This document shows, piece after piece, positions 1 to 48,368 of a stretch of DNA of 48,368 bases. The translations under genes were made by a program, and so were the position numbers. This DNA is from Bacteroidales bacterium (lineage in GTDB: Bacteria; Bacteroidota; Bacteroidia; Bacteroidales; UBA932). Each line of letters opens with the position of its first letter. Position 1 is the first letter of the stretch. Below the pieces are notes generated by a model that saw only the letters and a program-made list of their open reading frames with translations, had not been told where the DNA came from and searched no databases. The stretch is taken from positions 1 to 48,368 of the forward strand of contig JAGAKH010000094.1 in assembly GCA_017625725.1 (NCBI GenBank). Reading direction: 5' to 3'.

Positions 1-132
1 GACGAGTTCATAGCAGAGGTCGAATGGAAACTTAATAACAGACCCCGCAAATCGCTCGGTTATCTGACTCCGTTGGAATATTGTAGAAAAATGTTTAACT
101 TTGACTTTCGCCAGTGTTGCACTGGCAGTTAA
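1..132 (+). CDS. IS30-family transposase, C-terminal fragment
   Basis: The window opens inside a reading frame that runs for 43 codons to a TAA at 130-132. It contains LNNRPRKSLGYLTPLEY, the conserved tail of IS30-family DDE transposases (LNNRPRKRLGYxTPxE), which cut and join the ends of the element. Only the C-terminal end is present; the rest lies outside the window. The right end of the element must fall between about 133 and 169, because a terminator for the neighbouring rnf operon starts at 170, but I could not resolve the terminal inverted repeat without the left end. The family call is confident; the exact element is unknown. Confidence 0.85.
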   Translation, partial: DEFIAEVEWKLNNRPRKSLGYLTPLEYCRKMFNFDFRQCCTGS

Positions 133-169
133 AATTCAGCTTAAATAAAGTGGACAAAACAAAAAAAAC

Positions 170-232
170 AGACTGACCTCAAAGTCGTTGAAGATTGGTC
201 GAAGTGCCAACACACGACTTTGAGGTCAGTCT
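170..232 (-). terminator. Intrinsic terminator of the rnf operon
   Basis: A perfect 19-bp inverted repeat (170-188 and 214-232) with a 25-nt loop lies 18 nt beyond the rnfA stop codon. Read on the minus strand it is followed by a T-rich tract (the A-rich plus-strand stretch at 157-169), the form of a Rho-independent terminator. The IS30 element ends just beyond it. Confidence 0.8.
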
Positions 233-249
233 ATCAGATATGATGGTAA

Positions 250-822
250 TTATACCAGTCCGGAGAATCCCATGAATGCCATAGCAAGAAGGCTGGCTGT
301 GACAAGGGCGATTGGGATACCCTTGAATGCCTTCGGAATGTCATTCAAGGCAAGCTGTTCGCGGATTCCCGCAAAGAGGACCATTGCAAGTCCGAATCCT
401 AGAGAGGTGGAGAATGCGTACCATGTAGCCTGTCCGAGATTGAAATCCTTGGTAACTACGGTGAGGGCGACTCCTAGCACTGCACAGTTGGTTGTGATGA
501 GCGGAAGGAAGATACCCAATGCCGAATAAAGAGAGGGGCTGATCTTCTTGAGAACAATCTCAACCATCTGCACAAGGGCTGCAATCACAAGGATAAATGA
601 TATTGTCTGCAGGAACTCAAGTCCGAAAGCCGCAAGGAGCATGTTCAGGAGATATGTCACCACTGTCGCGAGTGTGATTACAAAACATACCGCCATTGAC
701 ATACCCGCAGCCGTACTGAGTTTGTTGGATACTCCCAGGAAAGGACAGACACCCAAGAACTGCGACAGCAGGATATTGTTTACGAATATCGCTGATATGA
801 ACATTATTGCAAATTCTGCCAT
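250..822 (-). CDS. rnfA: Rnf complex subunit A (ion-translocating oxidoreductase)
   Basis: This is the 190-residue integral membrane subunit RnfA/RsxA of the Rnf complex, which couples electron flow between ferredoxin and NAD+ to ion movement across the inner membrane. It shows about six hydrophobic helices and the family signatures LLSQFLGVCPFLG and TTNCAVLGVAL. Cys26 and Cys113 are the conserved intramembrane cysteines that, with those of RnfE, are known in this family to hold an Fe-S cluster in the membrane core. Its length is normal. It is the last gene of the minus-strand operon, 31 nt after rnfE, and a hairpin terminator follows it. It is paralogous to RnfE, with inverted topology. Identification is firm. 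Confidence 0.97.
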   Translation of the reverse strand: MAEFAIMFISAIFVNNILLSQFLGVCPFLGVSNKLSTAAGMSMAVCFVITLATVVTYLLNMLLAAFGLEFLQTISFILVIAALVQMVEIVLKKISPSLYSALGIFLPLITTNCAVLGVALTVVTKDFNLGQATWYAFSTSLGFGLAMVLFAGIREQLALNDIPKAFKGIPIALVTASLLAMAFMGFSGLV

Positions 823-853
823 AATAACTTCTTGATTAATCAGTTACACTTAA

Positions 854-1441
854 CTAAGCCTTCTTGGAGGTGATTTTTCTGAAGATCACTATAAGATATG
901 CCAAAGCAAGGAAGGCTCCTGGTGCCAGAACGAAAGCAAGGATACCGTCACCTTCGATGAACTTGAAGCCGAAGGCAGAGCCGCTTCCGAGAATCTCTCT
1001 CACGAGACCGAGGATAGTAAGGGACATTGTGAATCCCAGACCTATTCCAAGACCGTCACAAGCAGAATCAATCACCGTATTCTTGTTAGCAAAGGCCTCT
1101 GCACGTCCAAGTACGATACAGTTCACCACAATGAGTGGAATGAACAGACCGAGAGTCTCGTAGATATCCGGCACGTAAGCCTGCATAATGAACTGAAGAA
1201 GGGTCACAAAAGTCGCGATAACGACAATATATGACGGAATTCTCACCTTGTCCGGAATATATGGAGCAATCAGCGAGATGGCCATGTTCGAAAGGACAAG
1301 GACAAAGAGTGTCGCAAGTCCCATGCTCATTCCGTTGATGGCAGATGTCGTGGTGGCCAAAGTCGGACACATTCCAAGAAGAAGTACAAAAGTAGGGTTC
1401 TCCTTTACAAGGCCTTTAGTTATAAGTTGCAATTTTCCCAT
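854..1441 (-). CDS. rnfE: Rnf complex subunit E
   Basis: RnfE/RsxE, 195 residues, is the second of the paired small membrane subunits of the Rnf complex. The sequence shows the N-terminal motif NPTFVLLLGMCPTLA with Cys25, and VVNCIVLGRAEAFA with Cys108, the counterparts of the RnfA cysteines that bind the membrane Fe-S cluster. The motif GRAEAFA distinguishes RnfE/NqrD from RnfA/NqrE. The remainder consists of hydrophobic helices, with a lysine-rich C-terminus (ITSKKA). The gene starts 3 nt after the end of rnfG and lies 31 nt before rnfA, so it is clearly cotranscribed. NqrD of the Na+-NQR complex is the nearest alternative, but the presence of rnfB and rnfC rules it out. Confidence 0.97.
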   Translation of the reverse strand: MGKLQLITKGLVKENPTFVLLLGMCPTLATTTSAINGMSMGLATLFVLVLSNMAISLIAPYIPDKVRIPSYIVVIATFVTLLQFIMQAYVPDIYETLGLFIPLIVVNCIVLGRAEAFANKNTVIDSACDGLGIGLGFTMSLTILGLVREILGSGSAFGFKFIEGDGILAFVLAPGAFLALAYLIVIFRKITSKKA

Positions 1442-1444
1442 AGC

Positions 1445-2083
1445 CTATTCCTCCACATTATTATTTTCTGTTGCTTCCCAGTTTTCTGTTGCTCCAGACG
1501 CCGCATCGATCAGCATAGGAGTGCCTGCAATGGCAGCATGGACCTTGAAGGCAAGAACAAGTGCATTTGCATAGGCACGTGAAGTGATGGTAGACGCTGT
1601 GATGGCATCGACATCACCACCGTCTTTTCTGACTGCAAGCTTCTTCTCATTAGGATTGAATCCCTTGAACTGGTCTGAGAACGAAGGCTCCACACACTTG
1701 GCACCAAGACCTGGAGTCTCAGACTGCGAAAGAACCTTTGTGTTGCAGATGTTACCGTTTCTGTCAATACCGACCTTTATGACTATAGGGCCGCCGAAAC
1801 CGAGTGCACTGACATTTATCGAGCAACCGGTAACCTCTCCCTTTTCGTCGTAGCCGAGATTATATGCATAGGTCTGACCATCCATTTCAATAGTCCTTTC
1901 CTCCTCTACAGATGCTGTATTTTCAGGCAGGACCTCCATGATGGCAGCCTGGTTCTTTGCAGCAGAAGCAGCCGCAATCGGCTCAGCAGTAAGGGCATAT
2001 ACGCCAGCCAGAAGTGCCGAGCACACAAGACATATCGCCAGAAGGCAGACAGTCATATTCTTGAATGTTGATTCAACAGCCAT
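1445..2083 (-). CDS. rnfG: Rnf complex subunit G (flavoprotein)
   Basis: RnfG, 212 residues, is the periplasmic FMN-bearing subunit of Rnf, anchored by one N-terminal helix (about residues 10-31). The FMN-binding domain includes QSETPGLGAKC and the region DAITASTITSRA, where Thr165 sits at the position that carries covalently bound FMN (classically SGATxTS; here TASTITS, with Gly and Ala replaced by Ala and Ser). Attachment would need an ApbE flavin transferase, which is not in this window. A second exact SGAT (Thr199) occurs in the C-terminal tail, in DAASGATENW. The gene is spaced 3 nt from both rnfD and rnfE. Confidence 0.95.
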   Translation of the reverse strand: MAVESTFKNMTVCLLAICLVCSALLAGVYALTAEPIAAASAAKNQAAIMEVLPENTASVEEERTIEMDGQTYAYNLGYDEKGEVTGCSINVSALGFGGPIVIKVGIDRNGNICNTKVLSQSETPGLGAKCVEPSFSDQFKGFNPNEKKLAVRKDGGDVDAITASTITSRAYANALVLAFKVHAAIAGTPMLIDAASGATENWEATENNNVEE

Positions 2084-2086
2084 ATC

Positions 2087-3052
2087 TTACCTCCCGTATT
2101 TCTTAGTATGGCACCACTTGTTGATCAGAGGGACCACAGAGTTCATGATAAGTATTGCGAATGACACACCTTCAGGATATGCTCCGAAATAACGGATAAG
2201 CATGGTGATGACACCTATTCCGACTCCGAATATCACGCCTCCGAGATTGCTCATAGGAGATGTCACATAATCAGTAGCCATGAAGATGGCACCGAGAAGA
2301 AGACCTCCTGAGAGGATGTTGAATACAGGGTCAGTATATTCGGCAGGGTTGATTGCCCAGAAGATTCCTGAGAACACTGCTACAGTCGCGATTATAGAGC
2401 ATGTGATGTAAGGTCTGATGACTTTACGGGCAAGGAGGTATGCGAAGCCGAGAAGAAGAGCGATTGCAGAAAGCTCACCGGCAGAACCTCCTATGTTGCA
2501 GAAGAGCATGTCGCTATAATCCATTCCGGCAACGGCCTCAGCACCAGCACCTTTTGCTATTCCAAGAGGAGTAGCACCAGTAAAGGCATCAGCGATGGAC
2601 TGACCGATGAATCCCTGAGGCTTGGCCCAGTCTGTCATGTAGGTAGGGAATGAAATAAGGAGGAACACACGTCCGGCGATTGCTGGATTGAAGATGTTCT
2701 GACCTATTCCGCCGAAGGTCATCTTAGCGACTCCGATTGCTACGACTGCACCGATAAATACCACCCACCACGGTGTTGATGCAGGAAGATTGAGTGCAAG
2801 AAGGATACCTGTCACCACAGCAGACATATCGCCTATCGTGCAGGACTTCTTGAGCATATATTTAGTTATGAGATACTCCAGCAGTACGCATGAAGCAACG
2901 CTCACTCCCAGAATCAGAAGTTCGGACCAGCCATAGAAAAGGACAGATACGATCACTGCCGGAAGGAGAGCAATCACCACGTCACGCATAAGACTCTTTG
3001 TAGAAGTCCTGGTATGCAGATGCGGTGACGGTGAAACCAATATTTTTTCCAT
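2087..3052 (-). CDS. rnfD: Rnf complex subunit D
   Basis: RnfD, 321 residues, is the large membrane subunit with covalently bound FMN and a candidate ion path. It starts with the typical cytoplasmic segment MEKILVSPSPHLHT, has about nine to ten hydrophobic helices, and carries the flavinylation motif DAFTGATPLG with Thr161 as the acceptor. MTFGGIGQNIFNPAIAGRVFL is also characteristic of RnfD/NqrB. It lies 22 nt downstream of rnfC and 3 nt upstream of rnfG. Length and motif order match the family. NqrB is the paralogue in Na+-NQR, but the RnfB/RnfC neighbours settle the assignment. Confidence 0.96.
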   Translation of the reverse strand: MEKILVSPSPHLHTRTSTKSLMRDVVIALLPAVIVSVLFYGWSELLILGVSVASCVLLEYLITKYMLKKSCTIGDMSAVVTGILLALNLPASTPWWVVFIGAVVAIGVAKMTFGGIGQNIFNPAIAGRVFLLISFPTYMTDWAKPQGFIGQSIADAFTGATPLGIAKGAGAEAVAGMDYSDMLFCNIGGSAGELSAIALLLGFAYLLARKVIRPYITCSIIATVAVFSGIFWAINPAEYTDPVFNILSGGLLLGAIFMATDYVTSPMSNLGGVIFGVGIGVITMLIRYFGAYPEGVSFAILIMNSVVPLINKWCHTKKYGR

Positions 3053-3074
3053 TTCTTAGAGTTGTTTATTCGTG

Positions 3075-4439
3075 TTATTTCTTAGCTGCACGTCCTCTGA
3101 TTATTCTGATCACATCACCCTTTGCAATTCGGATGATGTCAAGAAGAGGAATATTTGCAGGACAACTGTAAAGACAGCATCCACATTCGATACAATCCTG
3201 GATTGCATTTTCTTCGAGCTCATCCATCATGGAGTTGCGTGCATATTTCTGAAGAAGGAAAGGCTCAAGACCCATAGGGCAGGCCTCTGCACATTTGCCG
3301 CAACGGATACATGCTGTTTCTGCATTACGGACTGTCTGCTCTGCTGTCAGATAAAGAAGGGATGATGAGCCCTTTACCGTAGTCGCATCAAGATTTGCGA
3401 TAGCCTTACCCATCATCGGACCTCCGCTGATGACCTTTACAGCTGACTCAGGAATACCACCGGCATGCTCTGCAATGTACGAAAGCGGCATTCCGATACG
3501 GAACTGGTAGTTGTGCTGGTTCTCCATAGGAAGACAATCTCCTGTCACTGTAAGGACATTGGTAACAAGAGGCTTATTCTTCTGAACAGCTTCATATACA
3601 GCCAGAGAAGTAGCGACATTCTGTACCACAGCACCGACATCTATAGGAAGTCCCATAGACTTTACCTGACGTTTCATCACTGCATCAATAAGCTGCTTCT
3701 CACCACCCTGAGGGTATTTCTTCTTGAGAGTCATCACAGAAATACCTGAATATGCCTTTCCAGCTGACTGAAGTTCCGAAACAGCTGCCGTCATGGCCTT
3801 GATAGCCTCAGGCTTGTTTTCCTCGATTCCGATCACAGCAGGACAATTTCCAAGAACCTGCTTCATGATTGCAGCTCCGACAACTATTTCCTTGCTTCTT
3901 TCGAGCATTATCCTGTAATCGGAAGTAAGATATGGTTCACACTCGGCACCATTGAGGATGAGGCAGTCCGCCTTCTTGCCAGGAGGAGGGCAAAGCTTTA
4001 CATGTGTAGGGAAGGTGGCACCACCGAGTCCGACTACACCATTAAGCTTGATCTTTTCAAGTATTTCCTTGTTATCTTCCGGAATTGCTGTGACAAGGGT
4101 GTCAGAAAGGTCGATGCCCTCTGCCCACTCATCACCTTCCACATCGATTTCAATATGAGTCATGTTGTTCCCAGCGATATCCTTGCGTGGACCTACAGAC
4201 TTCACTGTTCCTGACACTGAAGAATGAACATATGCAGAAATGAAACCTGCCGGCTCAGCTATTACTTGGCCAGCCTTCACTACATCACCGGCTTTTACAA
4301 CAGGAGTTGCAGGAGCACCAAGGTGCTGAGCAACAGATATGAAAACCTTGGATGGAAGGGGAAGGATCTCTATCTTGCAATCTTTAGAGATCTTGCTGTC
4401 ATTTGGGTGAATACCACCGATTGAAAATGTCTTCATCAT
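3075..4439 (-). CDS. rnfC: Rnf complex subunit C (NADH-binding)
   Basis: RnfC, 454 residues, is the peripheral cytoplasmic subunit that exchanges electrons with NAD(H). The N-terminal domain contains GGIHPND. The central Rossmann-type domain contains GLGGATFPTHVKL (nucleotide/FMN site). The C-terminal part has two 4Fe-4S motifs, CIRCGKCAEACP beginning at Cys377 and CIECGCCLYSCP beginning at Cys416. It lacks the long alanine/lysine-rich extension of proteobacterial RnfC, as is usual outside that group. The start codon at 4439 lies 4 nt after the rnfB stop; a second Met directly follows it, so the true start could be one codon later. Confidence 0.96.
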   Translation of the reverse strand: MMKTFSIGGIHPNDSKISKDCKIEILPLPSKVFISVAQHLGAPATPVVKAGDVVKAGQVIAEPAGFISAYVHSSVSGTVKSVGPRKDIAGNNMTHIEIDVEGDEWAEGIDLSDTLVTAIPEDNKEILEKIKLNGVVGLGGATFPTHVKLCPPPGKKADCLILNGAECEPYLTSDYRIMLERSKEIVVGAAIMKQVLGNCPAVIGIEENKPEAIKAMTAAVSELQSAGKAYSGISVMTLKKKYPQGGEKQLIDAVMKRQVKSMGLPIDVGAVVQNVATSLAVYEAVQKNKPLVTNVLTVTGDCLPMENQHNYQFRIGMPLSYIAEHAGGIPESAVKVISGGPMMGKAIANLDATTVKGSSSLLYLTAEQTVRNAETACIRCGKCAEACPMGLEPFLLQKYARNSMMDELEENAIQDCIECGCCLYSCPANIPLLDIIRIAKGDVIRIIRGRAAKK

Positions 4440-4443
4440 AGTT

Positions 4444-5382
4444 CTACTCCTCCTTCTTGATTGGTTCGACAGATTTCTCGACTCGGCCTTCGGCCTCGCT
4501 AGAAACTACAGGGGCAGGATTCTGTGCCGCAACAGGAGCGGGAGCTGCCGGCTTCGGTTTGAGGACAGGGAAGTTCACAGCATGGATTGCACCTGTAGGA
4601 CACTCTGCAACGCACTTCTTGCAAAGCTTGCACTTTGAGAAATCAATGTACGCAAGGTTATTTTCAATGGTGATGGCTTCAAATGCACAGACCTTTGCAC
4701 ATTTGCCGCATCCGATGCATGCTGCCTTGCATGCCTTGCGGGCTACTGCACCCTTGTCTTTGTTTACGCAAGACACGAATACACGCATGTTCTTGCGTCC
4801 TTTGTTGCGAAGTTCGATGATTGCCTTAGGACAAGCCTTGACACATGCTCCACAGGCAGTACATTTCTCCTCATCCACTACCGGAAGACCGGTCTGAGGA
4901 TCCATGGAGATAGCTCCGAACTGACAGGCTGCTACGCAGTCTCCACATCCGAGACATCCGAAAGAACAGCCGGTGTCACCACTGTAAAGGGCAGCCTTGA
5001 CGCGGCATGACTGATGACCACCGTACTCATTGGTCTTCGGGCGGTTTTCACAAGTTCCGTTGCAACGTACCACAGCCACCATAGGGTCTTTGGCGGCTAC
5101 TTCTCGACCAAGAGTTGCAGCGACCTTCTGCATAACGTCATTTCCTCCGACCGGACAGAAGCATTTGTCCATGTCTTCAGACTCAACGCAGAACTGTGCA
5201 AACGCACGGCAGCCAGCCTGACCGCAGCCTCCGCAGTTTGCTCCTGGCAATACACTCTCCACCTGGTCGATTCTCGGATCTTCCTCTACCTTGAACTTTT
5301 CAGCCACAAGATAAAGCACTATCGCGAGCACCGTTCCAAGAATGGTAATGATTGCAATAGTCCAGATAATTGTTGTTGTCAT
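4444..5382 (-). CDS. rnfB: Rnf complex subunit B (ferredoxin-interacting Fe-S protein)
   Basis: RnfB, 312 residues, is the entry point for electrons from reduced ferredoxin. One N-terminal membrane helix (about residues 5-27) is followed by the Fe-S domain GANCGGCGQAGC (Cys50, 53 and 58, plus a later Cys). A chain of ferredoxin-type CxxCxxCxxxC motifs follows, including CLGCGDCVAAC, CTACGACVKAC, CIGCGKCAKVC and CKLCKKCVAEC, so several 4Fe-4S clusters are expected. The C-terminus is a Pro/Ala-rich, then acidic, linker-like tail, presumably disordered. The gene is first of the rnf block, 28 nt after rseC, and 4 nt from rnfC. Confidence 0.96.
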   Translation of the reverse strand: MTTTIIWTIAIITILGTVLAIVLYLVAEKFKVEEDPRIDQVESVLPGANCGGCGQAGCRAFAQFCVESEDMDKCFCPVGGNDVMQKVAATLGREVAAKDPMVAVVRCNGTCENRPKTNEYGGHQSCRVKAALYSGDTGCSFGCLGCGDCVAACQFGAISMDPQTGLPVVDEEKCTACGACVKACPKAIIELRNKGRKNMRVFVSCVNKDKGAVARKACKAACIGCGKCAKVCAFEAITIENNLAYIDFSKCKLCKKCVAECPTGAIHAVNFPVLKPKPAAPAPVAAQNPAPVVSSEAEGRVEKSVEPIKKEE

Positions 5383-5410
5383 TATAGCTATAATTAATTA
5401 GTTGTTGTCG

Positions 5411-5827
5411 TTATTTGATATAAAACACGAACTCGCTCCTGAGACGTTCCCTCAAGAGCCATATGATAAAATAGTACAAGGCTACTCCTGAAATAGAGAT
5501 CAAGCCCGTCATAACCTCATTATCAGTAACAGCCGACAAAGATAATATTAAAATCATTAAAACCGCTAAAGGAATGACATAAGATATCCAGACTGCTTTC
5601 AATCCCATGGTCATTTTCGAACACACCTGGACTTCTTCCCCAACTTCACGCTTCACATAAGGATCAGTAGGTACCATAATATACTTTTCCTTCTCCTCAG
5701 ACATGCCGCAAAGTCCCTTGGCATGACACTCGGAACATGCTGAGGAAACGATTATCTCAACTGTCGTGAAATCCTTGTCGATTTCTGTTATCCTGCCCTT
5801 GTGGGCAATCTCATTTTTTCTTGCCAT
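5411..5827 (-). CDS. rseC: RseC/SoxR-reducing-system family membrane protein
   Basis: This 138-residue protein belongs to the RseC/MucC family, known in proteobacteria as a component of the SoxR-reducing system together with Rsx (Rnf). The N-terminal soluble domain carries a cysteine motif, ACSECHAKGLCG (Cys31, 34 and 40), consistent with a small Fe-S or redox site. Two membrane helices follow (about residues 75-95 and 105-125). It sits directly upstream of rnfB (28 nt), the arrangement commonly seen in Bacteroidales, so a role in Rnf assembly or redox maintenance is likelier here than SoxR control. That role is inferred from position. Confidence 0.88.
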   Translation of the reverse strand: MARKNEIAHKGRITEIDKDFTTVEIIVSSACSECHAKGLCGMSEEKEKYIMVPTDPYVKREVGEEVQVCSKMTMGLKAVWISYVIPLAVLMILILSLSAVTDNEVMTGLISISGVALYYFIIWLLRERLRSEFVFYIK

Positions 5828-5830
5828 AAT

Positions 5831-6712
5831 TTAATTCCTTTTATCTTCTACCAATGCAGTAAAGGGGTGTTTTGTTCCTTCCACATCCAGCAAACGTCCG
5901 GTCGCCAGGCCGACCAGAAGCGGTGCCTCAAAGTAGACCGGAAGCCTGTTCTCATCATCCGACACCCATATCATCATATCCTCGTCGCCTTTAAACACTT
6001 CTCCTTCGAGGAGTTTTGCTCCGAACCTGATTGTCTTCACAGTACCAAGCCCCTTTACCTTTATAGTTTCTCTTCCATAAAGAATGAAATAGACGTTAAA
6101 GATGTCATCATCAATTGCAAAAGTCATTGGATATTTCTTTCCCGGTTCGATGATATCGAAATTCATGTTCCGGGCGTAGAAGAAGAGCGAAGGCAGGTCG
6201 AAAGTACATGGAGTCAAAGGCAGGTCAATATTACGTTGACCGCTGCTCGTAGAATAGACATCCGCAACAATATGCGGTTCTGGAAGAGTCCAGTCGTAAA
6301 TATATGTATTCCGGGCCTTGTAACTGCCTTCCTGCGTGTCGCGGGTGAATTTCAGAGGACGCATGCCGTCATATGTAAACCATGACTTGAAGTCTTCCCT
6401 GACCTTGAAGAAAAAGTCAAAGAAGCGTTTGGTGTATCCGTATGCCGAGCACCTGAATGCCTCTACCCCGTTATAACACAGAGTATCCAGCCTGACTGTA
6501 GCATAGCCGACATCCGTATTGACAGCACCCCATTTATACTGAACGGCGAAGTGCATCGATTCACCATCCTGAAAAGCCAGTTCATCACCGGCAACCGACC
6601 TTACCGGGATGCAGGATGTCCCTTTTAAATCAGAACTCTCCTGTGCATGAGCCGACCTCGCCGACATACATGTACACAGGAGAATTATAAATATCCTGAC
6701 CGGAAACTTCAT
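5831..6712 (-). CDS. DUF3108-family exported protein
   Basis: A 293-residue protein with a signal peptide (hydrophobic stretch about residues 5-17, cleavage probably after SAHA near residue 23). The body matches the DUF3108 pattern: GESMHFAVQYKWGAVNTDVG near the start, then VREDFKSWFTYDG and a strand-rich C-terminal half including VSDDENRLPVYFEAPL. Members are periplasmic or outer-membrane-associated beta-rich proteins of unknown biochemical function. The gene is 12 nt from dnaB and 3 nt from rseC, so it is part of the long operon, but nothing in the sequence ties it to Rnf. Confidence 0.8.
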   Translation of the reverse strand: MKFPVRIFIILLCTCMSARSAHAQESSDLKGTSCIPVRSVAGDELAFQDGESMHFAVQYKWGAVNTDVGYATVRLDTLCYNGVEAFRCSAYGYTKRFFDFFFKVREDFKSWFTYDGMRPLKFTRDTQEGSYKARNTYIYDWTLPEPHIVADVYSTSSGQRNIDLPLTPCTFDLPSLFFYARNMNFDIIEPGKKYPMTFAIDDDIFNVYFILYGRETIKVKGLGTVKTIRFGAKLLEGEVFKGDEDMMIWVSDDENRLPVYFEAPLLVGLATGRLLDVEGTKHPFTALVEDKRN

Positions 6713-6724
6713 CAGAATCTTATG

Positions 6725-8242
6725 TTAAAATTCTGTATTCATACCAAAATCGCCTGCAGATGCAGGATCCGGCCCAAAAGGCGGAATGTCATCATTCATA
6801 GCTGAGGCATAAGACATCGCATTTGCCTGATTGACAAGACTTTCCTGTTCATCAACAAAACGGACTTCATCTGCACGGAACCTCATGTCGATATCAGCAA
6901 TCGCACCATTTCTGTGTTTAGCTATTATGACCTGAGTTCTTCCGATATCATCCGGATTATCAGAAAGTCCCTGATAGTCATATCTATGAATGAAAAGTAC
7001 CATATCTGCATCCTGCTCGATGGATCCCGATTCCCTGAGGTCACTGAGCTGAGGCCTTCGATTACTTCCTTGTCTGTTTTCAGACTGACGTGAAAGCTGT
7101 GACAGAGCAATGATCGGGACATTCATCTCCTTAGCTGTAGCCTTCAAGGTACGGGAGATGGCTGCCACCTCCTGCTCACGCATTCCTCTCAATTCGGAAG
7201 GTCCCTGCATCAGCTGAAGATAGTCGACTACTATAAGTCTTACCCCTTTCTGCTTGACCAGCTTCTTCACCTTGGAACGGAACTCCATCACAGGGAGAGA
7301 CGGAGTGTCATCAATATACAATGGTGCCTTGGCAAGCCTCTTCAACTGCTCCTCAAGCTGCACCCATTCATGTGGTTCGAGCTTGACTCCTCCCTTGATC
7401 TTATCTGCACTCATCCTTGTTTCCGACACCATCATTCGTTTTGCAAGCTGGATAGCCGGCATTTCAAGAGAGAAAAATGCCACGGGCATATTGAAATCCA
7501 CTGCGGCATTACGAGCTACATTCAGCACGAATGCCGTCTTACCCACAGATGGGCGGGCAGCCAGAATGATAAGGTCTGACGACTGCCATCCCAATGTGAT
7601 CTTGTCAAGAGAAGGAAAACCTGAAGGGACTCCGCTGAGTCCTGACGTATCCTGCAGCTTCTGGATATCGGCCATAGCATCGTTGATGACCTTGCCGATC
7701 TCCTGGACATCCTTCTTCACATTATTCTGAATAGCTGCAAAAACCTTGGTCTGAGCCGAATCTATAAGTTCATCTACATTGACTGACTCATCATATGAAG
7801 ACTTGAGGATTTCATATGATGCAGTAATGAGTTCCCTCTGTATGCATTTCTGCTTCAGGATCCTTATATAATAATCGATATGTGCCGCAGCACCTATCTT
7901 CTGAGAGAGCTGAGCCAGGGCAACGGCCCCTCCTACAGCTTCCAGATTTCCATTGGTCTTGAGTTTCTGGGAAACCGACAGCAAGTCAAGCGGAACATGC
8001 TCGTTGGAAAGCGAACGCATAGCATCAAATATCATCCGATGCTTCTCACTATAGAAACAATTAGACGTAAGCTCGTCCATTGCCTCGTCTATACAGTTCG
8101 GTTCAATCAGCAGTGCTCCAAGGACAGCCTCTTCGACATCAAGAGCTTGAGGCGGTCTATTCCCCACCTCAAGCCCAAGTGTATCAAGATTCACAGATGT
8201 GTCCTTTTTTCTGACTGATCTTCTTTTAATTTCCTCAGCCAT
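6725..8242 (-). CDS. dnaB: Replicative DNA helicase DnaB
   Basis: DnaB, 505 residues, is the hexameric replicative helicase that unwinds DNA at the fork. The N-terminal DnaB domain (about residues 30-135) begins with PPQALDVEEAVLGALL and contains CFYSEKHRMIFDAM. The RecA-like ATPase domain carries Walker A ARPSVGKTAF near residue 230, the Walker B region RLIVVDYLQLM, and SGSIEQDADMVLFIHR. No intein is present. The C-terminal tail is short and acidic. It is embedded in the minus-strand train, 16 nt after the zinc-ribbon gene and 12 nt before the DUF3108 gene. Its length is typical for Bacteroidales. Confidence 0.97.
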   Translation of the reverse strand: MAEEIKRRSVRKKDTSVNLDTLGLEVGNRPPQALDVEEAVLGALLIEPNCIDEAMDELTSNCFYSEKHRMIFDAMRSLSNEHVPLDLLSVSQKLKTNGNLEAVGGAVALAQLSQKIGAAAHIDYYIRILKQKCIQRELITASYEILKSSYDESVNVDELIDSAQTKVFAAIQNNVKKDVQEIGKVINDAMADIQKLQDTSGLSGVPSGFPSLDKITLGWQSSDLIILAARPSVGKTAFVLNVARNAAVDFNMPVAFFSLEMPAIQLAKRMMVSETRMSADKIKGGVKLEPHEWVQLEEQLKRLAKAPLYIDDTPSLPVMEFRSKVKKLVKQKGVRLIVVDYLQLMQGPSELRGMREQEVAAISRTLKATAKEMNVPIIALSQLSRQSENRQGSNRRPQLSDLRESGSIEQDADMVLFIHRYDYQGLSDNPDDIGRTQVIIAKHRNGAIADIDMRFRADEVRFVDEQESLVNQANAMSYASAMNDDIPPFGPDPASAGDFGMNTEF

Positions 8243-8258
8243 GCAAGATAGCGTTATC

Positions 8259-9068
8259 TTATTCGAAATCCGGATTTACAAGTATTCGTCCGCAATACTC
8301 GCAGATTATCATCTTTCTGTTCGATGCGATGTCAACAAGTCTCTGAGGAGCGATTGTGTTGAAGCAACCTCCACAAGAGTCTCCATTGAATACAGAAACA
8401 ACTGCGAGATGATTGTTGCAGCTCTGTCTGATGCGGTCGTATGCACTCATTGTCCTGGCATCGATCTTCTCAGCACATGCATCCCTGTTGACACGGAGCT
8501 TTTCCTCCTCCTTGGAAGTCGACTCAACGATTGTAGCAAGTTCCTCTTTCTTTGCCTTCAGGTCGTCATTTCTCACTGCAAGCTTCTCCTTTACGACCTC
8601 CAGGTCTGTCTTCTTGCCAAGAATACGCTCTTTGGTCTCAAGTATATGTTTTTCGGCAATCTGTCTGAGAAGGTCCTGATTTTCAATCTCCTTGTTCAGC
8701 GAATCATACTCACGGCTGTTAGCCACATTCTCAAGCTGAGACTTGTATTTCTCGATCTGAGCATCACACTCAGTGATGCTGATCTTGTTCTCGGTCACGA
8801 ACTTTCCGTACTCATCAATAAGTTCAGAGATACGTGCTGCCTTTGCCTTCAGATCTGCGATTTCATTTTCAAGATTCTCTACCTCCATCGGAAGCTCGCC
8901 CCTGAGCTGAAGAATCTTATCTATCGCTGTATCAGCCTGCTGAAGAGCATAAAGCGTCTTGAGTTTTTCTCCAACGCTGAGATCAGAGTCTGCAAAATTC
9001 TTCTGAATTGACACGAAGGTTTCTCTCTGGTCAATCGGCGTTTCGATTTTCTTTGTCTTTTTAGCCAT
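8259..9068 (-). CDS. Coiled-coil protein with C4-type zinc ribbon
   Basis: A 269-residue protein with a long alpha-helical, coiled-coil N-terminal part (about residues 20-200, rich in Glu/Lys/Leu heptads) and a C-terminal zinc ribbon made from CGGCFNTIAP and CEYCGRIL. This is the zf-RING_7/C4-type zinc-ribbon family, related to bacterial proteins annotated as possible nucleic-acid-binding proteins. In many genomes it is located beside a Nif3-like gene, as here (25 nt away). The function is not established; the fold suggests RNA or ribosome-associated binding, which is inference. Confidence 0.85.
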   Translation of the reverse strand: MAKKTKKIETPIDQRETFVSIQKNFADSDLSVGEKLKTLYALQQADTAIDKILQLRGELPMEVENLENEIADLKAKAARISELIDEYGKFVTENKISITECDAQIEKYKSQLENVANSREYDSLNKEIENQDLLRQIAEKHILETKERILGKKTDLEVVKEKLAVRNDDLKAKKEELATIVESTSKEEEKLRVNRDACAEKIDARTMSAYDRIRQSCNNHLAVVSVFNGDSCGGCFNTIAPQRLVDIASNRKMIICEYCGRILVNPDFE

Positions 9069-9093
9069 ATCGCTTAAAAACTGTTATGTGTTT

Positions 9094-9888
9094 CTAATAA
9101 TAAAATATCGGATTACTATGAATATTCTGCGTAATGCGAACTGCAAAGGTAGGAAAATTTTTCCTTAACAATGAAAATAAAATGTCAACTATCTCTATTT
9201 CACTTTCATAATGACCTATATCCATAATCATGAAGCCTTCTTCTGTAAAGAAATGATGATATGAAATATCACCGCTGAGATAGAGTTGGGCACCTGATTT
9301 TCTCGCCGCTTCAATCAAGGAACTTCCGGAACCGCCGCACATTGCCACCCTTGAAATCTTTCCCTCAACCGGCTTGGACGCCCTCAGATTCCTGAGACTG
9401 AATTTCTCCTTGACCAATCTTACTGCTTCTTCAGCAGAAACTGGCTCAGGAAAGTCACCTACCGCACCCAGACCGAAGCCATCGCCTTCATCCTCAAGCA
9501 CCGAAACATTCACCAGACCCAACCTCGCCGCCATGGCGCCACTGACTCCTGCCATCACCTTATCTGCACTGGTATGAGCAGCATAAACTGAAATACCTGC
9601 CTGTATTGCCTTCATTACAGCCTTTCCGACAAGATTATCCGGACTTATCTTCTTCAGACCGGAAAAGATCAGAGGATGATGGGTAACTATCATATCGGCA
9701 CCACAGGCAACGGCCTCGTCAACAAGTTCAGGAGTGCAGTCAAGCCCTAAAAGAATGGATTTGACCGGAGAATCCGGCGAGCCTATACAAAGGCCTGTAT
9801 TATCCCATTTTTCCTGAAGCGATGCCGGGGCGAACTCTTCGATCGCCGCAATGACATCCTTTACCTTATATATATGTTCAGTGTTCAT
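9094..9888 (-). CDS. Nif3-like dinuclear metal-centre hexameric protein (DUF34), compact form
   Basis: A 264-residue protein of the Nif3/DUF34 family, often annotated as GTP cyclohydrolase I type 2 homologue, though its physiological reaction is unproven. Family motifs are visible: EKWDNTGLCIGSPD near the N-terminus, the metal-binding VTHHPLIFSGLKKI, and DIGHYESEIE near the C-terminus, supplying the histidine and glutamate ligands. Many homologues are about 365 residues because of a central PII-like insert; this one is the compact version. It lies 11 nt from the MerR gene and 25 nt from the zinc-ribbon gene, a common pairing. Confidence 0.88.
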   Translation of the reverse strand: MNTEHIYKVKDVIAAIEEFAPASLQEKWDNTGLCIGSPDSPVKSILLGLDCTPELVDEAVACGADMIVTHHPLIFSGLKKISPDNLVGKAVMKAIQAGISVYAAHTSADKVMAGVSGAMAARLGLVNVSVLEDEGDGFGLGAVGDFPEPVSAEEAVRLVKEKFSLRNLRASKPVEGKISRVAMCGGSGSSLIEAARKSGAQLYLSGDISYHHFFTEEGFMIMDIGHYESEIEIVDILFSLLRKNFPTFAVRITQNIHSNPIFYY

Positions 9889-9899
9889 TACAGACCTGT

Positions 9900-10241
9900 T
9901 TAAAGTTCCTCTCTGATTTCAGCCAGCTGCTGGCGTATTGCCTTGAGTGATTCCAGCACTCTTGCCTTGCTTATGACTTCCTTCCTGTCTCCTTTCAGTC
10001 TTTTAGCCGCCCCCTCCAGAGTCAGTCCCTCAGTCTTTACAAGAAGATGGATATGCTTGAATGTCTCGACATCATCCTTTGTAAAGAGCCTGTTACCCTT
10101 GGCATTTCTCTGGGGACGGATGAACTTAGGAAACTCATTCGCCCAAAAACGTACAAGTGAGGTGCTTTCCCCTAAAATCTGAGCGACTTCACCAACTGTA
10201 TACAAGTATTTTTCCATATATTCTTTACACGGTTTTACCAA
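9900..10241 (-). CDS. MerR-family transcriptional regulator (short form)
   Basis: A 113-residue protein with a single MerR-type winged-helix DNA-binding domain: YTVGEVAQILGESTSLVRFW (helix-turn-helix, residues about 11-30), then KGNRLFTKDDVETF (wing) and a helical C-terminal half. There is no separate effector-binding domain, so the ligand is unknown. This short form, next to Nif3 and M23 peptidase genes, is widespread in Bacteroidales. Its target is not evident from the window; the gene overlaps no other frame and is 3 nt from the peptidase gene upstream. Confidence 0.88.
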   Translation of the reverse strand: MVKPCKEYMEKYLYTVGEVAQILGESTSLVRFWANEFPKFIRPQRNAKGNRLFTKDDVETFKHIHLLVKTEGLTLEGAAKRLKGDRKEVISKARVLESLKAIRQQLAEIREEL

Positions 10242-10244
10242 GCA

Positions 10245-11192
10245 TCAATCCATCGACTGTCCTGTGGCTGAAGACATTACAAGCATATTGACATATTCAT
10301 CCGGCGATACAGAGGCAAACAGATGATTCACCGGATCAAGTGCCACCGTATCCTTCCATACTTCATAATGAAGATGTGGTGCGAACGAATTGCCTGAGAC
10401 TCCGACATAACCAAGCCGGGTCCCTCTCTTGACCTTTCGTCCCTTCACGGCCTCCACATCAGCCAGGTGTGCATATTTAGTCACATATCCGTTACCATGA
10501 TCAATGACGACCTGATTGCCAAGTCCCTTTCTTGAACGTATCACTTCCTTCACTGTTCCTTCGGAAGCAGCATACACAGGTTCGCCGGAATGTGCGATGA
10601 GGTCAAGACCGTTATGGTACATCTCCACCTTATAGAATGGATTGATCTTGCTTCCCGTTGAAGCGCCTGTCTGAGCCACAGAAAAATCTTCAAGCGGATT
10701 ATGCATCGGAGGCATTTCATATCCTTCCGAAGAAAGCAGAGCGGCAATCTTTCTGAAATTATCTTCCACAGAGGCAGCCTTCCCTTCCATCCTGTCTATC
10801 TTTGATTCGGAATAAAGAACTATATCCATATCAGGGATAGAATCAAGCCCATGCAGGAAATCAACGGAATAAATAGGATCGATACCGGGAGATGAAGTGT
10901 GGAATATCTCTTCATAAATCCGGTCATCCTTAACCACAAGTCCCTGTATCACATCCGACACCATCCTTTCCTTCTCCATCATCTGCGGAAGCTCGGTAGA
11001 ATACATACGGTTCTCATATTTGAGACGACGTTCTGTCTCAGTACTGAAGAACAGGGCGAACACCAAATAGTACAGAATTGCCAGGGAAGCAGTTACGATC
11101 AAGAACATCAGTATCTTGCGGATAACCGCCCACACCGACGTCTTAGCCTTCTTCAATCTATAGTTCTTGTCTACTATGTACTGGCTGCTCAT
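10245..11192 (-). CDS. M23 (LytM) family peptidase, membrane-anchored
   Basis: A 315-residue protein with one N-terminal membrane helix (about residues 26-48), a predicted helical linker, and a C-terminal LytM/M23 domain (about 185-290). The zinc ligands are in place: HNGLD (His193, Asp197) and HLHYEV (His273, His275), so it is predicted to be an active peptidoglycan endopeptidase cleaving cross-bridges in the periplasm. The start codon overlaps the stop codon of the upstream paralogue (ATGA), indicating translational coupling. The two neighbours share domain order and probably arose by duplication. Confidence 0.92.
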   Translation of the reverse strand: MSSQYIVDKNYRLKKAKTSVWAVIRKILMFLIVTASLAILYYLVFALFFSTETERRLKYENRMYSTELPQMMEKERMVSDVIQGLVVKDDRIYEEIFHTSSPGIDPIYSVDFLHGLDSIPDMDIVLYSESKIDRMEGKAASVEDNFRKIAALLSSEGYEMPPMHNPLEDFSVAQTGASTGSKINPFYKVEMYHNGLDLIAHSGEPVYAASEGTVKEVIRSRKGLGNQVVIDHGNGYVTKYAHLADVEAVKGRKVKRGTRLGYVGVSGNSFAPHLHYEVWKDTVALDPVNHLFASVSPDEYVNMLVMSSATGQSMD

Positions 11193-12211
11193 GAGCGTCC
11201 TTTAAGTTTTCTGCGATGAGACGGATGTAGCGTTATCTTTTCCGAAGCCTCTTCCGAGTTGCGTACCATGGTAGCATACTCTTCAGGAGTGATTGTAAGG
11301 TCAAAGTAGTTCGATGGATTGACATGTGTGTCCTTATACAGCACTTCATAATGCAGATGAGGACCTGATGACCTTCCTGAGTTTCCCGATTCTCCGAGAC
11401 ACTCTCCCCTCTTGAGCTTCATTCCCTCAACGACACTGATCGACTTCATGTGAGCATATCTGGTCTTATAACCAAAACCATGGTCTATAACTATCTGATT
11501 TCCATAACCAAAGAAATCAAACCTCACGCTTTCAACCACACCGTCACCGGTCGCGTAGACAGGGTTGCCAGGCTTCAAGGCAAAATCCACTCCTGTATGT
11601 CTCTTGGTGCGGCCGGTAAAAGGATCGCTTCTGTAGCCGAAACTGCTGGAAAGACGATATATCGTCGGATCCGGATTGACAGGAGGAATTGCAGGTATGC
11701 AGGATGCCATATCTCCGGCACGTTTCGAAAGCTGGGCAACCTCCTCGAACGACCTGCTCTGGACATATGTCTTTTTCGTCAAGGCATCAAGACGGATCAC
11801 TGTATTCTTAAGAAGTCCATCTGCGTCATACTGATCCAGATGAGAGTATCTGTTCACTCCTCCGAAGCCTGCATTCCTGACCTCTTCCGGTATCTCATGC
11901 ATACCGAAGATCGAACGGTAGATATCATCATCCCTCTGCTGCAACGAAGTGAGTATCCTGTCATATTCATCCAGCTGACGGTTCAGCACCTCCACCTTGG
12001 AACACCATTCAGCATTGGCTTTTTTGAGAAGTACGGTCTTCGGCAGTTCCCATCCGAGGACATACGAATATATCCAGGCATAAAAAACCGACATACCCAG
12101 ACTTACGACAAAGAATACCGCAGTCCTGAAGAAGCGATGTCTCTTTGAACGCTTCCTGACTTCATAAGAAAGCGTCCTTGGATTGAATATATATCTGATA
12201 CTTTTTGACAT
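11189..12211 (-). CDS. M23 (LytM) family peptidase, membrane-anchored (paralogue)
   Basis: The start is placed at the ATG at 12211 (MSKSIRYIFNPRTLSYEV), giving 340 residues; an in-frame ATG at 12262 would add 17 residues that do not resemble the family. The sequence shows an N-terminal basic stretch, one membrane helix (about residues 27-50), a helical region that includes a DDDIYRSIFGMHEIP motif, and a C-terminal LytM domain with RHTGVDFA and HLHYEV supplying the zinc ligands. A periplasmic peptidoglycan endopeptidase role is predicted. It is the first gene of the 14-gene minus-strand train and overlaps the next peptidase gene by 4 nt. Confidence 0.92.
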   Translation of the reverse strand: MSKSIRYIFNPRTLSYEVRKRSKRHRFFRTAVFFVVSLGMSVFYAWIYSYVLGWELPKTVLLKKANAEWCSKVEVLNRQLDEYDRILTSLQQRDDDIYRSIFGMHEIPEEVRNAGFGGVNRYSHLDQYDADGLLKNTVIRLDALTKKTYVQSRSFEEVAQLSKRAGDMASCIPAIPPVNPDPTIYRLSSSFGYRSDPFTGRTKRHTGVDFALKPGNPVYATGDGVVESVRFDFFGYGNQIVIDHGFGYKTRYAHMKSISVVEGMKLKRGECLGESGNSGRSSGPHLHYEVLYKDTHVNPSNYFDLTITPEEYATMVRNSEEASEKITLHPSHRRKLKGRS

Positions 12212-12217
12212 AACATG

Positions 12218-12225
12218 CAAAGATA
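12218..12225 (-). promoter_or_regulatory. Candidate -7 box upstream of the M23/rnf operon
   Basis: TATCTTTG on the minus strand fits the Bacteroidota -7 consensus TAnnTTTG. It is only 6 nt from the chosen start codon, which would make the transcript nearly leaderless, and no good -33 box is present, so this is a weak call. The alternative is a promoter further upstream with a start at 12262. Confidence 0.35.
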
Positions 12226-12329
12226 TGCAAAATCCTCCATACTTCTTATAAAAAAGAACCAAAACATATAAAAATCATATTGAAGATACCTTTTTGCAAC
12301 CTCATGAAGAAAGCTAGTAGGTCCGAACG

Positions 12330-12360
12330 ATTGTCATTACAGAAAAATTGTGTATTTTTG
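12330..12360 (+). promoter_or_regulatory. Promoter of alaS operon
   Basis: ATTG at 12330-12333 followed after 19 nt by TATTTTTG at 12353-12360 fits the Bacteroidota promoter pattern (TTTG, N19-21, TAnnTTTG) with one mismatch. The start codon of alaS is 34 nt further on, leaving a leader of about 27 nt. Confidence 0.65.
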
Positions 12361-12394
12361 CAAGTTATTAATCTGGATTTAAAAGTAACAACAT

Positions 12395-15010
12395 ATGACA
12401 TCAAAAGAAATCAGAAAAGCCTTCCTTGACTTCTTCGCTTCAAAGGGGCATCAGATTGTGCCTTCGGCACCAATGGTCGTAAAGAACGACCCTACCCTCA
12501 TGTTCACAAATGCTGGAATGAACCAGTTCAAAGACTGGTTCCTGGGAAACAGTCCGGCAAAATGGAGAAGGGTTGCAGACAGCCAGAAGTGCCTGCGTGT
12601 CAGCGGAAAGCACAATGACCTTGAAGAAGTGGGACGCGACACCTATCACCACACCATGTTCGAGATGCTCGGAAACTGGAGTTTCGGAGATTATTTCAAG
12701 AACGAAGCGATAGACTGGGCTTGGGAGCTTCTTACTGATGTCTATAAGCTTGACAAGGACAGACTTTACGCAACAGTATTCGAAGGTTCAGAGGCAGATG
12801 GCACTCAGCTTGACATCGAGGCTATGGAAGCATGGAAGAGACATCTTCCCGAAGACAGGATTCTGCTCGGAAACAAGAAGGACAACTTTTGGGAAATGGG
12901 CGATACCGGTCCATGCGGCCCATGTTCGGAAATCCACATCGACCTCAGAAGCGACGAGGAAAGAGCTGCTGTTCCAGGTGCATCTCTAGTAAACAAGGAT
13001 CACCACCTCGTGATCGAGATCTGGAATAATGTATTCATGCAGTACAACAGAAAATCCAATGGCGAGCTTGAGCTTCTTCCAAACAAGAATGTTGACACAG
13101 GAATGGGATTCGAGCGCCTCTGCATGGCACTTCAGGGCAAGCAGTCAAATTACGACACTGACGTGTTCACAGGCATGATCGCAAAGATCGAAGAATTGTC
13201 AGGACACAGCTATGGAAAGACCGCCGAGGAGGATATTGCAATGCGTGTGATCGCAGACCACATCCGCGCCATCAGTTTCTCCATTGCTGACGGCCAGCTC
13301 CCATCCAACGTTAAAGCCGGCTACGTTATACGCCGTATCCTCAGAAGAGCAGTCCGCTATGGATACACATTCCTTGGATTCAACGAGCCATTCCTCTGCC
13401 GCCTCGTGCAGCAGCTCGTTGACGACATGGGCGAGTTCTACCCTGAGATAGTAAAACAGCAGACCCTGATCGAGCGTGTGATCAAGGAAGAAGAAATGGC
13501 TTTCCTCCGCACCCTAGACAGAGGAATCCGCCTGATGGACAACATCATGGCAAAGTCTGCCGACACTAAGCTCATTTCCGGAGAGGACGCATTCACTCTT
13601 TATGACACCTTCGGATTCCCTATCGACCTTTCTGAACTCATTGCCTCAGAAAAGGGATACAGGATTGACCTGGAAGGCTTCCAGAGAGAGCTTCAGAAGC
13701 AGAAGGACAGGGCACGCAACGCCACTGCCATCGAGTCTGGAGACTGGGTGGAATTCGCACACTGCGAAAACATCGAGTTCCTCGGCTACGACTATACTGA
13801 GCTCGAGAATGTACAGCTCACACGCCACCGCACTGTAAAGGCAAAGAACAAGACAATGTATCAGCTCGTGTTCGAACGTACTCCTTTCTATGCTGAAATG
13901 GGAGGTCAGGTCGGAGATACCGGATACATCGTTTCTGAAAGCGGAGAAAAGATCCAGATCATCAATACAATCAAGGAGAACAACCTTACCATCCATGTAG
14001 CGGAAAGGATTCCTGCCGACTGCAGTGAAAGTTTCAGCCTGCATGTGGACACAGAGAGAAGACGCCAGATCGAGAACAACCATACTGCTACACATCTCCT
14101 TCATCAGGCTCTCAGGGAAATCCTTGGAACGCATGTCGAGCAGAAGGGTTCTTATGTATGCGACAAGTATTTCCGTTTCGACTTCTCACACTTCGAAAAA
14201 CTTACAGATGAACAGATTGACCTCGTCGAGAACCGCGTAAACGCTCTCATCAGAGCCAACAATCCGCTTGACGAGAACCGTACAGCGACAATGGAGGAAG
14301 CTCAGGAAATGGGTGCCATGGCTCTCTTCGGAGAAAAGTACGGAGACAAGGTACGTGTGGTGAAGTTCGGAGATTCATGCGAGCTCTGCGGAGGTACGCA
14401 TGCTGCAGCAACAGGACAGATCGGATTCTTCAAGATCGTTTCCGAGTCTGCAATCGCAGCCGGAGTACGCCGTATCGAAGCAGTGACCGGAGTTCACGCC
14501 GAGACTCTTGTTGACGGAATGGAGACAACCATCCACATAGCAAAGGCATTCTTCAACAACGTCCCTGACCTTGCAGGTGCAATCCGCAAGATGATAGAGG
14601 AAAATGAGGCATACAAGAAGCAGATGGAAGAGATTGTCAAGGAGAAGACCATCACGCTGAAGAACAGCCTCATAGGAATGGCTAAGGAGATCAACGGAGT
14701 CAACGTGGTTACTATTGACTACAGCATCGACCCGGTAATGTTCAAGAATGCAGCATTCATGCTTCAGAAGGAGGCACAGAACCTCGCCATAATCGGTGCT
14801 TTTGAGGCAGGCGGCAAGCCGCAGCTCCTTCTGATGTACTCCGAAGACCTTGTAAAGGCAGGACATAATGCAGGTGCTGACATCCGCGAGGCATCTAAAC
14901 TGATCCTCGGAGGAGGTGGCGGACAGCCAGGCCTCGCCACTGCAGGAGGAAAATCTGTTGAAGGACTTTCCGCTGCTGCAGAAAAGTTGATTGAAGCTGC
15001 TACCCGCTAA
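12395..15010 (+). CDS. alaS: Alanyl-tRNA synthetase
   Basis: AlaRS, 871 residues, charges tRNA-Ala with alanine in the cytosol. The N-terminal catalytic domain has the class II motifs ([34 protein letters not shown]). The central editing domain, which clears Ser- and Gly-tRNA-Ala, has the zinc ligands HTATH (His563, His567) and CGGTH (Cys665, His669). The C-terminal C-Ala/DHHA1 domain contains [18 protein letters not shown]. Length is normal, with all domains present. It is the first gene of a plus-strand operon, and the LptF/G-Fmt fusion follows after 18 nt. Confidence 0.98.
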
Positions 15011-15028
15011 GATTAAATATCCATCAGA

Positions 15029-17491
15029 ATGAAGAAGTTAGACCAGTTCATATTAAAGTCATTCATAGGACCGTTCTTTGCGATCCTTCTGGTAGTCGTA
15101 TTCATTCTGATGATGCAGTTCCTGTGGCTCTATATCGATGAACTTGTCGGTAAGGGTCTCAGTTTCAAGGTTATCCTTGAGTTTTTGGCATGGGGAAGTG
15201 CGACTCTGCTTCCTCTTTCCCTGCCGTTGGCAACCCTCCTTTCGTCAATGATGACCCTCGGTACTTTGGGAGAGAATAATGAACTCCTTGCAATCAAGGC
15301 TGCCGGTATTTCCCTGCAACGCGTCCTCATCCCGCTTGGTATAGCATGCGGAGTCATCAGTATAGGAGCTTTCTTCATTTCGAACGACCTGATTCCTGTT
15401 GCATATAATAAGATATACACTCTCAGGGACGATATCGGAAAGACCAAGGAGGAAATCAAGATTCCTACCGGTACCTTCTATAACGGCATCGAGGGTTACA
15501 TCCTCAGAGTTGATGACAGGGAGAAGGAAAGCGGAATGATGCATGGGGTGATGGTATATAACCACACCAAGAACAAGGGTAACACCAGCCTTACCATAGC
15601 AGATTCCGCAATGATGAAGATGTCAAAGGACAAAAGCTACCTGTCCTTTGTCCTCTACAATGGCACGAATTACGAGGAGACCAACACCAAGAAATATCGC
15701 GACACCACACTCCAGCTGCAGAAAATTGACTTCGAGCGACAGGAGATGATTATTCCTCTTGAAAATTACGCTTTCCAGAAATCCGATTCGAGCAGATTTG
15801 ACGATGAGGTGAAATCAATGAACCTCAAACAGTTGAGACATGGTCAAGACTCCATAGGAGCTCTGGATTCAACTGCTGAAAGCGGAAATATCGAATCACT
15901 CCGTAAATCAAGACACCTACGCTATAATACACAGCTTGACACTAATGGCATCGCAGGTAAGACTGCAGAGTTCCAGCCTGACCACATCCTCGAATGGAAA
16001 AAGATAGACGATGAAATAAAGGCATTGGAGAAAGCTAAGGACAACGCAGAACAGCTGCAGATGTCATTGAGTTCCTATGCACGCGACAGGTTCCACTATA
16101 CCTTCACTCTCAGAAGGATCGATATTGAGATTCTGAAAAAGTTCGCTTTGTCAATAGCCTGTCTGATCTTCTTTTTCATCGGAGCACCTCTTGGAGCTTT
16201 GATCCGTAAGGGAGGTCTGGGAACACCTGCCATCATTTCAGTTCTCTTCTTCGTGGTATATTGGGTAATCGACATCTCCGGAACCAAACTGGCCCGCGAC
16301 GGTGCTGTTGACCCATTTACCGGAGTATTCATCTCCAGCTACATATTGTTCCCTACAGGTCTCTATCTCAGTTGGAAAGCCATCAATGACTCATCTATTT
16401 TCAGCATGGACTCAATTAAGAACGGTTTCAGAAAGATAAAGGCTAAGTTCGTCGGATTCTTCAGAAAGACCAGAATCGTCTACATGGGTACGCCGGAATT
16501 CGCAGTTGCACCACTGGACGCATTGAGAAAGAACGGCTACAAGATCGTAGGTATCGTGACAGTAGCCGACAAGGCAAGCGGCAGGGGCCTGAAGATAAAC
16601 GAAAGTGCCGTAAAGAAATATGCTGTGGAGAACAAGATACCTGTCCTCCAGCCTACTTCTTTGAAAGATCCGGAATTCCTGAATGCATTGAAGGCATGGA
16701 ACCCAGACCTCTTCGTAGTCGTGGCATTCCGCATGCTCCCTAAGGTGGTATGGGAAATTCCTAAGCTGGGTACATTCAACCTTCATGCAGCTCTCCTCCC
16801 TCAGTATCGAGGAGCAGCTCCGATCAACTGGGCAGTAATCAATGGCGACAAGACCACAGGTGTTACCACGTTCATGATTGACGACGGAATGGACACCGGT
16901 GGCATCATGTTCAGGGAACAATGCAAGATAGAACCAGATGATAATGTCGGCCAGGTACATGACAAACTCATGGAAATCGGATCGGAGCTGGTTGTACAGA
17001 CGGTGGAGGCCATCATAGAAGGCAATATCGAACTACGCGTACAGAAAAGTTTCATCCAGGGTTCTGAAATCCTCAGGCCGGCCCCTAAGATCACACGCGA
17101 ACTATGTCATATCGATTGGAACGGAAGGACCAAGGATATATACAACCTCATAAGAGGTCTCAGCCCATATCCGGCAGCATTCACTGAACTGGTGAAGGAA
17201 GAAAAGTCTCTCCAGATGAAGATTTTCAGCACCGCAAAGGTCACAGGAGAAGAATATACTGCCATGCTTGAAAGGAGCGGAAAGATATCAGCAGAGCCTG
17301 GAACAGTTCTTTCTGACGGAAAGTCTTATCTCGCCATCACTACAGCTGACGGTGCCCTCTCGGTGACCGAACTCCAGCTTTCAGGCAAGAAGAGAATGGC
17401 TGTGAGTGACTTCCTCATAGGCTTCCGCGAACCAGAAAGCTATAGGACAAGTCAGGGTACATCATCTAACATAACCGGAAGACATGCATAA
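15029..17491 (+). CDS. Fused LptF/LptG-family permease and methionyl-tRNA formyltransferase
   Basis: An uninterrupted 820-codon frame with two complete parts. Residues 1 to about 470 are a YjgP/YjgQ (LptF/LptG) permease of the LPS export ABC transporter: three N-terminal helices, a large periplasmic domain (about 120-365), three C-terminal helices. Residues about 479-820 are methionyl-tRNA formyltransferase, which formylates initiator Met-tRNA: RIVYMGTPEFAV from Arg482, the catalytic Asn584, His586 and Asp622 (equivalent to Asn106, His108 and Asp144 of the E. coli enzyme, a constant offset of 478), LLPQYRGAAP, and the C-terminal tRNA-binding domain. LptF/G C-termini are cytoplasmic, so Fmt would face the cytosol. 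No Met lies at the normal Fmt start; the nearest upstream in-frame ATG is codon 460, so separate internal initiation is possible. The last 8 nt overlap the next gene. Confidence 0.9.
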   Translation: MKKLDQFILKSFIGPFFAILLVVVFILMMQFLWLYIDELVGKGLSFKVILEFLAWGSATLLPLSLPLATLLSSMMTLGTLGENNELLAIKAAGISLQRVLIPLGIACGVISIGAFFISNDLIPVAYNKIYTLRDDIGKTKEEIKIPTGTFYNGIEGYILRVDDREKESGMMHGVMVYNHTKNKGNTSLTIADSAMMKMSKDKSYLSFVLYNGTNYEETNTKKYRDTTLQLQKIDFERQEMIIPLENYAFQKSDSSRFDDEVKSMNLKQLRHGQDSIGALDSTAESGNIESLRKSRHLRYNTQLDTNGIAGKTAEFQPDHILEWKKIDDEIKALEKAKDNAEQLQMSLSSYARDRFHYTFTLRRIDIEILKKFALSIACLIFFFIGAPLGALIRKGGLGTPAIISVLFFVVYWVIDISGTKLARDGAVDPFTGVFISSYILFPTGLYLSWKAINDSSIFSMDSIKNGFRKIKAKFVGFFRKTRIVYMGTPEFAVAPLDALRKNGYKIVGIVTVADKASGRGLKINESAVKKYAVENKIPVLQPTSLKDPEFLNALKAWNPDLFVVVAFRMLPKVVWEIPKLGTFNLHAALLPQYRGAAPINWAVINGDKTTGVTTFMIDDGMDTGGIMFREQCKIEPDDNVGQVHDKLMEIGSELVVQTVEAIIEGNIELRVQKSFIQGSEILRPAPKITRELCHIDWNGRTKDIYNLIRGLSPYPAAFTELVKEEKSLQMKIFSTAKVTGEEYTAMLERSGKISAEPGTVLSDGKSYLAITTADGALSVTELQLSGKKRMAVSDFLIGFREPESYRTSQGTSSNITGRHA

Positions 17492-18149
17492 GAATGTCGT
17501 CATCATCTGCGACGGGTGTTTCCCTAAAAGTGCATATCCATGCTACCTGATCCAGACGGCAGACTTCATAATCTGCTGCGACGGAGCACTTCGTAAATTT
17601 CTGAAAAACAGCAAGAAAATATTCGGAGAGGACCGCCTTCCGGATCTTGTGACAGGAGACATGGATACACTCTCCAAGGCACTTCAGAAAAAATATGCCG
17701 ACATCATTGTCAAGGTAGATGAACAGGAACATAACGACCAGACAAAGGCCGTTACATGGGCAGTGGACAATCTTGGCGATGGACTTGATATATTCATACT
17801 GGGTGCGACCGGAGAAAGGGAAGACCATACGATCGGCAACATCTCGCTTCTTATGGAATATGCCAGACGATGGGATCTGGAACAGAAGGAGATCAGCATC
17901 CAGATGATTTCCGACCATGGGACCCTCTTCGCAATTTCAGACACCACAGAAATCGACTGCGGAACAGGAAGAAGAATTTCAATATTCTCTCCGGACAACT
18001 CACTGAAAATCAAGTCTGAAGGGCTTCAGTGGCCTACTGATGACGTAGTATTTGACAACTGGTGGAAGGCGACACTGAACAGGGCATGTTCAGACAGGAT
18101 CCGCCTGACATTCAGCCATCCTTCGATTGCACTGATAATGATGGACTGA
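17484..18149 (+). CDS. Thiamine pyrophosphokinase
   Basis: A 221-residue enzyme that transfers pyrophosphate from ATP to thiamine, giving thiamine diphosphate in the cytosol. The catalytic domain shows ICDGCFPK, ICCDGALRKF, VTGDMDTLS (acidic metal-binding motif) and EHNDQTKAV; GATGEREDHTIGN is the family's strongest signature. The C-terminal part is the vitamin B1-binding domain (GRRISIFSPDN). The start overlaps the end of the LptF/G-Fmt gene by 8 nt, indicating coupled translation. The usual symbol is thiN or tenI-unrelated tnr3, so no symbol is assigned. Confidence 0.9.
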   Translation: MHKNVVIICDGCFPKSAYPCYLIQTADFIICCDGALRKFLKNSKKIFGEDRLPDLVTGDMDTLSKALQKKYADIIVKVDEQEHNDQTKAVTWAVDNLGDGLDIFILGATGEREDHTIGNISLLMEYARRWDLEQKEISIQMISDHGTLFAISDTTEIDCGTGRRISIFSPDNSLKIKSEGLQWPTDDVVFDNWWKATLNRACSDRIRLTFSHPSIALIMMD

Positions 18150-18217
18150 TTTTTTCGTGAAAATTAGGATTAGTTTTTCAAAAATCTTAATTTAGCGGAA
18201 TCATATCATTAATAAAC

Positions 18218-19477
18218 ATGAATACCATCAAGTATTTTCCTGCTGTTACGGATATTGAGAAGGCTTCGACCATTCTCGATGAGATTCTTGAACCTACTCC
18301 TTTCCAGAAGAATTCCAATCTCTCCGCCAGATACGGGGCAGAAGTATTCCTGAAAAGAGAAGACCTGCAGATTGTAAGGTCATATAAGATACGAGGTGCA
18401 TACAATAAGATACGTTCCATCTCACCTGAGAATCTGAAAAACGGTATAGTCTGTGCCAGTGCAGGTAATCATGCTCAGGGCGTCGCCTTTTCATGTAACA
18501 GGCTTCAGATCATGGGATCGATTTACATGCCCACCACCACACCTAAGCAGAAGATAGAGCAGGTAAGGATGTTCGGAGGAGAGAACATCGAGATAATACT
18601 TACCGGAGATACATTTGATGCAGCAAACACTGCAGCGATCAGGTATGCCAAAGAGACCGGAAAGACTTTCATTCCACCGTTCGATGACCCGAAGATAATC
18701 GAAGGCCAGGGAACGATAGGGTATGAGATCATACGTCAGGCAGAAGAAAAACCGGATTATATATTCATCCCGATAGGAGGAGGCGGACTTGCATCAGGGC
18801 TTGGAGCATATATAAGACAGATATCCCCTGATACAAAGATAATAGGAGTCGAACCCGCCGGTGCCCCATGCATGAAGACAGCCATCGAAAAAGGAGAGGT
18901 CGTAGAACTTGAAGAGATAAACAAATTCGTGGATGGAGCAGCCGTAAAGAAGGCCGGTGCGTTGACCTTTGAAGTATGCCGCGAGATTCTTGATGATATC
19001 GTCGTGGTTCCGGAAGGGGCGGTCTGCACGACTATCATCAACATGTACAACAAGAGTGCGATTGTTGTAGAGCCAGCCGGGGCACTTTCCATTGCTGCAC
19101 TTGAATTCTATAAGGACGAGATTGCCGGAAAGAAGGTCGCATGCATAGTCAGCGGAAGCAACAACGACATTACAAGAATGGAGGAGATCAGAGAGAAATC
19201 CCTCCTGTACGAAGGTCTGAAGCATTATTTCATAATCACCTTCCCTCAAAAGCCAGGAATCCTCCTGTCCTTCATCCGCGACATCATAAGTCCAACCGAC
19301 GACCTGGTGTACTTCCAATACATCAAGAAGACGAACAAGGAATCCGGACCTGCACTTATCGGCATCGAGCTGGCACACAAAGATGACCTTGAAGAACTGC
19401 TGAGGAGAATGGACGAACACAATCTCCTTTACGAGCATATAAATGAAAACAACAAACTGTTCGAAATATTAATCTGA
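18218..19477 (+). CDS. ilvA: Threonine ammonia-lyase (threonine dehydratase)
   Basis: A 419-residue PLP enzyme converting threonine to 2-oxobutyrate, the first step of isoleucine synthesis. PLP would bind Lys57 in RSYKIRGAY; the glycine-rich phosphate loop is IPIGGGGLASG, and the substrate loop is SAGNHAQGVA. A single C-terminal ACT-like domain (about residues 335-419, HYFIITFPQKPG onward) marks the shorter form, also found in TdcB-like enzymes that carry an ACT domain. The position next to ilvE supports the biosynthetic role. The gap from the kinase gene is 68 nt with no clear promoter, so cotranscription is likely. Confidence 0.93.
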   Translation: MNTIKYFPAVTDIEKASTILDEILEPTPFQKNSNLSARYGAEVFLKREDLQIVRSYKIRGAYNKIRSISPENLKNGIVCASAGNHAQGVAFSCNRLQIMGSIYMPTTTPKQKIEQVRMFGGENIEIILTGDTFDAANTAAIRYAKETGKTFIPPFDDPKIIEGQGTIGYEIIRQAEEKPDYIFIPIGGGGLASGLGAYIRQISPDTKIIGVEPAGAPCMKTAIEKGEVVELEEINKFVDGAAVKKAGALTFEVCREILDDIVVVPEGAVCTTIINMYNKSAIVVEPAGALSIAALEFYKDEIAGKKVACIVSGSNNDITRMEEIREKSLLYEGLKHYFIITFPQKPGILLSFIRDIISPTDDLVYFQYIKKTNKESGPALIGIELAHKDDLEELLRRMDEHNLLYEHINENNKLFEILI

Positions 19478-19491
19478 TAACACATACAGAC

Positions 19492-20526
19492 ATGAGTACT
19501 ATCGATTGGAGCAACCTATCATTTTCTTACACAAAGACCAACACCATTCTCCGAACCGTTTATAAAGATGGCGAATGGTCTCCTATTGAAAGCCTTACAG
19601 ACGACTATCTGATACTTAGTGCTTTTGCCGGCAGTCTTCATTATGCCATCGAGTGCTTCGAAGGGCTCAAGGCATTCCGCGGCAAAGACGGAAGGGTCAG
19701 ACTTTTCAGACCGGAAGAAAATGCATTGAGGCTCCAGCGTTCAGCAAAATACCTTGGAATCGAAGCTCCATCCGTAGAGACCTTCGTTGAAATGTGCAAA
19801 AGAGTAGTAAAGGAGAATCTCGACTTCCTTCCACCATACGAAGCTACAGGTGCTTCAATGTATCTCCGTCCTACACTTATCGGAACCAACCCTCAGCTTG
19901 GAGTGCAATCTTCAAAGGAAGCTACATTCCTTATGCTCTGCTCGCCTGTCGGAGCATACATTGGCGGTGCCCTTGACGCCGTGGATGTAGTCGTAGCAAG
20001 GAATTACGACAGGGCAGCCCCTAACGGATCAGGAGCATTCAAAGTAGGAGGAAACTATGCATGCTCGCTGTATTCCCTCAACCTTGCTCATGAACTCGGA
20101 TACAAGGCAGTCCTCTATCTCGATCCTAAGGAAGGAAAATATATAGACGAGTTCAACTCATCGAACTTCTTTGCAATCAGAGGAAACTCATATATAACAC
20201 CGGAATCTCCGACTATTCTTCCGTCCATCACCAACAAGTCCCTCGAGACTGTAGCCGCACACCTTGGAATGACTGTAGAAAGAAGACCTGTTCCGGTCGA
20301 GGAGCTCAGCACATTCGAGGAAGTAGGAGAATGTGGTACAGCTGTCGTCATCACTCCTGTACACAAGCTTGTTGACAAACCGACACTCGAATCGGAGGAA
20401 GAGACCGTTTACACCTACGGTGACGGCCAGTGCGGCCCTAAGTCACTCAAGCTCTACAACTACATCGTAAGCATCCAGAAGGGAGAGATCGAGGATCCGT
20501 TCGGATGGATTACATTCGTTGACTAA
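19492..20526 (+). CDS. ilvE: Branched-chain amino acid aminotransferase
   Basis: A 344-residue class IV (fold type IV) PLP aminotransferase carrying out the last step of Ile, Leu and Val synthesis. The PLP lysine is Lys184 in SGAFKVGGNYACS. Other family motifs are SLHYAIECFEGLKAFRG, the arginine-rich MYLRPTLIGTNPQLGV, and EFNSSNFF. The length matches the longer BCAT type rather than the roughly 300-residue E. coli IlvE. It lies 14 nt after ilvA. Its 3' end overlaps by 17 nt the extended 3' end of the convergent outer-membrane protein gene. Confidence 0.95.
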   Translation: MSTIDWSNLSFSYTKTNTILRTVYKDGEWSPIESLTDDYLILSAFAGSLHYAIECFEGLKAFRGKDGRVRLFRPEENALRLQRSAKYLGIEAPSVETFVEMCKRVVKENLDFLPPYEATGASMYLRPTLIGTNPQLGVQSSKEATFLMLCSPVGAYIGGALDAVDVVVARNYDRAAPNGSGAFKVGGNYACSLYSLNLAHELGYKAVLYLDPKEGKYIDEFNSSNFFAIRGNSYITPESPTILPSITNKSLETVAAHLGMTVERRPVPVEELSTFEEVGECGTAVVITPVHKLVDKPTLESEEETVYTYGDGQCGPKSLKLYNYIVSIQKGEIEDPFGWITFVD

Positions 20527-20659
20527 GCGGAAAATCATAGGCTAAGCCAAGGCGGATCTGGTGGAAAGGCCAGTCCACGAAGCCTGCCTGATACATAGCA
20601 TTTATCGAGCACCGTCCGATGGACCATGACAGTTTTGTCTTGAGGGTCATCGGACGGTC
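20510..20659 (-). other. In-frame continuation of the outer-membrane protein gene beyond a TGA
   Basis: Reading on past the TGA at 20660-20662 in the same frame gives 49 sense codons to a TAA at 20510-20512. The peptide (DRPMTLKTKLSWSIG..., later WPFHQIRLGLAYDFPLSQRM) has the alternating polar/aromatic pattern of the last strands of an outer-membrane barrel. The total would be 300 codons with TGA at codon 251. This looks like the true C-terminus, cut off by a nonsense change, a sequencing error or recoding. Confidence 0.7.
20611..20658. repeat. 11-bp inverted repeat just after the in-frame TGA
   Basis: ACCGTCCGATG at 20611-20621 is repeated in inverted form at 20648-20658, with a 26-nt loop. 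It sits inside the continuation of the outer-membrane protein gene and between the convergent ilvE and that gene. Neither side has a T-tract, so it is not a classical intrinsic terminator. Confidence 0.6.
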
Positions 20660-21412
20660 TCAGTTCTGTTCCCAGCCGACGTATCCGCCATAGTTGACCT
20701 CAGCCTTGAACGGGCCTGTCTTAAGAGACGCAAGAGCTCCGTACATAACTGCATCATTCTGACGTCCGTTTGCTGTCTGCCAGCAAAGAAAACCTGTAGA
20801 AAGAGCTATACGGAACATCGTACGTCCGTCTGCAGATTCAACAATATTCCGTCCTGCCGCGAAATCGAAGAAATAGCCTGGAGCATCATAGACTCTGGCG
20901 GTACCGAAAGAGTTGCCTGAAGCAGACTTGAGTGCTGCCCTCAAAACGAGGCCACATCCGCACTTCCTCTCATCAAATATAAGTATATCAGTGCTTACAT
21001 ATGCATCTCCTGAATCCATTCCTGTTATCCATCTGTCTGGATCCAGCACTCTTCGGACTCTGTTGACTGCAGGGCCACTGCGGAACCATTCGACTACAGG
21101 CATCCATATGACCAGATTGACACGGTCGGTAAAAAGAGGGATGGTCGCCTTTGCAAACAGATCGAGAGTGACATCATCTGTGGGCTGTGATGTCATCGAG
21201 CATGAAAAAGCATCACCGTAGAGTTCTACGCGAAGATCTGAAGAGGTGGTGCCATCAAGCATGTCTGGCACAGGGAATGCATTGGGCCCGAAATAGGCCG
21301 GAGCCACCAGAGTCGGCACTCCTAAATCCGGCTTCAAGATCAGGGTCTGGGCATGGGATATGCCAAGCATGCTGAAAAGCAGAAGCACTATAAAATATGA
21401 TGTTCTACACAT
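20660..21412 (-). CDS. Outer-membrane beta-barrel protein, truncated by in-frame TGA
   Basis: The 250-residue product has a signal peptide (MCRTSYFIVLLLFSMLGISHA, cleavage after residue 21 or so). The mature part is strand-rich, with aromatic-alternating segments: GVPTLVAPAYFGPNAFPVPD near the start, then VNLVIWMPVVEWF, DAYVSTDILIF, ALRAALKSASGNSFG and APGYFFDFAAGRNI, ending VNYGGYVGWEQN. I recognise the pattern as a Bacteroidales outer-membrane protein of unknown function but cannot name a family. The frame continues sensibly after the TGA, so the protein is probably missing its last barrel strands. It lies 39 nt downstream of the LptF/G gene start region, so it is likely cotranscribed with neither strongly; no terminator separates them. 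Confidence 0.7.
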   Translation of the reverse strand: MCRTSYFIVLLLFSMLGISHAQTLILKPDLGVPTLVAPAYFGPNAFPVPDMLDGTTSSDLRVELYGDAFSCSMTSQPTDDVTLDLFAKATIPLFTDRVNLVIWMPVVEWFRSGPAVNRVRRVLDPDRWITGMDSGDAYVSTDILIFDERKCGCGLVLRAALKSASGNSFGTARVYDAPGYFFDFAAGRNIVESADGRTMFRIALSTGFLCWQTANGRQNDAVMYGALASLKTGPFKAEVNYGGYVGWEQN

Positions 21413-21451
21413 TATGATAGAAATAATCCGTCAGAAGTCATGCTTCCCTTG

Positions 21452-22549
21452 CTATTTCGGAGCAATCCTATACAGGAATCCTGCAATTATCGCAAAGACT
21501 ACATTAGGCAGCCACAGGGCGATGCTCGGAGGCAGAGTGCCCGTGTGGACGAACATCTGGCTGAACCTGAGGAAAAGGATGTAGGTAAATGCCAATGCTA
21601 TTCCGATACCGATGTTCCAACCTATTCCCCCTCGACGTTTCTTGGATGACAGAGCGACTCCCATGATGGTCAGGATAAAGGCTGAGAACGGAAGGGCAAA
21701 ACGGGTGTTCTTCTCAATGAGGGCGAACTTGACATTTGCATCGCCTCGCATGTTCTGAGTGGCGATGAGGTCGTTGAGCTCGTGATAGTTCAAGGTCTCG
21801 ACCGTCTTTTCCGTCTGGAAGAAGTCCTTGACAGATAAAGCGATCACCGTATCCATCTGCCTGCCGCTGCGGACCCTGTCAGTGAGGTCTTCGTTGTATT
21901 CACGGATAAAGTATTTCTTCAGTCTCCATGAGCCTTTCAAGGTGTCGTAAGTGGCAGATTCCGCTGAGATCTTTGAAACAAGCTTATGGTCCTCGATCTT
22001 CTCCAGAGTAAGTCGGTATGCCGTGTTGTTCCAAGAGCTGAATGACTCGGCATATACAAACTCACCGGGAGCTATCTGATAGTGGACATTCCTGCCGACA
22101 TTCTTGAATCGTGGTTTGATATACTTGTTTTCGAACTCAAGTCGCGTCTTGTTTGCATCAGGAATGACAAAGAGATTCAATCCGAGGGAGAAGATTGCAA
22201 TCAAGGTGGCGGAAAATATATACGGGACCATCATCCTGTGGAAACTGATTCCACACGAAAGGATGGCTACGATCTCCGAATCGGACGCCATCTTTGAAGT
22301 AAAGAATATTACGGTTATGAACACGAACAGAGGACTGAACATATTCATGAAATAAGGAACAAAATTGACATAATAGTCAAAGATGATGGCTCTTAAAGGT
22401 GCCTCTTTACTCACGAAATCGTCAATCTTCTCGCTGATATCGAATATTATGACTATGCCGATGATCAGAAGCAAAGCCACAAAAAACGTCGTAATGAACT
22501 TCTTTACAATATAGACGTCTATCTTTCTTGGTCTGAGATCAAACTCCAT
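21452..22549 (-). CDS. LptF/LptG-family permease (stand-alone)
   Basis: A 365-residue YjgP/YjgQ-family permease, the transmembrane component of the LptB2FG transporter that extracts LPS from the inner membrane. The N-terminus RKIDVYIVKKFITTFFVALL opens three helices; a periplasmic beta-jellyroll-like region spans about 110-265; three further helices close the protein (FALPFSAFILTIMGVALSSK onward). The length is typical of a single LptF/G. The partner is plausibly the permease half of the fused gene at 15029. It starts 7 nt after tgt, indicating cotranscription. LptF and LptG cannot be told apart here. Confidence 0.9.
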   Translation of the reverse strand: MEFDLRPRKIDVYIVKKFITTFFVALLLIIGIVIIFDISEKIDDFVSKEAPLRAIIFDYYVNFVPYFMNMFSPLFVFITVIFFTSKMASDSEIVAILSCGISFHRMMVPYIFSATLIAIFSLGLNLFVIPDANKTRLEFENKYIKPRFKNVGRNVHYQIAPGEFVYAESFSSWNNTAYRLTLEKIEDHKLVSKISAESATYDTLKGSWRLKKYFIREYNEDLTDRVRSGRQMDTVIALSVKDFFQTEKTVETLNYHELNDLIATQNMRGDANVKFALIEKNTRFALPFSAFILTIMGVALSSKKRRGGIGWNIGIGIALAFTYILFLRFSQMFVHTGTLPPSIALWLPNVVFAIIAGFLYRIAPK

Positions 22550-22556
22550 ATTCTGC

Positions 22557-23687
22557 TTATAGTCTTGTGGTTATCCTGCGCACTGTCTCATCCTTCCAGG
22601 CCTTGAAATCTCCAAGCTTTATATGTCTGCGGGCTTCACGGACCAGATCCAGGTAGAAAGCCAGATTGTGCTCGCTGGCAATCTGTCCGGCAAAGATCTC
22701 ACCTGCAACAAAAAGATGACGTACATACGCCTTGGTATATGTATGGTCGACGAATGATGTTCCCTTCGGATCAAGAGGAGAAAAATCATCCGCCCACTTC
22801 TTGTTCTTCATATTCATGATGCCATCCCAGGTGAAGAGCATACCGTTTCTTCCGTTTCTGGTCGGCATGACACAATCGAACATATCCACTCCCCTTGCAA
22901 TGCCTTCAAGTATGTTCGCGGGTGTTCCTACTCCCATCAGATAGCGAGGCTTGTCCTCAGGGAGGATTGGGCATACCACTTCAAGCATCTCATACATCTT
23001 CTCCGTAGGCTCACCGACAGCAAGTCCTCCGATAGCATATCCCTCGCGGTCCAGTGCTGCAGCATGTTCCACAGCCTCGCGTCTGAGCTCCGGATATACA
23101 CATCCCTGGATTATCGGGAACAGGGCCTGGGAATATCCGTACAGAGGTTCGGTCTCATCAAAATGCTTCACGCATCTCTCCAGCCATGACTGTGTGAGCT
23201 TCAGGGACTTCTTTGCATAATTGTAGTCAGCATCACCGGGACAGCACTCATCAAAAGCCATGACGATGTCGGCACCGATTATCCTCTGGGTGTCCATGTT
23301 GTTTTCCGGAGTGAAGATGTGCTTCGAGCCGTCTATATGAGACCTGAATATACAGCCTTCAGGGGTAAGTTTACGGATAGGGCTGAGGGAAAAGACCTGG
23401 AATCCGCCGCTATCGGTCAGGATAGGCCTGTCCCATGACTCAAATTTATGAAGTCCTCCGGCCGCCTTGATGATATCAAGTCCGGGACGGAGATATAGAT
23501 GGTAAGTGTTTCCCAGGATGATTTCAGCCTTGATATCCTCCTTGAGGTCTTTATGGTATATACCCTTCACGGAGCCGACTGTACCGACCGGCATGAAGAT
23601 CGGCGTCTCTATCTGGCCATGGTCTGTCGTGATTATACCGCAACGGGCTGCAGACTGAGGATCGTTATGGGTTTTTACGAATTTCAT
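22557..23687 (-). CDS. tgt: tRNA-guanine transglycosylase
   Basis: TGT, 376 residues, exchanges guanine 34 of GUN tRNAs for preQ1 on the way to queuosine. The catalytic regions are present: LTDSGGFQVFSLS (substrate-side Asp), GGLAVGEP, and FDCVMPTRNGRNG with the nucleophilic Asp. The zinc site of most bacterial TGTs (CxCxxC plus His) is not intact: at residues 309-314 the sequence reads GTSFVD where cysteines are expected, although the downstream HNLAFYL histidine remains. The upstream neighbour is divergent; the LptF/G gene follows after 7 nt. Confidence 0.95.
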   Translation of the reverse strand: MKFVKTHNDPQSAARCGIITTDHGQIETPIFMPVGTVGSVKGIYHKDLKEDIKAEIILGNTYHLYLRPGLDIIKAAGGLHKFESWDRPILTDSGGFQVFSLSPIRKLTPEGCIFRSHIDGSKHIFTPENNMDTQRIIGADIVMAFDECCPGDADYNYAKKSLKLTQSWLERCVKHFDETEPLYGYSQALFPIIQGCVYPELRREAVEHAAALDREGYAIGGLAVGEPTEKMYEMLEVVCPILPEDKPRYLMGVGTPANILEGIARGVDMFDCVMPTRNGRNGMLFTWDGIMNMKNKKWADDFSPLDPKGTSFVDHTYTKAYVRHLFVAGEIFAGQIASEHNLAFYLDLVREARRHIKLGDFKAWKDETVRRITTRL

Positions 23688-23705
23688 TCAAATCATTTTA
23701 ACTGC

Positions 23706-23713
23706 CAAAGATA
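23706..23713 (-). promoter_or_regulatory. Candidate -7 box of tgt operon
   Basis: TATCTTTG on the minus strand, 18 nt upstream of the tgt start, fits TAnnTTTG. No convincing -33 box is seen at 19-21 nt. Confidence 0.45.
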
Positions 23714-23735
23714 ACAACTTTTACTCAAAATCTCT

Positions 23736-23743
23736 TATCTTTG
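23736..23743 (+). promoter_or_regulatory. Candidate -7 box of the NupG-like transporter gene
   Basis: A plus-strand TATCTTTG, 40 nt before the chosen ATG at 23784, fits TAnnTTTG. It forms a divergent pair with the identical box facing tgt. A -33 box is not clear. Confidence 0.5.
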
Positions 23744-23783
23744 TCTCCGTTTGAATCTATTGATAATAAAAAACCACAATATT

Positions 23784-25067
23784 ATGAACAAATCAATCAA
23801 ACTGAGACTTATAGTCATGAATATCATCCAGTGGGCAGTGTGGGGTTCTTATCTGACTTCGATGGGAAGTTACCTTGCATCTGTCGGACTGGCAACAAGA
23901 ATCGGTATCTTCTATTCAATGCAGGGAATAGTTTCCATCTTCATGCCTACACTCATGGGTATTATCGCTGACAAATTCATCCCGGCACAGAAACTGCTCG
24001 GAATGTGCCAGGGAATTGCCGGAGCTGCAATGCTTGGAGCCGGATTCTATGGAATGACAGCCGGAACCGAGGTTTCATTCGCTGTTCTTTTCAGCCTGTA
24101 TGCACTGAGTGTCGCATTCTACATGCCGACAATAGCTCTTTCCAACTCTGTAGCATACAACATTCTTGAAAGAAACGGATATGACACGGTCAAGGACTTT
24201 CCTCCTATCAGGGTGTTCGGAACAATAGGATTCATCTGTGCGATGCTGTTCGTGAATTTCGTCAAGAACGGAGATGGCGTCCAGTTCCAGCACACCTACA
24301 ATCAGTTCTTCGTATCGGGAATACTTGGTGTTGCCATGTTCATTTACTGCTTCACCCTTCCGGAATGTCCTTGCAGCAAGAACAGCACCGAGAGTCAGTC
24401 GCTCATCGAAAGACTTGGCCTGAATGCCTTCTCCCTTTTCAGAGACAGGAACATGGCCATATTCTTCATTTTCTCGATGCTGCTTGGAGTTGCTCTTCAG
24501 ATTACCAACGGATTCGCAAATCCTTTCATCTCGCATTTCCAGGGTATCGAGGAGTTCAAGAACGCATGGGGAGCCCAGAACGCCAATGCATTGATTTCCA
24601 TTTCTCAGGTTTCAGAAACACTCGGCATACTTCTCATTCCAGTGGCAATGAGGTTATTCGGCATAAAGAAGGTGATGCTCATCGCTATGTTCGCATGGGT
24701 TCTCCGCTTCGGTCTCTTCGGTGCAGGAGATCCGGGTTCAGGAGTCTGGATGCTCATTCTTTCGATGATCGTATACGGAGTCGCATTCGACTTCTTCAAC
24801 ATTTCAGGATCCCTTTATGTCAACATGAGGACTTCCGGCAAGATTCAGAACAGCGCCCAGGGACTGTTCATGCTCATGACAAACGGTATCGGTGCCACAA
24901 TAGGAACGCTCTGTGCCCAGGCCGTTGTAAATCACTTTGTCTACAATGCAGCTGAGCAGAACTGGAGTGCAGCATGGTATGTTTTTGCAGCATACGCCCT
25001 GGTGGTAGCCATCCTCTTCATGATTCTGTTCAAGCAGCCGAAGGACACCAACGAAAAACTTGCATAA
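23784..25067 (+). CDS. NupG-family nucleoside:H+ symporter (MFS)
   Basis: A major facilitator protein of about 427 residues with twelve hydrophobic segments, resembling nucleoside permease NupG/XapB. The start at 23784 (MNKSIKLRLIVMNIIQWAVWGSYL) is preferred: the in-frame ATG at 23751 adds 11 residues without family resemblance, and a -7 box precedes 23784 at a suitable distance. Telling segments are WAVWGSYLTSMGSYL in helix 1, GIIADKFIPAQKLLG in the 2-3 loop and FRDRNMAIFFIFSMLLG in the mid loop. It likely imports nucleosides in symport with protons across the inner membrane. Substrate specificity is inferred from family resemblance only. Confidence 0.85.
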   Translation: MNKSIKLRLIVMNIIQWAVWGSYLTSMGSYLASVGLATRIGIFYSMQGIVSIFMPTLMGIIADKFIPAQKLLGMCQGIAGAAMLGAGFYGMTAGTEVSFAVLFSLYALSVAFYMPTIALSNSVAYNILERNGYDTVKDFPPIRVFGTIGFICAMLFVNFVKNGDGVQFQHTYNQFFVSGILGVAMFIYCFTLPECPCSKNSTESQSLIERLGLNAFSLFRDRNMAIFFIFSMLLGVALQITNGFANPFISHFQGIEEFKNAWGAQNANALISISQVSETLGILLIPVAMRLFGIKKVMLIAMFAWVLRFGLFGAGDPGSGVWMLILSMIVYGVAFDFFNISGSLYVNMRTSGKIQNSAQGLFMLMTNGIGATIGTLCAQAVVNHFVYNAAEQNWSAAWYVFAAYALVVAILFMILFKQPKDTNEKLA

Positions 25068-25242
25068 ACTGCTCTGTTTTATATTCGCAGAACATGACCA
25101 ACTGGTATCAATCATCAAATTTTCCTGATTATCATGTCGCGGCTTGAACATGCCTGGCAGTACTTGCTGAAAGTTGCGTGGGAACAAGAAAGTGCTTGAT
25201 TCTGCACCCACGGTCATGATTCACAAATGCCCGCAGTCTACA

Positions 25243-25286
25243 TAGTGTGCCCAATGCTGTCTGGTCTATCAGCATTGGGCACACTA
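25243..25286. terminator. 17-bp perfect hairpin, first of a related pair
   Basis: Arms at 25243-25259 and 25270-25286 with a 10-nt loop. The stem contains GTGCCCAATGCTG, also in the second hairpin. It lies between convergent genes, so a terminator role for either is plausible, although there is no long T-tract. Confidence 0.6.
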
Positions 25287-25331
25287 CATATTAGTCATAT
25301 TGCTGATTACTAAAACATTATGCGTTATACA

Positions 25332-25371
25332 CCGTGCCCAATGCTGCAAAAGACGGCAGCATTGGGCACGG
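25332..25371. terminator. 16-bp perfect hairpin, second of a related pair
   Basis: Arms at 25332-25347 and 25356-25371 with an 8-nt loop. The stem shares the 13-mer GTGCCCAATGCTG with the hairpin 90 bp earlier but differs in its flanks (CC/GG in place of TAGT/ACTA). It may be a terminator for the M3 peptidase gene or one unit of a REP-like pair. Confidence 0.6.
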
Positions 25372-25486
25372 CAGGTTGATACCAAAAAGTCTCACTCGAA
25401 TGACAGGCCTCGCTCGTTATCGGTTTGCCGCTTGAGCGGAAGCGAAAGAAATGACAAGCCGGACAGTCGAAAAGACGGAAAATCCG

Positions 25487-27577
25487 TTATTTTGTGAGTC
25501 CGAGTTTGTTCATGAGTGCCTGAGGCTCAGGATCGTGACCACGGAAATTGCGATAGAGGACAGACTCATCATCTGTGCTTCCCTTCGAGAGGATGTTATC
25601 TCTGAATGATGCAGCAGTCTCCTTGTCAAAGATTCCTTTCTCCTGGAAGAGAGAGAATGCATCTGCTTCAAGAACCTCAGCCCATTTGTAAGAATAATAG
25701 CCTGCAGAATATCCACCGGCAAAGATGTGGGAGAATGATGGGGACATCGCAACGCCATCGACTGCAGGAACTACAGACATTGCAGAAAGCACATCCTTCT
25801 CAAAATCTACAACGCTCTTGTCAGTCTGAGACTTCAATGTGTGCCATGCCATGTCGATGCTTCCGAACTGAAGCTGACGAAGCTGTGCATATCCGGCCTG
25901 GAAGTTCTTTGCTGCAACAATCTTCTCTATAAGGTCTGCCGGGATTGTCTCACCGGTCTTATAATGCTTTGCAAAAGTATTGAGATACTCTGGTTCGTAA
26001 GCCCAGTTCTCCATTATCTGAGAAGGAAGCTCTACAAAGTCACGTGATACGCTTGTACCTGTCTGTGAACCGTAGGTACCCTGAGCAAGCATTCCGTGAA
26101 GGGCATGTCCGAACTCATGAAGGAGAGTTGTAAATTCATAGTGCGTGATCAGTGAAGGTTCATCAGCTGTCGGTTTGGTGAAGTTGGTGACGATGCTGAT
26201 GAAAGGTCTGTATTCCACACCGTTCTGAGTGTACTGGCCCCTGAATTCTGTCATCCAGGCACCACCTCTCTTGCTCGCCCTAGGGAAGAAGTCTGCATAA
26301 AGCAGGGCAAGATGGCTTCCGTCTACATCCGTAACTTCGTAGACCTTCACATCCTCATGATATGCAGGAACATTATCTATTTCCTTGAAGTTGATGCCGT
26401 AAAGACGGTTTGCGAGCGAGAACACCGCATCGATGCAGCTCTCAAGCTGGAAATAAGGCTTCAGCTGCTCCTCATTTAGAGCATATTCCGCCTCCTGGAG
26501 CTTCTCAGACCAATAAGATATATCCCAAGGCATGAGCTTGTCACCTTCAAAACCGTTCTTGACAGCAAATCTGTAGACAGCATCCATATCAGCCTTTGCA
26601 TAAGGAAGGGTTGCCGATACAAGTTCATCAATGAACTCCTCTACTGTCTTTCTGTCCTTTGCCATCCTGTTTTCAAGAGCATAATCGGCAAAAGTCTCAT
26701 ATCCAAGGATATTTGATGACTTGATTCTGAGGTCCACTATCTTCTTGACGATCTCTGTGTTGTCGAACTCTCCACCTACAGCCTTAGTACTGCTTGCCAT
26801 ATAGAGCTCCTTGCGGCGTTCACGGTTCTGGCTGAACTTCATGAAAGGAGCATAGCTTGGATAGTCAAGGGTGAACACCCATCCCTCAAGTCCCTTTTCC
26901 TTCGCTGTTTCGGCACCCATGGCGCGTACATATTCCGGAAGTCCGGCAAGTTCAAGAGAATCTGTGATATGAAGATTGAACGCCTTTGTCGCAGCAAGTA
27001 CATTCTTGCTGAACTGAAGAGTCAGGAGAGAAAGTTCCTCGGAAATCGCACTATAGATTTCCTTGTCCTCATCAGAAAGTTCAGCACCACCTCTCGCAAA
27101 ACCCTTGTAGGTGTCTTCCAGAAGCTTGTACTGCTCCTTGTTCAGGCCAAGCTCGTCTCTTTTCTCATAAACAGCCTTCACCCTTTCAAAAAGAGGCTTG
27201 TTCAGAGAGACATACATGGAGAACTCTGTAAGCTTTGGAGAAATCTCCTCTGCAATCTGCTGCATCTGATCATTTGTGTCAGCCTCCATGAGGTTATAGA
27301 ATATACCCGAGACCTTGTCAAGTGTCTTACCTGAGTATTCCATAGCCTCGATAGTATTCTCGAAGGTCGGTTCATCAGGATTTGCCACAATGGCATCGAT
27401 TTCAGCCTTGGCCTCAGCGATTCCAGCCTCGAAAGCCGGAAGGTAATGCTCCATCTCGATCTTATCGAATTCCGGAGCACCGAAAGGAGCAGATGACTCT
27501 GTCAATAAAGGATTTTTCATTTCACAACCTGTAGCAAGTGCAAGCACAGTGCCTGCAATAAGTAGATTCTTTTTCAT
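25487..27577 (-). CDS. M3-family zinc metallopeptidase, lipoprotein (dipeptidyl carboxypeptidase-like)
   Basis: The start is placed at 27577 (MKKNLLIAGTVLALATGC), giving 696 residues, because this produces a lipoprotein signal peptide with the lipobox LATGC; an ATG at 27643 would put 22 unrelated residues in front. The C-terminal half carries the M3 zinc motif LLHEFGHALHGM (His487, Glu488, His491), followed by the downstream Glu region. M3 enzymes of this size, similar to Dcp and oligopeptidase A, cleave small peptides. The lipid anchor puts it in the periplasm, where it could trim imported peptides. A -7 box lies 73 nt upstream. Confidence 0.92.
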   Translation of the reverse strand: MKKNLLIAGTVLALATGCEMKNPLLTESSAPFGAPEFDKIEMEHYLPAFEAGIAEAKAEIDAIVANPDEPTFENTIEAMEYSGKTLDKVSGIFYNLMEADTNDQMQQIAEEISPKLTEFSMYVSLNKPLFERVKAVYEKRDELGLNKEQYKLLEDTYKGFARGGAELSDEDKEIYSAISEELSLLTLQFSKNVLAATKAFNLHITDSLELAGLPEYVRAMGAETAKEKGLEGWVFTLDYPSYAPFMKFSQNRERRKELYMASSTKAVGGEFDNTEIVKKIVDLRIKSSNILGYETFADYALENRMAKDRKTVEEFIDELVSATLPYAKADMDAVYRFAVKNGFEGDKLMPWDISYWSEKLQEAEYALNEEQLKPYFQLESCIDAVFSLANRLYGINFKEIDNVPAYHEDVKVYEVTDVDGSHLALLYADFFPRASKRGGAWMTEFRGQYTQNGVEYRPFISIVTNFTKPTADEPSLITHYEFTTLLHEFGHALHGMLAQGTYGSQTGTSVSRDFVELPSQIMENWAYEPEYLNTFAKHYKTGETIPADLIEKIVAAKNFQAGYAQLRQLQFGSIDMAWHTLKSQTDKSVVDFEKDVLSAMSVVPAVDGVAMSPSFSHIFAGGYSAGYYSYKWAEVLEADAFSLFQEKGIFDKETAASFRDNILSKGSTDDESVLYRNFRGHDPEPQALMNKLGLTK

Positions 27578-27646
27578 TTTATCATTGTTTGTTACTTTCA
27601 TGTTGCTCAATGACAGGAATACCAGTGTATCTGATTCTGCCACAAA

Positions 27647-28027
27647 CTACAAAGTTAATGATTTTTTAGTTATTGAGTATATTCTGCTCTCCGTCATTAC
27701 ATATCTGATGTCGAAACAGGCATATTCAACATATTTCCTCCCTCGTGAAAAAGATGTGACGACATTGGGAGAAAAGCCCAGAACTTCGATATCAGACAGA
27801 TCCACGGATTCTTTTCCCGCCCTTACGAGTTCCTCAAGAATTGCATAATTCCTGGACAACTGAGCCAGCACCCTGCGTCTATAGGCTCTTCCGCTTCTCG
27901 CCAGCCTGTTATAATGTCTGGACCTGCAGTCTTCACAACAGAACTTCTTGTCAGTTCTGCCATATCTTATCTTTTCCCCACACTCCAGACATTGAGGAGT
28001 GGTCCTTTCATGTTTCCTATACTCCAT
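27647..28027 (-). CDS. Small zinc-finger protein of unknown function
   Basis: A 126-residue protein with an N-terminal zinc-finger-like cluster (CLECG at Cys13/Cys16, then FCCEDCR at Cys30-34) and a basic, helical middle (RAYRRRVLAQLSRN), ending in a domain with YVEYACFDIRYVM. The N-terminus resembles a zinc ribbon found in small Bacteroidales proteins of unknown role; nucleic-acid binding is an inference from the fold and the positive charge. It lies 69 nt upstream of the peptidase gene with the same orientation, and a candidate promoter for the peptidase overlaps its 3' end. Confidence 0.75.
   Translation of the reverse strand: MEYRKHERTTPQCLECGEKIRYGRTDKKFCCEDCRSRHYNRLARSGRAYRRRVLAQLSRNYAILEELVRAGKESVDLSDIEVLGFSPNVVTSFSRGRKYVEYACFDIRYVMTESRIYSITKKSLTL
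27650..27657 (-). promoter_or_regulatory. Candidate -7 box of the M3 peptidase gene
   Basis: TAACTTTG on the minus strand fits TAnnTTTG and overlaps the last codons of the zinc-finger gene. It would give a leader of about 65 nt to the ATG at 27577. Confidence 0.4.
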
Positions 28028-28329
28028 TTACACTTTTCTCCATTATCAGCACTCTTGCAAATTTCGTATACAGACACCAACCGGCAAAGAAAGAGATGAA
28101 AGTTTTTCTCTTTTTTATCATTGACCCCACTATAAAATAAATTTTACATCTACCTGCGTAAAAGCGGGATTTTAAAGAAAAATAAGATGATTATAAAAAA
28201 GAGAAAAAGTATCGTATCAATCCCTCCACCGGCCATCTGATTCCGGATGTTTTTGCTTTACTTTGCCTCAACCTGCAAGGCGCGCATAAGATGTGGGGAG
28301 GATATTAATTATGATTTAAGAGTAATCTT
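28028..28329. other. 302-bp divergent spacer with long inverted repeat
   Basis: No gene is recognised. The region holds a 16-bp perfect inverted repeat (28103-28118 and 28193-28208) of pyrimidine- and purine-rich arms, with a smaller pair nested inside (TTTTAC at 28142 and GTAAAA at 28158). Near 28262 a TTACTTTG sequence is a one-mismatch -7 box that could serve ssb. Confidence 0.6.
28103..28208. repeat. 16-bp perfect inverted repeat upstream of ssb
   Basis: Left arm 28103-28118 (TTTTTCTCTTTTTTAT) and right arm 28193-28208, with a 74-nt spacer. The arms are low-complexity, which raises the odds of chance, but a 16-bp exact match over a 100-bp distance is unusual. Confidence 0.5.
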
Positions 28330-28671
28330 ATGGAACACATCAATCGAATTGAACTGCAAGGACGTGTGGGAACAATACGTACCAACATCGTCAACGGAAG
28401 CAAGGTGGCAAACTTTTCCCTTGCTACAGACCATCTCTACAAAGGAAGGGACGGCAACGGAGTCTCGGAAACGACATGGCACACCATCGTTGCATGGGAG
28501 AACAAGGACATGCCGGATCTTGACACAATCGCAAAAGGTACTCCTTTGTATGTATCCGGCAGAATGAGGGCTACAAAATACAAGAACAGTGACGGCGTCG
28601 ATAAGCAGATCATGGAGGTCCTTGCCAACAGGATAAGAATCGTTTCCGAAGACCTGGCAAGCAACTGCTGA
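28330..28671 (+). CDS. ssb: Single-stranded DNA-binding protein, short form
   Basis: A 113-residue OB-fold protein of the Ssb family: MEHINRIELQGRVGTIRTN (first strand pair), ANFSLATDHLYKGRDG, TWHTIVAWENKDM and GTPLYVSGRMRATKYKN fit the standard Ssb core. Replicative Ssb proteins are usually longer and end with a flexible linker and an acidic tip (DDDIPF-like) that recruits partners; this one stops at LASNC with no such tail. It may be an accessory or PriB-like paralogue rather than the main Ssb. It appears monocistronic, with a possible weak promoter near 28262. Confidence 0.88.
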   Translation: MEHINRIELQGRVGTIRTNIVNGSKVANFSLATDHLYKGRDGNGVSETTWHTIVAWENKDMPDLDTIAKGTPLYVSGRMRATKYKNSDGVDKQIMEVLANRIRIVSEDLASNC

Positions 28672-28696
28672 GATTTATTATAAAAAGAATGTGCGG

Positions 28697-28739
28697 AGGC
28701 TGACCATGCTGCAGAACCTTGCCAGATCATGGTCGGCCT
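28697..28739 (+). terminator. Hairpin downstream of ssb
   Basis: AGGCTGACCATG at 28697-28708 pairs with CATGGTCGGCCT at 28728-28739 (12 bp with one G-U pair), 25 nt after the ssb stop. There is no T-tract, so it may be a weak terminator or an mRNA-stabilising stem. Confidence 0.5.
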
Positions 28740-28823
28740 AATGATTCTGATTTAAAATATTAAGTTCTTGTTAAATTAACTGTAATATCACCATTCACCG
28801 GCCAATCTTTCGTTTTTTTAAAT

Positions 28824-28831
28824 TATCTTTG
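28824..28831 (+). promoter_or_regulatory. Candidate -7 box of pflBA
   Basis: TATCTTTG fits TAnnTTTG and is 42 nt before the pflB start codon. It is preceded by a T-rich stretch; the -33 box is not clear. Confidence 0.5.
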
Positions 28832-28873
28832 TTGATTGATTGAACCGGAATAATACTAATATTACAGATAATT

Positions 28874-31096
28874 ATGAAGACTAAATTCAACGACGGCAGA
28901 TGGAGCCACAGAATTGATGTTGCAGACTTTGTTTACAGCAACATTACTCCTTACGACGGTGATGCATCATTCCTTCAGGGACCGACAGAACGTACCAGAA
29001 ATCTCTGGAACAAATGTCTTGAGGCACTTGATGAGGAAAGAGAGAATGGAGGCGTAAGGGCTATAGACGCCAGCACCGTATCCACTATCACTTCTCATGC
29101 AGCCGGTTATATCGACAAAGAGAACGAGCTTATCGTGGGACTTCAGACTGACGAACTGCTCAAGAGAGCGATCAAACCGTTCGGAGGCTGGAAGGTTGTT
29201 GAAAAGGCATGTGCTGAAAACGGAATTCAGGTAGATCCTGAAATCAAGAAGATCTTCACCCACTACAGAAAGACACACAACGACGGCGTATTTGATGTAT
29301 ACACCGATGAAATACGTAAATACAGATCACTGGGCTTCCTCACAGGACTTCCAGACAACTACTCAAGAGGACGTATCATCGGAGACTACAGAAGACTCGC
29401 CCTTTATGGAACAGACCGTCTCATAGAAGCTAAGAAAGAGGACCTCAAGCACTTGAACGGTCCAATGACAGAGGCGACCATCAGACTCCGCGAAGAGGTA
29501 GCTGAGCAGATCAAGGCCCTCAACGAGATCAAGGTCCTCGGAAACTACTACGGTCTCGACCTCAGCAGGCCGGCTCACTCGGCACAGGAGGCTGTCCAGT
29601 GGGTATACATGGCGTACCTGGCATCAGTAAAGGAGCAGGACGGAGCTGCCATGTCCCTTGGCAATGTTTCATCATTCCTTGATATATTCATCCAGTATGA
29701 TCTCGATCACGGCAAGATCGATGAGACATTCGCACAGGAGCTCATCGACCAGTTCGTAATGAAGTTGAGGATGGTGCGTCACCTCAGGATGAATGCATAC
29801 AACGAACTTTTCGCAGGAGACCCTACATGGATTACAGAATCGATCGGAGGACGTTTCACAGGTGGAAAGCATAAGGTGACAAAGACCTCTTTCCGTTTCC
29901 TCCAGACACTCTATAACCTCGGACCAGCACCGGAGCCAAACATGACTGTCCTCTGGCATCCGCAACTGCCTGAGGGATTCAAGGAATTCTGTGCAAAGGT
30001 TTCCATCGACACCAGCTCTGTACAGTATGAGAATGACTCACTGATGCGTAAGGCAAGAGGCTGCGACGATTATGGTATCGCATGCTGCGTTTCATATCAG
30101 GCAATCGGTAAGGCAATACAGTTCTTTGGTGCCAGAGCAAACCTCGCAAAGGCTCTCCTTCTTGCTATCAACGGAGGACGCTGCGAGAACACGGGTACTC
30201 TCATGATGGAGAACATCAAGCCTCTCAAGAGCAATGTGCTTGATTTCGACGAAGTGATGGCAAATTACAAGAAGGTTCTCCACGAGGTTGCACGTGTCTA
30301 CAATGAGACAATGAACATCATCCACTACATGCACGACAAGTATGATTACGAGAAGTCTCAGATGGCATTCATCGACACAAATCCTACAATCAACCTTGCT
30401 TATGGAGTAGCCGGTCTTTCAATTGCAGCTGACTCGCTTTCAGCAATCAAGTATGCAAAAGTGACAGCTCACCGTAATGCAGAAGGACTTACAGACGGCT
30501 TCACCATCGAAGGAGATTACCCTAAGTTCGGAAATGACGATGACAGGGTTGATATCCTCGCACGCGAACTCGTTCAGTACTTCAACACCGAGCTCAGTGC
30601 CCTCCCAGTATACAAGAATGCTCAGCCAACGCTGTCACTTCTCACTATCACATCTAACGTAATGTACGGTAAGAAGACTGGTGCTACACCTGACGGAAGG
30701 GCAAAGGGTGTCGCTTTTGCACCAGGTGCAAACCCTATGCATGGCCGCGATTCACATGGAGCGATCGCTTCGCTTTCATCAGTTGCAAAGCTCGACTACT
30801 ACGATTCAAAGGACGGTATTTCAAACACCTTCTCAATTGTACCTAAGTCACTCGGTCCGACAGATGAGGCCAAGATAGAGAACCTCATCACCATGATGGA
30901 CGGTTATTTCACCAAGGGAGCACACCACCTTAATGTGAATGTTCTCAACAGGGAAATGCTTGAAGACGCAATGGAGCATCCGGAAAAATATCCGCAGCTG
31001 ACAATCCGAGTTTCAGGTTATGCGGTCAACTTCACCAAGCTCAGCAGAGAGCATCAGCTTGAAGTGATTGCACGAACATTCCACGAATCTCTATGA
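28874..31096 (+). CDS. pflB: Pyruvate formate-lyase (formate C-acetyltransferase)
   Basis: PflB, 740 residues, is the glycyl-radical enzyme that splits pyruvate with CoA to acetyl-CoA and formate in anaerobic cells. The active-site cysteine pair Cys404-Cys405 lies in [12 protein letters not shown]; the radical glycine is Gly715 in [13 protein letters not shown] near the C-terminus, both at positions expected from the E. coli enzyme. The length is close to the 760-residue E. coli form. The pair of cysteines identifies it as true PFL rather than a diol dehydratase-type relative. The activase gene overlaps it by 4 nt. No formate channel gene (focA) is adjacent. Confidence 0.97.
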
Positions 31097-31818
31097 TAAA
31101 GGTTCATTCATACGAATCAATGGGAACATACGACGGGCCTGGACTCAGGCTCGTCGTATTTCTGCAAGGCTGCCCGTTCCGCTGTCTTTATTGTGCAAAT
31201 CCGGATACTATACCATTTGAAGGAGGGACTCAGACAAACATAGAGCACATCGTCGGCATGGCTGTCAACCAGAAGCCTTTCTTCGGAAAGAAAGGAGGAG
31301 TGACCTTCTCAGGAGGTGAACCTACAGCCCAGGCAAAGGACCTTATTCCACTTGTCTGCAGATTAAAGGAAGAAGGCATCAATGTGTGCATTGACACAAA
31401 TGGAGGCATATGGAATCCTTCTGTGGAGGAATTGCTCCGCCTGACGGACCTTGTCCTTCTGGATGTAAAGCAGATCAATCCAGAAAGACATAAGGACCTG
31501 ACCGGGCATTCGAACAGTCAGACCTTGAAGACCGCCAGCTGGCTGGAAGATAATGGAAGACCTTTCTGGCTACGCTACGTCCTGGTGCCGGGTATAAGCG
31601 ATTTTGAAGAGGACATCAGGGCCCTTGGTGAGCATTTCAAAGACTTCAAGATGATTCAGAGAGTTGAAATACTTCCATACCATACTCTTGGAATCCATAA
31701 ATATGAGACTATGGGACAGGAGTACAGGCTGAAAGATACTGCCACCAATACTCCTGAACAGCTCGACAGAGCAAAGAGACTTTTTGACGAGTATTTCGAC
31801 TGCGTTATTTTGAATTAG
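31093..31818 (+). CDS. pflA: Pyruvate formate-lyase activating enzyme
   Basis: PflA, 241 residues, is a radical SAM enzyme that abstracts the hydrogen from Gly715 of PflB to make the glycyl radical. The 4Fe-4S/SAM motif is CPFRCLYC (Cys27, Cys31, Cys34), followed by the GGEP motif in [28 protein letters not shown] is the usual lead-in. It lacks the extra ferredoxin insert found in activases of other glycyl-radical enzymes, which supports the PFL assignment. The ATG overlaps the pflB stop (ATGA), indicating coupled translation. Confidence 0.96.
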
Positions 31819-31881
31819 AATTCTTCGTGTAAGACAAGGTTTCGTCTGCTTTTTGTATATTAGCAGACAAATTGTCGTGTC

Positions 31882-32868
31882 ATGAAAAAAGATGTCGCAT
31901 TGGCACTTTCCAGCGGAGGTCCGCGTGGATGGGCATATATAGGAGCTATTGAGGAACTCGAAAGCAGAGGATACCGGATCACATCAATAGCTGGGACCTC
32001 GATAGGTTCCCTTATCGGAGGTATCTACGCTGCCGGAAAACTTCACGAAGTCAAGGAATGGCTCTACTCTCTGGATGTCTGGAATGTATTCACCCTAATG
32101 GATATTTCAATAAGCAAAAACCATCTGGTCAAGGGAGACAAGGTGATAAACGCTTTGATGAAGATTGTTCCGGACGTAAATATCGAAGACCTCCCGATTC
32201 CATATAGAGCTGTCGCTGCTGACCTGTATACCGGAGAAGAGGTCGTGTTCGACAGAGGGCCTCTGTTCGAAGCAATCAGGGCATCAATTTCAATTCCGTC
32301 ACTTTTCAGACCTGTAAAATACGGCTATCGTACACTGGTAGACGGAGGAATAGTCAACACTTTGCCAATCAATCATCTGGTCAGACAAAAAGATGACCTG
32401 CTGGTTGCATTTGACGTAAACGACATAGATATTGACAGTATCAGACAGATGCTGATTGATGAGGCACGGGCGGTTGAAGACCGGGAGCTGGCGGAAAAGC
32501 AGCTTGATATGCAGACAAAGACAGTCATAAAAGCTATAAGAAATAATGACGCACTGAGCCTGGGAGAAAAATTACAGTTGGTAAAGGAGCACGGACAAAG
32601 AGTTCTCTCGCAGAAATTCAACGACAGCGAACCTGAGTCGGAACTGCGGACTTTCGAAGAAAGCTACTACAGCATCCTTTCACGTACATTTTCAATAATG
32701 AATCATGTAATCGCGAAGAATGCTGTAGAAAAATTCAATCCGGACATCCTTGCCAAGATGCCGTTTGATGCCTATGATGAAATTTCGGACTATGCCAGGG
32801 CAAAAGAGATTTCCGAAACAGGAAGGGAAATCATGAAAACAGCTCTGGATCAGTACGAAAAGATCTGA
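31882..32868 (+). CDS. Patatin-like phospholipase family protein
   Basis: A 328-residue protein of the patatin-like (RssA/YlbK-type) family. The oxyanion loop is SGGPRGWAYIGA; the nucleophile is Ser40 in GTSIGSL (GxSxG); the second residue of the catalytic dyad is Asp154 in LVDGGIVNTLP (DGG/A). All active-site elements are intact, so it is predicted to be a lipid acyl hydrolase. There is no signal peptide, so it is presumably cytosolic or peripheral. The C-terminal third is helical. A 7-bp inverted repeat (31844-31850 and 31862-31868) precedes the gene. The physiological substrate is unknown. Confidence 0.9.
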   Translation: MKKDVALALSSGGPRGWAYIGAIEELESRGYRITSIAGTSIGSLIGGIYAAGKLHEVKEWLYSLDVWNVFTLMDISISKNHLVKGDKVINALMKIVPDVNIEDLPIPYRAVAADLYTGEEVVFDRGPLFEAIRASISIPSLFRPVKYGYRTLVDGGIVNTLPINHLVRQKDDLLVAFDVNDIDIDSIRQMLIDEARAVEDRELAEKQLDMQTKTVIKAIRNNDALSLGEKLQLVKEHGQRVLSQKFNDSEPESELRTFEESYYSILSRTFSIMNHVIAKNAVEKFNPDILAKMPFDAYDEISDYARAKEISETGREIMKTALDQYEKI

Positions 32869-32873
32869 ATAAT

Positions 32874-33323
32874 TTACAGAATCGGAAGCATATCATCTGA
32901 TCGGGTCGGCACAGAGTGTCCTGTGACCTCCTCCGGAATCACCTCGGCATATGTATATTCAAAGGAGTAATCCCCTGCTGAAAGCTTGAGGATATTGCCA
33001 GAACGTGAAACCGTGTACTCCCTTGCCCATGCAAAACCGGAATCATACTTTCCGCCCAAAACCTTTGAAAGGCTCATTGAGAAAGTTCCAGTATAGTGCT
33101 TGTAGGCTCCTTCACCGACTTTCTGATAAAGGTCAAAACGGTTGTTCTCCGGGTAAAAGCCCAGATACACATCTACCGGCTGACCTGCCTCATTACCAGC
33201 ATAATGCCAGATGCCAGCTATCTCATTGACATTCTGTTCCAGAATCTTCTGGTCAGAATTGCAGCTTGACATAAGTGCTGCAGCGACTGCAGCAATAAAT
33301 AATCTATATAGTAATCTTGCCAT
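32874..33323 (-). CDS. Small lipoprotein, possibly lipocalin-like, of unknown function
   Basis: The start is set at 33323 (MARLLYRLFIAAVAAALMSSC), giving 149 residues with a lipoprotein signal and the cysteine in MSSC; an ATG at 33344 overlaps the subtilase gene but adds seven residues before the signal. The mature part is rich in strands: IAGIWHYAG near the start, then VYLGFYPENNRFDLYQKV and FSFEY-like repeats, reminiscent of small lipocalin-type lipoproteins in Bacteroidales, though I cannot name a family. It is the last gene of the SusC/SusD operon and ends 5 nt from the convergent patatin-like gene. Confidence 0.75.
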   Translation of the reverse strand: MARLLYRLFIAAVAAALMSSCNSDQKILEQNVNEIAGIWHYAGNEAGQPVDVYLGFYPENNRFDLYQKVGEGAYKHYTGTFSMSLSKVLGGKYDSGFAWAREYTVSRSGNILKLSAGDYSFEYTYAEVIPEEVTGHSVPTRSDDMLPIL

Positions 33324-33334
33324 ATCGTCTAATT

Positions 33335-35287
33335 TTACAACCATCCTCCATTTGCTGCAGCAACAGGTCTTGCTACAAGAGAAATCTCCCTTGTTATCTC
33401 CTGGCCTCCTACAACCTTATCGCCGCCCACCTGGTTTCCTCCTGCTATTGCCTTGATTATCACCTTGGCACTACCTGCCTTCGTAGGGTTTATGATCAGT
33501 TTACCAAAGCGTACTTCAGGTTTCTTCTCAAGACCAAGGGCTGCCTGATCAGCCTCAGACATCTCCACATCGAGAATAACCATATTGTAAGCACCATCTC
33601 CGAGATAAGCTGAAAGGTCACTGTTCTGTTCCTTTCCCACCTCGACAAGATGACAAGGTGTTCCTTCAAGTGACATGAGGAATCTCCAGGTGTCGATTGC
33701 ACCTGTACCAAGCTGTTTTCTGTATGGCTCAAGAGCCATCATTCCGAATGATGTTCCCACCTGGGTATTCTTCTGTCCGATATGGAACTGGTCGATATCA
33801 TTTACAGATGTGAGCATCAATGCCTGGAATTCATCCACTGTCATCTTCTTACCTAATTTATAAAGGTATGAAAGTCCGAGGGCAGCAATTCCCGACACAT
33901 GAGGACAAGCCATGGATGTTCCCTGAAGATAGCCATATCCGCTCTCGTTGACGTTCACAGGAACTGTTGACAGGACTCCGGACTTATTGTTTACTGAGCC
34001 ACCTATCGTAAGTTCTCCTCCAGGTGCAGCGATATTACATCCTGGGCCGTAGTTAGTATAATAAGCAGCTCTATAATCCGGTCCGAATGCAGTTACCGAT
34101 ATGATATCATTGTAAGCACCAGGATAGGAAGATGAACTTTGAGAATTATTACCTGCTGCAAAGATTATCACTCCCCCGTCAATGACTTCCGGTGAATTAG
34201 CCGTCTCGCGGAAATATCTCAATGCTTCGTACTCGGCTGTGAGTTCCTCACGGAACATCTTGTCTGAATCGTAAGATGCTGTGTTACCGAATGAGCACTG
34301 AAGAATAGTTGCACCCATCTTTGCCGCATATCTTATCGCCTTGGCTGTGTGAACACTGGAAGCACCTGCATCATTCTTGAATGCCTGGCATGACATGATC
34401 CTGACGCCGTCGCCTTTTCCGCTTCCACCGGCAACTCCACACACACCTATACCGTTGTTGTTTACGGCAGCAACAGTTCCTGCCACATGTGTTCCGTGGC
34501 CGGAATAAGGAGCCTTAGGATTGTTGAAAAGTACAGTATCGCTATAGAAGTCATATCCGTGGATGTCATCTATGTAGCCGTTACCATCATCATCAACGCC
34601 TGTCTTTCCGTTCTTCTCAGCCTCGTTGACCCACATATTGTCCTTGAGGTCAGGATGCTCGAAATCCACACCCTCATCAATGACAGCAACAATCACACGA
34701 GAATCACCGGCTGTAAGCTTCCAGGCATCCTTCACGTTGATATCGGCACCTGCTACTGCATCGCCCACGACCTTACCGTCATTGATGTAATGCCACTGGT
34801 CCGGAAGAAGAGGGTCATTGAAGACTCCTGTAGTCTGTGGTGCAGGTTCTGCACCGAAGACGTTCACGTCAGAAGCGACTTCCATCACCTTATTATACTG
34901 GACACGCGTAACTGCTGCCTCATCTGCAAGAATTGTAGCAGCCTTCTGCAGATCAACACCCTCGGCCAAGGTCAGTTCATACCATCTGTGAAGTCCATAT
35001 TTTCTTTCATTCTCATCAGAATCTGCACCTGGGAAGACAGGGTCGAGTTCCAGTCCACCGGTCTTTGACAGAAGTTCAGCCGCATATGCTTCATCTGAGA
35101 TCTTTGCATCATCAAGATACAGAAGAAGAGAATTTGGCACAGACTCCTCAGGAGTATTGAGTATCTTCATGGCGTTGTTGCTTTCCGGCAATGAACTTCC
35201 ATTTTCCAGATTCTCAATGCTACAGGCTGCAACAGAAAATGATGCAGCCACAGCTAAAAACATTTTAAAATATCTAAACATAATCAT
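33335..35287 (-). CDS. S8-family (subtilisin) serine peptidase, lipoprotein
   Basis: A 650-residue lipoprotein peptidase. The signal ends in the lipobox VAAC near residue 22. Residues about 50-135 resemble an inhibitor I9/fervidolysin-type prodomain. The peptidase domain has the full triad: Asp204 in AVIDEGVDFEHPDL, His264 in SGHGTHVAGT and Ser458 in GTSMACPHVSG. A strand-rich C-terminal domain follows. The start codon shares its A with the stop codon of the upstream gene (TAATG). A GGAGG lies 2 nt before this ATG but 8 nt before an in-frame ATG at 35281, so translation may begin there (648 residues). It probably degrades proteins at the cell surface for uptake by the adjacent SusC/SusD. Confidence 0.93.
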   Translation of the reverse strand: MIMFRYFKMFLAVAASFSVAACSIENLENGSSLPESNNAMKILNTPEESVPNSLLLYLDDAKISDEAYAAELLSKTGGLELDPVFPGADSDENERKYGLHRWYELTLAEGVDLQKAATILADEAAVTRVQYNKVMEVASDVNVFGAEPAPQTTGVFNDPLLPDQWHYINDGKVVGDAVAGADINVKDAWKLTAGDSRVIVAVIDEGVDFEHPDLKDNMWVNEAEKNGKTGVDDDGNGYIDDIHGYDFYSDTVLFNNPKAPYSGHGTHVAGTVAAVNNNGIGVCGVAGGSGKGDGVRIMSCQAFKNDAGASSVHTAKAIRYAAKMGATILQCSFGNTASYDSDKMFREELTAEYEALRYFRETANSPEVIDGGVIIFAAGNNSQSSSSYPGAYNDIISVTAFGPDYRAAYYTNYGPGCNIAAPGGELTIGGSVNNKSGVLSTVPVNVNESGYGYLQGTSMACPHVSGIAALGLSYLYKLGKKMTVDEFQALMLTSVNDIDQFHIGQKNTQVGTSFGMMALEPYRKQLGTGAIDTWRFLMSLEGTPCHLVEVGKEQNSDLSAYLGDGAYNMVILDVEMSEADQAALGLEKKPEVRFGKLIINPTKAGSAKVIIKAIAGGNQVGGDKVVGGQEITREISLVARPVAAANGGWL

Positions 35288-37866
35288 TACCTCCTTACTT
35301 CAAAAACCTTATCCGACGAACATAATCTTCCGCTTGAAGGAGCGACCTCGGCATCAAAGTCAACAGGTCTGTTCTTCTGGTCAGCCTTGAAACCATCAAC
35401 ATTCACAGGTCCGGTGACCTTGAATCTTTCCGGCATCGGGCTACCGGATCCATCCGGATTATAAACGGAGTTATCAGGAATGGAGACACTGTTTGCGATC
35501 TCCATGTATCTTGAAAGCTGCTTTCTGTCTACCGACTGCATCCTGACCTCACTTTCTTCAGAAAGATCATACTTCTCAGGATCGATGAGGATCACATATC
35601 CGATGGTAAGCAGGCTCTCGACAAATTCAGCTCGGTTCTTGTCTGCATACAGTGCAAGCATCCATCCGAAGCACTCTCCATAGACACCCATCTGCGATGC
35701 GATACCAGAATCCACGAATGCAATGATACCGTCTGCGACGAATACTCCCATCATGAAGTAATCCCTTGCATACAGATAACCGTTCGAACAGAGATAAGCT
35801 ATGGAAGCATTGTAGGCGATATCATCCTTATCCCTGACATTGTCATAATTGCTCTTGCCGGTAAGTATGACTCCGCCAAGCTGCTTCATTGGAGCATAGT
35901 TCCAATGAAGAACCGGGTCGATGCCATAGTCCTCGTAATCAGAGCCGGAGAATAGTCCTGTAAGTTTGATGGCATCCATCTCTATTCCCTCAAGGCTTGT
36001 ATCAGGAGTTGCTGAGTTCGGCTCGTCAGCGATTGTCACTGTGCCGAGCTTCTTCCTGACAGCGAGAGTGTCCTGAAGGTCAAGTGCCCACATTTCCCAG
36101 TCGCCGAAGAAATTCTCCTTGTTGCTCGCAATGTAAGGATTCTTTCCGTTATATCCGTAAGCATCCCATACAGACCAGTTCACCTGCTGAGGGCGGATAT
36201 TTCCTTCTGTGCTCGCATACTTCACTATTGTGTTGGATTCATAGCCGTTGGATGCGACTACAATCATAACATAGTCTGACCCGCTGTCCGCTGTAGATAT
36301 GTTGATATAACCCCCGTTATTAATTGAACGGAGAGTTGCCTTGTCTACCGAAGAACTGTTCTTTACAGCATTTTCCATCAGCTTTGGTGCGCCCTCATAA
36401 GAATCCTTGCGGAAGAAGCCAAGCTTTACTGAAGTCAGATCCTTACCCTGAATGAAGTATTCTACAGAGTTCTTTGAAGTAAGGTCCATTCCGGCATATT
36501 TGTCAGATACTATCAGACCAGCAGTACAGTTTACCGGGAACTTGTCGCCGGCAGCCCTATAGGTAAGAGTCGTATATGCATAGTCCTGATACTTCTCCTT
36601 ATCCTCGCCATAGGTAACGGCAATAAGAGTATATTCTCCTGATTCCTTGTGGCTTATCTTTGCTTCAGCTTCAAAATAGCCATCCTTGAGCTCCAGCTCC
36701 GAGGTTGAGATCTCAAAGATGTTGTCCTTTGCCTTATGGACATTGTCAAGATGCTCCTCGACTTCCTCTTCTGGAATGACACCCTCAAAAAGCTGCATCT
36801 TCACATTCTTCACATGCTCGCCCAAGAGCATCTCCACCGGAAGTTTTCCTTTCTCATCCGATTCGCCAGGAATCATATAATACAGTGAATAATCGTACAC
36901 TTCAAATCCCGGAAGTATGAGGCTGAGGTTTCCATTGGTGTTGATTGATTCAAAACCTACCTCAGGAAGCGCCATCACTACTGATGGGAAGACATAGGTT
37001 CCGCCATCCTCGGAAATCTTAGCATAATTGCCTTCCTCTGTTTCGTATCCGTTTTCAGGTACATATGATCCGATCCAGATAGGACCTTCAGATGCACTGA
37101 GGGTAACTCCCGTATTCTGATAAGGGATATATATCTTCTCCTTGTCACTTGCATCAATGTAGATCGAAGCATTACGGGTATAGCCTCCCTTCTTGATGTC
37201 AGATGCCATAGAACTTGTTCCATAGAGCATATAAGACATTGACTCATAAGAAAATATACCATCTGCCTTATAATATCCCGGCTTATCTGTACGCTCATAC
37301 AGATCTACATCGAAAGATGTGATCATGTAGGCTCCGTAAAGATAGTAGAAGACGTCATTCTTGAATCCCGCAGTGTTATCGGCACCTTTGAACACCTTCT
37401 TCCAATCAACGATCATTGCCTCAAATGAAACTGATAGAGGATTCGTTCCATAGACTTTTGCATACTCGGGATCTGAAATCTCAAGTTCGCACTTTGATTC
37501 GTATCCAAGTTCCTCTGACATGAACAGGAGAGAGAGCTCCGCATCAGTCTGACCATCCTCAAATAGTACTTCAAAAATATCATCTTCAGTATTTGAGTCC
37601 GCATTCAAGGACATATAGTCTTCCTTACCTCTTACCACCTTGACCGGAACAGTAATTTCGCCGTCCTTTCTGGTTCTCGCAAGCTTGACTGTTATGATAG
37701 TGTTCTTTTCCTTTGAATCGAACATTATCTTGTCTTCAAAATCCTGCTCCGGAAACCAGACTCCATAACAATCCGCAGCATCAGGCTCACCTGGTCTGTA
37801 CTCCTCCTTGCAGGAGAGCAGCAACATTGAAGCAGCTGCCAATATAATATATAAGTATTTCTTCAT
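35287..37866 (-). CDS. Large surface lipoprotein of a SusC/SusD locus, unknown function
   Basis: An 859-residue lipoprotein with the lipobox LLLSC (Cys19) directly followed by KEE, which matches the acidic lipoprotein export signal that sends Bacteroidota lipoproteins to the cell surface. Residues about 30-155 form a strand-rich module (TVKLARTRKDGEITVPVKVV, ISDPEYAKVYGTNP) similar in layout to Calx-beta-like domains seen in proteins next to SusC/SusD pairs. The rest has no family I can name and shows many aromatic strand segments. It sits 5 nt after susD and one base before the subtilase, so it is probably the locus's substrate-binding accessory lipoprotein. This role is inferred from position. 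Confidence 0.75.
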   Translation of the reverse strand: MKKYLYIILAAASMLLLSCKEEYRPGEPDAADCYGVWFPEQDFEDKIMFDSKEKNTIITVKLARTRKDGEITVPVKVVRGKEDYMSLNADSNTEDDIFEVLFEDGQTDAELSLLFMSEELGYESKCELEISDPEYAKVYGTNPLSVSFEAMIVDWKKVFKGADNTAGFKNDVFYYLYGAYMITSFDVDLYERTDKPGYYKADGIFSYESMSYMLYGTSSMASDIKKGGYTRNASIYIDASDKEKIYIPYQNTGVTLSASEGPIWIGSYVPENGYETEEGNYAKISEDGGTYVFPSVVMALPEVGFESINTNGNLSLILPGFEVYDYSLYYMIPGESDEKGKLPVEMLLGEHVKNVKMQLFEGVIPEEEVEEHLDNVHKAKDNIFEISTSELELKDGYFEAEAKISHKESGEYTLIAVTYGEDKEKYQDYAYTTLTYRAAGDKFPVNCTAGLIVSDKYAGMDLTSKNSVEYFIQGKDLTSVKLGFFRKDSYEGAPKLMENAVKNSSSVDKATLRSINNGGYINISTADSGSDYVMIVVASNGYESNTIVKYASTEGNIRPQQVNWSVWDAYGYNGKNPYIASNKENFFGDWEMWALDLQDTLAVRKKLGTVTIADEPNSATPDTSLEGIEMDAIKLTGLFSGSDYEDYGIDPVLHWNYAPMKQLGGVILTGKSNYDNVRDKDDIAYNASIAYLCSNGYLYARDYFMMGVFVADGIIAFVDSGIASQMGVYGECFGWMLALYADKNRAEFVESLLTIGYVILIDPEKYDLSEESEVRMQSVDRKQLSRYMEIANSVSIPDNSVYNPDGSGSPMPERFKVTGPVNVDGFKADQKNRPVDFDAEVAPSSGRLCSSDKVFEVRR

Positions 37867-37871
37867 GTCAA

Positions 37872-39545
37872 TTACAGTTTAAGCAGTTTTGAAGGATCCG
37901 GGTTGTTCACGGCCTCTGTGATAGCATCGTTGTTCTGATGCTCGTTACGAGGGATCACGATATTCCACTGTGGAGAACGACCCTTGCTGTTGAATGCCCA
38001 GACAGCAGGATGATTGCTTCCGGAATACTTTCTGGTTATACCCTTGTTAAGTCTCTTGTAATCGTAGAACAGGATTCCCTCTCCCCAGAATTCAACTCTC
38101 TTCTGGAAAAGCATTTCTGTGAGGAATTCAGAAGTGGAAGTGATGCTGCTGCAATCATAGCTACCATCTGTAATTCTGTGCTCCATAAAATCGTTAAGGA
38201 GATTCTTTGCCGCGGCAATCTCACCAAGTCCGGCCTTCGCCTCCATTTCGATGAACATCATCTCCTCGACCCTCATGACAGGATGATCTGCACAACCGCC
38301 ATTGATGTCATCAAGAGGTGCACCACCTGCGGGACGGAACTTGATGCTCTGATAAGGGATTGCAGAATTGATCTGAAGATTATAATCACCATAGAGGAAC
38401 ATCCTCTGTTCTTCTGCACTTCCGGCAAGCTTGTAGCTGTAGGAACCACTACCATCAAAGAAAGCAGGATCGAGCCAAGAGTGCTTTCTGAAGTCCGCAT
38501 CATCAATCGAATCATAGAAACGGATGCTTGCTGAAGGATTATAAAGACATGGATAACCCCACAGAGCCTCAGAAGAGAACATCGCAGTAAAGTTACATAG
38601 GTTATTGGTGTTGCTTGGGTCCAGTGTAAGTCCCCATATCCATGAATCATTGGCTCCACCATTATTGAATCCATTGATAGGATCTTCCCATTCTGTCTGG
38701 GTCAGAGGCCTGCAACCACTCTTCTTGATTGCCTTGCTGGCATATTCTGCTGCCAACTTGAATGCATCATCTCCACCTTCTTCCCAATATCCCATCTCGA
38801 GATAAAGTCTTGCATAAAGGCCATAGATTGCAGGAAGTGACGGGAACGCATAGGTATGCACCTGCTTTTCAAAGAGTTCTTCAGCCTTAGAAAGGTCATC
38901 CAGAATAAACTGGTAGAGCTTTTCACGAGGCTGGCGAGGGTTGTTCTGAAGTTCCTCGACAGTTGTGGTTTCAGTCACGATAGGAACTGTAAGTCCCAGG
39001 ACTGCCGACACATCTGTATAATTGTTCTCCTTAGGTTCATACATTCGTGCGAGGTCAAGATAACACATCGCCCTGTACATATATGCCATACCAAGGGCTG
39101 ACTTCAGATCGTCAGAATGCGGATCCGAAACCTTGCCTATTACTTCATTGGTCAAAGCTATCCACCAATAGTATGCATCCCAGAAATAAGCACTGTATAT
39201 GTGCTCATCATCCTGATACTCATTCATAGCATACCAGTAGAATGGGAAATATCCCGGTTCACCGCCGACTGCAACATCCTCAAGCATAGCCTCAGTCATG
39301 AGATGGACTGCCGGAAGTCCGAAGTCATTCTGCACTCCATATTTACCGACATAGCCAGCAGCATTCATATTTGTCATGGAGCCCGGGATGGCATGTGCCA
39401 TTGCCACTATCGTTTCGTCAGACATTGCAATCTGCGATTCGGTCTGAGTACCTCCCTTAGGCAATGTTTCCTCTATACAGCTGGAGAGCAGGGGAAGCAT
39501 CAAGGCTAAAAATATAATAATCTGTCTTTTCATTCTTTCCTTCAT
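37872..39545 (-). CDS. SusD/RagB-family outer-membrane substrate-binding lipoprotein
   Basis: A 557-residue SusD-type lipoprotein. The signal ends at LLSSC, followed by IEE, an acidic surface-export context. The N-terminal TPR-like SusD region includes ALGMAYMYRAMCYLDLARMY; the C-terminal part has ADHPVMRVEEMMFIEMEAKAG and LLFQKRVEFWGEGILFYDYK-like residues (FQKRVEFWGEG), which are typical of the RagB/SusD signature. It caps the SusC transporter and delivers nutrients to it. An in-frame ATG four codons later could be the start instead. It lies 14 nt downstream of susC. Linkage to a subtilase suggests peptides as cargo rather than glycans. Confidence 0.93.
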   Translation of the reverse strand: MKERMKRQIIIFLALMLPLLSSCIEETLPKGGTQTESQIAMSDETIVAMAHAIPGSMTNMNAAGYVGKYGVQNDFGLPAVHLMTEAMLEDVAVGGEPGYFPFYWYAMNEYQDDEHIYSAYFWDAYYWWIALTNEVIGKVSDPHSDDLKSALGMAYMYRAMCYLDLARMYEPKENNYTDVSAVLGLTVPIVTETTTVEELQNNPRQPREKLYQFILDDLSKAEELFEKQVHTYAFPSLPAIYGLYARLYLEMGYWEEGGDDAFKLAAEYASKAIKKSGCRPLTQTEWEDPINGFNNGGANDSWIWGLTLDPSNTNNLCNFTAMFSSEALWGYPCLYNPSASIRFYDSIDDADFRKHSWLDPAFFDGSGSYSYKLAGSAEEQRMFLYGDYNLQINSAIPYQSIKFRPAGGAPLDDINGGCADHPVMRVEEMMFIEMEAKAGLGEIAAAKNLLNDFMEHRITDGSYDCSSITSTSEFLTEMLFQKRVEFWGEGILFYDYKRLNKGITRKYSGSNHPAVWAFNSKGRSPQWNIVIPRNEHQNNDAITEAVNNPDPSKLLKL

Positions 39546-39559
39546 TTTTATGTCCTACA

Positions 39560-42500
39560 TCAGAAAGTGAAACTTAAGCCTCCTGAAATCGTGCGGACAG
39601 GAGAGTTCATTGAAGAACTGGTTGCTCCGGTCAAAGACTGACGAGGGTCAAGTCCCTGTCTTCCAGACCAGTACCAAACGTTATCACATGCAAGGTAGAC
39701 CCTTACGCTTCTCACCTTGATCTTCTCTGTAAGATTCACAGGTACGGTGTAACCGAACTGAACATTCTGGATATTCAGGTAGCTTGCATCAACAAGGAAC
39801 CTGTCAGATGATGCGGCTGAATCCGTGTCAAGATAGAAATGTCTCGGATAGTCAGAATCAGGATTGGATGGAGACCAGGCCTTGAAGACATCCTTATGGT
39901 AATTGGAACCTGTCGAAGCAGAAGGTGCCGAAAGAAGGGATGCATATCCCGAATCATAAGCAAGTCCTCCGATCGAATAAGTCAATGCTATAGAGAAGTC
40001 GAAACCTTTGTATCTGAGGTTCGTTCCGAATCCGCCATAAAGGTCCGGAGTAGGATTACCGCAGAGATAATTGGTAGATTCAGAGTATTTCGTAGTCTTC
40101 TCCCGACCGGTCACATTTCCGTTCTCATCAGTAATATCCTTCCAGTACTGAGCCATACCGTTTGTCTTGTCTACTCCGGCATACTGCTTCATATAGAACG
40201 TATAGATCGGGAGTCCTTCTCCATAGAAAGAAGAACCTGATGCATAACCGGCATGTCCCTCGACAACCGAAGTCTTGTTCTTTTCAGGTATATAGATGAT
40301 CTTGTTCTTATAATGGGTTGCGTTGAAATAAACGCTCCAGTTGAAATCCCTGGTGTTGATGATGTTTCCGGTGACAGTAAGTTCGACACCTGAGTTTCTC
40401 ATATCTCCGATGTTGTCCCAATATCCGCCATAACCGGAAGAAGAAGGCAGGTTGAAGAAGAACAGCATGTCGGAAGTCTTCCTGTAGAAGTACTCCAGAC
40501 TACCGATGATCCTCTGACCGAAGAACTCAAAATCAGCACCTATATTGAAGTTGGCATTGGTTTCCCATGTGATTTCCGGATTACCTTTTGCACCGAGCTG
40601 GACAGAAGGGCCACCATCATAGGATCCGACGGCAAATGTATCCAGATAAAGGTAAGATCCGATATTATCATTACCCTGCGATCCATATGATGCCTTGAGT
40701 TTAAGCATATCCACCCATGGAGCATTGAACCAAGACTCCTGATTTATGATCCAGCCTCCTCCGAGAGACCAGAAATTACCCCAGCGATGGTCAGGATGGA
40801 AGCGTGATGATGCATCTCTACGGAATGAACCACTGACGAAGATCTTGTTCCTGAAATCGTACTGGGCACGAAGGAAATATCCTTCATTGTTATACCAGTC
40901 GCTTGACGATGATGCATTCTGTCCGTCTGTAATGGCACCGTTGAGTTCAAGGTTATCCATTGAGAAGATACCTGTCTTAGAACCGCTCAACGAATAGTTT
41001 GTATTCCTGTAATACTCATGTCCGAGAAGGACGCTTACATTATGGTCGAAAGCAAAGGTTCTCTTCCAAGAGAGAAGCTGCTGGAGATTCAGATAAAGAG
41101 TACGTTTGTGAGCAAGTCCGATGGAACCGCCGGTGGCAGCAAACTGGCCATAATACGGATTCATTACATTTGTAGACCTTGCCTCATCAGTTCCTGTACC
41201 CACATTGAATGTGAACTTGAAATCCTTAAGGAATGTAATGTCGGCAAACGCTGTACCATTGAAGGAGTTTCCTTCAGAATAGCTGATGTTCGACATCAGT
41301 CCCTGCATAGGATTGGAGTTGGTCTGGAAAGGACGGAGAAGTCCACCGTTGGCATAGTTACCGAAGTCGTACATCTTATCTCCGCGGGCATCGACCTTGA
41401 TGTTTCCTTCTCCGTCACGGATATACATAGGATATATCGGAGCAATGCTGGAGATGTAGCCGAAGATGTTTCCTGTTGAAGCAGAACTTCCTTCATCAGA
41501 GTTTCCGCCGTAATTATAATTGTAATTGGTGTATGCCGCATTCGCTCCTATCTTGAGCCATTCCTTGGCCTGATAGTCTGCACGGAGTCTGGCAGTTATT
41601 CGTTCCTGATCTGAGCTTGAAATGATGGCCTGATTCTTCAGATAGCCGAACGACGCATATACAGATGCCTTCTCTGTGGTTCCTGAAACACTGAGATTAT
41701 ACTCCTGACGCAAAGTGTTCTTATAAGTTTCATCAGCCCAGTTGTCTGGTGTCACCCAGAAGTTCTCATCATTGTATGAATAGAGCTTACCCAAGGTAGC
41801 GGCCGGATTGAGTCTTCCGTTTGAACCGATGAGGAATTCTCCGGACGGAACCGTAAACACATTATAGCCCAGACCTCCGTTTCTTGAAGAACCTGTCAGA
41901 TTCGTATTTGCCTTTATATGGGCATCAGCTGGAGCAGTACCATTGAAGACATAGTAGTTGTACAGCGTAGCATAATGAGCCTCATAATACTGTCCCGGAT
42001 CAGTGATATAATCATACTCCTTCAAGGCCTTTGAATTCCATCCGAATTTGGCATCAAAGTTCACGACAGCCTCTCCATGCTTTGCCTTCTTGGTTGTGAT
42101 CATGATGACTCCGTTTGCTCCTCTTGCACCATAAAGGGCATTGGATGCAGCATCCTTAAGGACAGTCATAGACTCTATGTCAGAAGGGTTGATATTTTCG
42201 ATATTGCCGGAAAACGGCACGCCATCAACGATATAGAGAGGTGACGAACCAGCATTGATGGAGCTGACACCTCTGATCACGATCGATGGAGACGATCCGA
42301 TTGAACCTGAAGATGTAGTCATCTGGACTCCGGCCACCACTCCTTCAAGGGCTCTGGTTGCACTTGAAGACTGGACCTTGGAAATATCCGATGATTTTAC
42401 GACTGCTGCGGAACCCGTAAAGGCCTCCTTTGTCGATTCTCCGAAAGCTACGACAATCGTTTCCTCAAGCACCTGGGTATCAGGTGCAAGCTCAAGATTG

Positions 42501-42775
42501 ATCAGATTTCTCCCATCCACTGCGATTTCCTTGGTCTGGAAACCGATACAAGAGAAGATCAGGACACCGTCAGAAGGAATATCGATGGAATAATTACCAT
42601 CTATATCAGTATTTCCTCCTGTCATTGTCCCTTTCAGCTGAATTGAGGCAAAAGGCAGGGTCTCGCCATTAGATGCATCCTTGACTGTACCGGTGACTGT
42701 TATCACAGTCTGCGCAAAAGTCATTGCTGGCACTAATATCAAGGCGGCAATTAATAATAGCTTGATGTGTTTCAT
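39560..42775 (-). CDS. SusC/RagA-family TonB-linked outer-membrane transporter
   Basis: A 1071-residue TonB-dependent transporter. After a signal peptide (cleavage near residue 21, TFAQ), residues about 26-105 form the carboxypeptidase-regulatory-like domain (TVKDASNGETLPFASIQLKG onward). A TonB-box-like ETIVVAFGE follows, then the plug (IVIRGVSSINAGSSPLYIVD, the SusC signature) and a large 22-strand-type barrel ending in ISGGLSFTF with a C-terminal Phe, as expected for an outer-membrane protein. It is the first gene of the five-gene operon. No ECF sigma/anti-sigma pair or hybrid two-component regulator is adjacent. The substrate is probably peptides, given the subtilase downstream. Confidence 0.95.
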   Translation of the reverse strand: MKHIKLLLIAALILVPAMTFAQTVITVTGTVKDASNGETLPFASIQLKGTMTGGNTDIDGNYSIDIPSDGVLIFSCIGFQTKEIAVDGRNLINLELAPDTQVLEETIVVAFGESTKEAFTGSAAVVKSSDISKVQSSSATRALEGVVAGVQMTTSSGSIGSSPSIVIRGVSSINAGSSPLYIVDGVPFSGNIENINPSDIESMTVLKDAASNALYGARGANGVIMITTKKAKHGEAVVNFDAKFGWNSKALKEYDYITDPGQYYEAHYATLYNYYVFNGTAPADAHIKANTNLTGSSRNGGLGYNVFTVPSGEFLIGSNGRLNPAATLGKLYSYNDENFWVTPDNWADETYKNTLRQEYNLSVSGTTEKASVYASFGYLKNQAIISSSDQERITARLRADYQAKEWLKIGANAAYTNYNYNYGGNSDEGSSASTGNIFGYISSIAPIYPMYIRDGEGNIKVDARGDKMYDFGNYANGGLLRPFQTNSNPMQGLMSNISYSEGNSFNGTAFADITFLKDFKFTFNVGTGTDEARSTNVMNPYYGQFAATGGSIGLAHKRTLYLNLQQLLSWKRTFAFDHNVSVLLGHEYYRNTNYSLSGSKTGIFSMDNLELNGAITDGQNASSSSDWYNNEGYFLRAQYDFRNKIFVSGSFRRDASSRFHPDHRWGNFWSLGGGWIINQESWFNAPWVDMLKLKASYGSQGNDNIGSYLYLDTFAVGSYDGGPSVQLGAKGNPEITWETNANFNIGADFEFFGQRIIGSLEYFYRKTSDMLFFFNLPSSSGYGGYWDNIGDMRNSGVELTVTGNIINTRDFNWSVYFNATHYKNKIIYIPEKNKTSVVEGHAGYASGSSFYGEGLPIYTFYMKQYAGVDKTNGMAQYWKDITDENGNVTGREKTTKYSESTNYLCGNPTPDLYGGFGTNLRYKGFDFSIALTYSIGGLAYDSGYASLLSAPSASTGSNYHKDVFKAWSPSNPDSDYPRHFYLDTDSAASSDRFLVDASYLNIQNVQFGYTVPVNLTEKIKVRSVRVYLACDNVWYWSGRQGLDPRQSLTGATSSSMNSPVRTISGGLSFTF

Positions 42776-43036
42776 ATGGTATTTAATTGTTATTATTCAG
42801 ATTATGCTACATCTTTACGCAACTTGCAAAGATACAAATAATTATCTGATTTTCCACACCTTTCATCCAATATCCAATCTCAGCCGGTCAATCTATCTTC
42901 AGCAGGGCTGGAATATAGACACAGAACCGAGCAGCGCAAGGGCAGATAATTTTCACACATTACTTCTGATAACTATTTGTTTAATCCGTTTTGCAGTTTA
43001 TTGTAAGATTGTCTTGCAAGTGATATATATATTTTC
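42776..43036. other. Divergent spacer between susC and the thr leader
   Basis: This stretch of about 260 bp carries the susC promoter on its left and the thr promoter at its right edge. I saw no gene and no strong hairpin between them. Confidence 0.6.
42827..42834 (-). promoter_or_regulatory. Candidate -7 box of the susC operon
   Basis: TATCTTTG on the minus strand, about 51 nt upstream of the susC ATG, fits TAnnTTTG; the -33 box is not obvious. Confidence 0.5.
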
Positions 43037-43044
43037 TACATTTG
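43014..43044 (+). promoter_or_regulatory. Promoter of the thr leader and thrBC operon
   Basis: TTG at 43014-43016 followed after 20 nt by TACATTTG at 43037-43044 fits the Bacteroidota consensus. Transcription would begin around 43050, about 12 nt before the leader peptide start codon. Confidence 0.65.
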
Positions 43045-43062
43045 TAGCTCACGCATGAATCT

Positions 43063-43158
43063 ATGATGAACAGCCGTAACATAAATGCCACTTTCATCCT
43101 GACGGGAATCACCGCCACAGGCATTTACATTTTCGGCACAACCCCTTGGGGGTTATAG
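43063..43158 (+). CDS. Threonine/isoleucine-rich leader peptide (attenuator)
   Basis: A 31-codon ORF (start 43063, stop TAG at 43156-43158) with 6 Thr and 5 Ile codons; residues 9-19 read ATFILTGITAT, and it ends in GTTPWGL. This resembles in composition the thr operon leader of enterobacteria, where ribosome speed through Thr and Ile codons decides whether transcription continues. The promoter lies just upstream and a hairpin plus T-rich tract lies at its end, followed 129 nt later by thrB. An antiterminator pairing was not identified by eye. Assignment is by position and composition, without homology evidence. Confidence 0.7.
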   Translation: MMNSRNINATFILTGITATGIYIFGTTPWGL

Positions 43159-43168
43159 TTTCTTTTTT
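43140..43168 (+). terminator. Attenuator terminator before thrB
   Basis: AACCCC (43140-43145), a TTG loop, and GGGGTT (43149-43154) form a 6-bp perfect stem with four G-C pairs. ATAG and then TTTCTTTTTT follow to 43168. It overlaps the last codons of the leader ORF, so ribosome progress would affect its folding. A flanking CGGCA (43134) and TGCCG (43168) could form a competing stem. Confidence 0.65.
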
Positions 43169-43296
43169 GCCGACACAGGTATATTTCATAACATCGTCCG
43201 CCAAGGCTGCAGACATCGGCACAGACTTCTCAACAAGACAATGAATACGAACTTCCGACAGGGTATGGTATATCCTGCGGTCAAACAGATAATGAC

Positions 43297-44280
43297 ATGG
43301 ACTCAAGATTCAATTCTCAAGACAGAAGTATACTGTCTGATTCAGACAATGTTAAACACATAAGGGCGTTTGCTCCTGCAACAGTCGCAAACATGGGTTG
43401 CGGATTCGACATTATGGGAATGACTTTAGACGGTGTCGGTGATATAGTATCCGTATATGTAAAAGACGGAGACGGCATGAGCATCAGGAACGAGAGTGAT
43501 GCGGAACTCCCTGAAGACATGGAAAAGAATGTCATAACCCCGGCTCTGAGAGCTATGATCAAGGCATATGGAAGCCCTATACAGGTAGATGTGGTGATAG
43601 AAAAGAAGATTGCTCCAGGAAGCGGCATCGGTTCGAGTGCAGCATCAAGTGCTGCAGCTGTATTTGCACTTAACGAAGCTCTTGGCCGCCCTTTCTTTCC
43701 TGAAGAACTTGTTGAATTTGCGATGGAAGGAGAGAAGCTCATAAGCGGAGGAACACCTCACGCAGACAATGCAGCTCCGGCAATTCTGGGAGGTGTGGTA
43801 CTGATGAGAGGATATGAACCTCTTGATATAGTCAGGCTTCCTGTTCTGGAACAGTTCTGCTGTTCGGTAGTCCACCCTGCAATAATGGTCAGCACAAAAA
43901 TGGCAAGAGAGGTCCTTCCTAAGGAAATCCCGTTAAGACTTGCCGTAAAGCAATGGGGAAATGTAGGCGGTCTGGTTGCCGGCCTTGCCCTTGGAGATGT
44001 AAACCTGATAGGAAGGGCAATGTGCGATGTGGTTGTAGAACCGCACAGAAAACGCTTCATACCAGGATTTGATGCTCTTCGCGAAAAAGTACTGGCAGAG
44101 GGGGCTCTGGCAATGAACATCTCAGGTGCAGGGCCTTCTGTGTTTGCCCTTTCATCGGACATGGAGACAGCTGCCGCTGTTGGAGAAGTAATGCGAAGAC
44201 ATTTCGAGGAAATGGACATTGCATGTGATGTCTATGTAGAGAACATTTCGAATATCGGAGCAAGGGTCATTCACGGATAG
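43297..44280 (+). CDS. thrB: Homoserine kinase (GHMP family)
   Basis: ThrB, 327 residues, phosphorylates homoserine, the penultimate step to threonine. The GHMP kinase signatures are RAFAPATVANMGCGFDIMG at the N-terminus, the ATP loop PGSGIGSSAASSAAA (residues about 108-122) and, near the C-terminus, NISGAGPSVFAL. About 20 extra N-terminal residues precede the conserved domain; no better start is seen downstream, so 43297 is kept. It is followed after 10 nt by thrC. The aspartokinase/homoserine dehydrogenase gene thrA is not adjacent. Expression is probably controlled by the leader upstream. Confidence 0.95.
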   Translation: MDSRFNSQDRSILSDSDNVKHIRAFAPATVANMGCGFDIMGMTLDGVGDIVSVYVKDGDGMSIRNESDAELPEDMEKNVITPALRAMIKAYGSPIQVDVVIEKKIAPGSGIGSSAASSAAAVFALNEALGRPFFPEELVEFAMEGEKLISGGTPHADNAAPAILGGVVLMRGYEPLDIVRLPVLEQFCCSVVHPAIMVSTKMAREVLPKEIPLRLAVKQWGNVGGLVAGLALGDVNLIGRAMCDVVVEPHRKRFIPGFDALREKVLAEGALAMNISGAGPSVFALSSDMETAAAVGEVMRRHFEEMDIACDVYVENISNIGARVIHG

Positions 44281-44290
44281 GGGGAAGGAT

Positions 44291-45577
44291 ATGAAATTCT
44301 ACAGCACAAGAGATAAAGACAGGCAGCATGCGGCAAGCCTGAAGGATGCCGCATCCGAGGGTCTGGCACCGGACGGAGGGCTTTATATGCCGGAAAGTAT
44401 TCCACAAGTGGATATGGCGGAAGTGGAAAGGCTGGCCGGAATATCATATTCCGGCATGGCAGCATATCTGGCAAAGACGATATTCAGCGAAATCCCAGAA
44501 TACGAGATTGAGAGGATTACGGCTGAGGCATATGATTTTCCCGTCACCCTTAGGGAAATCGGAGACGGACTGCATACCCTTGAGCTTTTTCATGGACCTA
44601 CATTCGCCTTCAAGGATTTTGGAGCCAGGTTCATGGGAAGGATGATGGGGCTGCTGAATGAAGGAGAAGACCTCACGATTCTCACGGCCACATCCGGAGA
44701 CACAGGAAGTGCAGTGGCACACGGCTTTTATGGAGTCGAAGGGGTAAAAGTAGTCATCCTATACCCAGCCGGGAAGGTCAGTCCTCTGCAAGAGGCCCAG
44801 ATGACGACCTTGGGCAGGAACATTACAGCCATAAAGATAGACGGCAGCTTTGACGACTGCCAGAGACTGGTCAAGTCGATGTTCAACGACACGGATCTCC
44901 GAAGCAGGAAACGGATAACCTCAGCCAACTCGATCAACATTCTGAGGTGGATTCCACAGTCTTTCTATTATTTCTACGGCTACTGCATGTGGAAAAGGAT
45001 GACAGGGAAAGACATGCCTGAGATTGCCGTTCCAAGCGGAAACTATGGAAACCTGGCCGGAGGAATGCTGGCAGCAAGGATGGGGCTCCCTATAAAGGGA
45101 TTCGTGGCGGCATCCAACGCCAACGATGTCATTCCGGAATACCTTCAGACAGGAATCTATCGTCCAAGACCTTCGGTAAGGACAGTTGCAAACGCAATGG
45201 ACGTAGGGGCACCGAGCAACTATGAAAGGATGATGGCCATGTGCGGAGATTCTTTGGACGATCTGAGACATGAAGTCAGAGGATTCTCGTGCAGTGATGA
45301 TGAGATAAGGGGAGCTATTGCAGAAATCCATGACAGATATGGTTATCTTTCCGATCCTCATAGTGCAGTGGGATATCTTGCAACAAGACAGCTGGGCGTA
45401 GAAGGATTCTGGCTGTCAACCGCCCATGCGGCAAAATTCAAGGAAGTTACCGAAAGTGCAACCGGACAGGAAGCTCAACTGCCACCTGCATTCATAGACA
45501 TGATGTCAAAAGAAAAGTTCTTCTGCAGGATGTCCGCGGAAGAAGATGCACTCAAGGAGTATCTGCTGAAAATATAA
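44291..45577 (+). CDS. thrC: Threonine synthase
   Basis: ThrC, 428 residues, is a PLP enzyme converting O-phosphohomoserine to threonine. The N-terminal motif is LAPDGGLYMPE; PLP binds Lys108 in PTFAFKDFGARF; LTATSGDTGSAVAHGF and the phosphate-loop region VPSGNYGNLAGG complete the site. It is the class I, longer bacterial form. A strong Shine-Dalgarno-like GGGGGAAGGA precedes the ATG, which is unusual in Bacteroidota. The stop codon lies inside the left arm of a 20-bp terminator hairpin. Confidence 0.96.
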   Translation: MKFYSTRDKDRQHAASLKDAASEGLAPDGGLYMPESIPQVDMAEVERLAGISYSGMAAYLAKTIFSEIPEYEIERITAEAYDFPVTLREIGDGLHTLELFHGPTFAFKDFGARFMGRMMGLLNEGEDLTILTATSGDTGSAVAHGFYGVEGVKVVILYPAGKVSPLQEAQMTTLGRNITAIKIDGSFDDCQRLVKSMFNDTDLRSRKRITSANSINILRWIPQSFYYFYGYCMWKRMTGKDMPEIAVPSGNYGNLAGGMLAARMGLPIKGFVAASNANDVIPEYLQTGIYRPRPSVRTVANAMDVGAPSNYERMMAMCGDSLDDLRHEVRGFSCSDDEIRGAIAEIHDRYGYLSDPHSAVGYLATRQLGVEGFWLSTAHAAKFKEVTESATGQEAQLPPAFIDMMSKEKFFCRMSAEEDALKEYLLKI

Positions 45578-45618
45578 ACAATCAGGCCTGCTGTCAAAAG
45601 CAGGCCTGATTGTTTATA
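45573..45618. terminator. 20-bp bidirectional terminator between thrC and the acyl-CoA ligase
   Basis: Perfect 20-bp inverted repeat (45573-45592 and 45599-45618) with a 6-nt loop. The arms include the stop codons of both convergent genes (TAA of thrC at 45575-45577, and the TAA of the ligase at 45614-45616), and A/T-rich arm ends can supply T-tracts for each strand. Confidence 0.85.
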
Positions 45619-47524
45619 GAGATGCGAGGTTCTTCTTGTTTACGATGTTCTTTCCCTCTGGAGTGTATGCATATTCCATATTCTCCTTATATGCCTCTTC
45701 AACTCTTCCCCTTACTACCTTCATCGAACTGTTAAGGAAGTGGTTCTGTTCCGTCCAAGGCTCAGGAAGCACACATACTGCTGCCGGAAGCCATCTCTCA
45801 GGGAAAGCACCGAAAAGTCGGCCGCCCTTTCTATAGCAATTGACTTCGTCCTGGAGCTTTTCAAGCATCTTGACCTTGGCATCGTGTGTCGACGGATCGA
45901 GTCCGAGATCCTTTACATATGCCTTCAGGGCCTCCTTGTTCGGAGTCACGAGGGCGATGGTGTAAGGGTCCTGACTGTTATGAAGGATCGCTCCGTCAAT
46001 GAACTTGGAGTTCTCGACCAGATTCTCCTCAATTCCTTCAGGTGAATACTTTTCTCCGTCTGCAGCGATGAGAAGTGACTTGAAGCGACCTACGACATAG
46101 AGCATTTCCTCGTCACGCATATATCCCATGTCACCGGTATGAAGCCATCCGTCAACTATAGTCGAAGCAGTGGACTTCGGATTCTTCCAATAACCAGCCA
46201 TGACATTTTCACCCTTGATGCATATCTCACCCTTTACTCCGAAAGGCTGTTCCACGCCATCTGCATCAAGAATCTTGATCTCCATCGGCTGAACCACCTT
46301 TCCTGACGAACCGAAAATATGCTTTGCAGGAGAGTTTGCTGAAATGATAGGGGTAGCCTCCGAGAGGCCATAACCCTGATACATCGGGATGCCGATCGCA
46401 TAGTAATATCTCTGAAGATCGATGTCAAGAAGGGCACCGCCGCCGACAAAGAACTTCATCTGGCCGCCGAGACCTTCTCTTACCTTCTTGAAGATGATCT
46501 TGTCAAAAAGAAGCATGAGAGGCTTGCGGAAGATATCCACGAACTGTGTTCCCTTGTTATATCCCTCCTTGTTATAGGCAATGGCATTCTTGAGAGCGAA
46601 GTTATAAAGCTTCTCCACAACAGGGCCGCTCTTTGAAATCGTGGTCTCGATATTCTTCTTGAAACTCTTTGCAAGAGTAGGGACCGAGAGCATCACATTA
46701 GGCTTGAACTCCTTGATGCTGACTGGAATGTTTCTCAATGCCTCCTTTCCGCTCTTGCCTGAAGGAACCATTCCGAGAGATGCACCATATGACATCATGG
46801 TGTAGAAACCTGCAACATGGGCAAAACAGTGGTCAAGCGGCAGGATTATGAGCATCTTGTCCTCCGGGGTCACTCCGATGACGGAATGTGCCTGCTCGAC
46901 ATTGGCCGTATAGTTTCTGTGAGTCAAGAGGATTCCTTTAGGATCCGCTGTAGTTCCTGAAGTGTAGCTGATGTTTGCATAGTCATCCGGACCTATGGAA
47001 GAATATCTCTGGATGAACATATCTTCATGCTCCGCAAGGAACTTGTCTCCCATCTCGATGACATCTCCTATGAAGATCTCATTCTCCCTGATGTCATCGA
47101 TCCTGTCGAAAATGATGACCTTCTCCACCATAGGGCAATCAGGAAGGATTGTTCTTATCTTAGGGAGCTGGAACTTCGATGTAATCACATATTTTGAATC
47201 GGAATGTCTGACACGGAATACCAGGTCGTTGGTCTCTCCCAGCTTTATGGAAAGAGGAACATTCACAGCTCCGGCATAAAGGACTCCAAGTTCTCCGATA
47301 ATCCACATGTCGCGGCCTTCACTAAGATATGATATCTTCTCTCCTTTCTGGACTCCAAGGGCCATCAATCCGGCTGCTATCCTCTTTGCCTTGGAAAGTG
47401 TCTCCTTATAAGTGGTAGGCTCCCATACTCCGGAATCAAGATTCTTCTCCCATAGGAAAGGATTCTCGGGATACTCGCCCACATACTTCTCCACAAAGTC
47501 AATGATTGTCAGTCTTTCTGCCAT
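45614..47524 (-). CDS. Long-chain fatty-acid-CoA ligase family (AMP-forming)
   Basis: A 636-residue AMP-binding enzyme of the long-chain acyl-CoA synthetase type, which activates fatty acids through an acyl-adenylate to acyl-CoA. Core motifs are ISYTSGTTADPKGILLTH near residue 187 (P-loop), YQGYGLSEATP near 385, and DGWLHTGDMGY near 455, followed by the hinge VGRFKSLL and a conserved Lys near the C-terminus. There is no signal peptide. The gene starts 12 nt after the deoxynucleoside kinase gene and is cotranscribed with it. The acyl substrate cannot be read from sequence; medium- or long-chain acids are likely. Confidence 0.92.
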   Translation of the reverse strand: MAERLTIIDFVEKYVGEYPENPFLWEKNLDSGVWEPTTYKETLSKAKRIAAGLMALGVQKGEKISYLSEGRDMWIIGELGVLYAGAVNVPLSIKLGETNDLVFRVRHSDSKYVITSKFQLPKIRTILPDCPMVEKVIIFDRIDDIRENEIFIGDVIEMGDKFLAEHEDMFIQRYSSIGPDDYANISYTSGTTADPKGILLTHRNYTANVEQAHSVIGVTPEDKMLIILPLDHCFAHVAGFYTMMSYGASLGMVPSGKSGKEALRNIPVSIKEFKPNVMLSVPTLAKSFKKNIETTISKSGPVVEKLYNFALKNAIAYNKEGYNKGTQFVDIFRKPLMLLFDKIIFKKVREGLGGQMKFFVGGGALLDIDLQRYYYAIGIPMYQGYGLSEATPIISANSPAKHIFGSSGKVVQPMEIKILDADGVEQPFGVKGEICIKGENVMAGYWKNPKSTASTIVDGWLHTGDMGYMRDEEMLYVVGRFKSLLIAADGEKYSPEGIEENLVENSKFIDGAILHNSQDPYTIALVTPNKEALKAYVKDLGLDPSTHDAKVKMLEKLQDEVNCYRKGGRLFGAFPERWLPAAVCVLPEPWTEQNHFLNSSMKVVRGRVEEAYKENMEYAYTPEGKNIVNKKNLASL

Positions 47525-47535
47525 AATAATTCCTT

Positions 47536-48159
47536 TTAGTCATTATTCTTGAACAAGCCGAAGAGTTCGGCATCAATCTTATCAGTCACCTCCTGAAAAT
47601 CCTCAGGACGGTTCTCGAACTTGATCCTGTCCACATCAAGAATCAGAAGATTATGCTTATAATCCTTGATCCAGTTCTCATAACGCTCGTTCAATCCGGT
47701 TATATAATCTATTCGAATGCTCTTTTCATATTCTCTTCCTCTCTTCTGGATCTGTCCTATAAGATTCGGAATGGATGACCTGAGATAGATGAGAAGATCC
47801 GGTGGATTTACCAGAGACATCATAAGATCAAAAAGATCGGAATAATTTTCATAATCCCTTGTGCTCATCAGGCCCATTCCATGCAGGTTCGGTGCGAATA
47901 TTCTTGCATCCTCATAGATTGTCCTGTCCTGGATGATTACCGCATCTTCCTTAGAAATATCAACTACATCCTTGAAACGCTTATTAAGAAAATATACCTG
48001 AAGATTGAATGACCATCTTTCCATATCCTCATAAAAATCAGCAAGATAAGGATTATAATCAACAGATTCGAACTTCGGGGTCCATCCATAATGGGCAGCG
48101 AGCATCTTGGTGAGAGTCGTTTTTCCGCTACCGATATTACCGGCAATTGCTATATGCAT
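47536..48159 (-). CDS. Deoxynucleoside kinase
   Basis: The start at 48159 (MHIAIAGNIGSGKTTL) gives 207 residues and places the P-loop GNIGSGKTT at the N-terminus, as in the family; the in-frame ATG at 48246 would add 29 residues unlike it. Further signatures are VIIQDRTIYEDA (the DRxxYED motif), PPDLLIYLR and a lid region with RGREYEKSIR. Such enzymes (dAK/dGK/dCK-like) phosphorylate deoxynucleosides in salvage. Which base is used cannot be decided by eye. It is the first gene of a two-gene minus-strand unit. Confidence 0.92.
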   Translation of the reverse strand: MHIAIAGNIGSGKTTLTKMLAAHYGWTPKFESVDYNPYLADFYEDMERWSFNLQVYFLNKRFKDVVDISKEDAVIIQDRTIYEDARIFAPNLHGMGLMSTRDYENYSDLFDLMMSLVNPPDLLIYLRSSIPNLIGQIQKRGREYEKSIRIDYITGLNERYENWIKDYKHNLLILDVDRIKFENRPEDFQEVTDKIDAELFGLFKNND

Positions 48160-48228
48160 AATGGTTATATTTTTTATACTACAACTTGGTAAATTTAATA
48201 ACTCTTTTCGTATTTTTGTAAAAATAAA

Positions 48229-48236
48229 CAAATTTA
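48229..48236 (-). promoter_or_regulatory. Candidate -7 box of the kinase/ligase operon
   Basis: TAAATTTG on the minus strand fits TAnnTTTG and gives a leader of about 63 nt to the ATG at 48159. It also lies right beside the probable edge of the mobile element. Confidence 0.4.
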
Positions 48237-48246
48237 AGTTTCGCAA

Positions 48247-48368
48247 GTGCTAAAATGATGTAATAAAAAAGGCTAAAGTGTTTGATAATTCGGTGATTAT
48301 CACTATATTAAAGTCGCCAAACAAAAACATAGAACCCTTTAGCCATGAACAAAAATAGACATATTATC
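48247..48368 (+). mobile_element. Left part of an unidentified insertion sequence
   Basis: GGCTAAAG at 48271-48278 and its inverse CTTTAGCC at 48337-48344 bracket a stretch with a 7-bp stem (48283-48289 and 48296-48302), and an ORF begins right after the second repeat. This arrangement of short inverted repeats just before a short-leader ORF is typical of the left end of an IS. The exact boundary and family are not determinable from 120 bases. Confidence 0.4.
48345..48368 (+). CDS. Start of a probable transposase ORF (cut by window end)
   Basis: ATG at 48345 opens a frame of eight codons, MNKNRHII, that runs off the window. The N-terminus is compatible with Bacteroidota transposases of the IS4/IS5 type, but eight residues cannot establish this. 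Confidence 0.35.

Follow-up and report, generated by a model that had tools for sequence, protein, structure and literature searches.

Threonine/isoleucine-rich leader with a codon-embedded hairpin upstream of thrBC in a Bacteroidales bacterium: a probable attenuator of new layout

In the window, by which we mean the whole stretch of 48,368 nucleotides analyzed here, the genes thrB and thrC are preceded by what is probably a ribosome-mediated, Thr/Ile-responsive leader-peptide attenuator with a new layout, in which a hairpin of the form ACC-CCN-NGG-GG is built from the terminal codons of the leader open reading frame (ORF) and the stop codon lies in the loop or close behind. Comparison, at a level far above chance, has confirmed that the arrangement of promoter, Thr/Ile ORF, hairpin, T-rich tract, and thrB-thrC is real. 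The sensing side of this reading is well supported by the sequences compared, and a leader that senses Thr and Ile is highly probable; direct occlusion of the hairpin by the ribosome is a possible mechanism to which we give somewhat less than even chances. The elements concerned, together with a structured RNA further downstream, are as follows.

43014..43044, + strand: promoter of the Bacteroidota type, read from the sequence (TTG at 43014-43016, N20, TACATTTG at 43037-43044)
43063..43158, + strand: leader ORF of 31 codons with 6 Thr and 5 Ile (peptide MMNSRNINATFILTGITATGIYIFGTTPWGL; stop codon TAG at 43156-43158)
43140..43154, + strand: hairpin 1, AACCCC-TTG-GGGGTT (6 bp, -7.1 kcal/mol), recurring in 29 thrB loci
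43159..43168, + strand: T-rich tract TTTCTTTTTT, beginning 4 nt 3' of the hairpin 1 stem
43169..43173, + strand: 5' strand of helix P1, GCCGA (columns 29-33 of alignment A1)
43196..43214, + strand: hairpin P3 with loop CAAGGCT at 43202-43208 (A1 columns 66-84; one C-A mismatch in the window stem)
43216..43220, + strand: 3' strand of helix P1, TCGGC (A1 columns 87-91; covariation)
43297..44280, + strand: thrB, homoserine kinase (NCBIfam equivalog TIGR00191 and NF002288; Pfam GHMP kinase; start as listed by the ORF tool)
44291..45577, + strand: thrC, threonine synthase (NCBIfam TIGR00260)

All of the elements named in a preliminary description of this DNA, from the promoter through the 31-codon Thr/Ile ORF, the 6-bp hairpin, and the T-rich tract to thrB, were located in the sequence in that order. 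The hairpin, which had been placed at the end of the ORF, is indeed present; it lies inside the last codons, and the T tract follows only after the 4-nt gap. It is formed by the ORF's own terminal codons ACA ACC CCT TGG GGG TTA TAG (Thr-Thr-Pro-Trp-Gly-Leu), its 5' edge is the ACC codon, and the control codons overlap the hairpin. The promoter, TTG-N20-TACATTTG, is one that we take to be of the Bacteroidota type, and an exact TAnnTTTG occurs no more than 300 nt 5' of the hairpin in 23 of 29 thrB leaders. Among the 332 ATG-initiated ORFs of 20-60 amino acids in the window, the leader ORF is the sole one so rich in Thr and in Thr plus Ile. Taken by itself, the terminator-like site is no more than chance would give in the window (1 found versus 0.7 ± 0.8 in shuffles) and the fold of the window leader is unremarkable (z -1.4; 17 of 200 shuffles equally good), so that the case for a leader rests on comparison and conservation and not on folding energy. 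These same two values are what would favor a chance meeting of a Thr-rich ORF and a hairpin, but the recurrence of the arrangement before thrA and thrB, its fixed reading frame, and the synonymous change within it all speak against such a coincidence, which is extremely improbable and is held to be refuted by the comparison. The window leader is among the weaker ones, with 5 Thr or Ile in its last nine codons.

The thrB loci used for comparison came from a search of relatives (21 matches in 20 of 61 genomes, our own included) and from the contigs of named genomes (the best 80 of 90 loci). The 102 loci comprised 42 with thrA in the stretch taken, two that lacked upstream sequence, one duplicate of the window, and 57 that were usable. 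A CCCC-n-GGGG hairpin closing a Thr-rich ORF was found before thrB in 29 of these 57 loci without adjacent thrA, the set being collected by the bare hairpin pattern; examples of the encoded peptides are MLNLHNISTILATTTIGANTSFVITITTTTTTTITPMGV (locus L028) and ...TVCGTTTTTTTTTTTPWGL (L035). The other 28 usable loci have no such leader and include other arrangements: in L042 and L043 thrB seems, by eye, to stand directly behind its promoter, while in two genus mates, L006 and L008, a Thr-rich leader is combined with a separate inverted repeat. Judged from these loci, the presence of the embedded-hairpin leader before thrB is lineage-dependent. Relatives with the hairpin and promoter but no conserved Thr/Ile codons, which the preliminary description had named as evidence that would count against a leader, were not encountered among those compared.

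The attachment to thrB rather than thrA, which had also been remarked upon, is true of the window; it is a trait of the lineage, however, as relatives carry the leader before thrA, in Flavobacteriia, in other Bacteroidales, and in a family belonging to another class. Among the 28 thrA-thrB loci looked at (28 of the 42; L014 was mis-anchored), 16 have the leader 5' of thrA, and all of these are in records named Flavobacteriia, e.g., Aquimarina, Maribacter, and Lutibacter. A class-wide search detected thrA at E 1e-120 in 25 of 119 genomes, our own included. Six of the 24 others carry the embedded-hairpin leader (L200, L202, L205, L208, L209, and L211), about five (L210, L214, L215, L217, and L222) have a Thr-rich leader with a separate repeat, as judged by eye and without folding, and no Thr leader was seen in the remaining genomes of the 24. 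The phylum thus holds two layouts of thr leader, one with a separate repeat and one with a codon-embedded hairpin. A pattern search across the phylum found the pattern in 68 of 345 genomes, and 20 places were fetched. Eleven of them belong to a family of another class, f142 (perhaps Balneolaceae, with about 40 f142 genomes in all), and all eleven have thrA downstream; the other nine, one of which (L198) is also from f142, gave no match to thrA, thrB, or thrC within the 2.5 kb fetched. The ORF of the f142 leaders ends in (I/T)TP and its TAG stop lies inside the loop of ACCCCTTAGGGGGT, although this set carries a selection bias, having been chosen by a pattern with AYN before ACC. Across the order, a model termed R1 matched 13 of 393 genomes at E 0.01; besides G000, the matches L107, L108, L110, L112, and L116 were kept as leaders, L112 having only two Thr or Ile in its last nine codons, yet being located before thrA. 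The R1 matches L109, L111, L113, L114, L115, L117, and L118 were not kept as leaders.

In all, 67 leaders were compared (66 besides that of the window), of which 63 are distinct; the most Thr/Ile-rich hairpin per locus was kept for the comparison, which is a selection bias. Numbering codons back from the ACC of the hairpin, the combined share of Thr and Ile is 0.76 at -4, 0.73 at -3, 0.83 at -2, and 0.89 at -1, the last value being somewhat inflated because the set was partly selected by pattern or by Thr/Ile content and codon 0 is ACC by construction. At codons -12 to -24 the share is 0.15-0.33 (61 of the 63 distinct leaders were counted at -10 to 0, and 51-60 further out). All four Thr codons are in use at -9 to -1 (ACA 87, ACC 85, ACG 41, and ACT 87). 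The reading frame was examined at 340 hairpin-like sites in 2.07 Mb (both strands) of collected loci: 70 of the 71 Thr/Ile-rich matches with a nearby stop have ACC in frame and the other two frames yielded 0 and 1, with the qualification that ACC itself supplies frame 0 with one Thr. Known leaders account for 64 of the 70 in-frame matches, some being counted twice, and six lie elsewhere (L118, L203, L123 twice, L130, and L196). In 21 close pairs, which overlap one another, 66 of 180 codon differences are synonymous in frame versus 32 of 179 and 36 of 182 off frame. The stop codon is found at +6, +12, +15, or +18 from the first A of the hairpin in 63 of the 67 leaders. Comparison of these sequences shows that selection acts on the Thr/Ile-rich leader ORF as a peptide, close to the hairpin, and that the terminal Thr codons of the ORF make up the 5' arm of a hairpin that recurs. 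The proposal of a Thr/Ile leader peptide 5' of a threonine operon is therefore upheld by codons that recur in many lineages and by synonymous change in close pairs, and the leader has what generally marks a leader-peptide attenuator, namely an ORF that is rich in codons for the end product, lies 5' of the operon, and is selected as a peptide.

Counted strictly, as at least 6 T in 8 nt starting 0-4 nt after the last G, a U-tract follows hairpin 1 in eight of the 63 distinct leaders (the window leader counting 5), and with a lenient start of 0-8 nt in 19 of the 63 (the window leader counting 7); the window tract passes the lenient count only, and 44 of the 63 leaders are without a U-tract even by that count. 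By group, 12 of the 25 distinct thrB leaders of Bacteroidales have the lenient tract, but none of the 11 from f142. The same genome possesses a good intrinsic terminator in its ilvD leader (L248, contig C113), where a long stem and TTATTTTTTT come after MNFRLVNNVASSKLGIAILGVVVVSIIIDM, and by contrast hairpin 1 would be at best a weak intrinsic terminator. The ORF of L248 ends approximately 164 nt 5' of the ilvD match and is Ile/Leu/Val-rich, so that it looks like a classical branched-chain leader. Classical-looking his leaders lie 5' of hisG in other families of the phylum (L151, L153, L155, L163, L165, L167, and L169). In these seven the terminators are separate and carry T runs of 5 to 9, and those that were compared also have complementary leader segments.

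The missing U-tracts are in keeping with a reading in which hairpin 1 is a pause or Rho-related signal and Rho ends transcription further down, in the untranslated stretch before thrA or thrB, which we consider unlikely. A block rich in T and A, with C at nt 16-18, recurs behind hairpin 1 (at about 43165-43170 in the window, 13-18 nt behind the hairpin), and CATATC is found behind the hairpin in all 11 f142 leaders. Over the 80 nt that follow the f142 hairpin the sequence is also C-rich and G-poor (C 0.25, G 0.09), with the f142 his leaders similar by eye, and all of these features would suit Rho or pausing; in the Bacteroidales thrB group, however, C behind the hairpin is not above G (0.23 and 0.25), and the lenient U-tracts in about half of the distinct leaders of that group likewise count against this reading. 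In the His-rich his leaders of f142 (L150, L157, L160, L161, and L175, i.e., five of the five f142 hisG loci) the last codons form a small hairpin that has the stop in its loop or adjacent to it, and a long stretch with few G follows, which suggests that the embedded-hairpin layout may extend beyond Thr. Upstream of ilvD, loci L225, L226, L230, and L232 have Ile/Leu/Val-rich leader ORFs and then a recurring segment resembling GTCAATCCC or GTCAACCCC.

No antiterminator had been found by eye in the preliminary description, and folding and comparison of the leaders did not reveal a conserved one either: RNAalifold predicts no conserved helix upstream of hairpin 1 in the f142 set or in 14 of the 27 thrB leaders. 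Folds in this region are common nonetheless. For the 100 nt 5' of hairpin 1, z averages -1.64 across 29 leaders relative to dinucleotide shuffles in which coding is ignored, and ranges from -4.9 (L028) to +2.0 (L064), with L023 at -4.0, L059 at -3.4, and the window at -1.4. Hairpins within the ORF (e.g., in L023, L028, L025, and L059) vary by lineage and stand outside the consensus fold, and the window itself folds an 8-bp stem upstream of hairpin 1. Such an upstream fold could possibly act as a pause hairpin or as a partner in a fold switch. Leader segments complementary to the 5' strand of P1, termed P0, pair with their own P1 strand better (mean -9.26) than with permuted partners (-8.29; 3 of 5000 permutations as good), in a permutation that ignores kinship.

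That upstream folds within the ORF are common makes the attenuator explanation less sure, and lends weight to a switch between two RNA folds, in which ribosome position would decide whether an upstream in-ORF hairpin forms, or whether P0 or the 3' strand of P1 pairs with the 5' strand of P1. We regard this switch as rather improbable. The many relatives with P0 segments that outperform permuted pairs, the common upstream folds (including the 8-bp stem of the window), and the existence in the phylum of Thr leaders with separate inverted repeats (L006, L008, and the five more seen by eye) would be expected of it, but P0 has no conserved position (its distance from the hairpin runs from 1 to 121 nt), pairing is weak in several rows, the permutation takes no account of kinship, and the consensus predictions contain no conserved helix 5' of hairpin 1. 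Pairing of P0 with the P1 5' strand was not adopted as an antiterminator, given the lack of a conserved position, and is kept within the two-fold alternative.

In the enterobacterial thr leader (thrL; Rfam Thr_leader), which senses charged tRNA-Thr and tRNA-Ile, the control codons, antiterminator, and terminator are separate segments. The leader described here resembles thrL in having a Thr/Ile-rich peptide before a threonine operon, and sensing of the same tRNAs would be expected; unlike thrL, its hairpin is inside the ORF, a conserved antiterminator was not found, the U-tract is often absent, and thrB can be the first gene. The whole window likewise has no Rfam match at the gathering score. 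The assertion that this is the same logic as the enterobacterial leader consequently has to be given up, with the hairpin made from terminal codons, no conserved antiterminator among the leaders compared, and a U-tract in eight or 19 of 63. With hairpin 1 within the ORF, the leader also departs from the classical picture of a terminator with a U-tract 3' of the ORF. A parallel exists in E. coli pyrBI, where translation of the leader reaches the attenuator hairpin and a nearby ribosome prevents it from forming, although pyrBI senses UTP via polymerase pausing and not tRNA charging.

The mechanism that we favor runs along similar lines. When Thr-tRNA or Ile-tRNA is short, the ribosome would halt at the last Thr/Ile codons, cover the 5' arm, and so block hairpin 1, and RNA polymerase would continue into thrB. 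With charged tRNAs available, it would instead reach the stop codon in or near the hairpin and the ribosome would depart, hairpin 1 would form, and transcription would be shortened or held. A separate antiterminator would be unnecessary under direct occlusion. In the window, hairpin 1 and the T-rich tract may constitute a weak intrinsic terminator, while relatives that lack the U-tract would need another output, such as pausing that depends on the hairpin, Rho, or an influence on translation. For a ribosome at a stop codon, coverage of as much as 12 nt downstream has been given (PMC4833913), so that one halted with its A site at the last Thr codons would overlie the 5' arm, a geometry which suggests that hairpin formation may depend on ribosome position. 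Direct occlusion would account for the fixed frame and for the crowding of Thr and Ile at the hairpin. On the other hand, Thr codons as many as 11 before the hairpin would be too distant, an early stall would leave the hairpin free, and occlusion explains neither the missing U-tracts, the upstream folds, nor the junction described below. Tight coupling of ribosome and polymerase could reverse the sign of control.

Precedents for hairpins of this kind are to be found in the ilvB leaders of actinobacteria, where runs of control codons overlap candidate terminator hairpins in the leader ORFs and, in the portion of that paper compared, the mode of action is left open (Seliverstov and others, 2005; PMC1262725). 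The same portion describes codon substitutions in the Streptomyces coelicolor ilvB leader as without effect (PMC1262725). The shared feature is the overlap of control codons and hairpin; the actinobacterial leaders differ, as far as that portion goes, in their Ile/Val/Leu codons, in the poly-U that follows their hairpins, and in belonging to another phylum. Attenuation usually requires the terminator to lie outside the stretch covered by the ribosome, according to the text compared (PMC4833913), and a codon-embedded hairpin departs from this rule. Closer to the present genome, strong clues for leader-peptide attenuation before amino-acid operons have been presented for Flavobacterium psychrophilum, a member of the same phylum, with no operon or hairpin layout named in the text compared (PMC9723704), and leader-like small ORFs have been described in Bacteroides thetaiotaomicron (PMC7366714). 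In a 2010 paper, the authors stated that, apart from ermC, leader-peptide systems were known to them only from Proteobacteria and Actinobacteria until their own case in Firmicutes (PMC2965389). A description of a thr leader of Bacteroidota was not recognized in searches of the open-licence PMC literature, which is no proof of absence.

Bacteroidota are a major phylum of the gut and sea, and to our knowledge the control of their amino-acid synthesis is poorly described. The leader provides this phylum with a concrete and testable candidate for a threonine sensor, and raises the question of how a leader-peptide attenuator could operate with no evident antiterminator and often with no U-tract. 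It also bears on whether ribosome and polymerase are coupled in this phylum, since control by direct occlusion could have one sign if the coupling is tight and the other if it is loose. As a tentative generalization, clearly short of even chances, the leaders could represent a phylum-wide class of antiterminator-free attenuators in which the control codons are the 5' arm of the hairpin, the stop falls within the loop or shortly after it, ribosome occupancy alone is the switch, and the output is non-intrinsic in most lineages, with Bacteroidales adding a new covarying RNA junction, with a conserved CNAGG loop, that participates in control.

This junction, a structured RNA behind hairpin 1 that the preliminary description did not mention, emerged from alignment A1 of 27 thrB leaders (L059 and L060, with no clear P3, were excluded). 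Helix P1 encloses a variable part and the hairpin P3, whose loop reads C-N-A-G-G-Y-N; the loop C and AGG are present in 27 of 29 thrB leaders, AGG being the anchor used for finding P3. In some leaders the variable part folds as a hairpin, P2, which makes the junction three-way; L031, L033, L052, and L057 have almost none of this part. Pairing, with hairpin 1 included, holds in 93.9% of cells versus 32.6-58.5% in slid versions, and the cells changed on both sides number 63, compared with 19.5 in shuffles and no more than 22 when the pairing is slid. Two weaker measures gave 9 pairs with change on both sides versus 7.1 (22 of 500 shuffles as high) and 20 further pair types versus 18.8 (152 of 500 as high). 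Hairpin 1 is invariant across the alignment and gives no covariation; as rows were chosen by CCCC-n-GGGG, the only positions of it not fixed by that choice are the flanking A and T, which are invariant in 27 of 27. On the thrB tree, P1 and P3 show 22 pair-keeping changes on both sides versus 0-5 in slid versions, along with six one-sided changes and 14 to unpaired states. By comparison, then, a covarying two- or three-way junction with a CNAGG loop is shown behind hairpin 1 in the Bacteroidales thrB group, and is a candidate for a new family of structured RNA. Three sub-threshold Rfam hits near the leader (to E 10), to two snoRNA families and nrdJ, were taken as chance. Pairing of the P3 loop with hairpin 1 holds, by eye, in a few leaders only and was dropped, as was mimicry of the tRNA-Thr anticodon by the loop, for which there was no consistent fit by eye.

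The strong covariation and the near-constant loop would be expected if the junction were the main regulator, binding a ligand, tRNA, or protein, with the leader peptide merely keeping the region translated. This we judge very unlikely: outside the Bacteroidales thrB group the junction was recognized, by eye, at L107 alone, the prediction for f142 is a simple second hairpin, and the Thr/Ile leader is the more widely conserved of the two. Locus L107 (genome G142), which belongs to another family, shows, by eye, the same P3 and a P1, and lies before a weak amino-acid-kinase-like ORF (Pfam E 0.00034, below the cut-off). Under the favored attenuator model, P1 would form only in RNA that is already past hairpin 1.

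Several observations concern the genes themselves and their surroundings. The listed start of thrB lies 17 residues before the point at which similarity to most relatives begins (about residue 18), and by eye there is no nearer in-frame ATG, GTG, or TTG at 43297-43350 of the window. The same genome has its thrA on a different contig, next to genes judged by eye to be metX-like and metB-like, and the stretch upstream of thrA is without a leader of this kind. Misbinning of the contig was considered and found no support; the ligase adjoining thrC matches those of genus mates at 53-89%. The best of these matches (89%) is at L256 of genome G007, which has SusC-like and ligase flanks in common with 42000-48176 of the window; no thrA, thrB, or thrC match was found within the 12 kb taken there, and other genes occupy the interval. 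From this comparison of sequences, thrBC has been gained or lost at this place between the window and L256.
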